Assembly: GCA_038040445.1 (NCBI GenBank)
Contig: JBBPIG010000006.1
Location: 62,001-126,000, forward strand
Length of the DNA: 64,000 nucleotides
Origin: Acidobacteriota bacterium
GTDB lineage: Bacteria; Acidobacteriota; Blastocatellia; UBA7656
Direction: 5' to 3'
Every line of letters begins with the position of its first letter. Position 1 is the stretch's first letter. The notes below the pieces were generated by a model. The model saw only the letters and a list, made by a program, of their open reading frames with translations, ran no database searches and was not told where the DNA came from. Positions 1 to 64,000 of the stretch are shown here, in pieces. Position numbers and translations under genes: made by a program.

Positions 1-42
1 GGTCATTGCAATCGCTGGGTAAATCTGTTTCAAGATATTCAT
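1..42 (-). CDS. kdpC: KdpC, potassium-transporting ATPase subunit C (5' end only)
   Basis: Only the first 14 codons lie in the window. They read MNILKQIYPAIAMT, the usual KdpC start: a short polar stretch leading into its single membrane helix. An ATG at position 42 is preceded by GGAGAG at a good distance. The gene follows kdpB in the same direction with about 50 bases between them, the standard kdpFABC order. KdpC is the small subunit that stabilises the KdpB-KdpA complex in the inner membrane. The identification rests on both the short sequence and the position. Confidence 0.85.
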   Translation of the reverse strand, partial: MNILKQIYPAIAMT

Positions 43-94
43 CGACTCTCTCCTGGCCCACACTGTGTGCGGGCGAGACGCTTGCGCTCCCGGC

Positions 95-2218
95 TCAGGC
101 GAGCCCTAACGCGTGAATGATCACATCTATGACTTTTATCCCGATGAACGGGATGATGATTCCACCGAACCCGTAGATCCACAGATTGCGCCGAAGCACC
201 GCTGCCGCGCCCATCGGGCGATACTTTATACCGCGAAGCGCAAGCGGAATCAGAGCGACGATGATCAGCGCGTTGAAGATCACCGCCGATAGAATCGCCG
301 ATTGGGGCGTCTCGAGCCGCATGACGTTGAGCGCCGCGAGAGGACCGGACTTCGCGCCGGTCAGCGCATACAACGTCGAGAACATCGCCGGGATGATGGC
401 GAAGTACTTGGCGACGTCGTTGGCAATCGAGAATGTAGTCAACGCGCCGCGGGTCATCAGCAACTGCTTGCCGATCTCGACGATTTCGATCAGCTTGGTC
501 GGGTTCGAATCAAGATCAACCATGTTGCCGGCTTCCTTGGCCGCCATCGTTCCTGTGTTCATCGCGACGCCGACGTCGGCTTGAGCCAGAGCTGGAGCGT
601 CGTTGGTGCCGTCACCGGTCATCGCCACGAGCTTGCCCTCGCCCTGCTCGCGTTTTATCAAAGCCATCTTGTCTTCGGGCTTGGCTTCGGCGAGAAAGTC
701 ATCAACGCCGGCTTCGCGCGCGATGGCTGCGGCGGTCAGCGGGTTGTCGCCGGTTATCATGACGGTCTTGATGCCCATCCTTCTGAGCTGATCGAAGCGC
801 TCTTTCATCCCGCCTTTGACTATGTCCTTCAGGTGGATGATGCCCAGCGCCCGGCTGTGATCGGCGACTGCCAGCGGCGTGCCTCCCGACCTCGCAATAC
901 GCTCGACTGTCTCCTTCATTTCAGGCGGGACTACGCCGCCTTCGGTGTTGATGAACTGAGTAATCGCGTCGACTGCACCTTTGCGAATCACGCGGCCATC
1001 GATGTCAACTCCTGACATGCGAGTCTGCGCGGAGAACGGAATAAAATGGGCTTCGCGCTCGGAGAGCTCGCGCCCTCTCAAGCTGTATTTCGACTTCGCG
1101 AGCACGACTATCGACCGGCCCTCGGGTGTTTCATCCGACAGGCTCGAAAGCTGAGCCGCATCGGCAAGCTCTGTTTCGGAAACTCCATTCATCGAGATGA
1201 ACTCGACCGCTTGCCGATTGCCCAGCGTGATCGTTCCGGTCTTGTCGAGCAGCAGCGTGTTGACATCGCCTGCTGCTTCGACCGCGCGGCCGGACATCGC
1301 CAGCACGTTGTGTTGAATCAACCGGTCCATTCCCGCGATGCCGATCGCGGAGAGCAGGCCGCCGATCGTGGTGGGGATCAAACAGACAAGCAACGCGACA
1401 AGCACCGTGATGGTCGGAGGTGATGACGGAGCGAATCCGGCCCCGGGATCCGAAGCGTTCACGCTGTAGATCGCATAGGGCAAAAGCGTGACGACAGCCA
1501 GCAAGAAAATAATCGTCAGTCCCGCGAGCAGGATGTTCAGCGCGATCTCATTCGGAGTCTTCTGACGTTCCGCGCCTTCCACCAGCACAATCATTCGATC
1601 GAGAAATGTCTCTCCAGGGTTCGAAGTGATTCGCACCTTGATCCAGTCGGAGATTACTTTCGTGCCGCCAGTGACCGCGGAGCGGTCGCCGCCGGACTCA
1701 CGAATTACTGGCGCGCTCTCACCGGTGATTGCTGATTCGTCTACGGAAGCAACGCCGTCAATGATCTCGCCGTCTCCGGGGATGAACTCGCCGGCGTGAA
1801 CGAGCACAACGTCGTCTTTGCGAAGTTGTGGCGCGGGAACTTGCTCGGTCTTCACCCCCTCGACGCCGGCGCTAACCTCCCCGATGACGCGATTGGCGAT
1901 TGCCTCCGTCTTAGCCTTGCGAAGCGTCTCGGCCTGAGCTTTGCCTCGGCCTTCAGCCATCGCTTCAGCGAAGTTCGCAAACAACACCGTGAACCACAGC
2001 CACAGCGTCACCTGCACGGTGAAAAGCAAGTTGCCTGTATGGCCCTGGGCGATGTCGCGAACGATAAGCAGCGTTGTGAGGATGCTGCCGATCTCGACCA
2101 CAAACATCACCGGGTTCTTCGCGACCTGTCGCGGGTCCAGCTTTTTGAATGAATCTTTGATAGCCCGCCTGACGATCGGCGGATCAAACAGCGGACTCTT
2201 TTGTGCTCTCTCTGACAT
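95..2218 (-). CDS. kdpB: KdpB, potassium-transporting P-type ATPase catalytic subunit
   Basis: This is the ATP-hydrolysing subunit of the high-affinity KdpFABC potassium pump in the inner membrane. The P-type ATPase signatures are all present: TGES (about residues 165-168), the phosphorylation site DKTGT with Asp at about 325, and MITGDN and [12 protein letters not shown] in the hinge region. I start it at the ATG at 2218 ([11 protein letters not shown]), which has a GAGGTG ribosome site. A longer in-frame start at 2287 only adds residues encoded by the heptamer repeat between kdpA and kdpB. The result is 707 residues, slightly longer than the E. coli protein. It lies between kdpA and kdpC and is very likely in one transcript. 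Confidence 0.97.
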
Positions 2219-2230
2219 AACACCTCTATC

Positions 2231-2311
2231 AATTTTGGATTTTAGATTTTGGATTTTGGATTGGAGATCGGGTCGAGCGAGGCTCAATCCAAAATCTAAA
2301 ATCCAAAATCA
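2231..2311. repeat. Heptamer repeat array between kdpA and kdpB
   Basis: Two mirrored arms: a left arm of 7-mers like TTTGGAT/TTTAGAT (about 2233-2262) and a complementary right arm (about 2285-2310), with about 20 bases between them. The transcript could fold into a long hairpin. The array reaches the kdpA stop codon at 2309-2311. Confidence 0.85.
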
Positions 2312-4102
2312 GAACGTTGTTCCTGTGTTCATCAAGTAATGCTCAACGATCGGCCCAAGCGACAGCACCGGGAAGAACGTCAGCGCTCCGACGATCATGA
2401 TGACTCCAATCAGCAACACCACGAACAGCGGCGTGTACACCGGGAATGTGCCTGCTGAAGGAGGCACCGCCTTCTTGCTTGCCAGGTTGCCCGCAATCGC
2501 CATCATCGGGATGATCATCAAGAAGCGCCCGATCAGCATCGCCAGCCCCAGTGTTGTGTTGTACCAATAGTTGTTGACCGTGATGCCGCCGAACGCCGAA
2601 CCGTTGTTGCCCGTGCTCGACACGTATGCGTAAACGATCTCAGACAGACCATGCGGCCCGCCGTTGTTGATCTTGGAGGCGCCGTATGGAGCAACGCTCG
2701 ACCACGCTGAAAAGCAGAGGATCGATAGAGCGAAGACCAGCACATAGAGCATCGCCATCTTCACGTCCTTCGATTCGATCTTCTTGCCGAGGTACTCAGG
2801 CGTGCGCCCAACCATCAGCCCCGCGATGAACACGGTCAGCACAACCATCACCAGCATGCCGTAGAGCCCCGATCCGACGCCGCCGAAAATGATCTCACCA
2901 AGCATGATGTTCAGCAGCGGTATCATACCTCCCAGCGGTGTGTATGAATCGTGCCACGAGTTAATCGCGCCGCACGAAGCATCGGTGGTGATGGTGGCGA
3001 ACAATGCCGAGTTCGCGATGCCGAAGCGAACCTCTTTGCCTTCCATATTGCCGCCCGTTTGCTCGGCTCCGCTGGTTTGTACGGCTGCCTGCGTCACGCC
3101 GTATTGATTGAAGTTCGGATTGCCTCGCGCTTCAAAGTAGTACGCGACGAGAAACCCTCCCAGGAATACGATCGTCATCGCCGCAAAAACCGCCCAGCCA
3201 TGCTTTTGATTGCCGGTCATTCGCCCGAGCGTGTAAGTCAAGCCGGACCCGATCGCGAAGATCGCGAGCATCTCTAGAAAGTTTGTCAGTGGGGTTGGGC
3301 TCTCAAATGGATGCGCCGAATTCGCGTTAAAGAAACCGCCGCCGTTGGTGCCCAGTTCCTTGATGATCTCCTGAGAAGCAACCGGTCCCTGAGCGATCGT
3401 CTGGTCTGTCTGCGTCTCGGTCTTTTCTTCTCCTGTGTCGGCGTCGGTCTTTGTGAGCTGCTGCGGTTCGACCAGCGCGGCTTGTGTGTAAGGCTTGAAG
3501 TTCTGCACGACCCCTTGCGAGACCAGCGCCAGCGCTCCGACTATGCAGATGGGCAGGAGCACGTACAACGAGCATCGAGTAAGGTCTACCCAGAAGTTGC
3601 CGATCGTCTTTGCCTCGCGGCGCGCGATTCCGCGAATGAACGCGATTGCCAGAGCTATGCCGGTGGCCGCGGACACGAAGTTGTGAAACGCCAGCCCGGC
3701 CATCTGCACCAGGTAGCTCATCGTCGATTCGCCGGAGTAGGCTTGCCAGTTTGTGTTGGTTGTGAAGCTCACGGCGGTGTTGAAGGCGAGGTCGGGTTTG
3801 ACTCCCGCGAACTCCTGCGGGTTCAGCGGCAGATAGTATTGGGCCCGCTGAAGCAGGTAAAGAACCAGCAGCGAGACTACGCTGAACATCAACATCGCAG
3901 CCGTGTAAGTAGTCCAGTGTTGCTCGCTTGAAGCATCGACTCGGCACAAGCGATAGATCAGGCGCTCGACCGGGCCAAGCACGCGGCTCATGAAGGTCTT
4001 CTCGCCGGAGAAGACTCTAGTCATGTAGACTCCGAGCGGTTTCGTAAGAGCGAGCAGCACCAGAAAGTAAACCGTGAGTTGTAAGAATCCGTTGAGTGTC
4101 AT
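2309..4102 (-). CDS. kdpA: KdpA, potassium-binding channel subunit
   Basis: KdpA is the membrane subunit that selects and carries potassium in KdpFABC; it belongs to the channel-like SKT superfamily. The protein is almost all membrane helices. It contains the filter-type segment GTNGGGFFNANSAHPFE and a second GNNGSAFGG segment. I choose the ATG at 4102 (MTLNGFLQLT) because AGGTGGG lies about ten bases upstream and the family starts here; the extra 20 codons from 4162 come from a GC-rich repeat. At 597 residues it is somewhat longer than E. coli KdpA, with an extra acidic loop after the third helix pair (DADTGEEKTE). The stop codon lies inside a heptamer array. Confidence 0.97.
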   Translation of the reverse strand: MTLNGFLQLTVYFLVLLALTKPLGVYMTRVFSGEKTFMSRVLGPVERLIYRLCRVDASSEQHWTTYTAAMLMFSVVSLLVLYLLQRAQYYLPLNPQEFAGVKPDLAFNTAVSFTTNTNWQAYSGESTMSYLVQMAGLAFHNFVSAATGIALAIAFIRGIARREAKTIGNFWVDLTRCSLYVLLPICIVGALALVSQGVVQNFKPYTQAALVEPQQLTKTDADTGEEKTETQTDQTIAQGPVASQEIIKELGTNGGGFFNANSAHPFESPTPLTNFLEMLAIFAIGSGLTYTLGRMTGNQKHGWAVFAAMTIVFLGGFLVAYYFEARGNPNFNQYGVTQAAVQTSGAEQTGGNMEGKEVRFGIANSALFATITTDASCGAINSWHDSYTPLGGMIPLLNIMLGEIIFGGVGSGLYGMLVMVVLTVFIAGLMVGRTPEYLGKKIESKDVKMAMLYVLVFALSILCFSAWSSVAPYGASKINNGGPHGLSEIVYAYVSSTGNNGSAFGGITVNNYWYNTTLGLAMLIGRFLMIIPMMAIAGNLASKKAVPPSAGTFPVYTPLFVVLLIGVIMIVGALTFFPVLSLGPIVEHYLMNTGTTF

Positions 4103-4114
4103 TTTGTTTACCCA

Positions 4115-4285
4115 CCTGGGAGCGGGGGGCGCCCCGCCCGCCGCGTAGCGGACCAACACCAACAGGCAGGGGGTCCGGCGGCCCCCCGGCGGGCCTGTTC
4201 ACCGCGGCTTCCGCTTCGACGCGGGCATCCCTGCCTGCCTCTTCTCGCACAACGTCAAGCAGGCAGGGATGCCTGCGCTCCCAGG
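4115..4285. repeat. GC-rich palindromic repeat region between kdpF and kdpA
   Basis: A very GC-rich 170-base spacer. It holds a perfect 14-bp inverted repeat (4225-4238 with 4259-4272, core ATCCCTGCCTGC) and two edge copies of a CTGGGAGCG motif facing each other (about 4115 and 4277). A related motif occurs near 6711. These look like REP-type elements. No gene is seen. Confidence 0.7.
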
Positions 4286-4291
4286 GCGTCG

Positions 4292-4381
4292 TTAGAACTT
4301 CTCCGGCCGGATCAACGCGTACATCAAGTACGCAAGCAATGCCAGAGCTATGAATCCGCTAACGATATATTCCAGGTTCAT
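4292..4381 (-). CDS. kdpF: KdpF, small potassium-ATPase subunit
   Basis: A 29-residue ORF consisting of one membrane helix and ending LIRPEKF, closely resembling the KdpF pattern (short helix, then YALI..E.F). KdpF is a lipid-like stabilising peptide of the Kdp pump. Its ATG overlaps the stop of the preceding 37-codon ORF (ATGA at 4378-4381), so translation is probably coupled. A GGGAGAAG ribosome site lies just upstream. It is separated from kdpA by a repeat-rich spacer of about 190 bases. Confidence 0.93.
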   Translation of the reverse strand: MNLEYIVSGFIALALLAYLMYALIRPEKF

Positions 4382-4491
4382 CGACTTCTCCCTGACAGGT
4401 TTCTGAATATCCCCGGCAATACCAGGGCGGCATACAACGCAAGCAGGATCAAAGCCGCGATCCCAAGCCTGCTAAACTCTTCTGAGTTCAT
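4378..4491 (-). CDS. 37-residue membrane miniprotein upstream of kdpF
   Basis: The ORF opens with a near-perfect ribosome site (AAGGAGG, 5 bases before the ATG at 4491) and ends in an ATGA overlap with kdpF. The product starts MNSEEFSRLG, has one hydrophobic helix of about 18 residues (residues 10-28) and ends basic (NLSGRSR). I do not recognise a named family. Its size, topology and coupling suggest an accessory peptide of the Kdp complex, but that is inference. It differs in sequence from KdpF. Confidence 0.75.
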   Translation of the reverse strand: MNSEEFSRLGIAALILLALYAALVLPGIFRNLSGRSR

Positions 4492-4503
4492 GATTCCTCC
4501 TTA

Positions 4504-4587
4504 CTACACGCGTTCGCAAAAGCGCACATACCAGAACGCAACGCCAAAGAAAACGATAACCAACGCAATGAACAGCAGGTCTAACAT
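4504..4587 (-). CDS. 27-residue membrane miniprotein, first of the kdp mini-ORFs
   Basis: Starts at an ATG at 4587 behind GGAGGGATCGGG and reads MLDLLFIALVIVFFGVAFWY followed by VRFCERV. Single-helix peptides ending in a R-x-CER-L/V motif are often found just before kdpF in other genomes, usually annotated as hypothetical. It is followed after 12 bases by the 37-residue ORF with its own strong ribosome site. The function is unknown; a role in Kdp assembly or control is inferred from position only. Confidence 0.75.
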   Translation of the reverse strand: MLDLLFIALVIVFFGVAFWYVRFCERV

Positions 4588-4600
4588 CCCGATCCCTCCT

Positions 4601-6109
4601 TTACCACGAGCCTTCCTTCCGGCCGAACCACCAGATCATTCCCAACGTCGCCGTATTCTGATGCGGCTTGAGAATCCCCGGTGTATCGCTCAGGAAAAAT
4701 GGCTGGTTTGAAAAATCGCGCCGCCACTCTGCGCGCAGCAAGAAGCCGTCCGCAAGCTTGAATTCGCTGGTGAGCGTCGTTTCCTTCAGCGCTTGCGTCA
4801 CGCCGCTAAAGAGGCCCCCGCGGTCCGATAGATACTCGGCGCGACCGGCGAGCGCGAACTTTGGGGTGAACTGATATCGCGCATAAGCCACTCCGCCGCT
4901 TATGTGCACAGGTGCAGACACGTCTTGCACACGATTGACGACGTAGTCGCCTTCGGCAGCCAGGATCAGCTTGTCGGTCACGTTCCAGGTCGCGTACGTG
5001 TCGAAGATGTGCACCCTCCCGTTCGGGACGGGACGAATCACATTCGTTGAGAGGCCCGGCTGTGCCGGCAAGCTAGGAATACCAGGATTCAGTTCAGGCA
5101 CGAGATCGCGCTGCTCCTGACCGACGTAGTAATTCACCTGCCACGTCACTTGTTTGATAGGTGTCAGTATAAGCGCGAAGTGCTGCGACTTGAATCCATT
5201 GAAGTCCTCCGATTGCTGAATGCCGTTCATCAGATGGTACATAACCGTGACCTTGTCATTGACCGCGTACTTCGCGCGTAGACCAAAGTGATAAAACGGC
5301 AGAAAGTTGAAATAGTAGGAGCGGGAATAGTTGTAATCATCTTTGGTGTAGTTCGTCTCGTAGCCGAGGCTGCTTGCGAACTTGCCGAAGTCGAGCGTGA
5401 GGCCCTTGCCGATGGGCGCTACATACGTGCCGAAGGCTTGCCACACTGGGCGATATGCCTGGGGCCGGGGCTCGTTTGCCGCGTTGCCCTGCACCGTTTC
5501 AGTAGCGTGGCCGTACATCAAATCGAGCCGCACACCGAAGCGCCGGCCCGCTTCTTCAACATTGGGCGCGCGCTCGATGACCACCGACGCTTGATTCAGG
5601 CTGAAGCTGTTGCTCATAACGTCGTATGCGCGAAGCAGGTTGATTCGGCCGATGGGCTTGTTGAAGTTGTAGCCGTAGTATCCATCAAGCGAGACGTTGA
5701 AGGTCGTGTCGCGTAGGAAGTCGAGCACCCCTCGATCTTCTTTGCTGATCTGCTGGATCTCCGAAGTCGTCTTCTCCGGCTGGGTCTCTGCGACTCCCTC
5801 GACAGGCTGGCCAGGGGCCGCGGCCGTTGAAGCCGGTTCCAAAGGCTCGCGAACGGTTTTAGATTCGCCTCGAGATTCAAGCTCGGCCAAACGACGCTCC
5901 AACTTCTCAATTCGGTCAACCAGCATGCGTTCACGTTCGGTCGATTCAGAAGGTGCGCCCGCCGCCGACGGTACGGCGGTGTTGGATACAACTCTAGCGT
6001 CGGCTGGTTTCGGCCGAATCTCGTTAGCTTGTTGAGCCGGCGTGCCGGCTGAAAGAAACGTAGCGCTTATGATTCCAGCTATGATGCACTTGGTGCGTGT
6101 GGCTTTCAT
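4601..6109 (-). CDS. Outer-membrane beta-barrel porin, OmpL-like family
   Basis: A 502-residue secreted protein. It has a signal peptide (about residues 1-25), then a short coiled coil rich in Glu, Arg and Leu (about 60-85), then a long barrel domain with alternating aromatic strands ending in WWFGRKEGSW. This fits the putative beta-barrel porin-2 (OmpL-like) family. Such porins are often beside kdp genes and may let potassium or other small solutes cross the outer membrane; the link is inferred. The ATG at 6109 overlaps the stop of the upstream small gene by ATGA. It lies 13 bases upstream of the mini-ORFs and probably shares their transcript. Confidence 0.85.
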   Translation of the reverse strand: MKATRTKCIIAGIISATFLSAGTPAQQANEIRPKPADARVVSNTAVPSAAGAPSESTERERMLVDRIEKLERRLAELESRGESKTVREPLEPASTAAAPGQPVEGVAETQPEKTTSEIQQISKEDRGVLDFLRDTTFNVSLDGYYGYNFNKPIGRINLLRAYDVMSNSFSLNQASVVIERAPNVEEAGRRFGVRLDLMYGHATETVQGNAANEPRPQAYRPVWQAFGTYVAPIGKGLTLDFGKFASSLGYETNYTKDDYNYSRSYYFNFLPFYHFGLRAKYAVNDKVTVMYHLMNGIQQSEDFNGFKSQHFALILTPIKQVTWQVNYYVGQEQRDLVPELNPGIPSLPAQPGLSTNVIRPVPNGRVHIFDTYATWNVTDKLILAAEGDYVVNRVQDVSAPVHISGGVAYARYQFTPKFALAGRAEYLSDRGGLFSGVTQALKETTLTSEFKLADGFLLRAEWRRDFSNQPFFLSDTPGILKPHQNTATLGMIWWFGRKEGSW

Positions 6110-6251
6110 TGAAGCAGGTTCTCCTTCTTTCCGAGTTTGAGCTTGTGAAGAGTCTTGTTTCCGTCATTCGCCTGACATTGAATGACTGAGACTTCGTCCT
6201 CGTCAGCAATGCCGCGTCCTCAACAGCTTTCTTGATTTCCGACCAAGTCAT
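6106..6251 (-). pseudogene. Small acidic protein gene broken by a one-base frameshift
   Basis: Opens with a strong AGGAGGTG ribosome site and the ATG at 6251, reading MTWSEIKKAVEDA. About 40 bases in, at 6211-6213, the frame must shift by one base to continue as IADEDEVSVIQCQ and end KLGKKENLLQ, with the stop overlapping the porin ATG (ATGA). Restoring one G gives a clean 48-residue protein (EDAGIADEDE) and exact translational coupling. This means the un-shifted gene was functional recently, or that one base is missing from the sequence. Small proteins of this type (MTW.E..K.IE.AG..D.DEI) are widespread and of unknown role. Confidence 0.75.
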
Positions 6252-6296
6252 AGTGTTTCACCTCCTGTGAAACGGATCATCGGCTCTAAACGACTC

Positions 6297-6590
6297 TCAC
6301 GAACGTAGCCAAGGGCCCCTTGTTTCGTGGTGGTCGGGGAGGCCAGCCTTCGACGGACCATCTCGCTCGTCGAGTTCCGGATTCCATAACAGCCACGCGT
6401 CATCCTTGCCAGAAGTCGTGCGCGGATCATGATCTGGCCGCTGATCCTGTTCGGGTTGTTTGGCCCGCTTTATCCGAGCGTCGTAACGCTTACCGTGGCG
6501 GCCAAACTTACCCATTAAGTGATACAGCGCGATCAAGCAAAGGGTCAGAACAAATACTCCGGCTATGCCGATCAGCTCATTCTCTTTCAT
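6297..6590 (-). CDS. Small single-helix membrane protein
   Basis: 97 residues. It begins MKENELIGIAGVFVLTLCLI, a membrane helix with a short outside end, followed by a basic then acidic, disordered-looking tail. A GAGGGAG site lies eight bases before the ATG at 6590. The first 45 residues look like real coding sequence; the rest is low in hydrophobic residues and may be drifting. It is the first gene after the promoter region of the kdp structural operon. No family recognised. Confidence 0.55.
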   Translation of the reverse strand: MKENELIGIAGVFVLTLCLIALYHLMGKFGRHGKRYDARIKRAKQPEQDQRPDHDPRTTSGKDDAWLLWNPELDERDGPSKAGLPDHHETRGPWLRS

Positions 6591-6670
6591 TGATGCTCCC
6601 TCACATTTGTCGCTTCAGAACGAGCGATTGGGCCGTTCCGAACTCGGCATGATCAAGCTAGCACCGCGCG

Positions 6671-6705
6671 CGTAAGTTTAGGGTTAAAGGTTTATAAAAA
6701 GTTCG
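6671..6705 (-). promoter_or_regulatory. AT-rich putative KdpE-controlled promoter of the kdp operon
   Basis: An AT-rich island in otherwise GC-rich DNA, upstream of the first ORF of the operon. On the minus strand it holds TTTTTATAAACCTTTAACCC, with direct TTTA repeats about ten bases apart. This is similar in style to the E. coli KdpE site (TTTATA-N-TTTACA). OmpR-type regulators bind such direct repeats. The assignment is inference. Confidence 0.35.
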
Positions 6706-6710
6706 TAAGC

Positions 6711-6740
6711 CTGGGAGCGCACGCGTCCCGCGTGCTGGCA
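6711..6740. repeat. Palindromic repeat of the CTGGGAGCG family
   Basis: CTGGGAGC is followed by the perfect palindrome GCACGCG-TCC-CGCGTGC (6719-6735). It matches in layout the copy at the end of the 4115-4285 spacer, so the two belong to one dispersed family. Confidence 0.6.
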
Positions 6741-6761
6741 AGGTGGGCGGGGGGCGTTGAA

Positions 6762-7165
6762 TTACCCCGCGAAATGCATCTCGCTTCGACTCTCTTCTTC
6801 CAACGCTTTGCGAATGGCGGGTTGGGTAGCCATCGCGACCTCATCAATCGTGACGATGCCGATCAAGACCCCTGTCGTATCCGTCACCGGAAGCGCGGTG
6901 CGGTCCTCGCGGCGAAAGCCGGCGACTGCCGTTTCTTGATCGTCCGTAGCTTTGAGCGCAACGAATTGACGGTCCATTACATCGAGCACCGATTCGTAAA
7001 GCGGAGCCAGCAGGAACACCCTGATCCGAAGATCTATCAAGACGCCGTGCTCATCGACCACGTAAATGTTGCTCAGAGTTTCACTGTCCGCTCCATGCTC
7101 GCGTATGTAGTCGAGCACGTAACGATGGTCCACTCTGGCCTGACAGCGACGTAATCAGGTGTCAT
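6762..7165 (-). pseudogene. MgtE-type CBS-domain remnant, frameshifted
   Basis: The readable part from 7133 down (GTG) encodes two CBS-like motifs: YVLDYIREHGAD, NIYVVDEHGVLI, then ALPVTDTTGVLIGIVTIDEV. This is the cytoplasmic CBS pair of the magnesium channel MgtE. Just upstream, in another frame, lies AGRLMTPDYVAVRPEWT, the MgtE segment that should come immediately before. One base seems to be missing near 7125-7130. The N-domain before AGRLM and the five membrane helices after the CBS pair are both absent. I read it as a remnant; it could also be a stand-alone CBS protein with a sequencing error. It lies between kdpE and the kdp operon. Confidence 0.65.
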
Positions 7166-7235
7166 CAAGCGTCCTGCAATTCTGCGTCGATCATTGCTAC
7201 CTCTTCAATGCGAGAGACTCGCTTGATTCCGACAA

Positions 7236-7937
7236 TCAGACTCCAGGGTCGAAGCGGTAGCCAATCCAGGGCTCCGTGAGTATGTAGCGAGGCGAAGCGG
7301 GATCGGGCTCGATCTTCTTCCTGAGCTGGCCGATGAACACGCGCAGGTACTCGGTCTGTTCGCCGTAGTTTGCTCCCCAGATTGCCGTGAGCAGTTTTCG
7401 ATGAGTCAAAACTTTTCCCGGTTGCCGCATGAGGTGGGCGAGCAGATCGAACTCCTTCGGCGTTAGATGGATTTCTTTGCCCAGCACGATCACTTTTCGA
7501 GTTTCTACATCCAGACGGAAATCACCTGCTTCCAAAACGGTCGAGTCCGTATCTTCAGTTGATGGGGAGGGAGCGCGGCGCAGTGTTGCGCGCACGCGAG
7601 CCAGAAGCTCCTCCATGCTGAAAGGCTTCGTTATGAAATCGTCGGCGCCGGCGTCCAGCGCTTCGACCTTTGTTTTCTCCTCGCCCTTCACCGAAAGCAC
7701 GATGACCGGAACTTGCGACACCAGACGAAGCCGCCTGCACAGCTCGAGGCCGTCCATGTTGGGCATGGCCAGATCCGTGACCACCAGATCCGGATGCCAG
7801 TCGTTGAACGTATCAAGCGCGCTCTCGCCGTCGGCCGCAACTCGCACTTCATAACCGCGCGTAGTCAGTCCGGTGCGCAACACCCGCGTGATCTGCGGCT
7901 CGTCATCTGCGATCAGAATGCGTTGCTTCTGTGGCAT
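7236..7937 (-). CDS. kdpE: KdpE-like response regulator
   Basis: An OmpR/PhoB-type transcription factor of 233 residues. The receiver domain (1-120) has the acidic pocket at D11-D12, the phosphate-accepting Asp55 in VVTDLAMP, and the switch Lys in FITKPFS. A winged-helix DNA-binding domain follows (about 135-230: LTPKEFDLLAHLM, then VLTHRKLLTAIWG). It starts two bases after the stop of the kinase gene, so the two are co-translated. By position and similarity it should activate the kdp operon when potassium is low or turgor is stressed. Confidence 0.92.
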   Translation of the reverse strand: MPQKQRILIADDEPQITRVLRTGLTTRGYEVRVAADGESALDTFNDWHPDLVVTDLAMPNMDGLELCRRLRLVSQVPVIVLSVKGEEKTKVEALDAGADDFITKPFSMEELLARVRATLRRAPSPSTEDTDSTVLEAGDFRLDVETRKVIVLGKEIHLTPKEFDLLAHLMRQPGKVLTHRKLLTAIWGANYGEQTEYLRVFIGQLRKKIEPDPASPRYILTEPWIGYRFDPGV

Positions 7938-7939
7938 GG

Positions 7940-9169
7940 TTATTCTTGTGCCCTTGCGTAGGACGGTTCGTCAAGCATTTCTCCTTCCGTCTCGGCTTTG
8001 TCTTCTTCATCGCCAATCGGAAGCGTGAACACGACTCGCGTCCCAAGCCCGCCAGCGCCGCTCTCGATCCATATTCGCCCACTATGCGCTTCGACTATGC
8101 CGCGCGCGATCGCGAGCCCCATCCCCGTTCCCGAGGGCTGACTCCTGTTTGAATCGCCGTCCCGGGTCGCCCGAAAGAACTTATCGAAGACGCGCTCGCG
8201 CAGCTCAACTGGGATGCCTGGTCCGCAATCTTCCACGCTCGCTCTTATCATGTCGTCTTTGGCTCGAGATGCGGCGATGTGAATGAGCGTTCCGGCCGGC
8301 GAGTACTTCGCGGCATTGTCGACGAGCGTGTATATGACCTCACTCACCGCACGCGCGTCGACGAGCACAATGGGCAAGTCCTTTTCGATCTCGACTTCGA
8401 CTCGATGCTGGTCCGTCAGGTTTTTTGCGCGCGCAAGAGCCATCTCCAGCATCTCCTCGATGGTTCCCCACCGGCGTCTCAACCGAAACTCCCCAGCCTC
8501 TATCCGCGCCATCTCGACAAGTCCTTCGATAAAGCGGTTGAGCCGGTCGCATTCCTCGTTTATCACCTCGAGCATCTCTCGCCGCCCTTCTTCACTCAGA
8601 ACGGCTGGTGACGCATCGGATGCTTTTGCCTTCAACACGTCGAGCAGAGTGGTGACCGAAGCCTTGATCGAAGTAAGCGGGGTGCGCAGATCGTGACTCA
8701 CCGCGTCTAGCAACGCGGATTTCAACCGTTCGCTTTGCCGCAATGCTTCTGCATGGCTGGCGCGCTCGAAAGCTGATCGTAGCTCGTCGTACAATCGCTC
8801 GATCTCGCGGCGCCCAGTCTCGGCCTCTTCAGCACGGCGCTTCACACGAGCCGAGAGTTGACCGGCTGTGACTGCGGTGATCAGAAAAGCGATGAGCGCA
8901 ATCCAATTGTCCGGGTCGGCGATTGTCAGTGTGTGGAGCGGGCGGAGAAAAAAGAAGTTGAAACAAAGCACACCAAGCACGGAAGCGACGATGGCGGGAC
9001 GCGCTCCCCATCGCGCGGCCACAAACAGAACTACCAGCAACATCGCCAGCGCTACGGTTGTTGAGTTTATGCTCTCGCCCAACAGCCTGAGGGCAACCGT
9101 CACCGCGGCGATGCCCCCGACGGCGAAGATGTACCCCGCCTGTGTTGCCTTGAGCGCCCTAATCGGCAT
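7940..9169 (-). CDS. KdpD-like sensor histidine kinase lacking the N-terminal domain
   Basis: 409 residues. Four membrane helices form a DUF4118-type sensor (about 12-105). A short coiled coil follows, then the dimerisation domain with the phosphorylated His159 in SHDLRTPLTS, and an ATPase domain with N (TLVDNAAKYS), G1 (DCGPGIP) and G2 (GTGMGLAIARG) boxes. This corresponds to the C-terminal half of KdpD. The large cytosolic KdpD and universal-stress domains found at the N-terminus in E. coli are missing, and nothing encoding them lies upstream. It is the partner of the adjacent KdpE-like regulator. Confidence 0.9.
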   Translation of the reverse strand: MPIRALKATQAGYIFAVGGIAAVTVALRLLGESINSTTVALAMLLVVLFVAARWGARPAIVASVLGVLCFNFFFLRPLHTLTIADPDNWIALIAFLITAVTAGQLSARVKRRAEEAETGRREIERLYDELRSAFERASHAEALRQSERLKSALLDAVSHDLRTPLTSIKASVTTLLDVLKAKASDASPAVLSEEGRREMLEVINEECDRLNRFIEGLVEMARIEAGEFRLRRRWGTIEEMLEMALARAKNLTDQHRVEVEIEKDLPIVLVDARAVSEVIYTLVDNAAKYSPAGTLIHIAASRAKDDMIRASVEDCGPGIPVELRERVFDKFFRATRDGDSNRSQPSGTGMGLAIARGIVEAHSGRIWIESGAGGLGTRVVFTLPIGDEEDKAETEGEMLDEPSYARAQE

Positions 9170-9379
9170 GACTTTATTCTACGACAAGAGTCGTTACAGG
9201 GAGCAGACGTATTTAGCGCTCGATCTACGGTGAAGTTTCCCATCGCCGACGTTGCAACCCAGCGAAATTTCGACATGGCAACCTACACGCAAAGGTCCCG
9301 CGCGCTTGCGTGCCAGGAGCGCACCCGGCAGAATATAGCTCGTGGCGCATGACGTTCGAGAACTTTCAACTCATAAGGT

Positions 9380-9613
9380 ATGTCGTCCATTGAACCTCAA
9401 TTCGCGATCTGTCTGCGGGAGGACCCGCAGGGCGAAGATCTGATCCTGCACAAAATCTACCGTGTGCTGCCCGACTCGGAGGCTCCGACAGGCTATCTGC
9501 GCATCGTGGATGAATCCGGCGAAGATTACCTGTACTCGGCGCGCGCCTTCGCTTTGATCTCGTTGCCACCTGAAGTGGCAGAGAAGCTGATCGAGCAGCC
9601 ACTAGCTCAGTAG
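9380..9613 (+). CDS. Small conserved hypothetical protein (77 residues)
   Basis: A short soluble protein, MSSIEPQFAICLREDPQGED, with an alternating pattern (KIYRVLPDSEA, GYLRIVDESGEDYLYSA) typical of a small beta-barrel or SH3-like fold. I know similar short proteins annotated only as hypothetical. AAGG lies just before the ATG, rather close. It converges on the metallo-hydrolase gene and leaves a gap of six bases. The opposite-strand frame has poor composition, so the plus strand is preferred. Confidence 0.7.
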   Translation: MSSIEPQFAICLREDPQGEDLILHKIYRVLPDSEAPTGYLRIVDESGEDYLYSARAFALISLPPEVAEKLIEQPLAQ

Positions 9614-9619
9614 TGCTCC

Positions 9620-10588
9620 TCATCGCTCAACATCGGGGAAGTTCGCGATCCTGTCGTGGATCCGCCGGTCGTGTGCGGGGACGATGATCATCTGTGGATA
9701 CCTTTTCATCAACTCGTGCACCTTGACGATCGCACGTCTCACTCCTTCATCGTCACGGTCGACAAGCTTGCGCGACAACCACGGCCGTTCAGCGGGAAGC
9801 TGCACGCCCTCGATGGCCCAGGTCAGATCGCCAATGAAGAACAGCCGCTTCCCCGAGCGGAGATTGACGAACATTCCAATCGACCCCGGAGTGTGACCAG
9901 GAAGTGGCACAAGCACTATGCTTCCATCGCCGAACAGATCGAAGCTGCGGTCGAAATTCTCGTAAGGCGGGCCTGACATCTCGAACGTGTGAAGCTTGAG
10001 CTTGTCGCCCATCTGTTTGACCAGTTCGCGCGGCGGGAGCGTGGCGATGTAGTCGGCTTCTTCCCTGGCAAACCACGCTTCGGCTTGCGGAAAGTCTTCC
10101 AGCCCGCTGATGTGGTCCCAGTGCGAGTGCGAGATGATGACCATCTTGATGCCTGCCGGATCGACGCCGTGGTCTCTTAACTGAGCGGCCGCGCTGGTCT
10201 CCTTGTCGTAGGTGGTGAGCGCTTGCATCAATGACGGGATCGTCTTGATGTGTTCATCAACGTTAGCTCCAAATCCGGTGTCGAAGAGAAAGGTTGCTTT
10301 TGGATGGCGCACGAGCACCGCTGCCATTCCGCTATCGTAGTTCACGGACCAGCTTCCGCCGCTATAGACGAAGGCTTGCTTGCTCATCATCTTCCCGCAC
10401 TTGATCAATGATAGCGTGAGCTCCGGAAGGGCGGCGGTGTTCTGGGGAGAGTGGAAAGAAGTCGAGCCGCTCTCGTACGCGTTAACGTCAATCGTGCGCG
10501 GGATGAACGTGTAGCCGAGCAACGCGATCAGAGCGAGCACCAGCAAAACCGCCGAGACCACTGCTCTCTTGATCAGTCTTTTTCGCAT
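9620..10588 (-). CDS. MBL-fold metallo-hydrolase, membrane-anchored or secreted
   Basis: 322 residues with an N-terminal membrane helix (about 9-28). The metallo-beta-lactamase core has the zinc motif SHSHWDHISG (HxHxDH), a later GHTPGS loop with its His, the Asp of FFIGDLTW, and a final PAHD-type His. The arrangement resembles the AttM/AiiA lactonase branch, but the substrate cannot be read from sequence. It is probably active on the periplasmic side. It is a single gene with tRNA-Glu upstream in the same direction. Confidence 0.88.
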   Translation of the reverse strand: MRKRLIKRAVVSAVLLVLALIALLGYTFIPRTIDVNAYESGSTSFHSPQNTAALPELTLSLIKCGKMMSKQAFVYSGGSWSVNYDSGMAAVLVRHPKATFLFDTGFGANVDEHIKTIPSLMQALTTYDKETSAAAQLRDHGVDPAGIKMVIISHSHWDHISGLEDFPQAEAWFAREEADYIATLPPRELVKQMGDKLKLHTFEMSGPPYENFDRSFDLFGDGSIVLVPLPGHTPGSIGMFVNLRSGKRLFFIGDLTWAIEGVQLPAERPWLSRKLVDRDDEGVRRAIVKVHELMKRYPQMIIVPAHDRRIHDRIANFPDVER

Positions 10589-10731
10589 GGTTTACCTTCG
10601 ATTGAGAGTCGTTTGGAGTTTTACATCAATGGCGATGGGCGAGCAACAGCGATCGCGATGGAATCGGTATGCGTCTATCGAGAGGAAGCCGCTACGCGGC
10701 CACGGCGCCGCGTCGATGAATGGCTATGAAA

Positions 10732-10807
10732 TGGTGACTCGTACGGGATTTGAACCCGTGTTACCGCCGTGAAAGGGCGGTGTCCTAGGCCCCTAGACGA
10801 ACGAGTC
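10732..10807 (-). tRNA. tRNA-Glu (UUC)
   Basis: The minus strand folds as a full cloverleaf. A seven-base acceptor pairs GACTCGT with ACGAGTC, the anticodon stem CCGCC/GGCGG encloses loop CTTTCAC (anticodon UUC), and the T-arm contains GGTTCAAATCC. The discriminator A is followed by an encoded CCA. Confidence 0.95.
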
Positions 10808-10815
10808 GAAAGGGC

Positions 10816-10857
10816 AAGTGAGCCGTGCAGGACTCGAACCTGCGACCTGCTGGTTAA
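10816..10857 (-). pseudogene. 3' half of a tRNA-Lys gene (remnant)
   Basis: These 42 bases match the 3' half of the intact tRNA-Lys at 15785-15857 plus three flanking bases, with one mismatch and in the opposite orientation. They include half of the anticodon arm, the variable loop, the T-arm and the 3' acceptor strand. The 5' side does not form a D-arm or acceptor, so this is not a working tRNA. tRNA 3' ends are common integration sites. Confidence 0.8.
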
Positions 10858-10967
10858 TAGCTCACAGCGGGTGAAGGCTCCCGAACATGAACGAAGAAGG
10901 ATACACAGATTCTCAACGGGTTCGCAAGAAAGGCGCCTCTCCGTCAGGACTTTTGGCTCCGCGGTCC

Positions 10968-11582
10968 TCAACCCCAGTTCTTCTTCCTCAACTCTTTTTT
11001 CGTGGTCCAGCTCCCGTTAGTTTTTTCCAGGAGTAGAAAGTGTATGTCACCGCAGCTCGGGCCGCATCGACTCCCCACGTACATCAGAGCCTGTGTGCGC
11101 TCTGTATTGAAGCCGATTCTGGAAAGCATTACGAAGCCCCTTGAATCAGGATATCTCCTGTAGTAACCGATCCATTCCAACTCCCCCCAGTGGCCGTGGA
11201 AGATCGCCTTCAGATCGAGGTCTGTTATGAGGTTGAACTTCACCGGCAGCTTAAACGACGCCTTGTTCAGCAGCCACTGCCGGCTGTTTTTGGCTTCGTA
11301 GTCCTCGGCGGCCGATTGATCCAGGGACACGCCTTTCGGTTTGTCTTTCCACGGCTCGTCATCGCTTGCGAAGTCGTAGCGGAAGGTGCGCTCCTCAACG
11401 ATCAATTGTTTGGTATCGGACTGGAGGTAATTCTGCTTGATAACGGCCGAATATATCTCGTACTCATCGTCCGAAACTCCGTCGTCTGAGCTGGATTGGC
11501 CTGGTGGTGATGAACCCGAAATGGAACCCAGTTCGATTGAGATCAGAACAAGCGCAACAAACCAGCCTCGAGCCAGAGTCAT
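10968..11582 (-). CDS. Secreted hypothetical protein
   Basis: About 204 residues from the ATG at 11582 (MTLARGWFVALVLISIELGS), giving a signal peptide of about 22 residues. A longer start at 11642 adds a Gly-rich stretch that looks non-coding. The mature part has EEYEIYSAVIKQ-like text near the start and ends LLLEKTNGSWTTKKELR. Similar acidobacterial secreted proteins end LLEK.NG.W. Two Cys (CGPSCGD) could form a disulfide. I assign no function. Confidence 0.65.
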   Translation of the reverse strand: MTLARGWFVALVLISIELGSISGSSPPGQSSSDDGVSDDEYEIYSAVIKQNYLQSDTKQLIVEERTFRYDFASDDEPWKDKPKGVSLDQSAAEDYEAKNSRQWLLNKASFKLPVKFNLITDLDLKAIFHGHWGELEWIGYYRRYPDSRGFVMLSRIGFNTERTQALMYVGSRCGPSCGDIHFLLLEKTNGSWTTKKELRKKNWG

Positions 11583-12034
11583 ACAAATACCCCCGATACC
11601 AATACCACTACCCAACCCTAAGACTAAGCACTTCCCAACCAAGCCAACAACTACCGCCCGGCTATCACAGTGATACTATAGTGAAAAGAGAGGTCTCCTC
11701 AACGCATGATCGACAGGTCGTGTCCGACTCACGACGATTAGCGCTCAACGGCTGATCGCGACTGTCCGGGCTCCACAGTTCGAGTCTAGTGGAATCATTG
11801 ACGCATACGAGCGGATTACTCAGCTTGAAGCACGGCGATGAGAGTAGACGCACAAGAGGCCCACGAACACACCCACGCTCAGAATCGGTTTGCGGTGCTG
11901 CCGATGCCGCTCCGGTTGGGCAACCGACCCTCGGCTCACGGCTGTGGTATCGCTGGAGCTTCTTGACGCGGTTGCAGTTCGGCGTATAATTGGCTCCGCC
12001 AAAAGCGATCAATGATGTCGGGAGGGGAAGATCC
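11583..12034. other. Spacer without a recognisable gene
   Basis: About 450 bases between divergent genes. Open frames exist on both strands, but their products are rich in Ser, Arg and Cys with no homology I recognise. The promoter for the downstream surface protein must lie here; I cannot place it with confidence. Confidence 0.5.
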
Positions 12035-14191
12035 ATGAACTTCAACCGCAAGCATTTGAGTCTCTGGGCAAGCGTTGCCTTCGCCTTGTTCTTTTACGGA
12101 GCCTCCCCTGCTTTGGCTCAGATATCACTGGGTACGGCGCAGAGTTTCGGGGTCCTGGCTGGTTCGACTGTGACCAATACGGGATCGACCACCGTCACCG
12201 GAAACCTTGGCGTCAGCCCAGGTACTGCGGTTACGGGTTTTCCTCCGGGGACCGTGACCGGAGGAACGATACACCTGAACGATGCCGCCGCGGCTCAGGC
12301 TCAGAGTGATGTCACCACTGCGTACAATGCTATAGCGGGCACGGCGTGTAATGTCGACTTGACCGGTCAGAATCTCGGCGGCCTCACGCTGACGCCCGGG
12401 GTCTACTGTTTTTCGTCGTCGGCCCAGTTGACGGGAACCCTCACTCTCAATGCCCTGGGCAATCCCAATGCGCTGTTCATCTTCAAGATCGGGAGCTCGC
12501 TCACGACCGCGAGCAGCTCGTCTGTTCAGGTGATCAATGGCGGTAATAATTGCAACGTGTATTGGCAGGTCGGCAGTTCCGCGACGCTCGGCACAAGCAC
12601 CAGTTTTGTAGGGAACATTCTAGCACTCACTAGCATCACGCTGACTACCGGCGCAAACGTGTCCGGTAGAGTCTTGGCGCGAAACGGCGCCGTGACGATG
12701 GATACCAACAACGTCACCGTGTGCGGGCCTGCCAGCGCCTGTCCGATCATCACGGTGAACCCGGCAACGCTGCCGAACGGTGTCGTAGGGACCCCTTACA
12801 GCCAGACGGTCTCGGCCGTCGGCGGAACCGCGCCATTCACCTTCACGGTTTCGAGCGGGGCACTGCCGAGCGGCCTGACGCTCAACGCAACCACCGGTGT
12901 CATCTCGGGGACGCCGACCGCGGCGGGCACTTTCAACTTCACAATCACCGCCACCGACGCGAACAGCTGTCCCGGCAGCCGGCCGTACTCCATCATGATG
13001 GCGGGCGCGCCCGGCTGCCCGGTCATCACGGTCAACCCGGCAACGCTGCCCCCCGGTGTCATCGGGACGCCCTACAGCCAGACGGTCTCGGCCACCGGTG
13101 GAACCGCGCCATTCACCTTCGCGGTTTCAAGCGGGGCACTGCCGAACGGCCTGACGCTTAACGCGACGACCGGCATCATCTCGGGGACGCCGACCACGGC
13201 CGGCCAATTCAGCTTCACGATCTCAGCCACGGACGCCAACGGCTGCCCCGGCAGCCGGCCGTACTCCATCGTGATCCCGGTCGTGCCCATCTGCCCTTTC
13301 ATCACTGTCAACCCGGCAACGCTGCCCGCCGGGGTCATCGGGACGCCCTACAGCCAGACGATCTCGGCCATCGGCGGAACCCCGCCGTTCACCTTCACGG
13401 TCTCGAGCGGGTTCCTGCCGCCCGTCCTGACGCTTAACGCGACGACCGGCGTCATCTCGGGGACGCCGACCACGGCTGGCCAATTCAGCTTCACGATCAC
13501 AGCCACCGACGCGAACGGTTGTCCCGGCAGCCGGGCGTATACAATCGGGATTCCCAGCGGGCCCAACTGCCCCGTCATCAGTGTCAGCCCGGCCACGCTG
13601 CCCCCCGGTGTCGTCGGGACCTTCTACAGTCAGACGGTTGCGGCCAGCGGCGGAACCGCCCCATTCACCTTCACGGTCTCGAGCGGGGGGCTGCCCCCTG
13701 GCCTGACACTCAACCCGGCAACCGGCGTCATCTCGGGGACGCCGACCGCGGCCGGCACCTTCAACTTCACAATCACAGCGACCGACAGTAGCCTCTGTAC
13801 CGGCAGCCTGGTGTTCTCCATCCAGATCACCGGTGTGCCGCCTCCTCCGCCGCCGCCTCCTCCTCCAGGTGGCGCCGTTCCGACGCTATCGGAGTGGGGC
13901 GCGATATTGATGGCGCTGCTCATAATTGCTGCTTGCACCTTCTTCCTGGCCGGGCACAGCAAAGCAGCCATGTCGCTCGCGGGAGCCGTTCCTTCTACTG
14001 CGTTCACGGGAGCGGAAAAGCCCCTGGACTGGAAGCTGCTGGCGCGCACTGCGATGTACGTCGAAGCAGCGATAGCGCTGGCGCTGATTGCGCTTTCGGC
14101 AAACCCGGTTGATATTCTCGGCGCTCTCACTTCAGGTCTCGTTGCTGCGTTCATCCTGCACTTGCTGATTGGCGGAGCGCGGCGGCGTTGA
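12035..14191 (+). CDS. Ice-binding-like (DUF3494) surface protein with four Ig-like repeats and IPTL-CTERM motif
   Basis: 718 residues; the ATG at 12035 follows GGAGGGGAAG. In order: signal peptide (1-27); a DUF3494 ice-binding-like domain (about 28-230, starting ISLGTAQSFGVLAGSTV); four putative-Ig (He_PIG) repeats of exactly 92 residues (LPxGVxGTPYSQTVSA, then GLTLNATTGVISGTP); a Pro-rich linker; and PTLSEWG at about 616-622 followed by a membrane helix. That motif is the sorting signal recognised by exosortase H, encoded 70 bases downstream. Unusually, about 75 more residues with two further hydrophobic segments and a final ARRR follow. Probably a cell-surface adhesin or matrix protein; ice binding itself is not implied. 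Confidence 0.88.
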   Translation: MNFNRKHLSLWASVAFALFFYGASPALAQISLGTAQSFGVLAGSTVTNTGSTTVTGNLGVSPGTAVTGFPPGTVTGGTIHLNDAAAAQAQSDVTTAYNAIAGTACNVDLTGQNLGGLTLTPGVYCFSSSAQLTGTLTLNALGNPNALFIFKIGSSLTTASSSSVQVINGGNNCNVYWQVGSSATLGTSTSFVGNILALTSITLTTGANVSGRVLARNGAVTMDTNNVTVCGPASACPIITVNPATLPNGVVGTPYSQTVSAVGGTAPFTFTVSSGALPSGLTLNATTGVISGTPTAAGTFNFTITATDANSCPGSRPYSIMMAGAPGCPVITVNPATLPPGVIGTPYSQTVSATGGTAPFTFAVSSGALPNGLTLNATTGIISGTPTTAGQFSFTISATDANGCPGSRPYSIVIPVVPICPFITVNPATLPAGVIGTPYSQTISAIGGTPPFTFTVSSGFLPPVLTLNATTGVISGTPTTAGQFSFTITATDANGCPGSRAYTIGIPSGPNCPVISVSPATLPPGVVGTFYSQTVAASGGTAPFTFTVSSGGLPPGLTLNPATGVISGTPTAAGTFNFTITATDSSLCTGSLVFSIQITGVPPPPPPPPPPGGAVPTLSEWGAILMALLIIAACTFFLAGHSKAAMSLAGAVPSTAFTGAEKPLDWKLLARTAMYVEAAIALALIALSANPVDILGALTSGLVAAFILHLLIGGARRR
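12740..13843 (+). repeat. Four tandem 276-bp coding repeats
   Basis: Repeat starts fall at 12740, 13016, 13292 and 13568, each exactly 276 bases (92 codons) apart, and each opens with a Cys codon. Copies are highly similar at the DNA level, which points to recent amplification or gene conversion. Confidence 0.9.
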
Positions 14192-14261
14192 GCAGTGTGC
14201 GTACAAAGGGCAACTCGAAGCTTGAGTAAGCGTTGCCAACCTCGCAAGGTGGGCGGTGAGT

Positions 14262-14798
14262 ATGTTGCCGAGTGGGCGAGTGACTGACTTCTTGATGGCA
14301 AATCGCAAGCCGCTGCGGTTTTTGGCGCTGTTCGTATTGATCTTCGGGACTTGTTACTTGTTGTTTGGCGTTATTCCCAGAGTTCGGTTTGGAGTCATCA
14401 ATCCCTACACTGAGTTTCTGGCGAAAGCGACCGCAGCCGTCATCAACCTGTTCGGTGCAGGCGCCGTCGCGAACGGCGCTCTGGTTTACTCTCCTCGCTA
14501 CTCGATGGACATTGCGATGGGATGCGACGGCGTCGAAGCGTCGTGCCTGTACCTGGCAGGAGTGGTGGCCTTCCCTACCTCGTGGCGAGCCAGGCTGATA
14601 GGATTGGCGTTCGGAGTCCCGCTGATCCAGGCTATCAACCTGACTCGCCTCGTGGGGCTTTACTATGTTGGTATGTACTTTCCGTCAGTAGCCGATCAAA
14701 TCCATGACTACGTCGCCCAGAGCATCGTCATTCTTCTCTCAACGGCAATCCTCATCTTCTGGCTCGAGCGATTTGGCGTTCGGCATCAGCGGGCATAA
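14262..14798 (+). CDS. xrtH: Exosortase H (XrtH), cysteine transpeptidase-like sorting enzyme
   Basis: A polytopic membrane protein of about 178 residues. The three exosortase catalytic positions are visible: Cys in MGCDGVEASC, Arg in INLTRLVGLYYVG, and His in QIHDYVAQ. Exosortases cut the C-terminal CTERM signal of exported proteins at the membrane and are thought to transfer them to a surface component. The XrtH subtype pairs with IPTLxxWG-CTERM proteins, exactly the type encoded just upstream. I prefer the ATG at 14262 (AGGTGG nine bases upstream) over the GTG at 14256. Confidence 0.87.
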   Translation: MLPSGRVTDFLMANRKPLRFLALFVLIFGTCYLLFGVIPRVRFGVINPYTEFLAKATAAVINLFGAGAVANGALVYSPRYSMDIAMGCDGVEASCLYLAGVVAFPTSWRARLIGLAFGVPLIQAINLTRLVGLYYVGMYFPSVADQIHDYVAQSIVILLSTAILIFWLERFGVRHQRA

Positions 14799-15399
14799 AT
14801 GGCTGAGGCTGTTTGCGCTCGCGCTTGCTCTCTACATCGTGATTCTCCCGCTCTGGTGGTATTCCCTCGGCGCTATCTCGGCGGTAACAGGCACATGCGC
14901 GAGCTGGATCTATACGTTCTTTGATGCTCGAGTTGCGATCAAGCCAAGAGCCAGAGTAGTTCAACTCGTGGTTAACGGCAGGTTGCAGACGAGTGGCTTA
15001 CGAATCGACATGGTGACCTACGGTTTGCCGATGCTGATGGCGCTTGTGATCGTGACTCGGTCGCACTCGCTGGTTGCGAAGCTGCGGGCGCTTGCGATTG
15101 GGTGCGGGGTCATGTTCGTGCTGACCGTCTGCGCGTTGATGGCGTGGGCAAAGATGACAAGCTTGCAGCTCGAGCAGCAAGCCGCGCCAGGGAGCAACGA
15201 GTCGAGCTTCTTCTTTCTTGCTTTTCACGGCTATACATTCTCGCAACCCGCGTTAGCCGTACTGATCTGGCTGACGCTGATCATGCTTGGCTTGTTCAAG
15301 GGAAGATCGAAGCACGAAAGGGGTGTTGCGACAATCGCGCGCAACGCTTCGTGTCCCTGCGGAAGCGGGCGAAAGTACAAACGTTGTTGTGGTGCATAG
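14773..15399 (+). CDS. XrtH-associated membrane protein with C-terminal SEC-C motif
   Basis: Several membrane helices, then a cytosolic tail ending [18 protein letters not shown], the zinc-binding SEC-C motif. A membrane protein next to XrtH is part of the known exosortase H locus layout, so this is likely its partner. The start is unsure. The first codon compatible with the membrane domain is a TTG at 14773 with a weak ribosome site; an ATG at 14704 would overlap xrtH by 95 bases and add a Ser-rich leader. Translation is probably coupled to xrtH. The role of the SEC-C tail here is unknown. Confidence 0.75.
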
Positions 15400-15504
15400 G
15401 AACGGCGCGGCCCGACCGTGAAGCTGAACGCGTTGAACAGCGGCTCCCGGATGGTGCGGACGGCGAGTGTAAGCATGCCAGCAAGAAGCACCTCAAGTTT
15501 GTAC

Positions 15505-15745
15505 CTGTAGCGATTGACTCCCGCGCCGATGATCACTGAGCACTTGCCTTCGCTCTTCGCCGCGGTCGAAGCCCACTCGCGCGAACTTGATCACGGTCTC
15601 TTTCGAAACGCCTGTCCACTGCTCTTGCCAGGCAGGGGGGTATGAGAGGCGCGTGTCGTTGTAGTCTTCGGGATAGTCGCCGGCGAGTCCGCGGCTCACG
15701 CCGAACTGGGCCATCAATACCAAGAGGCTTGGGTTGACTCGCGAA
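15505..15745 (-). pseudogene. narG: Fragment of nitrate reductase alpha subunit (narG), frameshifted
   Basis: The minus strand reads [20 protein letters not shown], then [20 protein letters not shown], an internal segment of respiratory nitrate reductase NarG. After FAR the frame breaks. Inserting two bases restores [20 protein letters not shown] followed by GVN, again NarG-like. Outside this stretch of about 80 residues no narG or narH sequence is seen. It is a relict of a membrane-bound nitrate reductase and lies beside tRNA-Lys and the nitric-oxide repair cluster. Confidence 0.8.
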
Positions 15746-15763
15746 AAAGGAGTCGGCTAACAT
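15734..15763 (+). promoter_or_regulatory. Promoter of tRNA-Lys
   Basis: TTGACT at 15734-15739 and TAACAT at 15758-15763 with an 18-base spacer, ending 21 bases before the mature tRNA 5' end. This is a good housekeeping sigma-70 match. Confidence 0.6.
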
Positions 15764-15784
15764 CCAGGTGCTCTGACGTAGGGT

Positions 15785-15857
15785 GGGCCGTTAGCTCAGG
15801 TGGTAGAGCAGCTGGCTTTTAACCAGCGGGTCGCAGGTTCGAGTCCTGCACGGCTCA
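15785..15857 (+). tRNA. tRNA-Lys (UUU)
   Basis: A full cloverleaf: acceptor GGGCCGT/ACGGCTC with one G-U pair, D-arm with AGCTCAGGTGGTAGAGC, anticodon stem GCTGG/CCAGC with loop CTTTTAA (anticodon UUU), and T-arm GGTTCGAGTCC. CCA is not encoded, unlike in tRNA-Glu. Confidence 0.96.
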
Positions 15858-15875
15858 CTTCAAAACGCAGCACGC

Positions 15876-15904
15876 AAGGCTACCGGAATGGTAGCCTTTT
15901 CTCT
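15876..15904 (+). terminator. Rho-independent terminator of tRNA-Lys
   Basis: AAGGCTACC-GGAAT-GGTAGCCTTTTCT: a nine-base perfect stem, five-base loop and U-tract, about 20 bases after the tRNA. Confidence 0.9.
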
Positions 15905-15989
15905 TGTCTTTCAGCTTCATCTACAGAATCCCTGTGGCTGACTATACGAGTTGCCGCCGAGGGTCACGACGTGCAGGGAGCCCCGCTCT

Positions 15990-16724
15990 CTAAAAGACTT
16001 TAGTTAGCCTCTCCAACGCCACAGCCCGAGGAAAAAGAATGTTGTTCTCCAAGTGAATGTGCTGGTGCAAGTCCTGCTCGAGCGCGTCGAGCGCTTTGTA
16101 TAGCGTCTCGTAGCTGATGCAACCGTCCTCCGGCACTGAGAATCCGCCGCTGATCTGACGAATCTGCTTGAGGATCTCGGCGGCTGTCTCGTGTTCCATC
16201 ATCAGCATGCGAATTGGATTCTGCACCGTTCCGAAGAAAGGAACCGGCGCGGGCTTGCCCTCGCTCGCCGCCGTTTCCATCTGCTCGATGTACGGGAACA
16301 GAACCATCTCTTCCTTTTGCATATGCGGAATCAGGTCGCGATTCAGGTCCTGGAACAAACTCTGAATGCGGAACAGCTCGGCGTGGTTCTGTCCGTGGAC
16401 CGAGCACACCTTCGACAGAAGCGCATCGAGCCGCGCCAACTCGTCTCTGGTGAAAGCGTGATGCTTGCCCACGATGTACGACGCAAGCTTCGATAACGGC
16501 TGCGTCTGCCACTGGGTAGCATCCGCTACGAGAGCAGTGGACTCCCCGGCTCGCTCCAGCGAGCGCACGACTTCATCCGTCGATACGCCAGCGGCTGCGC
16601 AGGCCTCCTGAAAGGGCTTCCCGCCACCGCAGCAATAGTCTATGCCTGCCTTTTCGAACACCCGCGTCGCGCCCGGGATCTCGAGTGTCAGTTCTCTGAC
16701 GGTCTTCGTAGTGTTGATCTGCAT
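15990..16724 (-). CDS. ric: Iron-sulfur cluster repair di-iron protein (RIC, YtfE/ScdA family)
   Basis: 244 residues. The N-terminal ScdA domain (about 1-70) carries the signature DYCCGGGKPFQEAC. A hemerythrin-like four-helix bundle follows with His and Glu metal ligands (HHAFTRDELARL, VHGQNHAELFRI, MKEEMVLFPYI, then EHETAAEIL and HIHLENNILFPRA). RIC proteins repair iron-sulfur clusters damaged by nitric oxide or peroxide in the cytoplasm. Two further hemerythrin genes lie upstream in the same direction, and a narG remnant downstream, consistent with a past nitrogen-oxide metabolism. Confidence 0.92.
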   Translation of the reverse strand: MQINTTKTVRELTLEIPGATRVFEKAGIDYCCGGGKPFQEACAAAGVSTDEVVRSLERAGESTALVADATQWQTQPLSKLASYIVGKHHAFTRDELARLDALLSKVCSVHGQNHAELFRIQSLFQDLNRDLIPHMQKEEMVLFPYIEQMETAASEGKPAPVPFFGTVQNPIRMLMMEHETAAEILKQIRQISGGFSVPEDGCISYETLYKALDALEQDLHQHIHLENNILFPRAVALERLTKVF

Positions 16725-16818
16725 CTTGCATCCTCAAGGTTCTGTATCGAGTCACGTTTGAATGAAATGAACACGCCGGGATAAGGGCTGACTTAAGTCA
16801 CCGGCAAACCAATCAGGC

Positions 16819-17319
16819 CTACCTCAACAACTCCGGGTTTCGAGGCTGAGCCGCCGAGCCGATCAGACTGAAGATCGCGCGCTCGACGCGGAAGACGATT
16901 TCCGGCGATGCCTGCTGCTCGTAGATCGGAAACAGCTCGCGCTCCTCTTTGCGAATGTGCGCCTCGAGAGTATCGGCGAATTCCTTTAGCGTAGACGCGA
17001 GCGAGCTAAGTTCAATCTGGCGCAACTCATCAATGAGCCGCCTCATCTTCCCGTGTTCCACAAGCAGCTCGTCGATGATCTGCTGAGCGCCCGAAAGCTC
17101 GCGCATCGCTGGAAATAAGACCTCCTCTTCGGCTTGAAAGTGGGCTGCCAGTTCGCCCTCGAAGAAGCGGACCGCAACGCCCGCTTTCATCTGAAGCCAG
17201 TTTGCATCTGCGTCGTGCTCGATCAGTCCTCGATGGATGCGCAAGCACAACATCAGAGCGTACTGATGCTCGCGAGAAAGCGGGATCAGACTATCGTTGC
17301 GCCTTGCTGAAGTTGTCAT
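16819..17319 (-). CDS. Hemerythrin-domain protein
   Basis: 166 residues forming one hemerythrin-like four-helix bundle. Ligand positions are visible in LSREHQYALMLCLRIHRG, HFQAEEEVLFPAM, LVEHGKMRRLIDEL and HIRKEERELFPIYE. Proteins of this type bind a di-iron centre and sense or scavenge oxygen or nitric oxide. Its ATG overlaps the stop of the upstream hemerythrin gene (ATGA at 17316-17319), so the two are coupled. The final 25 residues are unrelated to the bundle. Confidence 0.88.
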   Translation of the reverse strand: MTTSARRNDSLIPLSREHQYALMLCLRIHRGLIEHDADANWLQMKAGVAVRFFEGELAAHFQAEEEVLFPAMRELSGAQQIIDELLVEHGKMRRLIDELRQIELSSLASTLKEFADTLEAHIRKEERELFPIYEQQASPEIVFRVERAIFSLIGSAAQPRNPELLR

Positions 17320-17915
17320 GGCTTGTCCGCCCCAGGCGAAACGCTCAGGTTCGATTCAAGCGCGTTCAGGTCTATCGACCGGCGCGTCGCCATCTCTCGC
17401 CCAACGGCGGCGAGTTCGGCGTCACTCAGTATTTGGCCCGCAAGCGGAAAGACTTCCCCATCTTCGATCGCGATGTGTTTTTGATACGTCGAGTGAAGCT
17501 GGTATACCAGCTCGCTAAGACGGTCAGTCGACTCGATCGACAGAACGTCCTCCGAAAGCCATCGGCTCCCGAGCGCTTCTACTTCCGCGTGGCCCGCGTC
17601 TGCAAGCTCATGATCGGCGTGTAACTCGTCAAGCAAGGAAATCGCTGACCGCGCTCGCTCGTCGGAACACGCCAGCATACGTGGGAACAATGACTCTTCC
17701 TCGTCGCGCGTGTGCTTCGGAGCGGCTTCGCGGAAATACCGAAGCGCAACTTCCAAGGCGTGCCGCTGGTCTTCATTCAGGCCGGCGCCTCGTGCCTGGC
17801 TGGTGACCCTCATCAGCACATCAAGAAACTTCTCGATGCGCCGGTGACAATCGCTGAGCAAGCCCAGCGGATTCGAATAGTCGCTCTCAATCTTCTTACC
17901 AATCGTGATCGGCAT
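17316..17915 (-). CDS. Hemerythrin-domain protein, first gene of the cluster
   Basis: 199 residues with a hemerythrin-like bundle: LLSDCHRRIEKFLDVL, KHTRDEEESLFPRML, LHADHELADAGHAEVEAL and HIAIEDGEVFPLAGQIL carry the expected His, Glu and Asp ligands. The family handles diatomic gases or iron. It is the promoter-proximal gene of the three-gene cluster. The ATG at 17915 has a weak ribosome site and lies inside a region of palindromes (17918-18012), suggesting tight control. Confidence 0.88.
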   Translation of the reverse strand: MPITIGKKIESDYSNPLGLLSDCHRRIEKFLDVLMRVTSQARGAGLNEDQRHALEVALRYFREAAPKHTRDEEESLFPRMLACSDERARSAISLLDELHADHELADAGHAEVEALGSRWLSEDVLSIESTDRLSELVYQLHSTYQKHIAIEDGEVFPLAGQILSDAELAAVGREMATRRSIDLNALESNLSVSPGADKP

Positions 17916-17919
17916 AATT

Positions 17920-18012
17920 TTGTCCGGGACAATGATACCTTATCTTAGGAATCGCTGGCTTAACTCAAAGTATACAGTTGTGTCCTAATCTTGGGTTGGT
18001 CGATTAGGACAC
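17920..18012 (-). promoter_or_regulatory. Palindromic operator and promoter of the hemerythrin-RIC cluster
   Basis: Two palindromes flank a promoter-like sequence. Next to the start codon is TTGTCC-G-GGACAA (17920-17932). Further up is a perfect 11-bp inverted repeat GTGTCCTAATC / GATTAGGACAC (17980-17990, 18002-18012) with an 11-base centre. Between them, on the minus strand, TTGAGT and AAGATA stand about 17 bases apart. The shared TTAGGA half-site also appears once near 17945. A nitric-oxide-responsive regulator (NsrR- or NorR-like) is plausible. Confidence 0.55.
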
Positions 18013-18031
18013 TACCGGCACAGACTGAAGC

Positions 18032-18961
18032 CTATGCTGCGAGCAGTGCGTTTACTTCATCGAGCGTCGGAAGCGCGGTGCGCGCTCCAACGCGGCGGCA
18101 GTTCAACGCCGCCACCACGTTTGCAAATCTCAAGGTGTCTTCGACCGAAAACCCTGCAAGCAACCCGTAGATGAATCCGCCGTGAAACGCATCGCCCGCG
18201 CCTGTGGTGTCCTTGCAATCGACAGCGAAGGCCGGCGAGTGAATGTACTGGTCTTTGAAGCGGGCCAGCACTCCTTCTCGGCCGATGGTCGCGGCAACGA
18301 AAGGTGAGCCGGTGGTCTCAGCCAGCTTCTTGAGACCCGCGCGGAGGTCCGGCTCGCCGGTTACCCGCTCGGTGAAGCTGCCTGAACAGACGATGAAATC
18401 AATCAGAGGAAGCAACTGTTCGAATCCCGGATACGCGTTGTCTATATCGATCACCGTCGGCACGCGCGCCTCGCGCGCATACCCGGCCGCGGCGATCGAA
18501 GCTGCAACATCGTGCCCGTCCAGGTGAAGCACTCGGCCCGACGTGACTGCCTCACGATCTACTTCGTCCTCAGTGAAGATCAAACGTTCATCGCGGTTCC
18601 ACAGTATGGTCCGTTCGCCGCTCGCCTGGTCGACAATGATGAACGCAGTTTGAGTTTCCGCTCCGTCGACGACAACCACGCCCGAGCACTCGACGGCTTC
18701 CGATGTGATCGACTCAATCTGAACACTGCCCATCTCATCCGAACCGACCTTGCCGATGTAGCGCGCGCGCATGCCGAGGCGAGACAGCGTGACCATCGCG
18801 GTCGCGCATTGGCCGCCGGGCGCAATCGTTTGCGAGATGAAAGGAATCTTGGTGTTGAATTCCGGATAGTGAGGGACGACGATCAGGTGATCTATGGCAT
18901 TGAGTCCAAGAGCGACGGCGTCGAAGGGTTTGCCTCGCGGTATCTCAATCCCAAACTCCAT
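18032..18961 (-). CDS. PfkB-family sugar or nucleoside kinase
   Basis: 309 residues from the ATG at 18961 (MEFGIEIPRGKPFDAVALG). A longer frame to 19054 only translates the heptamer array. It has the PfkB N-terminal signature (APGGQCATAMVTLSRLG) and the C-terminal ATP site DTTGAGDAFHGGFIYGLLAG, whose last Asp is the catalytic base. The substrate cannot be told; ribose, adenosine or a related sugar are possible. It stands alone between the hemerythrin operator and the OmpA lipoprotein. Confidence 0.9.
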   Translation of the reverse strand: MEFGIEIPRGKPFDAVALGLNAIDHLIVVPHYPEFNTKIPFISQTIAPGGQCATAMVTLSRLGMRARYIGKVGSDEMGSVQIESITSEAVECSGVVVVDGAETQTAFIIVDQASGERTILWNRDERLIFTEDEVDREAVTSGRVLHLDGHDVAASIAAAGYAREARVPTVIDIDNAYPGFEQLLPLIDFIVCSGSFTERVTGEPDLRAGLKKLAETTGSPFVAATIGREGVLARFKDQYIHSPAFAVDCKDTTGAGDAFHGGFIYGLLAGFSVEDTLRFANVVAALNCRRVGARTALPTLDEVNALLAA

Positions 18962-18962
18962 A

Positions 18963-19127
18963 ATCAGAAAGCAGAAAGCAGAAATCAGAAGGCAGAAAGC
19001 AGAAAGCAGAAAGCAGAAAGCAGAAGGCGGAAGGCGGAAGGCAGTCCGCCGCAAGATATGCGCACTGCTTTCTGCCTTCTGCCTTCTGCCTTCTGCCTTC
19101 TAATCCTCACTGCCTTCTGCCTTCTGA
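18963..19127. repeat. Heptamer repeat array, GCAGAAR type
   Basis: A purine-rich arm of about ten 7-mers (GCAGAAA/GCAGAAG/GCGGAAG) up to about 19043, a centre of about 25 bases, then a complementary pyrimidine-rich arm to about 19127. It fills the whole gap between the PfkB start and the OmpA stop and could form a long hairpin. Confidence 0.9.
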
Positions 19128-19130
19128 TCC

Positions 19131-19820
19131 TCAGTGCGACTGGCTGACTGCGTTATTGGTCAACAAGCGGACCTCGACGCGCCGGTTCTGCTCGCGGCCT
19201 TCCTTTGTTTCGTTCGGGCCGACCGGGCGGCTCGTGCCGAAGCCGAGTATCGACATTCGGAAAAGCGGGATGTTGTGGCGCTCGGCCAGGTATCTCTTAA
19301 CCACCTCCGAACGCGCCTGGCTTAAACGTTCGTTCAGATCAGCCTTGCCTTCTGCTGAAGCGAAGCCTTCGATCTCGAGCAAGAAGCCGTTGCGATCCTT
19401 GATCTGGCTCGCAAGCTCGTCAAGGGCGGCCGTTGCTTCGGGAAACAGTTCCGATTTGCCCGCTTTGAACTGAACGGTCACGGTCTTCTGAACGGTGTAC
19501 TTGTCGAGGTTGGTTCGCAAATCCGAGACTGTTTGTTCGACGCCGGTCACCCGCGTGTTAGCTTGCTCGGCGGACGAGGCTGCCCGATCAGCGCCCTGTT
19601 GAGCGCGGTCGGTTCTCTGGCGGACTTCTTCGATTTCCCGGCCGAGCCGGCCTACGTCTTGAGTGTTGCGCCGCGACGTCTCTTCCAATTCGCCAGTTCT
19701 GCTTTCGAGAGGGGTCGCGCGTTCGTTGACTCGATTGCGAACATACTTCTTGGTCGCGCACGCGCTGCCAAGCAGAACTGCGGCTGCGATGCCTGCAACA
19801 GCCATCGCCTTAAGCTTCAT
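19131..19820 (-). CDS. OmpA-family peptidoglycan-binding lipoprotein
   Basis: 229 residues; the ATG at 19820 has GGAGG seven bases upstream. A signal peptide ends at a lipobox-like LLGSAC. A long helical coiled-coil region (about 35-115, rich in Glu, Arg, Gln) follows, then an OmpA domain (about 120-225) with SELFPEATAALDELA, IEGFASAEGKADLNERLSQA, RMSILGFGTSRPV and REQNRRVEVRL. It should anchor the outer membrane to peptidoglycan, similar to Pal. The coiled coil resembles Lpp-like spacers. The stop is followed at once by a heptamer array. Confidence 0.9.
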   Translation of the reverse strand: MKLKAMAVAGIAAAVLLGSACATKKYVRNRVNERATPLESRTGELEETSRRNTQDVGRLGREIEEVRQRTDRAQQGADRAASSAEQANTRVTGVEQTVSDLRTNLDKYTVQKTVTVQFKAGKSELFPEATAALDELASQIKDRNGFLLEIEGFASAEGKADLNERLSQARSEVVKRYLAERHNIPLFRMSILGFGTSRPVGPNETKEGREQNRRVEVRLLTNNAVSQSH

Positions 19821-20000
19821 AGGGGCCTCCATACTCTTTGATATGCCGGTTGCGGCCGAGGTGCCAGCGCGATCAGCACGGGCTGAGGTTCGTGCGCTAG
19901 ATAATGATGACGTTTGCCGTGATATCCCCGACTAACCTATACTTTCTCAGAGCAACGCTAGAGTTAATACACGAAAAACCCTTTGGGAGTCAAGAAGTTG

Positions 20001-20765
20001 ATGAGACACGCTGTTGTTGTTCTGCTCGTCGTGGCTGCGCTCGCAGCCGGTCGCGCAAGCGCGCAAACTTGTACCGCGCCGGAGTTAATTTGCAAGGTTG
20101 CCGCCAATCAAGACCGATCGCTCTATTTCCGCGATCACTGCCGCTACGAGCAGAAGATTCACGTCGAGCGGTTCAAGGTCAAAGGCGACAAAGAGACCCA
20201 GGAAGAGCTGCGCGATACGACGGTCACCGTTGAGCCCGCGAAGAAACCCGACAAATCCGGAGAGACCCCGGTCGTCGTTCGTGTCACCGCCGACACCGAC
20301 AAGAAGGGGAACCCAAAGCGCAGCGTAAAAGAGGACGAGCCGACGTTGCTTTCGTTTGGAGCGGTCTGGGACCTGGCGTTCTTTCCCCTTCTGCCAGAAC
20401 GGGTGAAGTACTACAACTTTCAAGAGGTCGTCGCCGGCCGCAAAAACGAGCGATGGTTTCGGTTTGTGCCCAAAGGCGACGTGACCAATGTACCGCTGGC
20501 GTCGGGCATCGTGCAGATCGAGCCCCAGACTGGCGACGTGCTGACGATCAAGATCGAGGGGCTTCATAACCTTGACGCGGTCGACAAAGAAGCGAACAAG
20601 CTGAAGTCATTCAGCGCGACGATCGACTACAACCAGTACGAAGGCACGCTGAGAATGCCAACGCTCGCAAGCGGCGCCGGGGTGTCCGGCATCCGCCGCT
20701 TCGAAGGCACTTTCAAGTTCACGTTTGAAGAAGGCAAATACGTTCCGTTGTTCAAGCTTGAATAG
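20001..20765 (+). CDS. Secreted hypothetical protein
   Basis: 254 residues from the ATG at 20001 (MRHAVVVLLVVAALAAG), a clear signal peptide cut after ASA. The mature part is basic and charged in the middle (KVKGDKETQEELRDTTVTVE, AKKPDKSG), then beta-rich with repeated Tyr/Phe (YYNFQEVVAGRKNERWFRFV). It ends RFEGTFKFTFEEGKYVPLFK. It resembles DUF-type acidobacterial periplasmic proteins, but I cannot name the family. It ends directly at a heptamer array before uvrC. Confidence 0.7.
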   Translation: MRHAVVVLLVVAALAAGRASAQTCTAPELICKVAANQDRSLYFRDHCRYEQKIHVERFKVKGDKETQEELRDTTVTVEPAKKPDKSGETPVVVRVTADTDKKGNPKRSVKEDEPTLLSFGAVWDLAFFPLLPERVKYYNFQEVVAGRKNERWFRFVPKGDVTNVPLASGIVQIEPQTGDVLTIKIEGLHNLDAVDKEANKLKSFSATIDYNQYEGTLRMPTLASGAGVSGIRRFEGTFKFTFEEGKYVPLFKLE

Positions 20766-20833
20766 GGGGTTGGGGGACAGGGGTTCGGGGTTAGAAATCG
20801 CCAACCCCCATCCCCTAACCCCCAACCCCCACC
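20766..20833. repeat. Heptamer repeat array, GGGGTTR type
   Basis: Left arm GGGGTTG GGGGACA GGGGTTC GGGGTTA, a short centre, then a C-rich complementary right arm, all with a 7-base period. It begins at the base after the upstream stop codon and ends just before the uvrC start. Confidence 0.88.
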
Positions 20834-20837
20834 TCCG

Positions 20838-22682
20838 ATGTCTCTTGAAGAGAAACTCTCCAACCTACCGACTCAGCCCGGCTGTTACATCTTCCGCGAC
20901 AAGAAAGCCAAGATAATCTACGTCGGCAAGGCGAAGAACCTCCGCAATCGCGTCCGCCAGTACTTTCATTCCGATCGCGCCCACGAGTTTAAGACCGGCG
21001 ATCTGATCGCCCGCATAACCGACGTCGACCTCATCGTCACCGACAATGAAATCGAAGCGCTCGCCCTCGAGTGCAACCTGATCAAAAAACACAAGCCGAT
21101 CTTCAACGTGCTGCTCAAAGACGACAAGCAGTACCCTCACATCAAGGTCACCAATGAACGCGCGCCGCGCGCGATGATCGCGCGAAAGATATTGAAGGAT
21201 GGGGCGAGTTACTACGGCCCGTTCCTGCCGATCTCGCTCGCCTGGAACACGCTCGATCTGATCAACACGAATTTTCAGCTTCGCACCTGCACCATGGATA
21301 TAAACGGGAAAGCCGACCGGCCGTGCCTCGAATATCACATCAAGCGCTGCCTCGGCCCCTGCGTGAGCCGCCTGTGCTCGATCGAGCAATACAACGAGGC
21401 CGTTCGGGACGTCGATTTGTTGCTGCAAGGCAAGACCGCGGATCTTGAAGCCGATTTGAAGCGCCGAATGCAACAAGCGTCGGATGAGCTGATGTTCGAA
21501 GCGGCCGCGCGCTTTCGAGATCAGCTCAGGACGATTCAGAAGCTTGGCGAGCAGCAAAAGATGATGGTCATCTCGCGCGATGACATCGACATCTTCGGCT
21601 ACTATCGAGAGGGCCCGCTGCTGGCGCTGTCGCTGTTCACGATGCGCGAAGGAAAGGTGGTGGGCAAGCGCGAGTTCTACTGGGAAGACATCGCCGACCC
21701 GTTCGACCCGGCCGCGTTCATCGGGCAGGCGCTCAAGCAGTACTACACCGCGGGAGACTATGCGCCGGGCGAGATCGATGTGCCGGTCGATTTCGAAGAC
21801 CGCCAACTGCTCGAAGAGTACCTGACCACTCAACGCGGGCGGCGCGTACACATCGTCATGCCTCAACGCGGCGTCAAGAGGGACTTGATCGACCTGGTCG
21901 AGAAGAATGCTCGATTGAATTTCGATCAGCGCTTCCGAATGCAGCGGCCGGATATGCGGAAAGTGCTCGAGGAGCTTCGCGAGACGCTCGAACTGCCGAC
22001 GGTTCCGGATCGCATCGAGTCGTTCGACATCTCGAATATCCAGGGCGCTGAAAACGTCGCTTCGATGGTTGTGTGCGAGCACGGCGCGATGAAGAAGTCC
22101 GACTATCGCAAATTCAAGGTGCGCTCAGTCGAAGGAAGGGCCGACGATTTTCAGTCGATGTACGAAGTGGTCGGCCGCCGCTATTCGCGATTGATGCGCG
22201 AGAACAAACCGCTTCCGGATCTTGTTCTGATTGACGGAGGGAAAGGCCAGCTTGCTGCGGCCGCGCGCTCTCTGCACGAGCTCGGGCTCGAAGCCTTGCC
22301 GGCGGCTGCGATTGCCAAGCGGGAAGAGTTGCTGTTCGTCAAGGGCAAAGAAGAGCCGGTTCGGATCGATCATCATTCTCCAGTGCTGCACTTGATCCAG
22401 ATGATCCGCGACGAGACCCATCGCTTCGCGGTGACCTATCACAGAAAGCGCAGAGCGATGCGCGACTTCGAGAGCGAGCTGACGTCGATACCGGGCGTGG
22501 GTGACAAGTTGAAGGCCCGCCTGCTTCGAAACTTCGGAAGCCTGAAGCGTGTCTCGGAAGCGAGCTTCGACGAGTTAAAACCGTTCGTCGGCGCTCGCGA
22601 AGCACGGCGGATCATCGAGCACTTTGCGCATCTGCGCGCTTCTGAACTGATACCGGTGGACGGCGCTCAAGTCGAGGATTGA
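20838..22682 (+). CDS. uvrC: UvrC, excinuclease ABC subunit C
   Basis: The dual-incision nuclease of nucleotide excision repair, which acts after UvrA and UvrB find damage. 614 residues. The GIY-YIG domain is at 10-95 (PGCYIFRDKKAKIIYVGKAK), the Cys-rich CPCVSRLC-like stretch near 175, the UvrB-binding helical hairpin at about 200-240 (LKRRMQQASDELMFEAAARF), the RNase-H-like 5'-nuclease domain at 370-540 (DRIESFDISNIQG, LVLIDGGKGQL), and the helix-hairpin-helix tail (SIPGVGDKLKARLLRNFGSL). It starts just after a heptamer array with no usual ribosome site visible, perhaps ACCTCCG-poor initiation. Confidence 0.97.
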   Translation: MSLEEKLSNLPTQPGCYIFRDKKAKIIYVGKAKNLRNRVRQYFHSDRAHEFKTGDLIARITDVDLIVTDNEIEALALECNLIKKHKPIFNVLLKDDKQYPHIKVTNERAPRAMIARKILKDGASYYGPFLPISLAWNTLDLINTNFQLRTCTMDINGKADRPCLEYHIKRCLGPCVSRLCSIEQYNEAVRDVDLLLQGKTADLEADLKRRMQQASDELMFEAAARFRDQLRTIQKLGEQQKMMVISRDDIDIFGYYREGPLLALSLFTMREGKVVGKREFYWEDIADPFDPAAFIGQALKQYYTAGDYAPGEIDVPVDFEDRQLLEEYLTTQRGRRVHIVMPQRGVKRDLIDLVEKNARLNFDQRFRMQRPDMRKVLEELRETLELPTVPDRIESFDISNIQGAENVASMVVCEHGAMKKSDYRKFKVRSVEGRADDFQSMYEVVGRRYSRLMRENKPLPDLVLIDGGKGQLAAAARSLHELGLEALPAAAIAKREELLFVKGKEEPVRIDHHSPVLHLIQMIRDETHRFAVTYHRKRRAMRDFESELTSIPGVGDKLKARLLRNFGSLKRVSEASFDELKPFVGAREARRIIEHFAHLRASELIPVDGAQVED

Positions 22683-22738
22683 GACCCGCTTCTTTGTTTG
22701 AACCTCGCTTCTGTTTGTGTTGTATACTTCGCAAAAGG

Positions 22739-22828
22739 GTTCGTAGTCCCGCCTTCAGGCGGAAGTCCGTAGCGGCGTTGCTTGAGAGGCTGTTTGACGA
22801 ACTTCCGCCTGAAGGCGGGACTACGAAC
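22739..22828. repeat. 28-bp perfect inverted repeat with nested palindromes
   Basis: Arms 22739-22766 and 22801-22828 are exact complements; the centre is 34 bases. Each arm holds its own palindrome CCGCCT-TC-AGGCGG, so a four-way cruciform is possible. It lies between uvrC and the DUF1579 gene. No transposase is near; it looks like a REP/MITE element. Confidence 0.9.
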
Positions 22829-22848
22829 TCTTCAGGGGAGAAACCATA

Positions 22849-23409
22849 ATGAAACGACTAATCACTGCTGTGTGCTTTGTGGTTGTTCTTGCGGGTGTCA
22901 CCGCGGCGCAAGATGCTACCCAGATGCCGAAGCCCGGACCCGAGCAGAAGAGGCTTCAATACTACGTCGGGACTTGGAACGTTGAGTATGAAATCAAACC
23001 CGGCCCGATGGGTCCCGGCTCAAAGATGACCGGCACGGATCGCAGCCAATGGTTGCCGGGCGGATTCTTCGTGGTCACGCACGCTGAGGGCAAGGGCTCG
23101 ATGGGTGAGATGAAGGGGTTGTCGATAATGGGCTACAACGCCGAGGAAAAGGTGTACACCTACGACGCCTTCAACAACTTCGGCGAGGCCGAGCACTTCA
23201 AGGGTACCGCCGAGGGAGATTCGTTGATTTGGACTTCGGAATCGAAGATGGCAGGCAAGCCAACAAAGATGCGCTTCACTGCGAAAGAAATCTCGCCAAC
23301 GATGTACACAATGAAGTTGGAGATGGGCGCCGACAGCGGTTGGACGACGGTGATGGAAGGAAAAGCCACTAAAGCGAAATTCACATGCCGCAATTTATGT
23401 GTTGGATAA
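22849..23409 (+). CDS. DUF1579-family secreted protein
   Basis: 186 residues with a signal peptide (1-20) and the DUF1579 pattern: LQYYVGTWNVEYEIKPGPMG, then GFFVVTHAEGKGSMGEMKG, YNAEEKVYTYDAFNNFGEAE. Members are lipocalin-like small proteins of unknown role. Family members usually stop after a KATKAK-type end, but here the frame runs on for about nine odd residues (FTCRNLCVG) into the next gene. That suggests a deletion joined the two genes. Confidence 0.82.
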   Translation: MKRLITAVCFVVVLAGVTAAQDATQMPKPGPEQKRLQYYVGTWNVEYEIKPGPMGPGSKMTGTDRSQWLPGGFFVVTHAEGKGSMGEMKGLSIMGYNAEEKVYTYDAFNNFGEAEHFKGTAEGDSLIWTSESKMAGKPTKMRFTAKEISPTMYTMKLEMGADSGWTTVMEGKATKAKFTCRNLCVG

Positions 23410-23791
23410 ACAAGCGGCTCTGGAGTTCTATCGAGACAAGTTGGGCTTCGAAGTTCGAACCGACGCAACGATGGACGGAGGGTTTCGCTGGCTGACCGTA
23501 GGGCCGAAGGACCAGCCGGATTTTGAAATAATCCTGATGGAACCCAGCCCCGGCTTCATGTTCGACGAGGCCACTGCCAAGCAGATCAGAGAGCTTGTGC
23601 AAGGAGGGAAGCTCGGAGGCGGGGTTTTCGACACCACCGATTGCCAGGCGGCCTACGAAGAGCTGAAAGCAAGAGGAGTAGAGTTCATATCTCCGCCCCA
23701 GGAGCAACCCTGGGGGATCGGGGCCGTATTCAAGGACAATTCCGGCAATTGGTTCAGTCTGAGCCAACACCCGGAAGCTGAAGGGAAATGA
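23399..23791 (+). CDS. VOC-family (glyoxalase/bleomycin-resistance fold) protein
   Basis: A small metal-enzyme-fold protein. VLDKQAALEFYRDKLGFEV is the standard VOC start and FISPPQEQPWGIGAVFKDN-S-GNWFSL the end. It lacks a normal ATG: the codons just before, in frame, read SHAAIY, which is what a VOC protein has before VLD, but no start codon is there. Translation may begin at the GTG at 23399 inside the end of the DUF1579 gene, or the gene has lost its true start. Activity unknown. Confidence 0.75.
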   Translation: MLDKQAALEFYRDKLGFEVRTDATMDGGFRWLTVGPKDQPDFEIILMEPSPGFMFDEATAKQIRELVQGGKLGGGVFDTTDCQAAYEELKARGVEFISPPQEQPWGIGAVFKDNSGNWFSLSQHPEAEGK

Positions 23792-23900
23792 AAAGGGATC
23801 CGCATTATTGGACTAGGCCGCTGCTCTATGGTTAAAAGAGCCCTCGCGATAACGCGTTCACAAGGTTAGGAGGGACGATTAGAAAGGGAGGTTGGTCGCT

Positions 23901-24536
23901 ATGGCGCGCAAAGCGGCTAAGACAAAGAGCAAGTCTATCTACGGCATTCATCCGAGCGTCGCGATGGTTCAGAAGGCGATCCACAATCTGCCAGCCAAGA
24001 CCGGCAGAAGTCTGGATTCGTGGCTCAAGTTCATCAAGAAGTCCGGCCCAAAAACTGAGAAGGAGCGGCGTGAGTGGCTCAAGACGGAACACGGGCTCGG
24101 GACCAACTACGCGGGGTGGCTTGCCGAGAGAGCCGAAGGCAAGGGCGGCGAAGAGGGAGATCCCGAAGCTTACTTGAGAGCGGCCGAGCGCTACGTTGAG
24201 AAAATGTTCGAGGGGAAGAAGGAGTCGTTGCGTCCGATCTACGACGCGCTGCTCAAGCTTGGGCTCTCCATTGGCAAGGAAGCGAAGGCATGTCCCTGCC
24301 AGACCATCGTCCCGCTCTATCGTAACCACGTGTTCGCGCAGATCAAACCGATTACTCAGACGCGAATCGACATCGGCTTCGCGCTTGGAGATATGAAAGG
24401 CGGCGGGCGGCTGATTGACACCGGCGGATTCGCGAAGAAGGATCGCATAACGCACCGCATACCGATTACGTCGGTCGAAGAAATCGACGATGACGTGAAG
24501 CGCTGGCTCAAGGTTGCCTACGATCGCGACGCTTAA
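23901..24536 (+). CDS. DUF4287 / DUF5655 domain protein
   Basis: 211 residues; ATG at 23901 after GGGAGG. The N-terminal half (SIYGIHPSVAMVQKAIHNLP, TGRSLDSWLKFIKKSGP, EKERREWLKTEHGLG) is DUF4287. The C-terminal half (EAYLRAAERYVEKMFE, LKLGLSIGKEAKACPCQTIV, IDIGFALGDMKGGGRLIDTG) is DUF5655, a small transport-like fold. These two domains often occur together in soil bacteria; the function is not known. It is followed at once by a heptamer array. Confidence 0.88.
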   Translation: MARKAAKTKSKSIYGIHPSVAMVQKAIHNLPAKTGRSLDSWLKFIKKSGPKTEKERREWLKTEHGLGTNYAGWLAERAEGKGGEEGDPEAYLRAAERYVEKMFEGKKESLRPIYDALLKLGLSIGKEAKACPCQTIVPLYRNHVFAQIKPITQTRIDIGFALGDMKGGGRLIDTGGFAKKDRITHRIPITSVEEIDDDVKRWLKVAYDRDA

Positions 24537-24620
24537 ATCTGCAATCTGCAATAATCTGCAATCTGCAATATGAAATCTGCAATCTGCAATAATCTGCAAT
24601 CTGCAATATGAAATCTGAAA
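24537..24620. repeat. Heptamer repeat array, ATCTGCA type
   Basis: Repeated ATCTGCA with ATA and ATATGAA interruptions, a 7-base period in blocks, on one strand only. It starts one base after the stop of the DUF4287 gene. The following 140 bases hold a CGGCT-G-AGCCG hairpin and no gene. Confidence 0.8.
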
Positions 24621-24760
24621 TTCCCCTCCTGCTCGGCAATGACACGGCTGAGCCGAAATCTCCTCGCGGGCAAGGCAACACCCGGGCAAGCTCCTGTCAT
24701 CCCAACACCGCCGAAAAATCATCTTTCCACTTCTAACACGAACCACGCTCAGGAGGGAGT

Positions 24761-25549
24761 ATGAAAAGACGCATCGTCACCGCTTTGGCGGCCGCTATGT
24801 TGATTGCCATCATCGCGCCGCTCTTGGAGTCCGCGGCACTGGCGGCGCAGAAAAAGCGAACCTGCAATTGCAAACCGGCGTTGAGTCGAAGAACCCGGAG
24901 CAAGGCGCGCGCGCAAACCGCCGCGACGCTGGCTTCGCAAAATGGCGGGGCCAACGCTGCGGTTGTGGGGCCGGTTTTCGCCACTTACACATTGCCCCAG
25001 AACCAATATTTCCGCCTCAGAATGAACCAGACTCTTAACAGCGGGACGTCGCGTGTAGGAGATCGCTTCCAGTCCACCGTCACGACTCCCGTCTATGCTG
25101 GCGGAGTGGAAGTCGTCCCCGCGCGCTCGATCGTCGAAGGCCGGGTGACCTCAGTCTCTCCGGCTCGCACGCGTGGGCGCGAAGGACAGCTCGGAATGCA
25201 GTTCGAGTCGGTTGTCCTGCCTGATGGAACCAGGTATCAGCTCGACGGCGCGCTGACCGAGCTACAAGACACACGCGCCGGTAACGTCGATGCTGAAAAC
25301 GAAGTGAGCGGCAAGTCATCCGACAAACGTAATGTCGCCTATGTCGGCGGCGGGACCGTCGGCGGCGCCGTGCTCGGCGGCGCAATCGGCGGCGGCAAGG
25401 GCGCCGGCATCGGAGCGATCATTGGAGCCGGAGCCGGCGTAGCCGGAGTAATGCTCACAAAAGGAAGCGAAGCAGAGCTCAGAAGCGGTACCGAAATAGG
25501 TATGGTCACAACTCGGCCGATTACGTTCTCCGTTCGGTCAGATCGATGA
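24761..25549 (+). CDS. Secreted protein with glycine-zipper region
   Basis: 262 residues; AGGAGGGAGT directly precedes the ATG. Signal peptide (1-28), a basic, Cys-containing linker, then a beta-rich segment (FRLRMNQTLNSGTSRVGDRF, ARSIVEGRVTSVSPA, LGMQFESVVLPDGTRYQLDG) similar to the TrbI/conjugal-type surface domain seen in many acidobacterial proteins. Near the end is a strongly Gly-rich zipper (about 195-235, GGGTVGGAVLGGAIGGGKGA) that could insert in a membrane. Role unknown. A terminator follows. Confidence 0.75.
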   Translation: MKRRIVTALAAAMLIAIIAPLLESAALAAQKKRTCNCKPALSRRTRSKARAQTAATLASQNGGANAAVVGPVFATYTLPQNQYFRLRMNQTLNSGTSRVGDRFQSTVTTPVYAGGVEVVPARSIVEGRVTSVSPARTRGREGQLGMQFESVVLPDGTRYQLDGALTELQDTRAGNVDAENEVSGKSSDKRNVAYVGGGTVGGAVLGGAIGGGKGAGIGAIIGAGAGVAGVMLTKGSEAELRSGTEIGMVTTRPITFSVRSDR

Positions 25550-25595
25550 TTGATTGAGAGAAAACTCTCGTCATTCTGACTTTGCCAAGTATTAT

Positions 25596-25632
25596 GCCGC
25601 GCCCGGTTAGTCGAAGAGGGCGCGGCGTTTTT
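25596..25632 (+). terminator. Rho-independent terminator
   Basis: GCCGCGCCC (25596-25604) pairs with GGGCGCGGC (25618-25626), followed by GTTTTT. It lies 45 bases after the glycine-zipper gene. Confidence 0.9.
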
Positions 25633-25733
25633 GTGCTCGCTGCCGTTTGCCTCACCTGACCTATCTCTCCATCGGTACGTTAGTCATCTCTCTCCCCGTG
25701 GTACCCATCGCTTCGGCTTTCATTCCTGATGCA

Positions 25734-25750
25734 GTCCCCAAAATGGGGAC
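25734..25750. promoter_or_regulatory. Palindrome GTCCCC-AAAAT-GGGGAC, possible activator site
   Basis: A perfect six-bp inverted repeat, 55 bases upstream of the sigma-54-like promoter at 25805-25820. A second palindrome, TTTCGCT-T-AGCGAAA, lies at about 25758-25772. Their position fits an enhancer-binding protein site; the binder is unknown. Confidence 0.45.
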
Positions 25751-25804
25751 ACGATGTTTCGCTTAGCGAAAACTTCTCTTAACCCCACTCACCTTCAGTA
25801 ACAT

Positions 25805-25820
25805 TGGCATCATCCTTGCC
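25805..25820 (+). promoter_or_regulatory. Candidate sigma-54 (-24/-12) promoter
   Basis: TGGCAT-N5-TTGCC matches the sigma-54 consensus (TGGCAC-N5-TTGCW) at the invariant GG and GC with exact spacing. It stands 82 bases upstream of the metalloprotease start. The 350-base spacer holds no gene. Confidence 0.5.
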
Positions 25821-25901
25821 TCAATTGGAGCGGCCCTCACTGGATTTACTTCTGTTCCAACACGATTTTTCTGCACAACGAAGTGCAATCAGGAATGCAT
25901 T

Positions 25902-27650
25902 ATGTTCAAACGAAGACTCCATATCCTTTCACTAGCGGGATGCCTCTTGGTTCTCGCTTATGGTGAAGCAGCACTTGCTACGACTGCGGTAGTTCCGAGA
26001 GACAGCGAGATGGTTGTCGAATCCCGCGCGATTGTCATCGGCAGAGTGATCGAGCTCTCGACCGGCGTGGACGCCGGCACCGACGTTGTTTATACCTATG
26101 TTCGCTTACAAGTGAACACGGTGCTGAAAGGCATGATCTCCGAGCGTGAGATAGTGCTGAAGGAGATGGGCGGAGAGACGCGCGATCGAGGCACGCAGAT
26201 CTTCGGAATGCCGAGATTCGATGCCGGGCAGGAAGTTCTCTTGTACCTCAACACCTGGCCCGACGGAGCGCTGCGAGTTCATCAGGGCTTCCTGGGGAAG
26301 TTCAACATCATCCGCGATTCCTCCACCGGGCGCGCTTTTGTCGAACGCCAGTTGGAAGGCGAAAACGTCGTCATCATGGGCGGTTCGGGGGACAACGGGA
26401 TCAATCGCAGCGAACTTGGCGCTTACACTCAGATGGTAGAAAGCTTGATTGCCGCGAACCGAAAGGGGATGCGCAATTTCGAGCAGAGGTACTATTCAGA
26501 CGTTCCGGTGCTTGCTCAGCCCGTCGAGTTTCAGTCAACGCTTCCCGGTATGGAGTTCACTCCTCAATGGGTGCTTCTGAACCCGACTAGTCCTTCGCGC
26601 TGGTTCGAGCCAGACAGCAATCAAGCGGTAGTCTTCTATGTCAATCCAACGGGCGCGCCGAGCTTCTTCCAACTGGAAAATGACATCCGGGCGGTGATGA
26701 ATGCGTGGACCACTGCGGGCGGTTCTCTTCGCCTGACCTACGGCGGCACAACGGGCGGCTGCGGAGTTCAAGTCGCCGATGGGGCCAACACGATTTCGTT
26801 CAATAACTGTGACAACTACTTCGCGGCGTCGCAAAGCTGCTCGGGGTTGCTCGCCGTGTCCGGCATCGTAAGATACTTGCCGAACACCACGAAGAACATC
26901 GGCGGCACCAAATACGGCAAGGCAGTCGAAGCCAATATGTCGTTCAATCCTTACGCACTTTGTAACTTTACGAATCGTTGCCAATTTCAAGAAGTGGCCA
27001 CTCACGAGATGGGACACGCGCTCGGGCTCGGCCATTCATCCGATACAAGCGCGACGATGGCGGCTTATGTTCACTTCGACAATCGGTGCGCATCGCTGAC
27101 ACCCGACGACGTTCGCGGCATCACCACCGTATATCCCGGAGGAACAGGAGTAGGACGGTTGAGCATCATGACGTCCGAGCTCCCCACTGCCAACGTAGAC
27201 CGCGACTACGCCGTAAGTCTGGAGGCAAGCGGCGGAACGGGCGGCTACCATTGGGATCTTGTTGGCGGGCAAATGCCTCCCGGTGTGCAGATGGGGATGA
27301 GCGGGTTCCTGTTTGGAAGGACCAGCGTGTCCGGGAACTTCGAGGTAGTCGCCCAGGTCCGGGATTCATCGGGCAACACTTCACAAAGCTCATTTACGCT
27401 TGTGGTGAGACCGCCCGGTCTTGGCCCGGCTATCACAGGAGCTCTGTTCAAAAAGAAGAAAGTATTTGTTTCCGGAACCGACTTTCAAACTGACGCGACG
27501 GTCTACGTCGACGGTGAAGGTCTGTGGGCCACACTGGACGGAACTATGTTGATAACCCAGAAGAGAAAACAGAAGCCGGGAGTTCACCAGGTTTACGTGG
27601 TCAATCCCGACGGCAAGCAATCAAACGTGTTCCAATTCGTTGTCGAGTAA
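25902..27650 (+). CDS. Secreted matrixin-type zinc metalloprotease
   Basis: 582 residues with a signal peptide (about 1-26). The N-terminal part is a beta-rich acidobacterial domain (SRAIVIGRVIELSTG). The catalytic domain follows (about 240-420) with ATHEMGHALGLGHSSDTSAT: the three His and Glu of the metzincin motif, with an M at the expected Met-turn place. Then comes a putative-Ig domain (about 425-505, ASGGTGGYHWDLVGGQMPPG) and a TIG-like C-terminal domain (VFVSGTDFQTDATVYVDGEG). It probably degrades proteins outside the cell. A sigma-54-like promoter and palindromes precede it. Confidence 0.9.
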   Translation: MFKRRLHILSLAGCLLVLAYGEAALATTAVVPRDSEMVVESRAIVIGRVIELSTGVDAGTDVVYTYVRLQVNTVLKGMISEREIVLKEMGGETRDRGTQIFGMPRFDAGQEVLLYLNTWPDGALRVHQGFLGKFNIIRDSSTGRAFVERQLEGENVVIMGGSGDNGINRSELGAYTQMVESLIAANRKGMRNFEQRYYSDVPVLAQPVEFQSTLPGMEFTPQWVLLNPTSPSRWFEPDSNQAVVFYVNPTGAPSFFQLENDIRAVMNAWTTAGGSLRLTYGGTTGGCGVQVADGANTISFNNCDNYFAASQSCSGLLAVSGIVRYLPNTTKNIGGTKYGKAVEANMSFNPYALCNFTNRCQFQEVATHEMGHALGLGHSSDTSATMAAYVHFDNRCASLTPDDVRGITTVYPGGTGVGRLSIMTSELPTANVDRDYAVSLEASGGTGGYHWDLVGGQMPPGVQMGMSGFLFGRTSVSGNFEVVAQVRDSSGNTSQSSFTLVVRPPGLGPAITGALFKKKKVFVSGTDFQTDATVYVDGEGLWATLDGTMLITQKRKQKPGVHQVYVVNPDGKQSNVFQFVVE

Positions 27651-27657
27651 CCGGTGT

Positions 27658-27845
27658 GCCGCTGAACCCTTTGAGGTAAGCCCCGGCGCGGCTTCATGGG
27701 TTCAGCGGCCATCTGGCCCATTCATACGGTTCGTCGAGGCAACCCGTACGGGGGTCTTAGTGAATCTAACTGACAGGCAACGACCCGATTAAATAACGCT
27801 GGTAGAATCGTCCTTTCGAGGCAGTCCGACACGCGGGTCGTTGCC
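27658..27845. terminator. Two hairpins between convergent genes
   Basis: GCCGCTGAACCC / GGGTTCAGCGGC (27658-27669, 27698-27709) and GGCAACGACCCG / CGGGTCGTTGCC (27776-27787, 27834-27845) are perfect 12-bp inverted repeats in the gap between the metalloprotease and purN. There is no U-tract, so these are folding or REP-type elements rather than classical terminators. Confidence 0.5.
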
Positions 27846-27883
27846 ATAATCTTTCCAGATCGACTGCAAATCCACTTCTAACC

Positions 27884-28486
27884 TCAGAAAAACGTTCGCT
27901 GGCCTTCAACGCGGAAGCCTTTGCTCAGCACACGCGCGGCGGCTTCGGGATAGATACGATGCTCATATTCGAGTATTCGCGCCGACAGTGTCTCGACCGT
28001 ATCATCATCGAAGACTTCGACGGCGCGCTGCATCACGATCGGACCATGGTCAAGTTGTTCGTCGACTATGTGCACGGTGCAGCCGGTGAACTTGACGCCT
28101 TGCTCGAGCGCTTGCCGCTGCGCGTCGATGCCGGGAAAAGCGGGCAAGAGCGAAGGGTGGATGTTCAGAATCCGATTCTCGAACGCGCGCACAAACTGAG
28201 GGCTGAGTAGTCTCATATAACCCGCGAGACATACGAGCGAAACGTCTCGACGCTTCAGCTCGGCACAGATCTCGCCGTCGTGCTCTTCGCGCGTTCGGTT
28301 CTTGTGGCTGATGACCAGCGTCTCAACGCCGCGATCCTGTGCCTTCGCTAGCCCGGGAGCTGACTTGACGTTGCTGACTACTACCGCGGCTTCGGCATCG
28401 AGGCGGCCCTCGCGGATCGCGTCAAGCAGGGCTACCATGTTTGATCCGCGGCCGGATATTAGAATGGCGATTCTGGGCTTTGCCAT
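27884..28486 (-). CDS. purN: PurN, phosphoribosylglycinamide formyltransferase
   Basis: Third step of purine synthesis: it transfers a formyl group from 10-formyl-tetrahydrofolate to GAR. 200 residues from the ATG at 28486 (MAKPRIAILISGRGSNMVAL). Phosphate-binding SGRGSN, the segment LAGYMRLLSPQFV, the catalytic triad region LNIHPSLLPAFPG (Asn, His) and IVDEQLDHGPIVMQ (Asp) are all present. Other pur genes are not in the window. It is followed 70 bases upstream by the unrelated 28558-29508 gene in the same direction. Confidence 0.95.
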   Translation of the reverse strand: MAKPRIAILISGRGSNMVALLDAIREGRLDAEAAVVVSNVKSAPGLAKAQDRGVETLVISHKNRTREEHDGEICAELKRRDVSLVCLAGYMRLLSPQFVRAFENRILNIHPSLLPAFPGIDAQRQALEQGVKFTGCTVHIVDEQLDHGPIVMQRAVEVFDDDTVETLSARILEYEHRIYPEAAARVLSKGFRVEGQRTFF

Positions 28487-28557
28487 GTCGCGCGGAAAAT
28501 ACCGCAAGGCTTACGGACACGCAAGAGACTTCCTATTCCCCTCGTTCGGATAGTAGA

Positions 28558-29508
28558 TCAAGTTCCGTTGATAACAGAGGCGGCAAGCAGCGGAATCATT
28601 ATCTCGTGGTGTCCGACAAACGAAAACCCACGCCCGCTGCCGGCCACCGGGCGTCGCACCACATTCGTCAGCGGGCGATACTGCTGAATGAAATCGAAGT
28701 TAGCGGTGTAGAAGTCTTGCAGCTTGAATCCCAGGTTTCGAACGACGGTTACTGTCTTTAAGAAAACTTCCGGCAACACAACCGCCGACCCTAGATTCAA
28801 GTAGACGCCGCCATCGTCAAGGTCTCGCACAAGCGAACACAGGAGCCGGAAATCATGTAGAGTCGTTTTACCTGTGCTTGCTCCGTCCGCCGAAGGGTGT
28901 ATGTGAACGATGTCCGTTCCAATAGCGACGTGTACTGTGACCGGGATCCGCGCTTCATATGCCGCGTGAAGCAGTGACTTCTCGGCGTGTGCCGGCCCCG
29001 TGAGCTGAAGCTGGCGGCCGATCGCTTCTCCCATTCCGATGTTGTCTTTTGCTCCGGCAGTGACTGCTTCGTTGATTATGCGGCCGGTTTCTTCCGCCAT
29101 GCCAAAGGTACCTGCGCCGAGCGTTGCATCCACGTCCTCCGAAGTCGCGCCCACAAGCGCGATCTCGAAATCGTGAATCATAGCCGAGCCGTTCATAGCG
29201 AACCCGGTCACGTAGCCGCGCTGCATCAGATCAATCAACATGGGAGCGAGGCCGGTCTTGATCACATGGCCGCCGAGCCCGACGATGATCGCGCGGCCCT
29301 TTTGCTTTGCTTCTCTGATCAGCCCGGCAAGCTCGCGCAGTTCACGCGCGGCCAGAATGTTTGGCAGGCCGTCCAGAAAGCCCTTTAGCGATGAACTGTC
29401 TTGAGCCGGCTTAGCGAAGTCAGCCGTGGTCACCTTGCTCGGACGTGAAGCCAGCGGATAGGTAGCAATCCGGGAGAGATCGATTGGCTCGGTTTTGTAT
29501 CGCGACAT
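28558..29508 (-). CDS. Conserved protein, deoxyhypusine-synthase-like fold (uncertain)
   Basis: 316 residues, soluble. Conserved-looking blocks: AIIVGLGGHVIKTGLAPMLI, VTGFAMNGSAMIHDFEIALV, IPVTVHVAIGTDIVHIHPSA, VYLNLGSAVVLPEVFLKTVT and VGHHEIMIPLLAASVI. I recall this family beside gmhA in heptose clusters and as distant relatives of deoxyhypusine synthase (Rossmann-type NAD-binding), but the function is not established. It lies 30 bases after gmhA in the same direction, suggesting a joint role. Confidence 0.7.
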   Translation of the reverse strand: MSRYKTEPIDLSRIATYPLASRPSKVTTADFAKPAQDSSSLKGFLDGLPNILAARELRELAGLIREAKQKGRAIIVGLGGHVIKTGLAPMLIDLMQRGYVTGFAMNGSAMIHDFEIALVGATSEDVDATLGAGTFGMAEETGRIINEAVTAGAKDNIGMGEAIGRQLQLTGPAHAEKSLLHAAYEARIPVTVHVAIGTDIVHIHPSADGASTGKTTLHDFRLLCSLVRDLDDGGVYLNLGSAVVLPEVFLKTVTVVRNLGFKLQDFYTANFDFIQQYRPLTNVVRRPVAGSGRGFSFVGHHEIMIPLLAASVINGT

Positions 29509-29538
29509 AATGGTATTGATCCAATTGGTCCTTCCGTC

Positions 29539-30120
29539 CTATCGCTTGGTTCCGTATAGCGCGTCCTCAACCAGTTCGCACAGGATGTGTCCAATCGTGA
29601 TATGAGTCTCTTGAATCCGCTGCGTTGAGTGAGCATTTACCACGAGAGCGATGTCTACTGCAGCCGCGAGCTTGCCCCCGTTGCGGCCGGCGAGAGCTAA
29701 CGTCCGGATGCCAAGCTCGCGTGCGGCCTCGACCGCTCGCAAGACGTTCGGCGAGTTGCCGCTCGTGGAGATCGCAAGAGCCACATCACCCTTCCGGCCC
29801 AACGCTCGCAACTGCCGCTCGAACAATTCGTCGAACGACGAATCGTTCCCGACAGAAGTAAGAATCGAGGTGTCCGTCGTAAGCGCTATCGCCGCTATGG
29901 GCGGGCGGTCGTAGTTGAGGCGGTTCACAAGCTCGGCGGCGATGTGCTGAGCGTCAGCCGCCGAGCCGCCGTTCCCGAAGATCAGCATTTTGCCGCCTGC
30001 TTTGATTGCGGAGATTACGAGTTCGGCTGCGCGCGCAACGGTCTCAGCGTGAGCCTCGAAGAATGCCTTATTGGTTTCGATGCTTTCGCGCGCGATCTGA
30101 TGAATGCGTTCTGTCGTCAC
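29539..30120 (-). CDS. gmhA: GmhA-type sedoheptulose-7-phosphate isomerase (SIS domain)
   Basis: 193 residues. A SIS sugar-phosphate isomerase fold with IFGNGGSAADAQHIAAELVN, ALTTDTSILTSVGNDSSFDE, LAISTSGNSPNVLRAVEAA and ETHITIGHILCELVEDAL, matching GmhA. It makes D-glycero-D-manno-heptose-7-phosphate for lipopolysaccharide or glycan heptose. No hldE or waaD neighbour is in the window. It is divergent from rpsU. Confidence 0.92.
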   Translation of the reverse strand: MTTERIHQIARESIETNKAFFEAHAETVARAAELVISAIKAGGKMLIFGNGGSAADAQHIAAELVNRLNYDRPPIAAIALTTDTSILTSVGNDSSFDELFERQLRALGRKGDVALAISTSGNSPNVLRAVEAARELGIRTLALAGRNGGKLAAAVDIALVVNAHSTQRIQETHITIGHILCELVEDALYGTKR

Positions 30121-30195
30121 AGCGGTGTAGTCTATTGGCTGGCCATGGATAAGACAAGCTTGCCGTAGTTGACGAAACGGGCCGGTTCCTGAAGA

Positions 30196-30224
30196 TTGAC
30201 ACTCGCAATGCTCGTTGTGTAAGC
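30196..30224 (+). promoter_or_regulatory. Promoter of rpsU
   Basis: A perfect TTGACA (30196-30201) with a 17-base spacer to GTAAGC (30219-30224), 32 bases before the rpsU start. Good -35, weak -10. Confidence 0.55.
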
Positions 30225-30256
30225 TTTTCGCTCGGTAAAGGAAACGGAGGTTCTGA

Positions 30257-30466
30257 GTGGCACAAGTAAAGGTTCACGATAACGAGAGCATCGAAAGCGC
30301 AATCCGTCGCTTCAAGCGACAAGTAGCCCGCGAAGGAATCATCACTGACACCAAGAAGCACGCCTTCTATTTAAAGCCCGGCGAACGCAAACGCCTGAAG
30401 TCACAGGTTGCCAGGCGTCGAGCCAGAAAGAGCCTTCGAAAGCGGAACGTAACCCACGAAGAGTGA
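30257..30466 (+). CDS. rpsU: Ribosomal protein S21
   Basis: A 69-residue basic protein of the small ribosomal subunit: MAQVKVHDNESIESAIRRFK, ending RRRARKSLRKRNVTHEE. S21 helps start translation. The start codon is GTG at 30257 with GGAGG eight bases upstream. It is followed a few bases after its stop by a heptamer array. Confidence 0.96.
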   Translation: MAQVKVHDNESIESAIRRFKRQVAREGIITDTKKHAFYLKPGERKRLKSQVARRRARKSLRKRNVTHEE

Positions 30467-30470
30467 AAGA

Positions 30471-30563
30471 ACAGAGGTCAGAAATCAGAGGGCAGAAGTC
30501 AGACATCAGAGGTCGGCAGTCCGCTGACGTCCGACTCTGACCTCTGACCTCTGACCTCTGCTT
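30471..30563. repeat. Heptamer repeat array, TCAGARR type
   Basis: Left arm TCAGAAA TCAGAGG GCAGAAG TCAGACA TCAGAGG, then a complementary right arm of CTCTGAC units. It fills the gap between the stop codons of the convergent genes rpsU and the HEAT protein and could act as a bidirectional hairpin. Confidence 0.9.
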
Positions 30564-30565
30564 TC

Positions 30566-31342
30566 CTAGTCCGGAGAAGCCATTAATCTCTGAAGTGCTT
30601 CCTTCATCTGCGAGCGCGTTTCTTCGTCTTTCTCATTCGCTACGGCTTCACTAAGCGCCTGTACCGCAAGCTTGTCGCCGATGTCCGCGAGCGCAAGCGC
30701 CGCCGCCAGCTTTACCATCCTATACTCGTCCTTGAGCGTCTGGATAAGATGCGCCACCGCTTTCTTGTCGCGAAGGTCGCCAAGGGCCGCCGCTACCGCC
30801 GACCTCACGTCAGGGGCCTCGTCTCTGAGCGCCGAGATCAAAGCGGGCACGGCGCGCGCTTCCTTCAACGAACCGAGCCCCATTGCAGCAGCCCCGCGAA
30901 CCGTCGAATTGCCATCCTTGAGAGCGCCCGTCAACGCGTCGACCGCGCGCGCCTCGCCCAGTTGACCGAGCACTCTCGCCGCCGCGGCGCGTACGAATGA
31001 AACCTCGTCATTGAGCATCGAGATCAGCGGTTCGACTGCTCGCTTGTCGGCCAGTTGCCCCAGCGCATTCGCAGCGGAAGCTCGAACGTCTCCTTCCTGA
31101 TCCTTCAGCGCGGCAATCAACGGTTCAACCGCGCGCGGGTCACCAGCTTCGGCCAGTTGATCGATCGCTTCCCGGCGCTCGGCGGGCAGCCGGCTCTTGA
31201 TCCGCTCGAGTATCCGCGCGGTCTCATCATCCTTCTGCGATTTTTCTTGCACCGGCGGCGTGCTCTGTATTGCCGGGCCTGCGGAGGTCCGCGTGTGCCA
31301 GGAGACGGTTAGAACAAGTGTGAGGATGACGGCCAGCTTCAT
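30566..31342 (-). CDS. Secreted HEAT-repeat protein
   Basis: 258 residues: signal peptide (1-25), a linker, then five to six PBS-lyase-type HEAT repeats of about 31 residues (pattern AVEPLIAALKD...VRASAANALGQL...DKRAV). HEAT repeats form curved protein-binding scaffolds. These are common in acidobacterial and planctomycete periplasms. The binding partner is unknown. The stop codon abuts a heptamer array. Confidence 0.88.
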   Translation of the reverse strand: MKLAVILTLVLTVSWHTRTSAGPAIQSTPPVQEKSQKDDETARILERIKSRLPAERREAIDQLAEAGDPRAVEPLIAALKDQEGDVRASAANALGQLADKRAVEPLISMLNDEVSFVRAAAARVLGQLGEARAVDALTGALKDGNSTVRGAAAMGLGSLKEARAVPALISALRDEAPDVRSAVAAALGDLRDKKAVAHLIQTLKDEYRMVKLAAALALADIGDKLAVQALSEAVANEKDEETRSQMKEALQRLMASPD

Positions 31343-31398
31343 AGGCTAAGTCTCATATCGGATGGCGCAGACTGCGCACAGCCTGATCAGAAGTTAGT

Positions 31399-32574
31399 TT
31401 ACAACATCTCTCGCAAAAAGCTTCTTCCGGCCTGCAGGGTCAACCCGAAGTTCTCGGCTACAGTCTGCCCGATATCCGCGAGCGACGATCGAATGCCTAG
31501 ATCGACTCCGGCACGCGCGCGCCGCCCCCACGCCAGCACCGGCACGTACTCGCGCGTGTGATCCGTCGAGACATCCCCCGGGTCGCAGCCGTGGTCCGCG
31601 GTTATCATCAGCAAGTCGTCGTCGTCCATCGCTTCCTGTATTTCCGGCAACCGCGCGTCGAACTCTTCGAGCGAGCGAGCATAGCCTTCCACGTCGTTGC
31701 GATGGCCGTAGAGCATGTCAAAGTCGACAAGATTCGTGAAGATCAAACCGCGTCCGGTGGATCCGAGCGCGTGCAGCGTCTGATCTATGCTTGCGTTGTT
31801 GTTGCCGGCTTTCAATTCTTCGGTCGTTCCTCGATGGCAGAAGATCGACCCGATCTTGCCAACCGCGCTAACCGCCAGACCCGCCGACTTCACGCGATCG
31901 AGCAACGTATCCTCGGGCGGATCGATCGCGTAGTCCTGTCGCGCTTCGGTGCGGCGAAAGCTGCCTGGCTCGCCGATGAACGGCCGGGCGATCACTCGGC
32001 CTACCTCGTCCTGCCCGGTGAGTTGCCCGCGCGCGATCTCACACCATTCATAGAGTTGATCGAGCGGGACAACCTGTTCGTGCGCGGCAATCTGAAAGAC
32101 GCTATCGGCCGACGTGTAAACGATCGGTCTTCCCGTTCGAACGTGCTCTTCGCCCAGTTCCTTGATGATCTCCGTTCCCGAGGCGGCCTTGTTGCCTAAG
32201 ACCCGGCGGCCGATCGCTCGCTCAAACGGCTCGATCACACGCGGCGGAAAACCATCCGGATAGGTAGGGAAAGGGTTCGCGGTAATGATGCCGCCCATCT
32301 CCCAGTGGCCGGTGGTCGTATCCTTGCCGCGTGAGTGGGTCGCCGCTTTGCCAAAAACGCCGCTGGGGTTTTCAACTGGGTGAACCGGCAAGCTTCTGAT
32401 GTTTGCCAGACCCATCCGCTGGAGATTCGGAATGCGCACCTCTCGCGAGCCGAGCGCGTGCCCGAGCGTGTCCGCGCCTGTGTCTCCGTAGTCGGCTGCA
32501 TCGGGCATCTCACCGATGCCCACGCTATCGAGGACGACGAGGACGATTCGGTTGAAAGGGCTCTTTGAGGACAT
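31399..32574 (-). CDS. deoB: DeoB, phosphopentomutase
   Basis: Interconverts ribose-1-phosphate (or deoxyribose-1-phosphate) and the 5-phosphate in nucleoside salvage. 391 residues from the ATG at 32574 (MSSKSPFNRIVLVVLDSVGI), with GGAG upstream; a longer frame to 32631 is unlikely. The alkaline-phosphatase-superfamily metal ligands are visible: VLDSVGIGEMPDA, HSRGKDTTTGHWEMGG, DFDMLYGHRNDVEGYA and MITADHGCDPGDVSTDHTRE. No deoD or deoC is near. A weak, broken second copy lies about 0.8 kb upstream (see 33390-33537). Confidence 0.95.
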   Translation of the reverse strand: MSSKSPFNRIVLVVLDSVGIGEMPDAADYGDTGADTLGHALGSREVRIPNLQRMGLANIRSLPVHPVENPSGVFGKAATHSRGKDTTTGHWEMGGIITANPFPTYPDGFPPRVIEPFERAIGRRVLGNKAASGTEIIKELGEEHVRTGRPIVYTSADSVFQIAAHEQVVPLDQLYEWCEIARGQLTGQDEVGRVIARPFIGEPGSFRRTEARQDYAIDPPEDTLLDRVKSAGLAVSAVGKIGSIFCHRGTTEELKAGNNNASIDQTLHALGSTGRGLIFTNLVDFDMLYGHRNDVEGYARSLEEFDARLPEIQEAMDDDDLLMITADHGCDPGDVSTDHTREYVPVLAWGRRARAGVDLGIRSSLADIGQTVAENFGLTLQAGRSFLREML

Positions 32575-32765
32575 CCTTATCTCCGGTGCGATTCTAAGTC
32601 GGGCGGAACGAATTATCAACGCGCCGCCCAAAATGATCGCGATTCCTGCGAGTATGCGACACTGGCGCCGAGCCTTTGCAACCGGCGGGGCTTCTCACCG
32701 CCCGAATTGCGGCAACTCCGCCGGGTAGACTTCGCCTTGCACTGGGGGCTAAATTTGTAGCTCTT

Positions 32766-33431
32766 ATGCACGACTACACCGGACCTCACGACTACTTTGA
32801 CGAAGCCTATGTCAACGAGTGGGCAAGTGTAGCAAATTCCAAAAGGCCATTCCGCCCGGAGCTTTTCGAAGCGATTGTTTCTGAGCTAGCGGTCCTTCAC
32901 GCTTCGAAGGTTCTGGATGTCGGTAGCGGTCCAGGCTTCCTAGCCGAGAGAGTTCTAGCCGGATGCGATGTAGCCTCTTACCACTTGTTCGACTTCTCGC
33001 CGCACATGCTCGAACTCAGCCGCGCTCGGCTCAGAGATTTCGGCCACAGAGCCGTTTTTCACCAGGGGAGTTTCCTCGATGATGGATGGTGGCGATCGCT
33101 GCCGGCTCCGTACGATGCGCTCGTATCGATGCAAGCCATCCACGAGGTGCGCGAAGGGGCGCGGATTCCAAAGCTCTATGGTGAGTTAAGACTTCTTCTC
33201 GAGGAAGGAGGCATCATCCTCATAGCCGATGAGGTTAATGATGGCGATCAGCAGGAAGAGCACCTGCTGAGTTTGAGTGAGCACGAGACAGCTTTATTGA
33301 GAGCTGGCTTTGAAGAGATTCGGACGGTGCACACAGCCGGCGACCTGGTCTTGGTTGCGGCAACATTTTGGGGCAAAGGGTGTTCTACGGAACGCGCCGC
33401 CATGAGCCGGCCCTCCAGTCACCGATCGTAG
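32766..33431 (+). CDS. Class I SAM-dependent methyltransferase
   Basis: About 221 residues from the ATG at 32766 (MHDYTGPHDYFDEAYVNEWA), though the frame opens earlier at 32676. It has the SAM-binding motif I (VLDVGSGPGFLAERVL), motif II (YHLFDFSPHMLELSRARL) and post-motif DALVSMQAIHEVREGARI. The substrate is unknown; it resembles small-molecule methyltransferases. The last residues (about 14) run into a degraded deoB-like fragment on the other strand and are probably not original. Confidence 0.82.
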   Translation: MHDYTGPHDYFDEAYVNEWASVANSKRPFRPELFEAIVSELAVLHASKVLDVGSGPGFLAERVLAGCDVASYHLFDFSPHMLELSRARLRDFGHRAVFHQGSFLDDGWWRSLPAPYDALVSMQAIHEVREGARIPKLYGELRLLLEEGGIILIADEVNDGDQQEEHLLSLSEHETALLRAGFEEIRTVHTAGDLVLVAATFWGKGCSTERAAMSRPSSHRS

Positions 33432-33537
33432 CGTCTTTCAAGCGCGAAGAGAATGCGGCCTTTGCAAGCGCGGCGGCCGGGTCTTCAACATGCCCGACTG
33501 GCAAGCGCCTGCTGTTAACTAGACCGAGCTGACACAA
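33390..33537 (-). pseudogene. Degraded fragment of a phosphopentomutase gene
   Basis: The minus strand encodes LGLVNSRRLPVGHVEDPAAA then LAKAAFSSRLKDATIGDWRA. This aligns with DeoB residues MGLANIRSLPVHPVENPSGV and FGKAATHSRGKDTTTGHWEM, about half identical over 45 residues. Nothing of the rest remains. It reads in the same direction as the intact deoB. The remaining 250 bases to 33784 show no gene. Confidence 0.6.
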
Positions 33538-33784
33538 GTGACGGTTAGTCGCGTAGCCGGGCTTCCGTCGTGCAGATCTCAATTGCGCCAAGACTGGGCA
33601 TTAGCCAACCTACAATTTCAAGGGTCAAAGCATTCATCGCGTCGCCCCTGGGACACTCCTTGACTAGAATGGATAAGATAGATAGGTTGTCAGCTTGATC
33701 ACTCCATCTGAAAGTCGTAAGATCAGTTTGCCCAGAACCTCTCGCTTCGGTGAATTGGGAAATGACAACGATTGGGAGGCAATC

Positions 33785-34192
33785 ATGCGATTATCACTGC
33801 GTTTGGCGCTGCTCTTAGTGCTGTTGAGCATCTGTGCGACTCCGTCATCTCGGGCGCAGACTCCTACAGAGTTGTTGCTTGGCAAATGGAGACTGCGAGG
33901 TGGCAACAGATTGATTGCCTCTCTGGAGATTAAGGTTAATGGTTACTCATATGCGGTGCTCCCAAACTATAGAGAGACGGGAAGGATTATTCTATACCCG
34001 AGCAATCCAACTTGGATCGATTTGTCCATCGCCACCGGTCCCAACAAAGGAAAGACAACAATGGGGATCTTCAGCATCAAGAACTCCAGACTGCAGTTGT
34101 GCCTTGGCAAGCTGGGTGGGCAAAGACCTGCAGAGTTAAAAAGTGATCCGAAACAGGAGGTGATTCTGTGGGAAGGATCGAAGACCCAATAA
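33785..34192 (+). CDS. Secreted protein of TIGR03067-like type
   Basis: 135 residues; the ATG at 33785 has GGGAGG upstream. Signal peptide (1-23). The mature part, LLLGKWRLRGGNRLIASLEI..., has the pattern of a short lipocalin-like domain, ending IFSIKNSRLQLCLGKLGGQR PAELKSD. Planctomycete and acidobacterial TIGR03067 proteins look similar. Its single internal Cys and the lack of metal motifs give no functional hint. Confidence 0.65.
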   Translation: MRLSLRLALLLVLLSICATPSSRAQTPTELLLGKWRLRGGNRLIASLEIKVNGYSYAVLPNYRETGRIILYPSNPTWIDLSIATGPNKGKTTMGIFSIKNSRLQLCLGKLGGQRPAELKSDPKQEVILWEGSKTQ

Positions 34193-34217
34193 GACCGACT
34201 TCGACGTGGAGGATGTC

Positions 34218-34772
34218 ATGACTACAACAGGGAATGCTCAGGGAAGCACGGGAGGCAAGACTTCCGAGGCGAAATCAAAGCCAACGTTCGAGCTCTGGGA
34301 CATGAGCCTCAGATCACTTACATTGGTCTTCCTGGTTGTCGGGGTTGGCTGGACATTATTTACATACTTTGAAAACAGAAGGCAAGAATACGAATTCACG
34401 CTTTATAAGGAGCGAAAGGAAGTGTATTACCCGGTGTGTAAGGCGGCCGCCGAGATTGTCTCCTCTAGATCATTGACTGAGGCCGCACCCGCGATCAGGG
34501 CTTTCGAGACGCTCTATTATGCCGGGGTGCGTAGCGTCGCCGAGGAGGATGTCAATGAGGCTATCAACGGTTTTGCCGAGGCCCTGATGGATTTCAAGGG
34601 CGGCCGTGACAATGAGCCGCCGCCATTCGAACTAATCACCCTGTCAGACGATTTATCAAACAAATCAATGAACGCCCTTGCCCTGCGGAGAGTGTTTGGC
34701 GTGGATAACGAATCGAAAAGAAACGGCAGTAAAGCTCCAGAGAAAACCGCGGAAATGGCGCCAACTAACTGA
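34218..34772 (+). CDS. Membrane-anchored hypothetical protein
   Basis: 184 residues; the ATG at 34218 follows GGAGGATGTC. Residues 1-30 are polar, one membrane helix spans about 38-57 (LTLVFLVVGVGWTLFTYFEN), then a helical domain follows (RRQEYEFTLYKERKEVYYPV, AAAEIVSSRSLTEAAPAIRA). It looks like a single-pass protein with a cytosolic helical bundle. No family recognised. It is 26 bases after the previous gene and perhaps co-transcribed. Confidence 0.7.
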   Translation: MTTTGNAQGSTGGKTSEAKSKPTFELWDMSLRSLTLVFLVVGVGWTLFTYFENRRQEYEFTLYKERKEVYYPVCKAAAEIVSSRSLTEAAPAIRAFETLYYAGVRSVAEEDVNEAINGFAEALMDFKGGRDNEPPPFELITLSDDLSNKSMNALALRRVFGVDNESKRNGSKAPEKTAEMAPTN

Positions 34773-34848
34773 CGCTGCGCCGGCCTCGTTGTCGGCTGGT
34801 GGACTTTCCGTATGCACATCACCCCCGCGCCTCGCACAACTTACTAGC

Positions 34849-37029
34849 TCACGTCCGCTGTCCGGCGCGCGACTTCGCTAGGCGACCTTTCACAAGGTTC
34901 GATACAGCCTGATATAGCTCATCAACAACGCCTTGCTCTGATCTCCCGCAGAAGCCGATTGCTTCAAGCGTCAACATATCAAGCCGACGGCGATCAGGAC
35001 GCTGTACTTCTTCGAAGACCGAGTACACCGGACGGCGCGACAACTCCAAAATTGCCGCTTCAAGTTTCTTCTTTATCGACGCCGGTAACTTGCGCGGATC
35101 GGGCAGCAGTATTTGTTCGGCCACTGCGACGTCGATGTCGGCGATCGCTTGCGCGCCGGTCATCTGCCGGCAAGTGATCTCGGCGTAGTAGCGCGCCCAG
35201 GTTGAGTTGAGTAGCGCCGCAAGCGCGAGTTCCGATACGCCGCCGTTCGGGAAGATGCCGTACAGCTTCTTATCTTCAAAAACACCCGCGCGATTCAAGG
35301 CGACGACCCAGCGCTCGCCAACCTTCGAAGGGAAGATCAGCGGGGCGGGTTGCATATCGCGCGCCACCGAATACCACGGATCGCGTGACGCGCAAGTGGG
35401 CCTCTGGTCATAGCCTGCGCGCTCGCCGCTTTTGATGTACTCGAGCGCTCGAGTGCCGGAAAGCTTGTCGGCAGCAAGGGGGCAGTTGAATAGCATCCTT
35501 TGCGATGCCACTCGCTCGAGCAGAACTCCACGAACCTCCTTCAGAGAGAAGACCACCGGCGAGAGCAGTTCTGATTCGATCTCTCGCAACTTTCCCTCAG
35601 AGTCGCGCACAACCGTGAGCCCGTTGGTTGATCTCTTTGCCTGCGAGCGCCGGCCGCCAGCTCTCGTCTCTGTTGGCGTGTCAGCCCGACTGAGATAAAA
35701 AAACTCATTGGCGCCGGTAGTGACGCCGCGCCGCACCGAAGCCACCTCCGCCAACGCGAGCAACGCCCCTTCGCCCTTTGCGCTTCGCCCTTCGCCCCTT
35801 GCCCCTTGCCCTTCGCCCTTCGTACCTTGCCCTTTGCCCTTCGCCCCTTGCCCCTTGCTCTTTGCGCTTCGCCCTTCGCCCTTCGCCCTTTGCCCGTCGT
35901 CCGTCGTCCGTCCTCCGTCCTCCTTCACGTAGAAGAACTCATTAGCGCCCGTCTTAACGCCGAAGCGGACACTTGCCATCTTCGACAAGCTTCGCAATCG
36001 CGAACTGCCGCGTTCAATCACCTTGAAGAAGACGTCGTCCGCGCGCAGGTACTTGCCCCACCCTTGTGCGACGGCGCGCGCGACTAGCTGGGGGGCTTTC
36101 GTCGTAGCAGCCGTCGTAGCAGGCAACAGCTCCGACTGACCGATGACGCGAATTCGATACCGCTCGCCGGTCGATGAAGTCACGCCTCGTTCGATGTCGC
36201 TCGCAAGCTGCACCGCGGCATTGGGTTGCCCGTCCTTATGCGCGCTGTCTTCCCCGAGAATCTCTGTCAGCGCGCGATTGAACCGGACAAACCGAATTGC
36301 GTTCCTGTCTCTTGCGCGCGGATCGGGTTCGCGTTCGAGCACGGTGATTGCCGTGTTTATCGACGCGTCTTCAAAGAAGCTTTCACAGCCGGATTCAATG
36401 ACTGCAATCACTCGGAAGTTAGCAAGCAGAAACTCGCGTAGCGCTGCCCCGTATCCTACATCGAGCCAACTGCCTGCTGTCAGAAACACCAGCCGCCCTC
36501 GACTCTTCAGGAATCGAATCGAATGAGCGAAGAAATAGACGTAGATGTCCGAGCGGCCGGACCAACGCGGCCAGAACACCTCCAGCGAAGCCACTCGATC
36601 GCGAACCAGGCAAGCTTCTATGCGGCGCTTGTCCGTCGAGCCTACTACTTCGTGCCGGATATACGGCGGGTTGCCGATGACGGCGTCGAACTCGAGCGGC
36701 AGCGACGTCGTCCGGTTCAATCTCGCGCCGGGTTCAACATCAAAGAAGTCAGCAACCGCAACGCAAGCGCCCGTTCGACGAGCGAGCCTTCCCGCGGACG
36801 GCGACCGCTCCACTCCGAAGACCTCTCGTGCCAGCCTCGGTGAATCACCATGAGCCGCGAGCCGGTTCTTAAGCCCGAGCGCCTCTTCAAGCAACCTCCC
36901 ATCTCCGCAACTCGGGTCAAGCACCAGGTCGCCGGGCCGACGGATTGCGAAGGCCGCTAATAGGCGCGCCACCTCGCGAGGCGTGTAGTGCTGACCGTAA
37001 CGATGCCTCTCATCTCTCGAGTTTGCCAT
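34849..37029 (-). CDS. Adenine-specific DNA methyltransferase (Eco57I/TaqI type)
   Basis: 726 residues, ATG at 37029 (MANSRDERHRYGQHYTPREV). Motif X (GQHYTPREVARLL), SAM-binding motif I (VLDPSCGDGRLLEEALG) and the catalytic motif IV FDAVIGNPPYIRHE (NPPY) are all there, followed by a large target-recognition region. It should methylate adenine N6 in a specific site; whether it restricts or only marks DNA is unknown, as no nuclease domain is clear. The recognition region carries two imperfect copies of ASVRxGVxTGANEFFY (about 35690-35755 and 35931-35985) with an in-frame array of 7-mers between them. Confidence 0.85.
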   Translation of the reverse strand: MANSRDERHRYGQHYTPREVARLLAAFAIRRPGDLVLDPSCGDGRLLEEALGLKNRLAAHGDSPRLAREVFGVERSPSAGRLARRTGACVAVADFFDVEPGARLNRTTSLPLEFDAVIGNPPYIRHEVVGSTDKRRIEACLVRDRVASLEVFWPRWSGRSDIYVYFFAHSIRFLKSRGRLVFLTAGSWLDVGYGAALREFLLANFRVIAVIESGCESFFEDASINTAITVLEREPDPRARDRNAIRFVRFNRALTEILGEDSAHKDGQPNAAVQLASDIERGVTSSTGERYRIRVIGQSELLPATTAATTKAPQLVARAVAQGWGKYLRADDVFFKVIERGSSRLRSLSKMASVRFGVKTGANEFFYVKEDGGRTTDDGQRAKGEGRSAKSKGQGAKGKGQGTKGEGQGARGEGRSAKGEGALLALAEVASVRRGVTTGANEFFYLSRADTPTETRAGGRRSQAKRSTNGLTVVRDSEGKLREIESELLSPVVFSLKEVRGVLLERVASQRMLFNCPLAADKLSGTRALEYIKSGERAGYDQRPTCASRDPWYSVARDMQPAPLIFPSKVGERWVVALNRAGVFEDKKLYGIFPNGGVSELALAALLNSTWARYYAEITCRQMTGAQAIADIDVAVAEQILLPDPRKLPASIKKKLEAAILELSRRPVYSVFEEVQRPDRRRLDMLTLEAIGFCGRSEQGVVDELYQAVSNLVKGRLAKSRAGQRT
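35769..35927. repeat. In-frame heptamer array inside the DNA methyltransferase gene
   Basis: About 22 units of a 7-mer (CCCTTCG/CCCTTGC/CCTTTGC types, then CCGTCGT and CCGTCCT) within the coding sequence. Read as protein it gives Lys/Gly/Glu/Gln-rich text (AKGEGRSAKSKGQGAKGKGQ). It has no stop in the used frame. The array splits a duplicated segment of the recognition domain. Confidence 0.9.
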
Positions 37030-37148
37030 CGCGTTTCCAGTAGCAGTGGACAGGCAAGCTTGATAGCCTCGACGCCCGGCAACTACAATTCTTCTTAGCC
37101 TTCGCCGACTACCGAGCCGCGCGGGCTGAGTGTACAGCACACAACCGC

Positions 37149-38162
37149 ATGACGAAAGATCGCATACTCGAACACCTCGCCCGGATGCCGTTCATCCCGC
37201 TACCGAAGCTGAGGAACGCGCACGCGCAGACGCTTGCGGGCTCGCTGATCCCGCGCCGGTTCAAACTTGTTACCGAGCGCGCTGAGCCGCGCTATTTTGA
37301 TAGTGGGCCCGGCGTCCGAGTGCTGGCCCACTGCTCGTGGCAAAACGAGCGCGCGACTCGGCCGACGCTTGTAATACTCCACGGCATGGAAGGCTCGACC
37401 GAATCGCGCTACATGCTCGGCACCGCGGACAAGGCTCTGGCGGCCGGGTTCAACGCGGTGCGAGTGAACACGCGAAACTGCGGCGGAACGGAGCACCTGA
37501 CCTCGACGCTTTATCACGCGGGGTTGACCGACGACCTGCGACATATTATCTCGGAGCTTGGAGAGCGCGATGGCCTCGGAGAACTTTATCTGGCGGGTTT
37601 CTCGCTTGGCGGCAACGTCGTGCTCAAGCTTGCCGGTGAATACGGCGGCGGCGCGCCTCAGCAGTTGAAAGGTGTGATCGCGGTTTCTCCGACGATTGAT
37701 CTGAACGCTTCGGCGGACGCGATCGAGCAGCGATCGAATATGATTTACAACATGCGATTCGTTTGGAGCCTGAGGGCCAGGATGCGGCGGAAGGCGCGTC
37801 TGTTCCCCGAGCGCTACGACGCATCGAGGCTGCGAGGCGTATGGTCGATTCGCAAGTTCGATGATGTTTACACCGCGCCGCATTCTGGATTCGGCAACGT
37901 GGCTACCTACTATGAGCGGGCAAGCTCGCTTCAGTTTATCAATCGGATCACGGTTCCAACGTTGATCGTTCACGCGCAGGATGACCCGTTCATTCCGTTC
38001 GCGTCGTTCAAGCACCGCGACATCGAAGCGAATCCGAACGTCGCACTTCTCGCGCCGGAGCAAGGCGGGCACGTCGGCTTCATCTCGGCCGATCGCGAAG
38101 GTGAAGAACGCTTCTGGGCTGAAATGATGGCAGTTGAGTTCGTGAAGTTATTAAGTAGTTAG
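37149..38162 (+). CDS. YheT-type alpha/beta hydrolase
   Basis: 337 residues. An alpha/beta hydrolase fold with the nucleophile elbow GFSLGGN, the oxyanion HG of VILHGMEGSTES, an Asp in HAQDDPFIPF, and the catalytic His in EQGGHVGF. The start LPKLRNAHAQTLAGSLIPRR matches the YheT (COG0429) family. Members hydrolyse esters or lipids; the substrate is unknown. It is divergent from the methyltransferase, 120 bases away. Confidence 0.9.
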   Translation: MTKDRILEHLARMPFIPLPKLRNAHAQTLAGSLIPRRFKLVTERAEPRYFDSGPGVRVLAHCSWQNERATRPTLVILHGMEGSTESRYMLGTADKALAAGFNAVRVNTRNCGGTEHLTSTLYHAGLTDDLRHIISELGERDGLGELYLAGFSLGGNVVLKLAGEYGGGAPQQLKGVIAVSPTIDLNASADAIEQRSNMIYNMRFVWSLRARMRRKARLFPERYDASRLRGVWSIRKFDDVYTAPHSGFGNVATYYERASSLQFINRITVPTLIVHAQDDPFIPFASFKHRDIEANPNVALLAPEQGGHVGFISADREGEERFWAEMMAVEFVKLLSS

Positions 38163-38207
38163 GAGGCACTAGCCGCGTTGGAGTCGTGCCTCGGTCATCG
38201 AGGCAAA

Positions 38208-38574
38208 AATCCCACCAACGCAGTTGGTGGATTGTTGATACCTAGCCTACCACGAGATTCGGCGCATCGGTCCTGAATCCCACCAACGCAGTTGGTGGAT
38301 CGTTCATACTCGGCCTACAACGGTGGCGCCCAGCCGGCTCGCCCCTTTGAATCCCACCAACGCAGTTGGTGGATCGTTCAGACCCGGCCTACAAACCGAT
38401 TGCGGCCAGGCTGAATGCGTGGTGGGTTCAACGAGGCGAGCCGCCTGAGCGTCGCTGTTGTAGGTAGTGTATGAACGATCCACCAACTGCGTTGGTGGGA
38501 TTCAGGAGCTGGCACGCTGGGCACTGCCGTTGTAGGCCGAGTATGAACAATCCACCAACTGCGTTGGTGGTATT
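38208..38574. repeat. Five 43-bp palindromic repeats, three direct and two inverted
   Basis: Copies at 38208-38250, 38276-38318, 38350-38392 (one orientation) and 38460-38502, 38532-38574 (opposite). Each has the near-perfect palindrome CCACCAAC-GCA-GTTGGTGG plus a tail ending GCCTAC. The spacers are unrelated, so this is a BIME-like REP cluster and not a CRISPR. No gene is seen in the 500-base gap. Confidence 0.92.
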
Positions 38575-38677
38575 GCGATCAACTTCTTACAAAGTCTTCC
38601 TAACGCTTGGCCAGAAGCAAAGCGCCATCGGCGCACAAAGTCTTGGTGCTCGCGCGGCTTTGTGTTGAAATAGCCAA

Positions 38678-39451
38678 ATGCTGAACTTCGCAATAGGCGT
38701 GGCTAGAGATGCCGGCCGGCTGCTTCGCGATCGGGTCGGCACCACGATCGACATAGACTATAAGGGCTCGATCAATCTGGTCACCGACGTCGACCTCGCG
38801 AGCGAGAGACTAATCCGCGACGCGATCTCAACCCACCACCCACGTCACGAAATCCTTGCCGAAGAAGGCGGCCTTTCGGAAAGCAGCTCCGAGTATCGCT
38901 GGATCGTTGACCCGCTTGATGGAACGACAAACTACGCGCACGGGTATCCCATCTTCTGCGTTTCGATAGCGCTCGAATGCCGAGGCGAGGTGATGCTTGG
39001 CGTGGTCTACGATCCAATGCGCGACGAGTTGTTCACCGCAGAACGTGGAGGCGGCGCGGCGCTCAACAACCGCCCGATTCGCGTATCGAAGATAGATGAC
39101 TTGATGCAGGGAATTCTATCCACCGGGTTCCCTTACGACATAAAAACCTCGAAGCTGACGAATCTGGATCACTGGACCAACTTCGCGATGAATGCGCAGG
39201 CGCTTCGACGCGACGGAGCCGCGGCGTTGGATCTTTGCTACGTTGCGTGCGGGCGCTTCGACGGATTCTGGGAGCTGAACCTCTCTCCATGGGACACGGC
39301 CGCGGGCACGTTGATCGTCACCGAAGCAGGAGGACGCATTACGAATTTCAGCGGCGGTCCATTCTCAAACTACAAACCCGAGGTCGTGGCGAGCAATGGT
39401 CTGATACACGATCGAATGATTGAAGTGCTCGCAAGCAGGGCTGGCGGTTAG
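38678..39451 (+). CDS. Inositol-monophosphatase-family enzyme (SuhB-like)
   Basis: 257 residues; a magnesium-dependent phosphatase fold with EILAEEGG (Glu), the metal motif [17 protein letters not shown], and a distal [15 protein letters not shown]. It likely removes phosphate from inositol-1-phosphate or related compounds; some members have other substrates. The metal-binding Asp and Glu residues are intact. It is followed, 22 bases later, by thrB. Confidence 0.93.
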
Positions 39452-39473
39452 GAGCCTGCGGAAGATAAACCTG

Positions 39474-40415
39474 GTGCACACAGAAATCACAATCCCTGCC
39501 TCCACTTCAAACCTCGGCGCGAGTTTCGATGCGTGCGGGCTGGCGCTCTCGCTGTATCTGCGGGTCACGGTTGAAGACCGTGCCGGCGGATTCGAGGTCG
39601 TGCCGACGGGCGAAGGCGCGGATCGCGTGCCGCGTGACGAGTCGAACCTGATCGCCAGGGTGGCGCGTTCAGTCGCCGATCTTTGCGGAAAGAGAATTGA
39701 GGGCGCGCGGTTGCTTGTTAACAGCCAGATTCCGCTTGCGCGAGGACTAGGCAGCAGCAGTGCCGCCATTGTCGCGGGCATCTCGGTCTACGAGGCGCTG
39801 ACCGGCGAGCGCTTGAGCGAGGAGGAGTTGTTTGGCTACTGTCTGCGCTTTGAAGATCACGGCGACAACCTTGCGCCCAGTCTGCTGGGAGGGCTGGTCG
39901 TCGCCTGTGTAACAGAAACGGCAAGGCTGGAACGATCGCTCGTCACAGTGAAACGCGCGTGGCCTGAAGATGTGAAGATCGTGCTATGCATTCCTGAATT
40001 TGAAATGAATACTTCGCAGATGCGCGGTGTCTTACCCAGGGAAGTAAAGCTCGGAGACGCAGTGTTCAACGTTCAGCGCGCGGCGCTGCTGCAAGCGCTG
40101 ATCGCCGAACGCCGCTACGAACTGTTCGCCGAAGCTCTACGCGACCGCTTGCACCAGCCGCATCGCATCCCTCACGGGCCGGGGCTCGGAGAGGTGCTGC
40201 GAATGAACGAGCAGACGCGCGACTATCCGGGCTTGCTCGGTGTAGCGGTGAGCGGGGCGGGCTCGACTATGATCGCGTTCGCCACCGAGAACTTCTCGCA
40301 GATCGCCGCCGAGATGAGTTACCGGCTCGCGACGGCAGGCGTCCGGTCGCGCACGCTCGAAGTCGGCGTCGATAATAGCGGCCGCGTGGTTCGAAGTGTC
40401 ACCCCGGAGGGGTGA
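39474..40415 (+). CDS. thrB: ThrB, homoserine kinase
   Basis: GHMP kinase of threonine synthesis: phosphorylates homoserine. About 313 residues. It starts [20 protein letters not shown], the usual ThrB start (P-A-S-T-S/A-N-L-G-x-G/S-F-D). I choose the GTG at 39474; an earlier ATG at 39420 would overlap the previous gene. The ATP loop is [13 protein letters not shown] and the C-terminal GHMP motif is [12 protein letters not shown]. No thrC or thrA is in the window. It ends four bases into the next gene's upstream frame, with that gene starting at 40433. Confidence 0.92.
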
Positions 40416-40432
40416 GATGTTTGAAGGAGTCT

Positions 40433-41407
40433 ATGAAGCGTTACGCTTTCATCATTAGCATCGCAGTCGCGCTCGATGCATTCGCTTTTGGAAGCACTGG
40501 CCGTTGCGCGCCGCTCTACGCCAACCGCGCTCAAGCCGCGACAACGCCGAAGGTCAGCGCCGAGTTTCAGGCTGAGGTTTCACAGCTCACCTCGACAGGC
40601 TCGAGGCTGAAAGAGGCCGTGGAAGCCAGCTTGGACGGAACGGCCCATCACCTGGCAGCCATCTTCCAACAAGAGAAACCGAAGGCTCCCAACGAGGCCT
40701 TTGAACTGCGAATCCTCGAAGGCGACGGCCGAACTTCCAAGACAATCTTCCGGCGTAGTGACTTCTTTTTCTCTTTCGCTCTCGCGCGCGAGCCAAACAA
40801 GTTGAACGCCACCGACATAAACGGCGACGGGATCAAAGAGATAATCGTTCAGAGCTCGAGCGGTGGAAATTGTTGGAGCTGCAACCCGACCGAGATCTAT
40901 CAGGTGCGCAATCACAAAGCGGAGCTGATTGCCGCGGCGCCGATTCAAAGGATTGCCGACCTCAACGGCGACGGCATTCATGAGTTGCTGGTGACCGACG
41001 CGCGATGGGAATCCTACGACGACCTGTCGCACGCGGCCTCACCGGGAGCGGTGATGGTATACGGGTGGCGAAACGGCAAGTACGTGTATGCGGCTCGCGA
41101 CTTCGCGGACTTTTACACGGGCGAGCTTGATCGCATACGCGCTTCGATCGAAGAAGCGAAGTCTCAAATAACTACCGGCGAGTATTCTGATGAGGCATAC
41201 GTTGGTCTGGCGATCGCGCTTGCGCTAACCTACGCTCATACCGGCGATGTCGAGCGCGGGTTGAAGGAAATGGAAGCGTTGTTGAACTCGAACGCGAAGT
41301 CAGCGGCGCAGACTAAACACCGGCTTGTGATCATCGATGATTTCCGCAAAGGCGACAGCGCGAAGAAGCTTCGAGAGATGAAATACGGCGACCCGCTCCC
41401 GCTGTAG
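40433..41407 (+). CDS. Secreted EF-hand-like repeat protein
   Basis: 324 residues. The ATG at 40433 has AAGGAG upstream. Signal peptide to about residue 25. Two Ca-binding-type loops, DINGDGIKEIIV and DLNGDGIHELLV, resemble FG-GAP or EF-hand repeats and often bind calcium. A CWSCNP motif between them could be redox-active or structural. The C-terminal part is helical, TPR-like (GLAIALALTYAHTGDVERGL). Function unknown. Confidence 0.75.
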   Translation: MKRYAFIISIAVALDAFAFGSTGRCAPLYANRAQAATTPKVSAEFQAEVSQLTSTGSRLKEAVEASLDGTAHHLAAIFQQEKPKAPNEAFELRILEGDGRTSKTIFRRSDFFFSFALAREPNKLNATDINGDGIKEIIVQSSSGGNCWSCNPTEIYQVRNHKAELIAAAPIQRIADLNGDGIHELLVTDARWESYDDLSHAASPGAVMVYGWRNGKYVYAARDFADFYTGELDRIRASIEEAKSQITTGEYSDEAYVGLAIALALTYAHTGDVERGLKEMEALLNSNAKSAAQTKHRLVIIDDFRKGDSAKKLREMKYGDPLPL

Positions 41408-41462
41408 AGCCAACAAAGCTTGTTCCTCCCCAGCACCAACAGGATGCTCAAAACCTGTTTGC

Positions 41463-41562
41463 CGCCACTAAGACTCAAAGACACTAAGGCGCACCAGATC
41501 AGTGAACACACCGACTTAATCGGTTCGGGCTTCTTTGTGACTTTGGGTCTTAGTGGCAAGAA
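41463..41562. repeat. Inverted repeat of the CACTAAGAC type between convergent genes
   Basis: GCCACTAAGACTCAAAGACAC at the left (about 41465-41485) is nearly complementary to GTGACTTTGGGTCTTAGTGGC at the right (about 41537-41557), with about 50 bases between. It fills the gap between two convergent genes and could terminate transcription both ways. The CACTAAG/ACACAAAG text is a known dispersed bacterial repeat style. Confidence 0.6.
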
Positions 41563-41590
41563 AGCGGTTTCAGCATCTCGGGCGTGCCAG

Positions 41591-42361
41591 CTAATCTTGT
41601 TCGTTACCGGCTTCGAACAGACTCAAATCCAACCGCGCCATGCAGGGACGCGAACCGCGGCAAGGAACTAAAACCGGAATCGGCGGAATATCCAGGAACC
41701 GCCAAAACACAGTCCTGGCCCGATCATTCGGAACGATGATGATGTCATTCGGCTGGAGGGGGACGTCTTTCTGTTTCCCGCTCATCACGGCATCGAGGTC
41801 GACGTTGATTTCTAGCCGCGTCCCGGTTGAATCCTGCCGGAATATGACTACTCGGCCAGTCTTTGCTCTGACGGTCACGCCGCGAGCAAGCGACACCGCC
41901 TGCACCAACGTCATGCCTTCTTTGAACGGGAACGACCCCGCCGCGGTCACTTCTCCTGTGACGAAGACAACGTCGGCCTGAGGGATGTTCACAATGTCGC
42001 CCGGCTCGAGATTCGTAGCCGCCTCGAGATTGCCCGTGAGCGATGCATCGATCTTTACGTACCGCACGAGTGAATCCGGGGTCTTGAGCCTGCGTATGAT
42101 AAAGGCGGTCGAGCCGTGACTATCCGCAAGCCCCCCTGCCAGGGCGAGAAGTTTCAACAGCGACGGGGCGCTCTCAATCCGGTAAACGCCAGGCTTGTTC
42201 ACCGCGCCTTGAATGAAGTATGCGTATGCGTCACCCGGTGTTTGACTGGAACCGCCGGCAACCGACTGCGCGTGACCCGTCGGCAGATTGGCTTGCGTCA
42301 AGCTCGCGAGTGTCAGCAAAAGGCTAACCGTTAGCACTGCGGTTCTTTTTGACATTGCCAT
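41591..42361 (-). CDS. SLBB-domain polysaccharide-export-type protein
   Basis: 256 residues, starting MAMSKRTAVLTVSLLLTLAS with a signal peptide. Two SLBB-like modules: YFIQGAVNKPGVYRIESAPS and VVFVTGEVTAAGSFPFKEGM, each followed by a LLALAGGL-type helix, then ending NDIIIVPNDRARTVFWRFLD, which adds a C-terminal hydrophobic segment. Wza-like proteins form the outer-membrane channel for capsule or exopolysaccharide; here the usual N-terminal Poly_export domain is short or missing. It may help a polysaccharide exporter. It is downstream of plsC in the same direction. Confidence 0.8.
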   Translation of the reverse strand: MAMSKRTAVLTVSLLLTLASLTQANLPTGHAQSVAGGSSQTPGDAYAYFIQGAVNKPGVYRIESAPSLLKLLALAGGLADSHGSTAFIIRRLKTPDSLVRYVKIDASLTGNLEAATNLEPGDIVNIPQADVVFVTGEVTAAGSFPFKEGMTLVQAVSLARGVTVRAKTGRVVIFRQDSTGTRLEINVDLDAVMSGKQKDVPLQPNDIIIVPNDRARTVFWRFLDIPPIPVLVPCRGSRPCMARLDLSLFEAGNEQD

Positions 42362-42383
42362 GACTGCGGAAGTTATATCGCCG

Positions 42384-43064
42384 TTAGGGGTTGGTTTCAA
42401 GCGAGAGAGTATCGCCGGCCTCCGGTGCGGGCAAGCTCGCGGGATCGAGTGCGGTTGCCACAATGTCGTGAGTCCTTCTCGCGAGTTGCCGCGCGCGTTC
42501 TTTCAGTTCGGACCTGCTCGCCTCTTCATCCATACGCTCGACTTTGATCGGCGGGTGATACGTGATTGTCAGCTTGCCCAGCCGCGGGAGCATTTGCCCT
42601 ACCGGCCAGATCGTACCCGCTCCCTGGATCGTCACGGGCACGATGGGAACACCGTGAGCCAAAGCCAACCTGAACGCGCCCATCTTGAACCCCATCAGCT
42701 TCCCGGTTTTAGTGCGGCCGCCTTCCGGAAACATCACTAACGCGCGCCCCCTCCGCAGCATATCGATCGCCTCTCGTTGAGCCGACGCATCCCCAGCTAC
42801 ATCAAGGTTCACCGGGAACGCCCCGAACATTCGCATCATGAGTCCGAACACCGGTATGCGAAACGGCTTGTCCCACGCCATGTAGTAGACGCGTCTGCGC
42901 ACCGGGACGGTGATCCAGACCGGATCGGCGTAGGTGACGTGATTTGGTGTAATAATGCAAGCGCCTTCGCTCGGGATGTTCTCGACGCCGTGGAACTCAA
43001 TTTTGAACAGCATCCGGCAAAGCCACCAAACGAATGGGCTGAGCACGGCTATTAGAAATCGCAT
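42384..43064 (-). CDS. plsC: PlsC-type 1-acylglycerol-3-phosphate acyltransferase
   Basis: 226 residues. Membrane-associated acyltransferase of phospholipid synthesis. An N-terminal hydrophobic region, motif I NHVTYADP (His and Asp of HX4D), motif III FPEGGRTKTGK, and PIVPVTIQG are present. It adds the second acyl chain to lysophosphatidic acid; other acyl acceptors are possible. The active His and Asp are intact. Confidence 0.92.
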   Translation of the reverse strand: MRFLIAVLSPFVWWLCRMLFKIEFHGVENIPSEGACIITPNHVTYADPVWITVPVRRRVYYMAWDKPFRIPVFGLMMRMFGAFPVNLDVAGDASAQREAIDMLRRGRALVMFPEGGRTKTGKLMGFKMGAFRLALAHGVPIVPVTIQGAGTIWPVGQMLPRLGKLTITYHPPIKVERMDEEASRSELKERARQLARRTHDIVATALDPASLPAPEAGDTLSLETNP

Positions 43065-43108
43065 AGTCTAACCGTTCCCGAGCGTGTTAACTGAAAGTAG
43101 GCCGTGTC

Positions 43109-43153
43109 ATTAGACTATGCCGCAGAGCGCCGGTGCAAGCTTAGTGCACTTTG
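43109..43153. repeat. Left 45-bp direct repeat flanking the thiol/metal operon
   Basis: Identical at 38 of 45 bases to 47483-47527, in the same orientation, with core GCCGGTGCAAGC. It lies between plsC and the five-gene operon. Confidence 0.7.
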
Positions 43154-43240
43154 GTGGCGGATGTGACTAAAAACCGGGACCTGTCCGAAGGAGCGTTTTG
43201 ACATCGCATGACGGGGACCAACTTGATCGAGTCCGCTGCT

Positions 43241-44446
43241 CTAACGAGGTTTCTCAAGCGGGCTATGAAGGGCGGCCGGCAGGGATTCAGCGCGCCAGAA
43301 AATATCCGCTGTTGCCGTCAGCATACCGGCTATCACGACCGTATCATTGCTGGCGGCTACCGTAGGATAAGAGGCATCGGCGAACGGCGCGCTTTTCTGT
43401 AGCATTCCTTTTTGCGGATCTAATAATCCCCAACTGGTAGATTTCTGCGCCTCGTCATCCCAAGCCACAAATACGCCGCCGGAACAAGCGATTGCCTGGG
43501 CGTGTTTGCCCACCTTCTGATCCGCATCAAGCCATTTGCGAGTTGAATAGGTCGCTCCGTGATCCGTTGATGTAACGTAGTAAAGACCAGGCCGATCATC
43601 GCTTCCGGTAAACCACACGACGGTTATTTGATCCTTGCTGTCGATCGAAAGGCTCGGACCGGCAACTGGACAGCCATTGATCTCCCACACATCCTGACTC
43701 GCGGCTTTCGCGGTAAATGATTTGCCGCCATCATCAGACCTCGCTACCAGAATGTCTCGGTGCATAGGTCCATTGCGCGGGACAGTTCGATAAGCGACGA
43801 ATAATCTTCCGGCAGAATCAACGGCCGTATGAGTGCGGCAGCACTCGCATATATCCGAAAGGATCTTGCGGTCGGGTGAAAAAGTCTTGCCGGCATTTTC
43901 TGAAGTCGCCATCCAGATATCGGCTCCCCTGTCTCCCGGTTTTTTGTTTCGCTCGTCAATCCAGACAACGTAAACGCGACCGTGTTTATCAACGGCTATG
44001 GATTGAAAAGCGTGGCCGGCGGGTTTCTTCCTGGCGTCTGAGTTAAGAGTGATTGCCGGAGAGAAAGTCTTGCCGCCATTTGTTGAGCGCGCAAACCGAA
44101 TGTTGCCTTCGCTGTGAGACGCGCCCATTCCCCAGCACGCATACAGTTCGCCGTTCGGGGCGACAGCCAGTTTTGGCGGATTCTCGTTTCGCACCATCGC
44201 GTCTCCATCAATGTTATTGACGCGAGAGGGTGCAGAGAAAACTCTGCCGTCGGTCGAATGACGCAGCATCAGGTTGTTCTTATCATTTGCCCGCTCGACA
44301 TAGAGCAGGTAGAAGCCACCGTGATTGTCCGACGCGACGAAGGGATTATGTTTGCCGTTTTTTGCCGAACTGTGTTTATGGGTCTGCGCCGATGCCACAG
44401 CAAAGCAGCACGACAAAAGAACCAAAGCGCGTGTTGGTTTTCTCAT
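43241..44446 (-). CDS. Sialidase-like beta-propeller protein, secreted
   Basis: 401 residues from the ATG at 44446 (MRKPTRALVLLSCCFAVASA). After the signal peptide come six or so blades with Asp-box motifs: STNGGKTFSP, SENAGKTFSP, SDDGGKSFTA, STDHGATYST. A CxCC motif (ICECCRTHTA) sits mid-protein. Sialidase-fold proteins of this type in soil bacteria often lack the catalytic Arg triad and act as binding domains; I do not see a convincing active site. It is the last gene of the operon, 28 bases after the TlpA gene. Confidence 0.8.
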   Translation of the reverse strand: MRKPTRALVLLSCCFAVASAQTHKHSSAKNGKHNPFVASDNHGGFYLLYVERANDKNNLMLRHSTDGRVFSAPSRVNNIDGDAMVRNENPPKLAVAPNGELYACWGMGASHSEGNIRFARSTNGGKTFSPAITLNSDARKKPAGHAFQSIAVDKHGRVYVVWIDERNKKPGDRGADIWMATSENAGKTFSPDRKILSDICECCRTHTAVDSAGRLFVAYRTVPRNGPMHRDILVARSDDGGKSFTAKAASQDVWEINGCPVAGPSLSIDSKDQITVVWFTGSDDRPGLYYVTSTDHGATYSTRKWLDADQKVGKHAQAIACSGGVFVAWDDEAQKSTSWGLLDPQKGMLQKSAPFADASYPTVAASNDTVVIAGMLTATADIFWRAESLPAALHSPLEKPR

Positions 44447-44474
44447 ATCCGGTCTTCTGTCAAAAAATACATCA

Positions 44475-44963
44475 TTACTCAAGCATGGGCTTGATCTTCT
44501 CATCAAATTCTTCCATATCGAGTACACCCAAAATGCGGTCACGGAGTTTTCCTTCGCGGTCAACGACGAGCGTTACGGGCAGGACCTCTTCGATCCCGTA
44601 CTGTTTCGAGAGATCAGTTGTGCCAAAGAGCAGTGGATAATTGATCTTGAACTTACGAGCCAGCCGACTGACCAGCGTTTTCGCTTCCGCCTCGTAGGTT
44701 ACGCCGATGATTTGCAAGCCGCTCCCTTTGTACTCTTTCTGCAACTTGACCAGTTCAGGCATCTCTGCGAGGCACGGTACGCACCAGGTCGCCCAGAAAT
44801 TCACCAGCACGACTTTCCCTTTATAATCGCTCAACCGCACAGTGCGTCCTTTCAGGTCTTTCAACGTGAAAGCAGGTAGCGCATCTGTCGCTTGCTCGGC
44901 AGTCGCTTGATTGACGGGAATGACGAAGAGAATCAGGAAAACGAAAATAACAAGAATCTTCAC
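44475..44963 (-). CDS. TlpA-family thiol:disulfide reductase
   Basis: 162 residues: signal peptide (1-22), then a thioredoxin fold with VVLVNFWATWCVPCLAEMPE (active site C-V-P-C), LQIIGVTYEAEAKTL and the cis-Pro region VLPVTLVVDREG. Periplasmic or outer-leaflet reductase. It probably keeps Cys residues of neighbours reduced, for example those of the metal-binding proteins in the same operon. Nine bases after the previous gene's stop. Confidence 0.92.
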   Translation of the reverse strand: MKILVIFVFLILFVIPVNQATAEQATDALPAFTLKDLKGRTVRLSDYKGKVVLVNFWATWCVPCLAEMPELVKLQKEYKGSGLQIIGVTYEAEAKTLVSRLARKFKINYPLLFGTTDLSKQYGIEEVLPVTLVVDREGKLRDRILGVLDMEEFDEKIKPMLE

Positions 44964-44972
44964 TCGAAAACC

Positions 44973-46118
44973 TCAGTACAAATAACGGACGCCGATAAGC
45001 AGACTTCTCCTGGTTCGCAGTACCATCGGTCCGCTGTTGTCAACAACAGGCAGTTGCAAGCTCGCCTCAACCACGAACTGAGAAGTCGCGGTATATTGAA
45101 GCGCGGGCGCTAGATAAAATTCCGATGAGCTGCTGCCGGGCACTTCCCCGCCATTTATTCTCCCGCGTCTTCGGTGGACGTAATTGGTCTCAAGAATTGC
45201 ATAGACTTCTTTACCCGGGTTCTGATATTTGAGCGGAAGGATTATGAATTCGAAATCCGTATTGATTCTTATTTCATTGCCCAGACGATAACCATCGCGG
45301 TCAGCCCGCATGATGCCCTGGATGTTGGCTCCGTAAATAAATCTATTCTTCGCTTGCGAAAACGACACATCGCTATTGAAAGAGATGCCGCCCGTATTGG
45401 TCGTCAGTTGTTGACGAACGAAATCATCGGCGTCCAGCTTTTTCTCCAGCGTCTTCTTTGTCGTTGGCAATCCCAGCCCGAATCGAATCGCCGCGTGGCT
45501 ATGCCCCCAGGTTTCCATCGTGCGAAAGAAGCGGTATTTCCCCCAAAGTGTTATGTTGCCAAGACTGGCGTCAGAGCCTTTGTTCACTCCATCGCTGAAA
45601 GAAGTGCGCTGAAAAGAGAGGTCCGTTTCAAGTTCAATCTTTGGCGTTGGCCCGTAGGTCATCGTCATCTCAAGTGCGTGGATGTCAGCCTTGATGCCGC
45701 CGAGTTCGCGGCTCGTGAAGACGTAGCGCGGCTTAATTACGCCGCCTCTATAAACCGTGACTGCCGGTGAGGTTGTTCGTATTGGCGCAAGGTACAAAGT
45801 CGATTTGCTGTTGCCGCCGACAAGCGAAAAATCTATGTCTTTCAGGTACTGCGCGGATATGACGGTCTTGACCGATAGCAACGCTGGTTCAATCTCAGTC
45901 TTTGCTGAGTCTCCAGTCGAAAACCTTATCTTGCCTTGCGACGCGCCCTTGCCTCGACATTCTTCCGCATCGCTGATTGGTGCGAGAAGCAGATTTAGCG
46001 AGTCTTCATTGAACTGATCAGGTGTATCGGCTTTTGTCGAACTGTGTTTGTTTGTCTGCGCCGATGCCAGAGCGGAGCAGCACAACAAAAGAATCAAGAC
46101 GCGTGTTGGTTTCCTCAT
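44973..46118 (-). CDS. Outer-membrane transporter-like beta-barrel protein
   Basis: 381 residues from the ATG at 46118 (MRKPTRVLILLLCCSALASA). Many alternating strands (AYGPTPKIELETDLSFQR, ILPLKYQNPGKEVYAILETN, YLAPALQYTATSQFVVEASL) ending RSLLIGVRYLY with a C-terminal aromatic, typical of outer-membrane barrels such as the phenol-degradation MetA or related transporter family. The substrate is unknown. Its signal peptide and next ten residues are nearly the same as those of the sialidase-like gene, two genes away. Confidence 0.75.
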   Translation of the reverse strand: MRKPTRVLILLLCCSALASAQTNKHSSTKADTPDQFNEDSLNLLLAPISDAEECRGKGASQGKIRFSTGDSAKTEIEPALLSVKTVISAQYLKDIDFSLVGGNSKSTLYLAPIRTTSPAVTVYRGGVIKPRYVFTSRELGGIKADIHALEMTMTYGPTPKIELETDLSFQRTSFSDGVNKGSDASLGNITLWGKYRFFRTMETWGHSHAAIRFGLGLPTTKKTLEKKLDADDFVRQQLTTNTGGISFNSDVSFSQAKNRFIYGANIQGIMRADRDGYRLGNEIRINTDFEFIILPLKYQNPGKEVYAILETNYVHRRRGRINGGEVPGSSSSEFYLAPALQYTATSQFVVEASLQLPVVDNSGPMVLRTRRSLLIGVRYLY

Positions 46119-46285
46119 TTTGTCCCTTGCCAAAATAGTCTAAGCGGTTTGCATCTCTGGCTGCGCTCGCAGGTTTCTATCAGCGAGCGCATCGCCGCTA
46201 ACTCAAAACGCGCTGTCGAGACTGGCTTGCGAAACCAGGCTATTCCCGTTCGTCACAGGATGTCTTGTCCGAAGCAGGAACCATC

Positions 46286-46810
46286 TCAGTTTTTGCGCGC
46301 GGCGGTTGGGTGTATGACTTCGCGGCTGCTGGCATCTTTGCCAACCGTTTGCCAATCACCGGTAATCTCAATACTCGCTCCACTAGCTGCGTCGGCAAGC
46401 GTCTCTGTGAGATTCGGTCCTTCGAGCGCAAATCTTTGTTTGGACGAGTCTATCTCGATAAACCAGTTCGACTCTTCGCGTATGAGTGTGCCCGAAACGA
46501 TGATCTCAGCGGAAGCGAGCACATAGCCCGTCTTCTTCAGCGCAGATTTAATCTTTGCGAAAGAGGCTTGCTTATCCGGCTTGGGCGTAAAGACTCCCAG
46601 ACCGCGTTTGATGTCCACTATTTTTATGTCATCGCCTTTCGGCGCAAAATCCAGACGGCCCACGGCCTTCTTGACGTTAAACACGCAGTAGCCGCACAAG
46701 GACCCGGCAATCGTCATGCGTATCTCTTTTATCTCGGCGCGCGAATCGCTCACGTTGCCAAGCATCAACGCAATTCCGGCAAGCATCACCGCAATCGTTC
46801 GCTTCATCAT
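46286..46810 (-). CDS. Heavy-metal-associated-domain-like periplasmic protein
   Basis: 174 residues; a signal peptide (1-24) and then TIAGSLCGYCVFNVKKAVGR, which looks like a heavy-metal-associated (HMA) domain with C-x-x-C. The middle (KIVDIKRGLGVFTPKP, IKSALKKTGYVLASAEIIVS) continues the ferredoxin-like fold. Metal ions such as copper, zinc or mercury are plausible ligands. The start overlaps the stop of the upstream gene (ATGATGA), so translation is coupled. Confidence 0.8.
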   Translation of the reverse strand: MMKRTIAVMLAGIALMLGNVSDSRAEIKEIRMTIAGSLCGYCVFNVKKAVGRLDFAPKGDDIKIVDIKRGLGVFTPKPDKQASFAKIKSALKKTGYVLASAEIIVSGTLIREESNWFIEIDSSKQRFALEGPNLTETLADAASGASIEITGDWQTVGKDASSREVIHPTAARKN

Positions 46811-47202
46811 TTCACCTTTGTATCTTCTGCGACTACTTCGGCAATGCTCTTGACGTAAAGCATGTTGCCTTTGACCCTGCCTTCAACCGAAACCAGCAGA
46901 CCTTGTTCATCTTTGGTCTTATCCAATATTTCGGCCACCTTTTTATTTCCAGCCTTATCGAGTTTGTATATCTTACCGTCTTCGGTCATTACGGCATAAC
47001 CGGCTCTTATGCAATGCGCCATTAGCGAGCATTCCTTCGTGTGCTCTTTCGCTTTCGTGAGCGCTTCCGGGTCATCCGCATAACTGTTGGCGCACATCAT
47101 ATCTACAAGATAACCTTTCAAATTTACTTGCTCTTTGCTGTTTGCAAACGCTGCTACCACAAAAAGTAAGCATAAGATCGTTGCAATGCCTTTTCTTAAC
47201 AT
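46807..47202 (-). CDS. Small secreted cysteine-motif protein, first gene of the operon
   Basis: 131 residues from the ATG at 47202 (MLRKGIATILCLLFVVAAFA), with TAGGAA upstream. The mature part has VDMMCANSYADDPE, EHTKECSLMAHCIRAGYAVM: four Cys and two His that may bind metal or form disulfides. It ends in a short OB-like segment (GLLVSVEGRVKGNMLYVKSI). I recall such proteins only as uncharacterised. It leads a five-gene operon of periplasmic factors. Confidence 0.75.
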   Translation of the reverse strand: MLRKGIATILCLLFVVAAFANSKEQVNLKGYLVDMMCANSYADDPEALTKAKEHTKECSLMAHCIRAGYAVMTEDGKIYKLDKAGNKKVAEILDKTKDEQGLLVSVEGRVKGNMLYVKSIAEVVAEDTKVK

Positions 47203-47278
47203 CGTGTTTTTCCTAAAGATATTATGCAAGGCTGTACGGGATTGCGCTGCATTTATCACGGTTTTTAGAGCATCGCTG

Positions 47279-47341
47279 CTGACTTGTCAGAAACTCCTTG
47301 TGAACTAGTTGACAACGTGGCTATGGTATTCCAATGGAATA
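47279..47341 (-). promoter_or_regulatory. Palindromes upstream of the thiol/metal operon
   Basis: CTGAC-TT-GTCAG (47279-47290) and TATTCCA-A-TGGAATA (47327-47341) are perfect palindromes 75-140 bases before the first gene; TTGTCA and GTTGACAAC lie between. They are candidates for operator and promoter; the regulator is unknown. Confidence 0.4.
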
Positions 47342-47482
47342 GCAAAAACAACGTCGCTTCATCCTCATCAAACTATTGACAAACGAACCTTTTTGCTCAC
47401 TGCAAGAGCACAGCGAATACTATCTCTAGCAGGCGCGATTTTCTACTCGCTCCGCCCCGAGCGCGTATCTGACAAGCGGTTT

Positions 47483-47527
47483 ATTAAACTATGAAGCAGA
47501 CTGCCGGTGCAAGCGTAGCGCACTTTG
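47483..47527. repeat. Right 45-bp direct repeat flanking the thiol/metal operon
   Basis: Same orientation and 38/45 identity to 43109-43153. The 4.4 kb between them is more AT-rich than the surroundings and is one operon. Confidence 0.7.
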
Positions 47528-47601
47528 CCCGCCTTTGATCGCGCGGCCTGTGCCTGTTGAGAGCCATCGCTTTGCTCTGCTACAGTGAAGTCATTCCCGC
47601 G

Positions 47602-48183
47602 ATGAACTACGAACTGAACTTTGAATATCTGATCGCGCGACTGACGCCGCAACTCGACGAGCAGCAGCTTGCCGGCGTCCATCGCGCGTATGATGTCGCC
47701 CGGACTGCTCATTCGGGGCAGACGCGCGACGAAGGCACGCCCTACATCGTCCACCCGGTGCGAGTAGCTGTGTCCCTGGTGGATGAACTGAGTCTCTACT
47801 CGCCAACGCTGGTTTGTTCTGCGCTGCTTCACGACGTGATCGAGGACAGCGATGTTACCCGGGATGACATCGGGCGAATGTTCGATGAACGGATCGCCGA
47901 AGTAGTGTGGCTGCTGACGAAGCTTGAAGACGTGAGCTTGCGCGACTACCTCGGTCGCATCGAAGCCGCCGCTCACACCGGTGCGCCGCTCGTGAAGCTT
48001 TGCGATCGACTCGATAACATGAGATCGGTCATCGACACCCCGAAGCTGGAGAAGAAACGCCGGTACATTCGGACAACGGAGGAGTTTTTCTTGCCGCTCG
48101 CCGCGCGAACGAATCAGTATCTTCACAGCGAACTTTGTCGCTCGCTTGACGAGGCCCGCAGCCACGTTATAGGCATTGGTTGA
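47602..48183 (+). CDS. HD-domain hydrolase, SpoT/small-alarmone-hydrolase-like
   Basis: 193 residues from the ATG at 47602 (MNYELNFEYLIARLTPQLDE). Metal-binding HD motifs as in (p)ppGpp hydrolases: AHSGQTRDEGTPYIVHPVRV, SALLHDVIEDSDVTRDD (HD) and LVKLCDRLDNMRSV (D). It lacks the synthetase and regulatory parts of full RelA/SpoT, so it resembles the stand-alone hydrolase. It may remove (p)ppGpp or related nucleotides. Confidence 0.87.
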   Translation: MNYELNFEYLIARLTPQLDEQQLAGVHRAYDVARTAHSGQTRDEGTPYIVHPVRVAVSLVDELSLYSPTLVCSALLHDVIEDSDVTRDDIGRMFDERIAEVVWLLTKLEDVSLRDYLGRIEAAAHTGAPLVKLCDRLDNMRSVIDTPKLEKKRRYIRTTEEFFLPLAARTNQYLHSELCRSLDEARSHVIGIG

Positions 48184-48205
48184 ATCCCGCGTCAGGAGCG
48201 CACGC

Positions 48206-48340
48206 ATGCGAAGGTTAGTCTTCTCCGCCGCCGCGATCTGCTCGGTTTGCGTGTTCGCGTTTGGACAGAAGGATGCCGCCGAGCTTGCGAGATTGCGACT
48301 ACAACCGGGCGCATCTGCGTCGACTCCTATCGCCACTTAA
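48206..48340 (+). CDS. Short secreted peptide (44 residues)
   Basis: MRRLVFSAAAICSVCVFAFG followed by QKDAAELARLRLQPGA. AGGAG lies seven bases upstream of the ATG. It is a convincing signal peptide and a short polar tail. It could be a peptide gene or the beginning of a truncated secreted protein. The 320 bases after it hold a terminator and no clear gene. Confidence 0.45.
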   Translation: MRRLVFSAAAICSVCVFAFGQKDAAELARLRLQPGASASTPIAT

Positions 48341-48475
48341 GTAGCTGATTCCTAGCGAGATTTCTCGAACTGCCGGCTTTGAAAACCGAGCCTCGATCTA
48401 GTAAAATCAGGCTTGGTTGAGAAGCCCGAAAATCTTCCGGCACGCCTCCTAGCAACACAAAAGACGAGGCAGCAA

Positions 48476-48501
48476 AAAGCCGGGCCAGGCAGCCCGGCTT
48501 T
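48476..48501 (+). terminator. Terminator-like hairpin before gyrA
   Basis: AAAGCCGGG and CCCGGCTTT enclose an eight-base loop, flanked by A-rich and T-rich edges, so it can work on both strands. Confidence 0.7.
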
Positions 48502-48664
48502 GGAAAAGTTGCGCTTCGTGGTTGTGCAACCGGGCTTGCTGCGCGTAGGCGGGACGGTTGCAAACTCGACCATCATTGTCACGATCGCGGCGAATATCCG
48601 CGGCAAGACAACAGCCAGGTTCAACTGACTATATCAACGAAAGAGTGCGAAAGAGTGAAAGAGA

Positions 48665-51118
48665 ATGGCAGAAGCTGCACATAAGATTCCAGTCAACATA
48701 GAAGAAGAAATGAAGCGCAGCTACCTGGACTACGCGATGAGCGTGATCATCGGCCGCGCGCTTCCCGACGCCCGCGACGGCCTGAAACCCGTACATCGAC
48801 GCATCCTTTTTTCAATGCACGAGATCGGGCTGGTCCCGGGCCGGCCGTTCAAGAAGTCGGCGACCGTCGTTGGCGATGTGCTCGGCAAGTACCACCCGCA
48901 TGGAGACACCGCCGTCTACGATTCATTGGTGCGAATGGCGCAGGACTTTTCGCTCCGCTATCCGCTGGTGGATGGCCAGGGCAACTTCGGTTCGGTCGAC
49001 GGCGACTCGCCGGCTGCATATCGATACACCGAAGCGAGACTCACTCGCATCGCGATGGAGATGCTTGCCGACATAGACAGGGACACCGTCGACTTCGTTC
49101 CCAACTACGATGAGTCGCGTGAAGAGCCGACGGTTTTGCCGACCCGGTATCCGAATCTGCTGGTCAACGGCTCGGGCGGCATCGCGGTCGGCATGGCCAC
49201 CAACATCCCGCCGCATAACTTGAGCGAAGTCATCGAAGCCACGATCTACCTCATTCAAAATCCCACCGCGCGCCTGAAGACGTTGATGGGCATGATACCC
49301 GGGCCCGACTTTCCGACCGGCGGATTCATCTACGGCCGCGAAGGCATCAAGAACGCCTACGAGACAGGCCGGGGCATGGTCATTATGCGCGCGCGGGCCT
49401 CCATAGATCGCGTCGGGCGCACCGGCGAAAGAATGGCCATCGTCGTCACCGAGATTCCTTATCAGGTGAACAAGGCCAAGCTGCTCGAGCGCATAGCCGA
49501 GCTGATCAACGATAAGAAGCTCGACGGCATTTCCGACTTGCGTGACGAATCGGATCGCGAAGGTATGCGAATCGTCATCGAGCTTAAACGCGACGCGATA
49601 CCGGACATCGTGCTGAACAACCTGTACAAGCTGACTCCGATGCAGCAGTCGTTTGGCGTGATCAACCTCGCTATAGTCAACGGGCAGCCGCGTGAGCTTA
49701 AACTGATCGACACGCTGAACATCTTCTTCGAGCATCGGCGCGACGTAGTGCTGCGCCGCACGCGTTACGATCTGAGAAAGGCCGAAGCTCGCGCGCACAT
49801 CCTCGAAGGCTTGAAGAAAGCGCTCGACAATCTGGATGCGGTGATCTCGCTGATTCGCAAATCGAAGAGCGCGCCCGAAGCTCGCGAGGCGTTGATGGAG
49901 CGATTCAACTTCAGCGAGCTGCAGGCGCGCGCCATTCTCGAAATGCAGTTGCAGAAGCTGACCGGCTTGGAGCGGCAAAAGCTGATCGATGAGTACAAAG
50001 AGGTCATTCAGCTCATCGCCGAGCTGGAAGAGATACTGGCTAACGAGTCGGTGCTCCGCAACCTCATCGTCAAGGAACTGCGCGAAGTCCAGAAGGAGTT
50101 CGGCGACAAACGAAGAACCGAGATCATCGAATCGGGCGCCGAGCTCACCCTCGAGGACTTGATCGCCGACGAAGACATGGCCATCACCGTGACCCATTCG
50201 GGATACATCAAGCGCACGCCGGTGTCCGTCTATCGCGCGCAGCGGCGCGGAGGTACGGGCCGCAAGGGGGCGACCACCAAGACCGACGATGTTGTCGATC
50301 ATATCTTTGTCGCGTCGGCTCACAGCTACCTGATGATCTTCACCAGCAACGGCCAGGTCTACAGAATCAAGGTCCACGAGATCCCGGATGCGGCCGCGGC
50401 GGGACGAGGCAAAGCCATCGTCAATCTCGTCAACATCCCTCACGGTGAGAAGTTCGCCGGCATAGTTCCGGTTCGCGACTTTGAAGAGGGCAGGTACGTC
50501 ATTATGGCGACTCGTAAGGGAACGATCAAGAAGACCGAGCTCTCACGATTTGCCAACATTCGAAGCGGCGGAATCATCGCAATGGGAATCGATGAGGGCG
50601 ACGAATTGATCGCCGCCGAGATCACCGACGGCAAGAAGAAGATCTTCCTAGCCACGCACGAAGGAATGGCAATTTGCTTCGATGAATCCAAGCTTAGAGC
50701 TCAGGGACGTCAGGGCTCCGGCGTACGCGGAATTACGCTGGAGAAAAACGACTACGTAATAAGTGTCGCAGCCGTTACAGACGACACTGAGATGCTCTCG
50801 ATCTCGGAGCACGGTTTCGGAAAACGTACGCAGCTCAAGGAGTATCGTGTCACGTCGCGCGGCGGCAAGGGCGTGATCAACATGAAGACCAGCGACCGAA
50901 ATGGTCTGGTTGTCGCCGTATTGCCGGTCAACGACGAGAGTCAGATTATGATAATCACCAATCAGGGCAAACTGATTCGTATGGAGACAAAGGGCATTCG
51001 CGTATCGGGGCGATCGACACAGGGCGTCAAGCTGATCGATGCTTCCGACGGCGACCTGGTATCGTCGGCTTCGCTGATCGAACGTCAGCAAGACGCGACC
51101 ATAGAGCCGGAAAGCTAG
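48665..51118 (+). CDS. gyrA: GyrA, DNA gyrase subunit A
   Basis: Type II topoisomerase subunit that cuts and rejoins DNA to add negative supercoils. 817 residues. Catalytic Tyr121 lies in [14 protein letters not shown]. The quinolone region reads [10 protein letters not shown], with Thr82 and Asp86 at the positions of E. coli Ser83 and Asp87; the small Ser-to-Thr change could affect drug binding. The long coiled coil spans 360-490 and the C-terminal pinwheel (510-810) contains the GyrA box [10 protein letters not shown]. gyrB is not nearby. A TPR lipoprotein gene follows after 11 bases. Confidence 0.97.
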
Positions 51119-51129
51119 CGATAGAGACG

Positions 51130-52044
51130 TTGACAAAGACGATTTCAAGTTCTGTACTGGCGTCCCTCGCTGGACGCCCGTCGTTACCAGAATCTTCTCG
51201 AGGGACACCCGAGGGGCGCCCACAGAGGGACGCCCGTCCAGGGCGAGCGCTTTCCGTTTTTTTCGCGCTGCTGATCGTAGCATTTCTCGCCGGAGGGTGT
51301 GATCGCGATGTAGAGCAATCGCTCTCGCGGGCGGTTGAAGCATGGGATTCCGGTGACTACAAGCGCGCGGCCGAGGAGTATGAACGTTACCTCGAGCATA
51401 ATCCAGCCAGCGAAAAAGCTCCGGAGGCGAGATTCCAACTCGCGAACATCTATTACTTCAAGTTGCGCGGCTACGATCAGGCGCGATCTCACTACACCGC
51501 TTTCGTCGAGCAGAACCCGTCACATCCATCAGCCCAGTTGGCGCGCGAGCGCCTTGCCGAAGTGCTCGGCGAAATGGGACGTTCCTATGAAGCGATCGCC
51601 GAGTATGAGAACCTGAACCCGCAAGACTCGGGCGAGCGCCGCCGCATTCGATTGCGAATTGCGGATCTTTACTTCGCGCAGAGAAACTACAGCCAGGCGC
51701 TGACCGAGTACGAAAAAGTCATCGAGCTGGTCCCTTACGACGAGCTGAGCGAACAGGCGTATTTGCGCGAAGCATCGATCTATCACATCGAGCGCGGGCA
51801 GTATCAACAAGCGTTACCGATTTATCAGAAGCTCGGGTCGATGAGCAGCGATCCGAAGGTCCGAGTGCGCGCGGCGTACGGTCTGGCTGATTGCTATGCT
51901 GGGATGTATCAGTTTGACGAAGCGATAAAAACGTTGCGCGCGATCAAGGACGATCCCGAACAAACTGACGTTGGGCGTCGAGTGGCCGAACTCGAACAGC
52001 AAAAGCGCGAAGCAGCTCAGGCGAGAAGCGGACTGGAAAGGTAG
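51130..52044 (+). CDS. TPR lipoprotein, BamD/YbgF-like
   Basis: 304 residues from a TTG start at 51130. A basic, Pro/Arg-rich leader of about 40 residues comes first, then a hydrophobic stretch and lipobox LAGGC (Cys57). Eight or so TPR-like helices follow (DSGDYKRAAEEYERYLEHNP, RFQLANIYYFKLRGYDQA). BamD-like proteins help outer-membrane assembly; others organise peptidoglycan. The unusually long leader is encoded by a repeat-like sequence, so the real start may be altered or lie elsewhere. It is co-directional with gyrA. Confidence 0.82.
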   Translation: MTKTISSSVLASLAGRPSLPESSRGTPEGRPQRDARPGRALSVFFALLIVAFLAGGCDRDVEQSLSRAVEAWDSGDYKRAAEEYERYLEHNPASEKAPEARFQLANIYYFKLRGYDQARSHYTAFVEQNPSHPSAQLARERLAEVLGEMGRSYEAIAEYENLNPQDSGERRRIRLRIADLYFAQRNYSQALTEYEKVIELVPYDELSEQAYLREASIYHIERGQYQQALPIYQKLGSMSSDPKVRVRAAYGLADCYAGMYQFDEAIKTLRAIKDDPEQTDVGRRVAELEQQKREAAQARSGLER

Positions 52045-52178
52045 AAGGCGGAAGGCAGAAGGCGGAAGGCAGAAGGCAGCGTGACGACTCGAAAACTGCT
52101 TCCTGCTGCCTTCTGCTTACTGCCTTCTGCTTTCTGCCTTCTGCCTTCTGCTTACTGCTTACTGCTTTCTGCCTTCTC
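52045..52178. repeat. Heptamer repeat array, GCAGAAG type
   Basis: Purine-rich arm (GCGGAAG/GCAGAAG), a short centre and a pyrimidine-rich arm, same motif family as the array at 18963-19127. It begins one base after the TPR gene's stop and ends inside the MoaE coding end, supplying its stop codon. Confidence 0.88.
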
Positions 52179-52853
52179 GTTCTCTACCCACACCGCTCCG
52201 TCCTCGAAGTACTCCTTCTTCCAGATCGGCACAATCTTCTTCAAATGATCGATCGCGTAGTGGCAAGCTTCGAACGCGATCTTGCGATGGGCGGAGGTTA
52301 CGACAATGACCACGCTTGACTCTGCTATGTCGATGCGGCCAAGGCGATGAATAATGCCGACGCGATTGACGGGCCAGCGCCCGTGGACCTCGCGGCCGAT
52401 CTGTTCCATTGTGCGACGGGCCATTTGCTCGTAGCCTTCGTATTCGAGGTACAGCGTCCGGCGGCCCTTCGTATTGTTGCGGGCAACTCCGTCGAAGATC
52501 ACCACCGCGCCCGAGTCTCCTTCGAGGAGTCGCGCTCGGAGGCCGGCGATGTCGATCGGTTCACGAGTGATTTCGAAGATGTCGCGGCTTTCAGCTTCGC
52601 CGCCGCTCACAGGGGGAAGCACCGCGAGCTGGTCGCCCTCCGAAAGAGGATGCGAAGGCGCGGCGTATTCTTCATTGACTGCGAACAACAAACTCCGCTC
52701 CATCTCGGCGAGCCTCGGGTGGCGTGATCTGAGAATCGCAAAAGCGCTTTCGACTGTAGCCGGCGCGTCCAATTCGAGATCGAGACTCGACGACCCGACC
52801 CATTCGCGAGCCTGACCGAATAATAGAGCGGTGATGCGTACTGTGTTCGGCAT
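52152..52853 (-). CDS. MoaD-MoaE fusion, molybdopterin synthase
   Basis: 233 residues joining the two subunits of molybdopterin synthase. Residues 1-85 are MoaD (ubiquitin fold) ending LPPVSGG, the Gly-Gly that must be activated and thiocarboxylated. Residues about 92-225 are MoaE with [37 protein letters not shown] and [10 protein letters not shown] (active-site Lys). The enzyme puts the two sulfurs on cyclic pyranopterin monophosphate. A fused MoaD cannot be activated unless cut after Gly-Gly. A JAMM isopeptidase gene lies just upstream. The C-terminus reads into a heptamer array. The start at 52853 is chosen over longer frames. Confidence 0.93.
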
Positions 52854-52860
52854 GGGTGCA

Positions 52861-52960
52861 GAGTCCGTAGTCCGTGGTCCGTAGTCCGTAGTCCGTGGCT
52901 CTCTCGCCATCAACTCGCATCGAAGAGCTACGGACGACTGACTACGGACCACGGACCAGT
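52861..52960. repeat. Heptamer repeat array, GTCCGTA type
   Basis: GTCCGTA/GTCCGTG units, a centre, and a complementary arm. It lies between the MoaD-MoaE start and the JAMM gene, and its right arm contains the JAMM stop codon, so the JAMM C-terminus (VRGP) is partly array-encoded. Confidence 0.88.
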
Positions 52961-53352
52961 TCCACATCCTCGATCTTCGAATCTTCAATCTTGAAAGCAC
53001 GCAGTTCAACGCGCGGTTCAAGCGAGATGATAAAGTAGAACGCTTCGGGGTAGAAAGCCATCTCCACATCCGACGCCGACGGGTAAGCCGGCGTCCGCGG
53101 ATGAGAGTGATAGACCCCAAGCAAAGCCTGGCCTGCTTCGCGGATGCGCCGCGTCGCCGCGAACAACTCTTCGGGCGTCGCGAAGTACCTGGTCTCAGGT
53201 TTGTCGGCGTCGTTGCGAAGCTGATGAATATCGGTAATCAAGCCGTTGCTGCCGCTGAGCAAGCCGCAGCATTCGGCAGGGTGAGTTCGACGCGCGTGTT
53301 CTTCTATCGCGGCAGCGATCGCGTCTGTGATCTGAACGAGCGTGTCGCTCAA
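52942..53352 (-). CDS. JAMM/Mov34-type metalloprotease (isopeptidase)
   Basis: 136 residues from a TTG at 53352, which has GGAGG seven bases upstream. The JAMM signature is complete: an early Glu in HPAECCGLLSG, then VYHSHPRTPAYPSASD (H-x-H-P-x6-S-x-x-D) for zinc. Bacterial relatives (Mec+) cut ubiquitin-like proteins after Gly-Gly. Here it is next to a MoaD-MoaE fusion, so it is a natural candidate for cutting that fusion or for releasing MoaD/ThiS-like proteins from adducts. Both reading frames are co-directional, with a heptamer array between them. Confidence 0.92.
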   Translation of the reverse strand: MSDTLVQITDAIAAAIEEHARRTHPAECCGLLSGSNGLITDIHQLRNDADKPETRYFATPEELFAATRRIREAGQALLGVYHSHPRTPAYPSASDVEMAFYPEAFYFIISLEPRVELRAFKIEDSKIEDVELVRGP

Positions 53353-53389
53353 CCGGAGGCCTCCGCATCGAAGTCTGTCGCTGTGGATT

Positions 53390-53830
53390 CTACCACAGCT
53401 GAGCGCGGGCGTTAGCCCGTGGCAGCTCCGCATATCGAAGGACCACTAGCACAGTGAAATGGAGTTGAGTCGTTCGAGTGTTCGGCCCGGTCATAGCATA
53501 CGCTATCGAACCGCGAGTGTTACTTTGCCGCGCCGGATCATCCGGGATTGTTTCGTCCTTCCATGCCTTCGCAATGGCTGGATCGCCGGGTACGCCGAAC
53601 TGCGCGATGAAACCGGCACGCACTCGGAAGAAGCGCGAGTCGTCAAAGAACCCGGCGCGCGCAAGGTCATAAAAACGATCAACGCCACGAGGGGCCCACT
53701 CTCGATGAGCCTCGATGACGAAGCTTCCCTTGCTGGTTTCAAGTCTCACCTTGAACACGTCCGGCGCTCGCTGGCTCCATAGCTTGTGCTTTGGATTCAT
53801 CAACGCCGCTCGTGATACTTGAGCTAGCAT
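53390..53830 (-). pseudogene. Cyclophilin-type peptidyl-prolyl isomerase, truncated at the 3' end
   Basis: From the ATG at 53830 (AAGGG upstream) the sequence is a normal cyclophilin: VRLETSKGSFVIEAHREWAP, RGVDRFYDLARAGFFDDSRF and FRVRAGFIAQFGVPGDP. It breaks off in GSIAYAMTGPNTRTTQL. After this the family sequence should continue for about 70 residues including catalytic segments; instead unrelated text (HFTVLVVLRYAELPRANARA) runs into a short palindromic repeat and stops before the JAMM gene. Probably inactive. Confidence 0.8.
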
Positions 53831-54055
53831 GTCTTGACCCTTTTTTTTGAAGTGACCGAGGCAGTATGTCGAATACACCAGCGACTCGATAGCCTACCCT
53901 TAAGGCTCATGCTTGGAGTCAAGCATAATATCGGAGGAGTACGGTTCTTGTCATTAGTTACCGAAGCGGGTTTCGTGGATGAGTTAGGTCAATTCCGTGT
54001 CCCAGGTGGAGCACGACACGGCCGGGATTAGAACGGAGCGGGCTCAGACGGAGAC

Positions 54056-54967
54056 TCAAGGGGCAGTCACCCCATTCTTCTTTCGCTGGTTTGTCAGAGT
54101 ACCTGAATCAATAGTCTTGCCGGTGCGCGAAATAACCTGGAAGTGCATCGTGTCGTCGACAATCTCGATTAGCATGAAATGCATGTCTTGATCGAACGAC
54201 TTTGCGGTGACTTGCGATACTCCGACGTCGCCGGCTCTCAATTTGCCGCCAGCGCCAGAGATGAAATAGTGAATCCCCTTTTGTGGCTTTAACCTCTCAT
54301 AGAAGTGTTCGTGGCCGCTAAACACAACATTTACTCCGTGCTTTACGAATATAGGCTCGATGACCTCTCGTAGCTGCTTGTCGGAACCGTGCGCTTTGCC
54401 CGACGAGTAAGGCGGATGATGGAAAAAGCAAATCTTCCACTCGGAGTTGTTCTTCGATAGTTCGTCTTCCAACCAATCGACCTGCCGCTTATCCATGTAG
54501 TTGCTGTTCAGCGAGTAGAAAGTAGCATTGCCTTTCTTGAAGCTGTAATACTCTTTGCCATTCATGTTGAAATGGTCGTACATACGCTGGTTGGCGTCGT
54601 CGTGGTTTCCGAGCGTGGCGTAGAACTTCAATTTGGCGTCCAATAAAACCTTGTAGACACTCTCGAATTTTTTGTCATAGTCCTTTGCGCTGTCTCCCCC
54701 GTAGAGGTTGTCGCCCATCATCAGGACAAACTCGAAGGGGAAAACCTTCTTATATCGCACCATCATATCGGCTATCTGTTGTTGCTTGTCAGTGCCGGAA
54801 CCTGTATCGCCGATAATCGCAAATCGGACTGAGCCTTCTTTTGTGGGTAAACTGACTTGCAGGGTCTCATTAGAAGTCGCCGGCCCTTTCTGGCAAAAGA
54901 CGTTTTCTACGAAGCCACTAACAGCCAAGAAAGCGATTGTCATCGCCGAAGCAACAAGGCGTTTCAT
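54056..54967 (-). CDS. Secreted metallophosphoesterase
   Basis: 303 residues with a signal peptide (1-25). Calcineurin-like motifs: IIGDTGSGTDKQQQ (Asp), MMGDNLYGGDS (Asp, Asn), ATLGNHDDANQRMY (GNHD), HHPPYSSGKAH and FSGHEHFYERL. The family hydrolyses phosphomono- or diesters with two metal ions (purple-acid-phosphatase-like). Likely periplasmic phosphate scavenging. The following gene upstream is hypothetical. Confidence 0.93.
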   Translation of the reverse strand: MKRLVASAMTIAFLAVSGFVENVFCQKGPATSNETLQVSLPTKEGSVRFAIIGDTGSGTDKQQQIADMMVRYKKVFPFEFVLMMGDNLYGGDSAKDYDKKFESVYKVLLDAKLKFYATLGNHDDANQRMYDHFNMNGKEYYSFKKGNATFYSLNSNYMDKRQVDWLEDELSKNNSEWKICFFHHPPYSSGKAHGSDKQLREVIEPIFVKHGVNVVFSGHEHFYERLKPQKGIHYFISGAGGKLRAGDVGVSQVTAKSFDQDMHFMLIEIVDDTMHFQVISRTGKTIDSGTLTNQRKKNGVTAP

Positions 54968-54985
54968 CCTGACCTCCTCTGGCGC

Positions 54986-55612
54986 TTACTTAAGGAGCGC
55001 GTTCATCATGTAGTCAACAATCAGGCCATTCTCTCTATCAACCAATAACAGATGCCGGCCGACGAAACGATACTTCACTTGTTTTGGCAGTTGAGGAAGT
55101 TTCAGCAAAAGCGTAGGCGGAATCTGCGTCAACTCTTTAGTCTCCGGATAAGGGTAATTGACTCGCAGGGGGACGCCTTTGGTATCCGCCTCCAGAATCG
55201 TTTCGCGCAATTGCTTTCTATCCGTTCCTTTGAACTCCGTTTTGATCGTATTGCGTATGTAACTGGCAATGTCCGAACTGAGAATATCTCCGGGCTTCGC
55301 GTTAGCTCTTGCTTTCCTCACGATATCTTCAAAAGCTTTCTTGTGCGCCTCTATTCGCTCAGGTTTGGCCTGGTTCGAAAGGCCGGGGAGTTTGCCTTCC
55401 AGCCGTTCCCGGAGCCTGACATATTCCTTGACACGTTTTTCAAACCTCTTAACTGTCTTCTTCTGGCTAGCCGTCTGGGCAGGTTCAGAGGGCTGCTTCT
55501 GAACCATGAAACGAGCTTCAGCCAGAGAGGAAATCGTCAGGAGCGCCACGCAGAGCAATATTACCGTGCAGACGGTAACAGCCACGGTCTTTGTTCTCTG
55601 TCGCACCAGCAT
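54986..55612 (-). CDS. Secreted hypothetical protein
   Basis: 208 residues from the ATG at 55612 (MLVRQRTKTVAVTVCTVILL). After the signal peptide a Lys/Glu-rich helical region (KRFEKRVKEYVRLRERLEGK) is followed by a beta segment (PPTLLLKLPQLPKQVKYRFV, LLVDRENGLIVDYMMNALL). I do not recognise a family. It ends 18 bases before the phosphoesterase start and is probably in one transcript with it. Confidence 0.7.
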   Translation of the reverse strand: MLVRQRTKTVAVTVCTVILLCVALLTISSLAEARFMVQKQPSEPAQTASQKKTVKRFEKRVKEYVRLRERLEGKLPGLSNQAKPERIEAHKKAFEDIVRKARANAKPGDILSSDIASYIRNTIKTEFKGTDRKQLRETILEADTKGVPLRVNYPYPETKELTQIPPTLLLKLPQLPKQVKYRFVGRHLLLVDRENGLIVDYMMNALLK

Positions 55613-56007
55613 AGAAGTCGCACCATCGTAGAAGCCGCACCAGCATAGAAAGAGCAAGAAAGAGCAATAAGGATGCCACCCTGGCCTACAAAGACTTGCT
55701 GAAAGGGTCGGTTCGCCAAGGAGTCTTTGATCGGCCCTTTATTCGCGGACGAGTTATTTTATTCTTATTCGCGCGGGCGACAAATGAACCGTTTTACACC
55801 TAGGAAGAGTGGCTTATCTCTTGCACTGATGGCTTTAGTCTGCGCCGATGTAGGCGCGGCATACAGTATCGCAGCGAGATTGATACATCGGCCGCTAGAT
55901 GCATCGTTACATTGGCAACGATGGCCAAGAAGCAATGCGTGGCGGCTGTAGTTGACGCCCTGGCGAAACAGCGCTATTTCGAGGAGAGATGGCGAGGAAC
56001 AAGCGTT
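55613..56007. other. Spacer of about 400 bases with short ORFs only
   Basis: Contains a short direct repeat (GCACCAGCATAGAA, about 55599 and 55636) and a 74-codon frame whose product (MNRFTPRKSGLSLALMALVC) looks like a signal peptide, perhaps a remnant. No supported gene. Confidence 0.4.
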
Positions 56008-56820
56008 ATGAAACGAAAGGCTTCAAAGTTAGGGCGATTCTTAGTCCTGGCATCGGTGCTGGGACTCGTTTCTTCGGCGAGGCTGCTGCTCGATCAACCG
56101 CTGAAGGCCTCAACAACTGGAAGCCAGCCGGCGTCCGTTTCCGATCTCTCTACTACCGAGATTACGGGCGACGCCATCTTTACGAAGTTGGTTGAATTCA
56201 ACCGCCTCAGAGAGTCTCGTTTGCAGCAATATTCGGTGCAGAGTACCTATCGGGTGCAAAACCACAAAGGCGAGATGCGCGCGGAGACTCAAGCATTGTT
56301 GCGCTATCGCGCGCCTGACACCAAGGAGTTCAAGATTATCTCTGAAAAAGGGTCAGGGCTCATTCGCAGTCGCGTCTTCAAGCCGTTGATGGATGTCGAA
56401 GTCGAAACTGCCGCCGAGCGCAACCGACTCGACAGTTCGATCACTCCTAACAACTACACGCTTGCTCTGCTCGGTGAAGAGGAGGTGGCAGGCTCTCACT
56501 GCTTCGTCGTGCAAGCCACTCCGAAGCGAGCAGACAAGTATCTGTTCAAGGGGAAAATATGGATCCACTCCGTCGAGTTTGCGATCGTCCAAATTGAGGG
56601 CCAGCCCGCCAAGAGCCCCTCGGCTTGGATCACGCGAGTGGACTTCGTGCGGCATTACCAGAAGATCGGAGAATTCTGGCTGCCGCTCAAAAACAAATCC
56701 ATAACGCGAGTCAGATTCTTTGGGAAAAATACCTTGACCACTGACTACGATAACTACGAGATCAATCAGGTTGGCATCGCTAGAATGACAGAGAGCAGCT
56801 TGAACCGGAGAGCCCACTAG
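56008..56820 (+). CDS. Secreted LolA/LolB-like lipoprotein-sorting-fold protein
   Basis: 270 residues from the ATG at 56008 (MKRKASKLGRFLVLASVLGL). Signal peptide, then an 11-strand half-barrel pattern: LQQYSVQSTYRVQNHKGEMR, EFKIISEKGSGLIRSRVFKP, GSHCFVVQATPKRADKYLFK, and WITRVDFVRHYQKIGEFWLP. This fits the LolA-like fold (outer-membrane lipoprotein sorting or related binders). Function is inferred at the fold level only. Confidence 0.75.
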   Translation: MKRKASKLGRFLVLASVLGLVSSARLLLDQPLKASTTGSQPASVSDLSTTEITGDAIFTKLVEFNRLRESRLQQYSVQSTYRVQNHKGEMRAETQALLRYRAPDTKEFKIISEKGSGLIRSRVFKPLMDVEVETAAERNRLDSSITPNNYTLALLGEEEVAGSHCFVVQATPKRADKYLFKGKIWIHSVEFAIVQIEGQPAKSPSAWITRVDFVRHYQKIGEFWLPLKNKSITRVRFFGKNTLTTDYDNYEINQVGIARMTESSLNRRAH

Positions 56821-56859
56821 TTTCTTCTGTCTGAATGAACACCTCTTAACCGAGCAGCA

Positions 56860-58572
56860 TCATTTTTTTTCGCGCCGCTCGATCTTAGACCAGGTATCCC
56901 GAAGAACGATCGTCCTGTTGAACACCAGCTTCCCGGACGCTGAATCCGGATCTACGCAGAAGTAGCCCAGTCGTTCGAACTGATACCGCGAGCCGGGCGC
57001 TGAGTCCCGAAGGCTCGGCTCGGCCTTGCAGCCGGACAGCGCCTCGAGTGAGTTCGGATTCAGATTGGCCGTGAAGTCCTCGCCTTCCTCAACCTCATTC
57101 GGATTCTCTTTCGTGAACAGCGTATCGTAGAGACGAACCTCGCAGTCTACCGCGTGCGCCGCTGAGACCCAGTGAATAGTTGATTTGACCTTGCGCCCGT
57201 CCGGCGTCGCGCCGCCCCGTGTCGCCGGGTCGTACGTGCAATGCAGCTCCACTACATTCCCGCCGGCGTCTTTCACTGCACTGTTGCAAGTGATCAGGTA
57301 GCCGTAGCGGAGACGGACCTCGCGGCCCGGCGCGAGCCGGAAGTATCCCTTAGGCGGGTCTTCACGAAAATCGTCCTGTTCGATGTACAGCACCTTCGAG
57401 AACGGAACGCGGCGGCTTCCCATGCTCGCGTCTTCGGGATTGTTGACGGCGTCCATCTCCTCGACAAGATCGTTCGGATAGTTGTCGATGACGACGCGCA
57501 GTGGCCGCAACACCGCCATGACGCGCGGCGCACGCTTGTTCAGGTCTTCACGGACGAAGTGCTCGAGAGCCGCGAGCTCCACTGTGTTGTTCGTCTTGGA
57601 TACGCTCAGACTTGCGCAAAAGCTGCGGATGGCTTCCGCCGTATAGCCGCGCCGCCGCATCCCTGACAGCGTGGGCATGCGCGGATCGTCCCAACCCTTT
57701 ACTCGGCCATCCTGCACCAAAGTCAGCAGCTTGCGTTTGCTCAGGAGCGTATAGGTGAGGTTGAGCCGGTCGAACTCAAACTGCCGCGATGGAAAGATGC
57801 CGAGCTGTTCGATAAACCAGTTGTACAATGGCCGGTTGTTTTCGAATTCGAGAGTACAGATTGAGTGGGTCACCTTCTCGATCGAGTCCGACTGGCCATG
57901 TGCGTAGTCGTACATAGGGTAGACGCACCATTCATTGCCCGTCCGGTGGTGCTCCATGTGAAGAATCCGATACATCACCGGATCGCGCATACTCAGGTTT
58001 GGGGATGCCATATCGATTCTCGCGCGCAAGGTTCGGGAGCCATCAGGAAACTCACCTTTCTTCATGCGTTCGAACAGGTCCAGGTTCTCTTCGACGGAAC
58101 GTTCTCTGTATGGGCTCTCCCTGCCCGGCTCGGTCAGCGTGCCCCGGTACTCGCGAATCGCAGCCGCAGTGAGATCACACACGTAGGCTTTTCCCGCTTT
58201 GGTCAACTGAACGGCCCACTCATAGAGTTGTCCGAAGTAGTCGGAAGCGTAAAACAGACCGTCCCATTCGAATCCCAGCCAGCGGACGTCTTCCATAATT
58301 GAATCGACGTACTCGGTCTCTTCCTTGGACGGATTTGTGTCGTCGAAACGAAGATTACACTTGCCGCCAAACTCCGCCGCCAGCCCGAAATCGAGACATA
58401 TCGCCTTAGCGTGCCCGATGTGCAGGTATCCGTTTGGCTCGGGAGGAAAGCGAGTTTGCACCCGGCCGTCATGTTTGCCAGCCTTGACGTCCTGGATGAT
58501 GATGTCGCGAATAAAATTAGACCGGCCTGACGATTCAACTGGCATCGCGCCGGAGTCAGATTCCGAGTTCAT
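56860..58572 (-). CDS. glnS: GlnS, glutaminyl-tRNA synthetase
   Basis: Attaches glutamine to tRNA-Gln. 570 residues, near the 554 of E. coli. Class I signatures: [20 protein letters not shown] (HIGH) and [17 protein letters not shown] (KMSKS-like). The C-terminal anticodon-binding barrels follow (EYVDSI..., then ending [19 protein letters not shown]). Direct charging means no obligatory GatCAB route for glutamine. The ATG at 58572 gives a short polar leader before the Rossmann domain. Confidence 0.97.
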
Positions 58573-58696
58573 TTGTTTGTATTATCTCCTATGCAAGCAC
58601 TCTGAGGCGCAGGTATCAGATACGGATTATATATCGAGTTCGCGAAGTGCCGCGAGAAGATACCCAGCGAGTCTCTTTCGCGCATTGGTTGCTTAG

Positions 58697-59449
58697 AGCT
58701 ACAGCGAGCGTCTCCAGTCGTCGGGTTATCCGCAGGTCACCCCGAACGATAGCTATATTGTCGCCTGCCTAAGGCCGGACAAGACCAACTGCCCGGATGA
58801 CCCGGGCCCAGACCATGACTTCGGCCAATCCCCGATCCTTGTGACTTTGGCTGGAGGCGGCCGGGCACTGGTCGTGGGTCAGAAGTCTGGAGTTGTACAC
58901 GCGGTGGATCCAGATCAGAAGGGCAAGATCCTCTGGCAGACACGGCTCGGGAAGGGAGGCGCCCTGGGGGGAGTTATGTGGGGCTCGGCGGCTGATCGCC
59001 AGAACGTGTACGTTGCCAATTCGGACGTGGCGTTTGTCGCGGGCGGCGGCAGAGGATTGGTTCTGGATCCCAAAGCCGGCGGCGGACTTTTTGCGCTGGA
59101 TCTGAAAACGGGCAAGATACGGTTCAAGGTCCCGCCCTCAGATTGTGGAGATCGGAAGCAGTGCAGCCCGGCGCAGGCGGCGGCCGTAACGGCGATTCCC
59201 GGAGTGGTGTTCTCCGGAGGGGTCAGCGGCTACTTGCGCGCCTACGCGACCCGGGACGGCAGCCTGCTGTGGGAGGTCGACACCACGCAGGACTACATTA
59301 CCGTGAATGGCGTGAAGGGGAAGGGCGGCGCTATGGAGGGACCCGGTCCTACGGTGGTGGAGGGGATGCTTTATGTAAACTCGGGCTACGGATCGTGGGG
59401 CGGAATAGCGGGGAACGTACTGCTGGCCTTCTCGGTCGACGGGAAGTGA
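58697..59449 (+). pseudogene. 3' part of a PQQ/beta-propeller dehydrogenase gene (polyvinyl-alcohol-dehydrogenase-like)
   Basis: An open frame of 251 codons that begins after a stop with no ribosome site or start. It encodes QVTPNDSYIVACLRPDK, DFGQSPILVTLAGGG, ALVVGQKSGVVHAVDPD, LWQTRLGKGGALGG, GGGLFALDLKTGKI and GVSGYLRAYATRDG, which match late blades of polyvinyl-alcohol-dehydrogenase-like propellers. The N-terminal two thirds are missing. The last 162 bases (59290-59451) are exactly repeated 1.6 kb downstream. Confidence 0.78.
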
Positions 59450-59451
59450 TT
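59290..59451 (+). repeat. 162-bp perfect direct repeat, first copy
   Basis: Identical base for base to 61074-61235. It covers the last 53 codons of the dehydrogenase remnant, its stop and two bases beyond. Similarity continues for a few bases with two mismatches. Confidence 0.95.
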
Positions 59452-59469
59452 GTTGATTCTCAGATGCAA

Positions 59470-59727
59470 TCAACCATATTTCTTCGCGGGTTTTTCGCGA
59501 ACGGCTAACGGCGTGGGGGAGGATGTCAGCCCTTCCAGCACGACAGCGGGGACTTTGCCTGATCCGAGGACCTCTTTCGCATCGAGAATCTCTATGCCCA
59601 CGAGCTTTTCCCCTTCACCAATGTTCAGGGCTACCTCCTCGTTCAGGCGCACCGTGCGGCATTCGTGCTTGCCCTCGACGAATCGAATGTAGAGCGCGTC
59701 AATTTCTGAGTCGTAGCTGATCTTCAT
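59470..59727 (-). CDS. DUF2283 protein
   Basis: 85 residues from the ATG at 59727: MKISYDSEIDALYIRFVEGK, then NIGEGEKLVGIEILDAKEVL. This is the DUF2283 family, often next to DUF4258 toxin-like genes, in which it is probably an antitoxin or partner. GGAG lies upstream. It ends just inside the direct-repeat cassette. Confidence 0.88.
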   Translation of the reverse strand: MKISYDSEIDALYIRFVEGKHECRTVRLNEEVALNIGEGEKLVGIEILDAKEVLGSGKVPAVVLEGLTSSPTPLAVREKPAKKYG

Positions 59728-59740
59728 CGTTGTGTCTCCG

Positions 59741-59994
59741 TTAGAAGTAAAACGTGTAGACTGTAATGACAACTATCTCTTTCGCTTCCTCCGTGATGAC
59801 GGGAGCGACCTGCTTGATGGGATAAACCTTTCCCTGCCACGCTCGCCCATGAGGAAAATTGTAGCGGCACATTTCGCGCCCGTGTTTGGCAGGCTCGCGT
59901 GAACCTTTCTGAATCGCCGCCTTCACCTCGGCTTCAGTCGCGCCACGTTCCGCTGACTGTTCCTTCGCGTGTTGGTCAGGCGAATCCGTTTCAT
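59741..59994 (-). pseudogene. DUF4258 (toxin-like) gene with a one-base frameshift
   Basis: The downstream part reads AERGATEAEVKAAIQKGSRE and ends KEIVVITVYTFYF, typical DUF4258. The ATG at 59994 opens MKRIRLTN in another frame. Adding one base near 59971-59973 restores RIRLTKHAKEQSAERG, as in the family. The partner DUF2283 gene lies 13 bases downstream. This is a recently broken toxin, or a base is missing in the sequence. Confidence 0.75.
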
Positions 59995-60100
59995 TTCTTT
60001 TGGGCGATTCCTTCCACGATTTGGATTTCTTCCGGTGTCATTCCATAGAGCGCATACACCAACTGGTCAATCTCCCGCTCCAACACGCTCACGTCGCCGC
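59991..60100 (-). pseudogene. Short remnant resembling the C-terminus of an N-6 DNA methylase
   Basis: The frame reads SVLEREIDQLVYALYGMTPE then EIQIVEGIAQKK and stops on the DUF4258 ATG (ATGA). EREIDRLVYALYGLTEEEI is a typical tail of Eco57I-type methylases. It overlaps the PIN gene's end in another frame, so the segment is a patchwork of broken genes. Confidence 0.35.
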
Positions 60101-60675
60101 GGCGTCCCGCCGCCACGCCGCGAGCTTGGGAAAGCGAGCGCGAGAGCATCAATCTCCAAACCCGCGCGCTCGCGGGTCCATTTCAGGAGTTCTGGTTTAA
60201 TATCAACACGAATCACGTGATCAAACTCATTCCAAATGCGCTGCTGCTCACTTTTCGTTATCGTCTCGCCCAGTCTCCTCGGGGGCGGCGTCGTGCTCAG
60301 AAAAGACCCGGGCAACACGCGTCGGCGATTTGCTTCCAGAGCGGAAGCCAGTTGCAACGCATCGTAACCGCGCAGGGCGTAGCTCTCGGCCAGCCGCAAG
60401 GCCTCGATCACGATGCTTTCCGTGGTGGCAGTCACGGCCAGCCGCTCGGTGAAATCACGCCGCAACCGTTTGACCGGCTTATGAAATTGATCTGCCGCGA
60501 GCTTGAGGCCTTTATGCCGCCGCGCGAGCGCCGCGCAAACTTCGACCTCGGTCAGGCGTGCGGCGTAGATTGCGTGGTGGGCCGAAGGCCGCCAGAGACT
60601 CAGCACGAAAGCCGTGCCGGTTTCTCTGATGAAGCGCTTGGCGAGCGCGCTGCTGTCGAAAAAGTAGGCCGCCAT
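60067..60675 (-). CDS. PIN-domain (VapC-like) toxin, C-terminally fused to foreign sequence
   Basis: From the ATG at 60675: AYFFDSSALAKRFIRETGTA (first catalytic Asp), RLTEVEVCAALARRHKG and LRGYDALQLASALEANRRRV (later acids). This is a VapC RNase. After about residue 125 it loses the PIN end. Instead it reads VIRVDIKPELLKWTRERAGL, typical of an HTH antitoxin start, then random text. So the last third is a recombined fragment and the toxin may be inactive. It is 18 bases downstream of its antitoxin-like partner. Confidence 0.75.
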   Translation of the reverse strand: MAAYFFDSSALAKRFIRETGTAFVLSLWRPSAHHAIYAARLTEVEVCAALARRHKGLKLAADQFHKPVKRLRRDFTERLAVTATTESIVIEALRLAESYALRGYDALQLASALEANRRRVLPGSFLSTTPPPRRLGETITKSEQQRIWNEFDHVIRVDIKPELLKWTRERAGLEIDALALAFPSSRRGGGTPRRRERVGAGD

Positions 60676-60693
60676 CTGCACCTCGAGCCAGCC

Positions 60694-60972
60694 TCAGATA
60701 CGCTCACGAATGATCTGTTCGGACAAGGGTTCGCCTGCGATCTCAGGCGGCTCGTATTCGTCGAACTCTTCGTCGGTCATCGTGCGAGTGGGGATGTGCG
60801 CGAAGAAACCCTCGGTCAGCATCTCCAATTCGAACTCACGCTCGCGCTGGGCGGCGGCATCAGCGGTCAACGCCTCGGCTGTCGACAGCGCTTGCTGAAG
60901 CTGTTCGGCCAGCGCGCGTTGTTCGGAAAAGGGCAGCTTTTGAATCGCTCGGAGAATTTCAGTTCCAGACAT
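60694..60972 (-). CDS. Antitoxin-like protein of the PIN toxin
   Basis: 92 residues from the ATG at 60972 (MSGTEILRAIQKLPFSEQRA), with GAGGTAA upstream. Helical, acidic C-terminus (MTDEEFDEYEPPEIAGEPLS). This fits a VapB-type or DUF2281-like antitoxin. It precedes the PIN gene in the same direction, the usual toxin-antitoxin order. Confidence 0.7.
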   Translation of the reverse strand: MSGTEILRAIQKLPFSEQRALAEQLQQALSTAEALTADAAAQREREFELEMLTEGFFAHIPTRTMTDEEFDEYEPPEIAGEPLSEQIIRERI

Positions 60973-61073
60973 TGTGGTTACCTCGCTCACGAAACGGGGC
61001 TGTCAATTGCTCCCGGACAGCGAACAGTGTAAAGCAGTTGGCAACAACCCTCAACTCTGAAGGAGAACACCCC

Positions 61074-61235
61074 GGACTACATTACCGTGAATGGCGTGAA
61101 GGGGAAGGGCGGCGCTATGGAGGGACCCGGTCCTACGGTGGTGGAGGGGATGCTTTATGTAAACTCGGGCTACGGATCGTGGGGCGGAATAGCGGGGAAC
61201 GTACTGCTGGCCTTCTCGGTCGACGGGAAGTGATT
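61074..61235 (+). repeat. 162-bp perfect direct repeat, second copy
   Basis: Exact copy of 59290-59451, with the dehydrogenase C-terminal codons. The 1.6 kb between the copies carries only minus-strand toxin-antitoxin genes, so the cassette probably came in together with, or caused, the duplication. Confidence 0.95.
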
Positions 61236-61263
61236 CTTGACTCTCAGCTTTTTGTCGGGCTGA

Positions 61264-61497
61264 ACGAAAAGGAAATTCAGGATGGTAGTGAGTGGGACCG
61301 ACTTCGACGCGGGAGCTGAACTACTGGTGAACAACGGTGAACAACATATCGCTCTCACTTGGGAGCTCGAGCACGACTGAACTTGTAGGCCAGCTCATCA
61401 ATGCGTTAATCTAAGCGCCGGGCGAGTTGAGCGTTCAGGTTCGCAACTCAACCGGGAAGACTTCGAATACCCTCAAGCTAACGGTAAGTCCGTAGTT
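61264..61497 (+). pseudogene. Decayed TIG/IPT-domain remnant
   Basis: Pieces in different frames: MVVSGTDFDAGAELLVN, then GSSSTTELVGQLINALI with a stop, then APGELSVQVRNSTGKTSNTL ending KLTVSP. Together they form a TIG (Ig-like) domain broken by a frameshift and one stop. It follows the second repeat copy. No gene is seen from 61498 to 61742. Confidence 0.6.
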
Positions 61498-61742
61498 TCT
61501 GTGCGCCGTCCAGCGACGAATTGCAAATCTGCAGGCCTGACCCTCGCCCCGCTTCCGCCCGCGTAAAAGTCACCGGTCTTGAACTCGGGCGCGAGTCTAG
61601 CATCGTCAAATCAGTAGAAGAGGCGAACTGAAAACGTCTCCTGAGTTACAGTGCCGCCAGCAAAACAATCGCAAAGAAAACAGCACACTCGACGGATTTT
61701 CTTCGCCCGCACTCTCAACGATAACGAGAACAGACGGAGAGG

Positions 61743-62012
61743 CTAGAACTTCGCTGCCAGCGTTTCGTTGTCAGCGCCATCCCCAATCATCATTGTGATT
61801 GTTTCAGTTTTTAGGTTTATCCAGAAGCGTCCGTTTCGGTCACCGCGATTCGTGGCCAGACAGCGTGTTACACGAGTGGTGATGTCGGTCGGAAACTGAC
61901 TGGCAAAGCTGGTACCCCATCCTTTGCCGACGAAAAGTTCCCCGTCAGCATTCTGGTTAGCTGGGATTCCCCAAGAGGATTTCTCCTGTCTCGAAATAAA
62001 ATCGGTTGACAT
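61743..62012 (-). CDS. Hypothetical protein downstream of the helicase
   Basis: 89 residues: MSTDFISRQEKSSWGIPANQ, ending DGADNETLAAKF. GGAGG lies 12 bases before the ATG, rather far. It is co-directional with the helicase and starts 62 bases after its stop. I recognise no family and cannot exclude a chance ORF. Confidence 0.45.
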   Translation of the reverse strand: MSTDFISRQEKSSWGIPANQNADGELFVGKGWGTSFASQFPTDITTRVTRCLATNRGDRNGRFWINLKTETITMMIGDGADNETLAAKF

Positions 62013-62074
62013 GGGTAAATTGTTCCTCCAAATTCAATGTGACAATAATCCGGGCAGCGCAAAGGAGTTATATC

Positions 62075-64000
62075 TTACAATACATCAGTCGGCTGTTCTA
62101 GTTGAAAACCCTCAGCTCCTTCTGGGGCCTTTCCAAGAAAATACGCCTGATTTTGAAACACGTAAACCACATCTCCATCGGGCGTCACTGTAATCCTATT
62201 AATCCGATGGCCTTTGCTGTGCGCATCGGTAAGGGCACGTTGGATCTGTTCGGTTGCAACTCGTTTTTGAGGGTCGGCAATTCGCTCCAGCGGAAGTATA
62301 AACCTAATCTGTCCGCGTTCCTTTCGGGCCACGAGACGCCGATCACGCTGAAGGACATGGAAAGTTTCACCGCGCACCTTTGCAAGCGGATAAGGGTCGC
62401 CCCCGGACGTGGCCTCGTCAGATGATCCCACGTCGCTTCCCGACGAGGACTCTGGTGCAGACGTGAGTTGGCCTAAATAAAGTCCGCGCCAGGCACCTAG
62501 AGCATCCTTTTCCAGGGCGAACACAAGGAACTTCTGAGGGGTAACTCGGAATCGCCCGGCTCGTCTGTGCCCGAGAACAAGTAGCTGCCGCAACTCCTGG
62601 TTGGGTTGAATCGGGATTCCATTTTCGTCGCGGATGTTGCCTTGCGTATCGAGAGAAAATGAAGCTCCTTGGCTCAGATCGCCAGGATACTCATCACCTG
62701 GGGCCAGGGCTAAGGTCATCACTTCATCCTCCGAGATTGGCGGGCGACGCGGAGGTTCGCTGGTCGGAATTGGTGCGGAACCTGTCAAAGGATCCCAGCG
62801 ATAATATTCATTGCGTTCGGCGCCGATGAAATGTTCCCAATCGGCTTTCTCGTAGATGAATTCATCGACCGTGTCCCGCGTATACAGGACAAACAGTTTC
62901 GCTGTCTTCTCACTGCCGTCGTTAAGGCTATTCTTTCTCAAAAGGCGTCCGAGCGTCTGGATTCGTTGTCTGACCGACGCTGAAGCAGCCACAACGATTC
63001 CGATGTCTGCTGCGGGCACGTTAAACCCCTCGATAAGAGATCGCGCGGAGACAATGACACGAGCGATACCGTCTCGAAACAGGTGAATCGATCGTGCTCG
63101 CATCGAATCGGGGAATCCGCTATGCTCGGCAACAACTTGGAACCCTAGCTCTCGGAGCTTCGCGAACAGACTCATTACTTCTTCGATGCTCTCGTGAAAC
63201 AGAATTGCATTGGCTTTGGGATTTTGAGCAAGATGCTGCTGTAGAATCTGTACTACTGCTGCGGAGCGTGACTCAGTTTTATATAGCAACCGCTTCCGGT
63301 CGCCGAGGAGCGATATGTATCGTGCAGCCCTCCTGTCCCCCCTACTGGCCTGGGACTTGCACCACCGAATCAGCCCGAGGCCCCTGCGGTTCCTAGTCTG
63401 GAGGTCGCCTTGCAAGTCGGTTATCTCTCGACTCACTCGCTTGTATTCCTTGGACTCCAGTTCCGACAGCGGTAGACCATAGTGGATGATACGAAACGGC
63501 GGGAGTATCCCCTGCTGTATGGCTTCTGCATAATTCAGCTCGAAAACAACGTTACCGAGCTCTTGGCCAATCACGGTGGATTCAAAGGGGAGGACACCAG
63601 ATGAATTGACGTCTTCACCATTCTCGGCTTCTTCGGAAATATCTGTTTCCCGCTCTGGAGTGGCGGAAAGGCCGAGCGAATATGCTCGCTTAGTTTCAAA
63701 CACGCGGCGCATCTCTGCCGCGCCGGCTCTATGACACTCGTCCACAATCAAGAGCAGACGGTCGGATATCCCTGATCGCTGGACGTCCTGAGCAAGTTTC
63801 TTTGAGGCTGAGTTCAGGACCGCGATGATGATTCGAGCACCGGCTTCGAATGAGTCGGATTGCCCAGCTCCAACAAAGCCGATGCAAGCCGGAGGTAGAT
63901 TGGATCCCTTCAGGATTTCGCTGCGCCACTGGTCTAAGAGCACAATAGTTGGGACAACTATTGCAACGCAGAGGTCCGAAACAGTCGTCTGCTGCAGTCG
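62075..64000 (-). CDS. SF2 DEAD/DEAH-box helicase (5' end beyond the window)
   Basis: At least 642 residues; the frame stays open to 64000. Motif Ia-like VAIVVPTIVLLDQW, Walker B LLLIVDECHRAG (DECH), motif III LSATPERET, motif IV region ANAILFHESIEEVMSLFAK, and motif VI AASASVRQRIQTLGRLLRK are present; motif I must lie outside. The C-terminal 250 residues (APGDEYPGDLSQGASFSLDT and on) are a domain I do not recognise. Such helicases are common in phage-defence loci. The region is AT-richer than the rest of the window. Confidence 0.85.
   Translation of the reverse strand, partial: RLQQTTVSDLCVAIVVPTIVLLDQWRSEILKGSNLPPACIGFVGAGQSDSFEAGARIIIAVLNSASKKLAQDVQRSGISDRLLLIVDECHRAGAAEMRRVFETKRAYSLGLSATPERETDISEEAENGEDVNSSGVLPFESTVIGQELGNVVFELNYAEAIQQGILPPFRIIHYGLPLSELESKEYKRVSREITDLQGDLQTRNRRGLGLIRWCKSQASRGDRRAARYISLLGDRKRLLYKTESRSAAVVQILQQHLAQNPKANAILFHESIEEVMSLFAKLRELGFQVVAEHSGFPDSMRARSIHLFRDGIARVIVSARSLIEGFNVPAADIGIVVAASASVRQRIQTLGRLLRKNSLNDGSEKTAKLFVLYTRDTVDEFIYEKADWEHFIGAERNEYYRWDPLTGSAPIPTSEPPRRPPISEDEVMTLALAPGDEYPGDLSQGASFSLDTQGNIRDENGIPIQPNQELRQLLVLGHRRAGRFRVTPQKFLVFALEKDALGAWRGLYLGQLTSAPESSSGSDVGSSDEATSGGDPYPLAKVRGETFHVLQRDRRLVARKERGQIRFILPLERIADPQKRVATEQIQRALTDAHSKGHRINRITVTPDGDVVYVFQNQAYFLGKAPEGAEGFQLEQPTDVL

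Follow-up and report, generated by a model that had tools for sequence, protein, structure and literature searches.

MoaD, the sulfur carrier of molybdopterin synthase, must present a free Gly-Gly end if it is to be adenylated and thiocarboxylated, a step for which it needs a MoeB/MoeZ enzyme. JAMM proteases of the Mec+ type cleave sulfur carriers after the Gly-Gly. Described systems bring these two themes together in a synthase whose MoaD and MoaE parts are made as one chain. In Deinococcus radiodurans, according to the accounts of Yang 2018 given in PMC8832034 and PMC11237513, the JAMM protein DRJAMM (DR0402) cleaves the natural MoaD-MoaE fusion DR2607; the passage of Cai 2022 (PMC8832034) that cites Yang 2018 adds that the cut leaves a C-terminal Gly and that the mutant accumulates cPMP. 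In Haloferax volcanii, SAMP1-MoaE depends for its activity on HvJAMM1, which severs it behind the last Gly (Cao 2015, PMC4443979). The MoaX protein of Mycobacterium tuberculosis is a MoaD-MoaE fusion that must be cut after Gly82, and the protease responsible was reported as unidentified (PMC4326299). The Mec+/CysO/CysM system is covered by operon classes 4c-4d of Iyer 2006 (PMC1779556), where a class 4c cluster of a ThiS/MoaD-like protein, an E1-rhodanese, a JAB protein and a cysteine synthase is listed for an acidobacterium. Fused Ubl-MoaE proteins were noted in acidobacteria, Firmicutes and others by Cao 2015, whose supplement tabulates such fusions together with JAMM proteins for each species (PMC4443979).

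Here we consider a JAMM gene and a fused moaDE gene that lie side by side in a Blastocatellia-like acidobacterium, whose closest named relative is the Blastocatellia MAG Chersky_418 (L137, 84% identity). The window, by which we mean the whole stretch of DNA analysed, comprises 64,000 nucleotides of contig JBBPIG010000006.1. As with DR0402 and DR2607, the window encodes a stand-alone JAMM/MPN+ protein and a natural MoaD-MoaE fusion; unlike the window pair, the Deinococcus genes are probably not neighbours, to judge by the numbering of dr_0402 and DR2607. HvJAMM1 offers another likeness, a JAMM protein acting on a MoaD-like Gly-Gly protein joined to MoaE, and its family, that of the haloarchaeal desampylase NF041370, is the best NCBIfam match of the window JAMM, although at 91.2 bits the match falls below the equivalog cut-off of 130. 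The linear fusion studied in Haloferax was, however, artificial, and the natural substrates of HvJAMM1 are isopeptide conjugates. MoaX shares with the window protein the internal Gly-Gly of a fusion. The Mec+/CysO/CysM system also combines a JAMM protein with a Gly-Gly sulfur carrier, but differs from the window pair in JAMM clade and in gene neighbourhood. A preliminary description of this DNA had regarded the pairing as undescribed, a view that does not stand against the functional pairing already in print (Yang 2018 via PMC8832034 and PMC11237513; PMC8832034; PMC4443979). JAMM cleavage of MoaD-MoaE is already published; what appear to be new are the adjacency of the genes and a JAMM clade that is dedicated to the fusion and strictly coupled with it. 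Within the open-access literature, neither the gene pair nor the JAMM clade division nor a test of fusion-protease co-occurrence turned up in any report.

The gene pair and its surroundings

Both genes were found where the preliminary description had placed them, and Pfam together with the sequence itself bears out the PVSGG end of MoaD and the complete JAMM motif that it had recorded (Table 1). On the minus strand of the window the JAMM gene comes first and moaDE follows after a gap of 88 nt. The JAMM frame runs from its TTG at 53352 to a stop at 52942, and its product matches Prok-JAB (PF14464, E 1.5e-22) and JAB (PF01398, E 4e-6), both over the cut-off, with each residue of the Glu plus HxH-x7-S-x2-D zinc motif in place (E27, H82-S-H84, S92 and D95). 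The moaDE frame opens with ATG at 52853 and closes with a stop at 52152; along its 233-aa chain Pfam recognizes ThiS (PF02597, residues 10-85, E 2e-15) and then MoaE (PF02391, residues 95-206, E 2e-36), so that a MoaD bearing Gly-Gly is followed by MoaE in one chain, as befits a fused molybdopterin synthase. It encodes the single MoaE of the whole genome (6.75 Mb, 72 contigs). Around the pair lie gyrA and a TPR protein, both encoded on the opposite strand, and a partial cyclophilin; no further moa gene was seen adjoining the pair. A 322-aa ORF at 52152-53120 in the mechanical list was rejected as an artefact whose open frame runs back over the JAMM gene.

Table 1. Features of the JAMM-moaDE pair, with positions counted in the window.
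Feature	Position	Strand	Basis
moaDE, fused MoaD-MoaE molybdopterin synthase, 233 aa	52152..52853	-	Pfam ThiS and MoaE
MoaD (sulfur carrier) part, residues 1-85	52599..52853	-	PF02597, residues 10-85; TIGR01682, residues 7-85
Gly84-Gly85, predicted cleavage after Gly85	52599..52604	-	Invariant PPVSGG; low pLDDT at junction
Linker EAESRDI, residues 86-92	52578..52598	-	Alignment; length and sequence differ among relatives
MoaE (catalytic) part, residues 93-233; conserved H189, R190, K205, K212	52155..52577	-	PF02391; invariant columns
JAMM gene (TTG start) for a clade-A JAMM/MPN+ metalloprotease of 136 aa	52942..53352	-	PF14464, PF01398; translation; tree
JAMM motif HSHPRTPAYPSASD (H82, H84, S92, D95)	53068..53109	-	Sequence
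Catalytic Glu27 of JAMM motif (PAECCG)	53272..53274	-	Sequence
Shine-Dalgarno-like GGAGG, 7 nt upstream of JAMM TTG	53360..53364	-	Sequence

Several further features of the surroundings were recorded. Short direct and inverted repeats (ctgccttctgc; gtccgtagtccgtgg) are present at 52044-52185 and 52860-52962 of the window; the former stretch fills the convergent gap that follows moaDE, the latter the space separating JAMM from moaDE, and the final residues of MoaE are encoded within the first repeat stretch. The cyclophilin-type frame at 53390-53878 matches only positions 2-109 of the 159 in PF00160 and is possibly frameshifted. In the relatives G006 and G002 the nearby gyrA contains an intein-like insertion (L281:13449-16001 and L282:3459-7475), and the gyrA of the window (48665-51118) is without one.

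The junction between MoaD and MoaE

The MoaD part ends in PPVSGG (residues 80-85), a stretch that shows no variation across the 14 fusions aligned from the phylum or across 31 sequences drawn from the window and from named genomes, Paenibacillus included. The linker that follows is free to vary in length and sequence, from about 5 to over 40 residues. In the window protein it is short, and its presence corrects the preliminary description, in which MoaD was joined directly to MoaE. H189, R190, K205 and K212 of the MoaE part (window numbering) are invariant in both fusion alignments, the last two of which are the counterparts of K119 and K126, the catalytic lysines in the MoaE of E. coli. For the fusion, an AlphaFold model built from 31 sequences consists of two confident domains, and its pLDDT falls below 50 in just two places, residues 82-88 (VSGGEAE) between these domains and the C-terminus; the putative cut site is accordingly predicted to be a flexible loop. 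As a separate observation, one locus (L315, G422:C479) has a fused frame that apparently lacks the PPVSGG stretch at its junction, and its match to the JAMM clade termed A below is partial (a frame of 97 aa).

Adjacency within one family

In every genome of the window's family in the collection (7/7, spanning five genera), fused moaDE is directly preceded on its own strand by a JAMM gene. One of these genomes (G002, locus L282) has a 4-nt overlap between the two genes, and in another (G001) the pair is kept although the flanking genes differ; on these three grounds we regard the pairing as more than chance. The proximity of moaDE fusions and JAMM genes that the preliminary description had proposed to look for in other genomes was thus encountered throughout the family, but the phylum sample also holds 25 fused loci outside it, and at none of these was a JAMM seen within about 3 kb to either side. 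Among the named genomes no fused locus except L137 has a JAMM nearby (up to 6 kb), and L137 itself very likely represents G003, a genome of the window's genus. Given the lack of JAMM genes near fused loci beyond the family, adjacency is a feature of one lineage: it is confined to one family, and elsewhere the same two genes are unlinked. Contrary to the earlier notion of a self-contained pair, the two genes are not fully so, because MoaD needs a MoeB/MoeZ enzyme encoded elsewhere. A CysO-MoeZ fusion is encoded elsewhere in the window's genome, on G000:C3.

Two JAMM clades in one genome

The genome contains a second complete JAMM gene (G000:C3:70400), which lies among genes for CysM, for an isochorismatase-like protein and for a CysO-MoeB-rhodanese fusion. 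This second JAMM is the genome's real Mec+ enzyme, residing in a CysM-Mec-CysO-MoeZ cluster of the kind in class 4c of Iyer 2006 (PMC1779556). In a tree of 80 JAMM rows, the window JAMM falls in clade A and the second JAMM elsewhere, in clade B, a split that is based on 127 columns and is weakly supported at the deep root (78/82). Clade B rows nearly always adjoin CysM, CysO or MoeZ, clade A rows never do, and it is clade A, not B, that adjoins moaDE in the window's family. Profile scores separate the clades as well: the window JAMM reaches 189.9 bits with the A model and 83.4 with the B model, and across the class the scores to the A model do not overlap, being at least 103 bits for clade A and at most 82 for others. 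The preliminary description had drawn on the Mec+ type in its reading of the window JAMM; we reject membership in that type, since the Mec of this genome is encoded at another place, alongside CysM and CysO, no CysO or CysM is found near the window gene, and the tree places the two enzymes in different clades, albeit with a weak root split. The sequence of the window JAMM matches the solved JAMM structures 2kks, 2kcq, 5lda and 1r5x; its AlphaFold model, made from only 2 sequences, has a pLDDT of 48.5.

The second cluster has an architecture of its own. At G000:C3:70379-72375 (L267:6380-8376) the Mec-type JAMM is followed by the CysO-MoeB-rhodanese fusion, whose internal junction reads ...VPSIAGG-VAVIEEG. 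The genome has here another ubiquitin-like fusion with a JAMM of its own next to it, and the architecture recurs across the class.

Co-occurrence across the class

Three profile searches were applied to 147 genomes of the window's class, with a genome scored as fused where one open frame extends across MoaD and MoaE and otherwise as separate or unclear; a set of doubtful cases was re-read from the sequence. A phylum-wide count of any JAMM against the fusion was set aside as the main test, because most JAMMs of the phylum are Mec-type and follow the cysteine pathway, and the clades were therefore separated first. Clade-A JAMM occurs in 53 of 56 fused genomes and in none of 74 separate ones. When only genomes of at least 90% completeness are counted, the figures are 41/41 and 0/49, and by genus they are 32/33 and 0/15; the three fused genomes without clade A are 73-87% complete. 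Clade B tracks the fusion less well (41/56 fused against 34/74 separate), and five fused genomes of at least 90% completeness possess A and lack B. Kinship among genomes inflates the raw significance of such co-occurrence, and it is for this reason that the number of changes between the fused and separate states matters. The MoaE tree needs at least four, and families f3, f4 and f6 each include both states, with clade A tracking the state within each. The co-occurrence of the two genes across genomes, on which the preliminary description had made its reading depend, is in this respect confirmed by the class (53/56 against 0/74). Six class genomes have clade A and no detected MoaE (G433, G435, G425, G429, G414 and G421), among them G433 and G435, which are nonetheless 96% and 94% complete; assembly gaps may explain some of the clade-A genomes without an intact MoaE, or the JAMM may have another role.

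Beyond the class

In a second, independent phylum, fused moaDE is present in 97 of 104 Paenibacillaceae genomes, and all 97 have a JAMM match (PF14464, E <1e-9). Four members of the family (G464, G476, G481 and G482) instead have a separate moaD ending ...SGG-stop, with no JAMM beyond a weak match near 2e-4; MoaE was not detected in G464, and in G476 a stop codon directly follows PPVSGG, MoaE is the next gene and there is no JAMM at all. Of the other Paenibacillaceae, G484 has a broken fusion and a JAMM, G549 a JAMM and no detected moaDE, and G548 neither. The Paenibacillaceae JAMMs that were read carry the full motif, have no CysM or CysO near them, and in most cases, though not in every one, obtain a better score from the clade-A model than from the clade-B model. 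Among 50 named genomes, a JAMM accompanies 43 of 47 fused synthases and none of three separate ones (two Mucilaginibacter and one Ignavibacteria). Outside the class, separate moaD and moaE coexist with JAMMs in or near clade A in three genomes (G258, G234 and G161). In Terriglobia, fused moaDE coexists with only Mec-type JAMMs among those examined; the clade-A enzyme is therefore not always needed, and either Mec or another enzyme must cut there or the fusion is handled otherwise. It was also observed that the Mec-type JAMMs of Terriglobia-like genomes such as G028, G117 and G144 (L240, L246 and L247) often have Trp for Pro before the motif Ser (HSHPDHPAQWSxTD).

Proposed processing and its alternatives

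Taken together, the unvarying Gly-Gly, a junction predicted to be flexible, the adjacency throughout the family and the near-perfect co-occurrence make the clade-A JAMM the likely protease. We accordingly favor the reading that the clade-A JAMM beside moaDE is the dedicated processing protease of the fusion and cuts it after Gly85, to which we attach a probability of roughly 0.88. That the JAMM protein matures the fusion had been predicted in the preliminary description, and the prediction is strongly supported by co-occurrence across genomes and by published JAMM cleavage of like fusions. MoaD and MoaE would be translated as one chain, with the Gly-Gly of MoaD locked in the flexible junction and so presumably barred from adenylation and thiocarboxylation. 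The zinc-bearing JAMM would then bind the ubiquitin-like MoaD domain, thread the PPVSGG tail into its active site and hydrolyze the bond after Gly85. This cut would release MoaD with a Gly-Gly end and MoaE with its first residue near Glu86, and the two would then form active molybdopterin synthase. For the window organism we infer the cleavage, its position and its necessity from these comparisons.

The fusion could instead be cut by a Mec-type JAMM of clade B, or by some other protease, with the adjoining clade-A JAMM serving another substrate. Such an arrangement would suit the Terriglobia, where only Mec-type JAMMs were seen with fused moaDE, and cutting after the Gly-Gly of sulfur carriers is what Mec+ enzymes do. 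We nevertheless judge it improbable, given that separate-gene genomes of the class retain clade B (34/74) and never clade A, that five fused genomes of at least 90% completeness have A and no B, and that clade A, not B, stands beside moaDE in the window's family. Somewhat less probable still is a mainly desampylase-like role, in which the JAMM would remove MoaD that is isopeptide-linked to the lysines of MoaE or to other proteins, and cut the fusion only secondarily. The sub-threshold match to NF041370 (91 bits, cut-off 130) leans this way, as does HvJAMM1, which does both (PMC4443979), but deconjugation alone would not predict that all 74 separate-gene class genomes should dispense with clade A.

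Shared ancestry or chance might also have produced both adjacency and co-occurrence, with the fusion working uncut or being cut by a general protease. Adjacency is indeed limited to one family, and related genomes are not independent. Set against this are the four or more changes between fused and separate on the MoaE tree, the agreement of clade A with the state in f3, f4 and f6, the same pattern in Paenibacillaceae, and the inactivity of uncut fusions in Haloferax and Mycobacterium (PMC4443979, PMC4326299); of the readings considered, we hold this to be the most remote. Processing of the fusion by its clade-A JAMM remains the explanation that we prefer.

Implications

For fused synthases the protease has been settled by experiment in Deinococcus alone, to which Haloferax adds a related case, and the question was open for MoaX. 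Terriglobia are a clear exception to explain; G476 represents a natural fission with the protease absent, and as such is ready-made evidence. We also entertain, as a speculation that we think more doubtful than probable, that there are two parallel sulfur-carrier systems with a JAMM each, clade A serving MoaD-MoaE and clade B (Mec) serving CysO, which is in turn frequently joined to MoeZ across an internal Gly-Gly, and that the MoaD-MoaE fusion is a stored, inactive synthase switched on by its private protease. If this were true, cofactor synthesis would be controllable after translation. More broadly, the genome pattern predicts the protease for many acidobacteria and Paenibacillaceae, and predicts it to be an enzyme distinct from the JAMM of the cysteine pathway.
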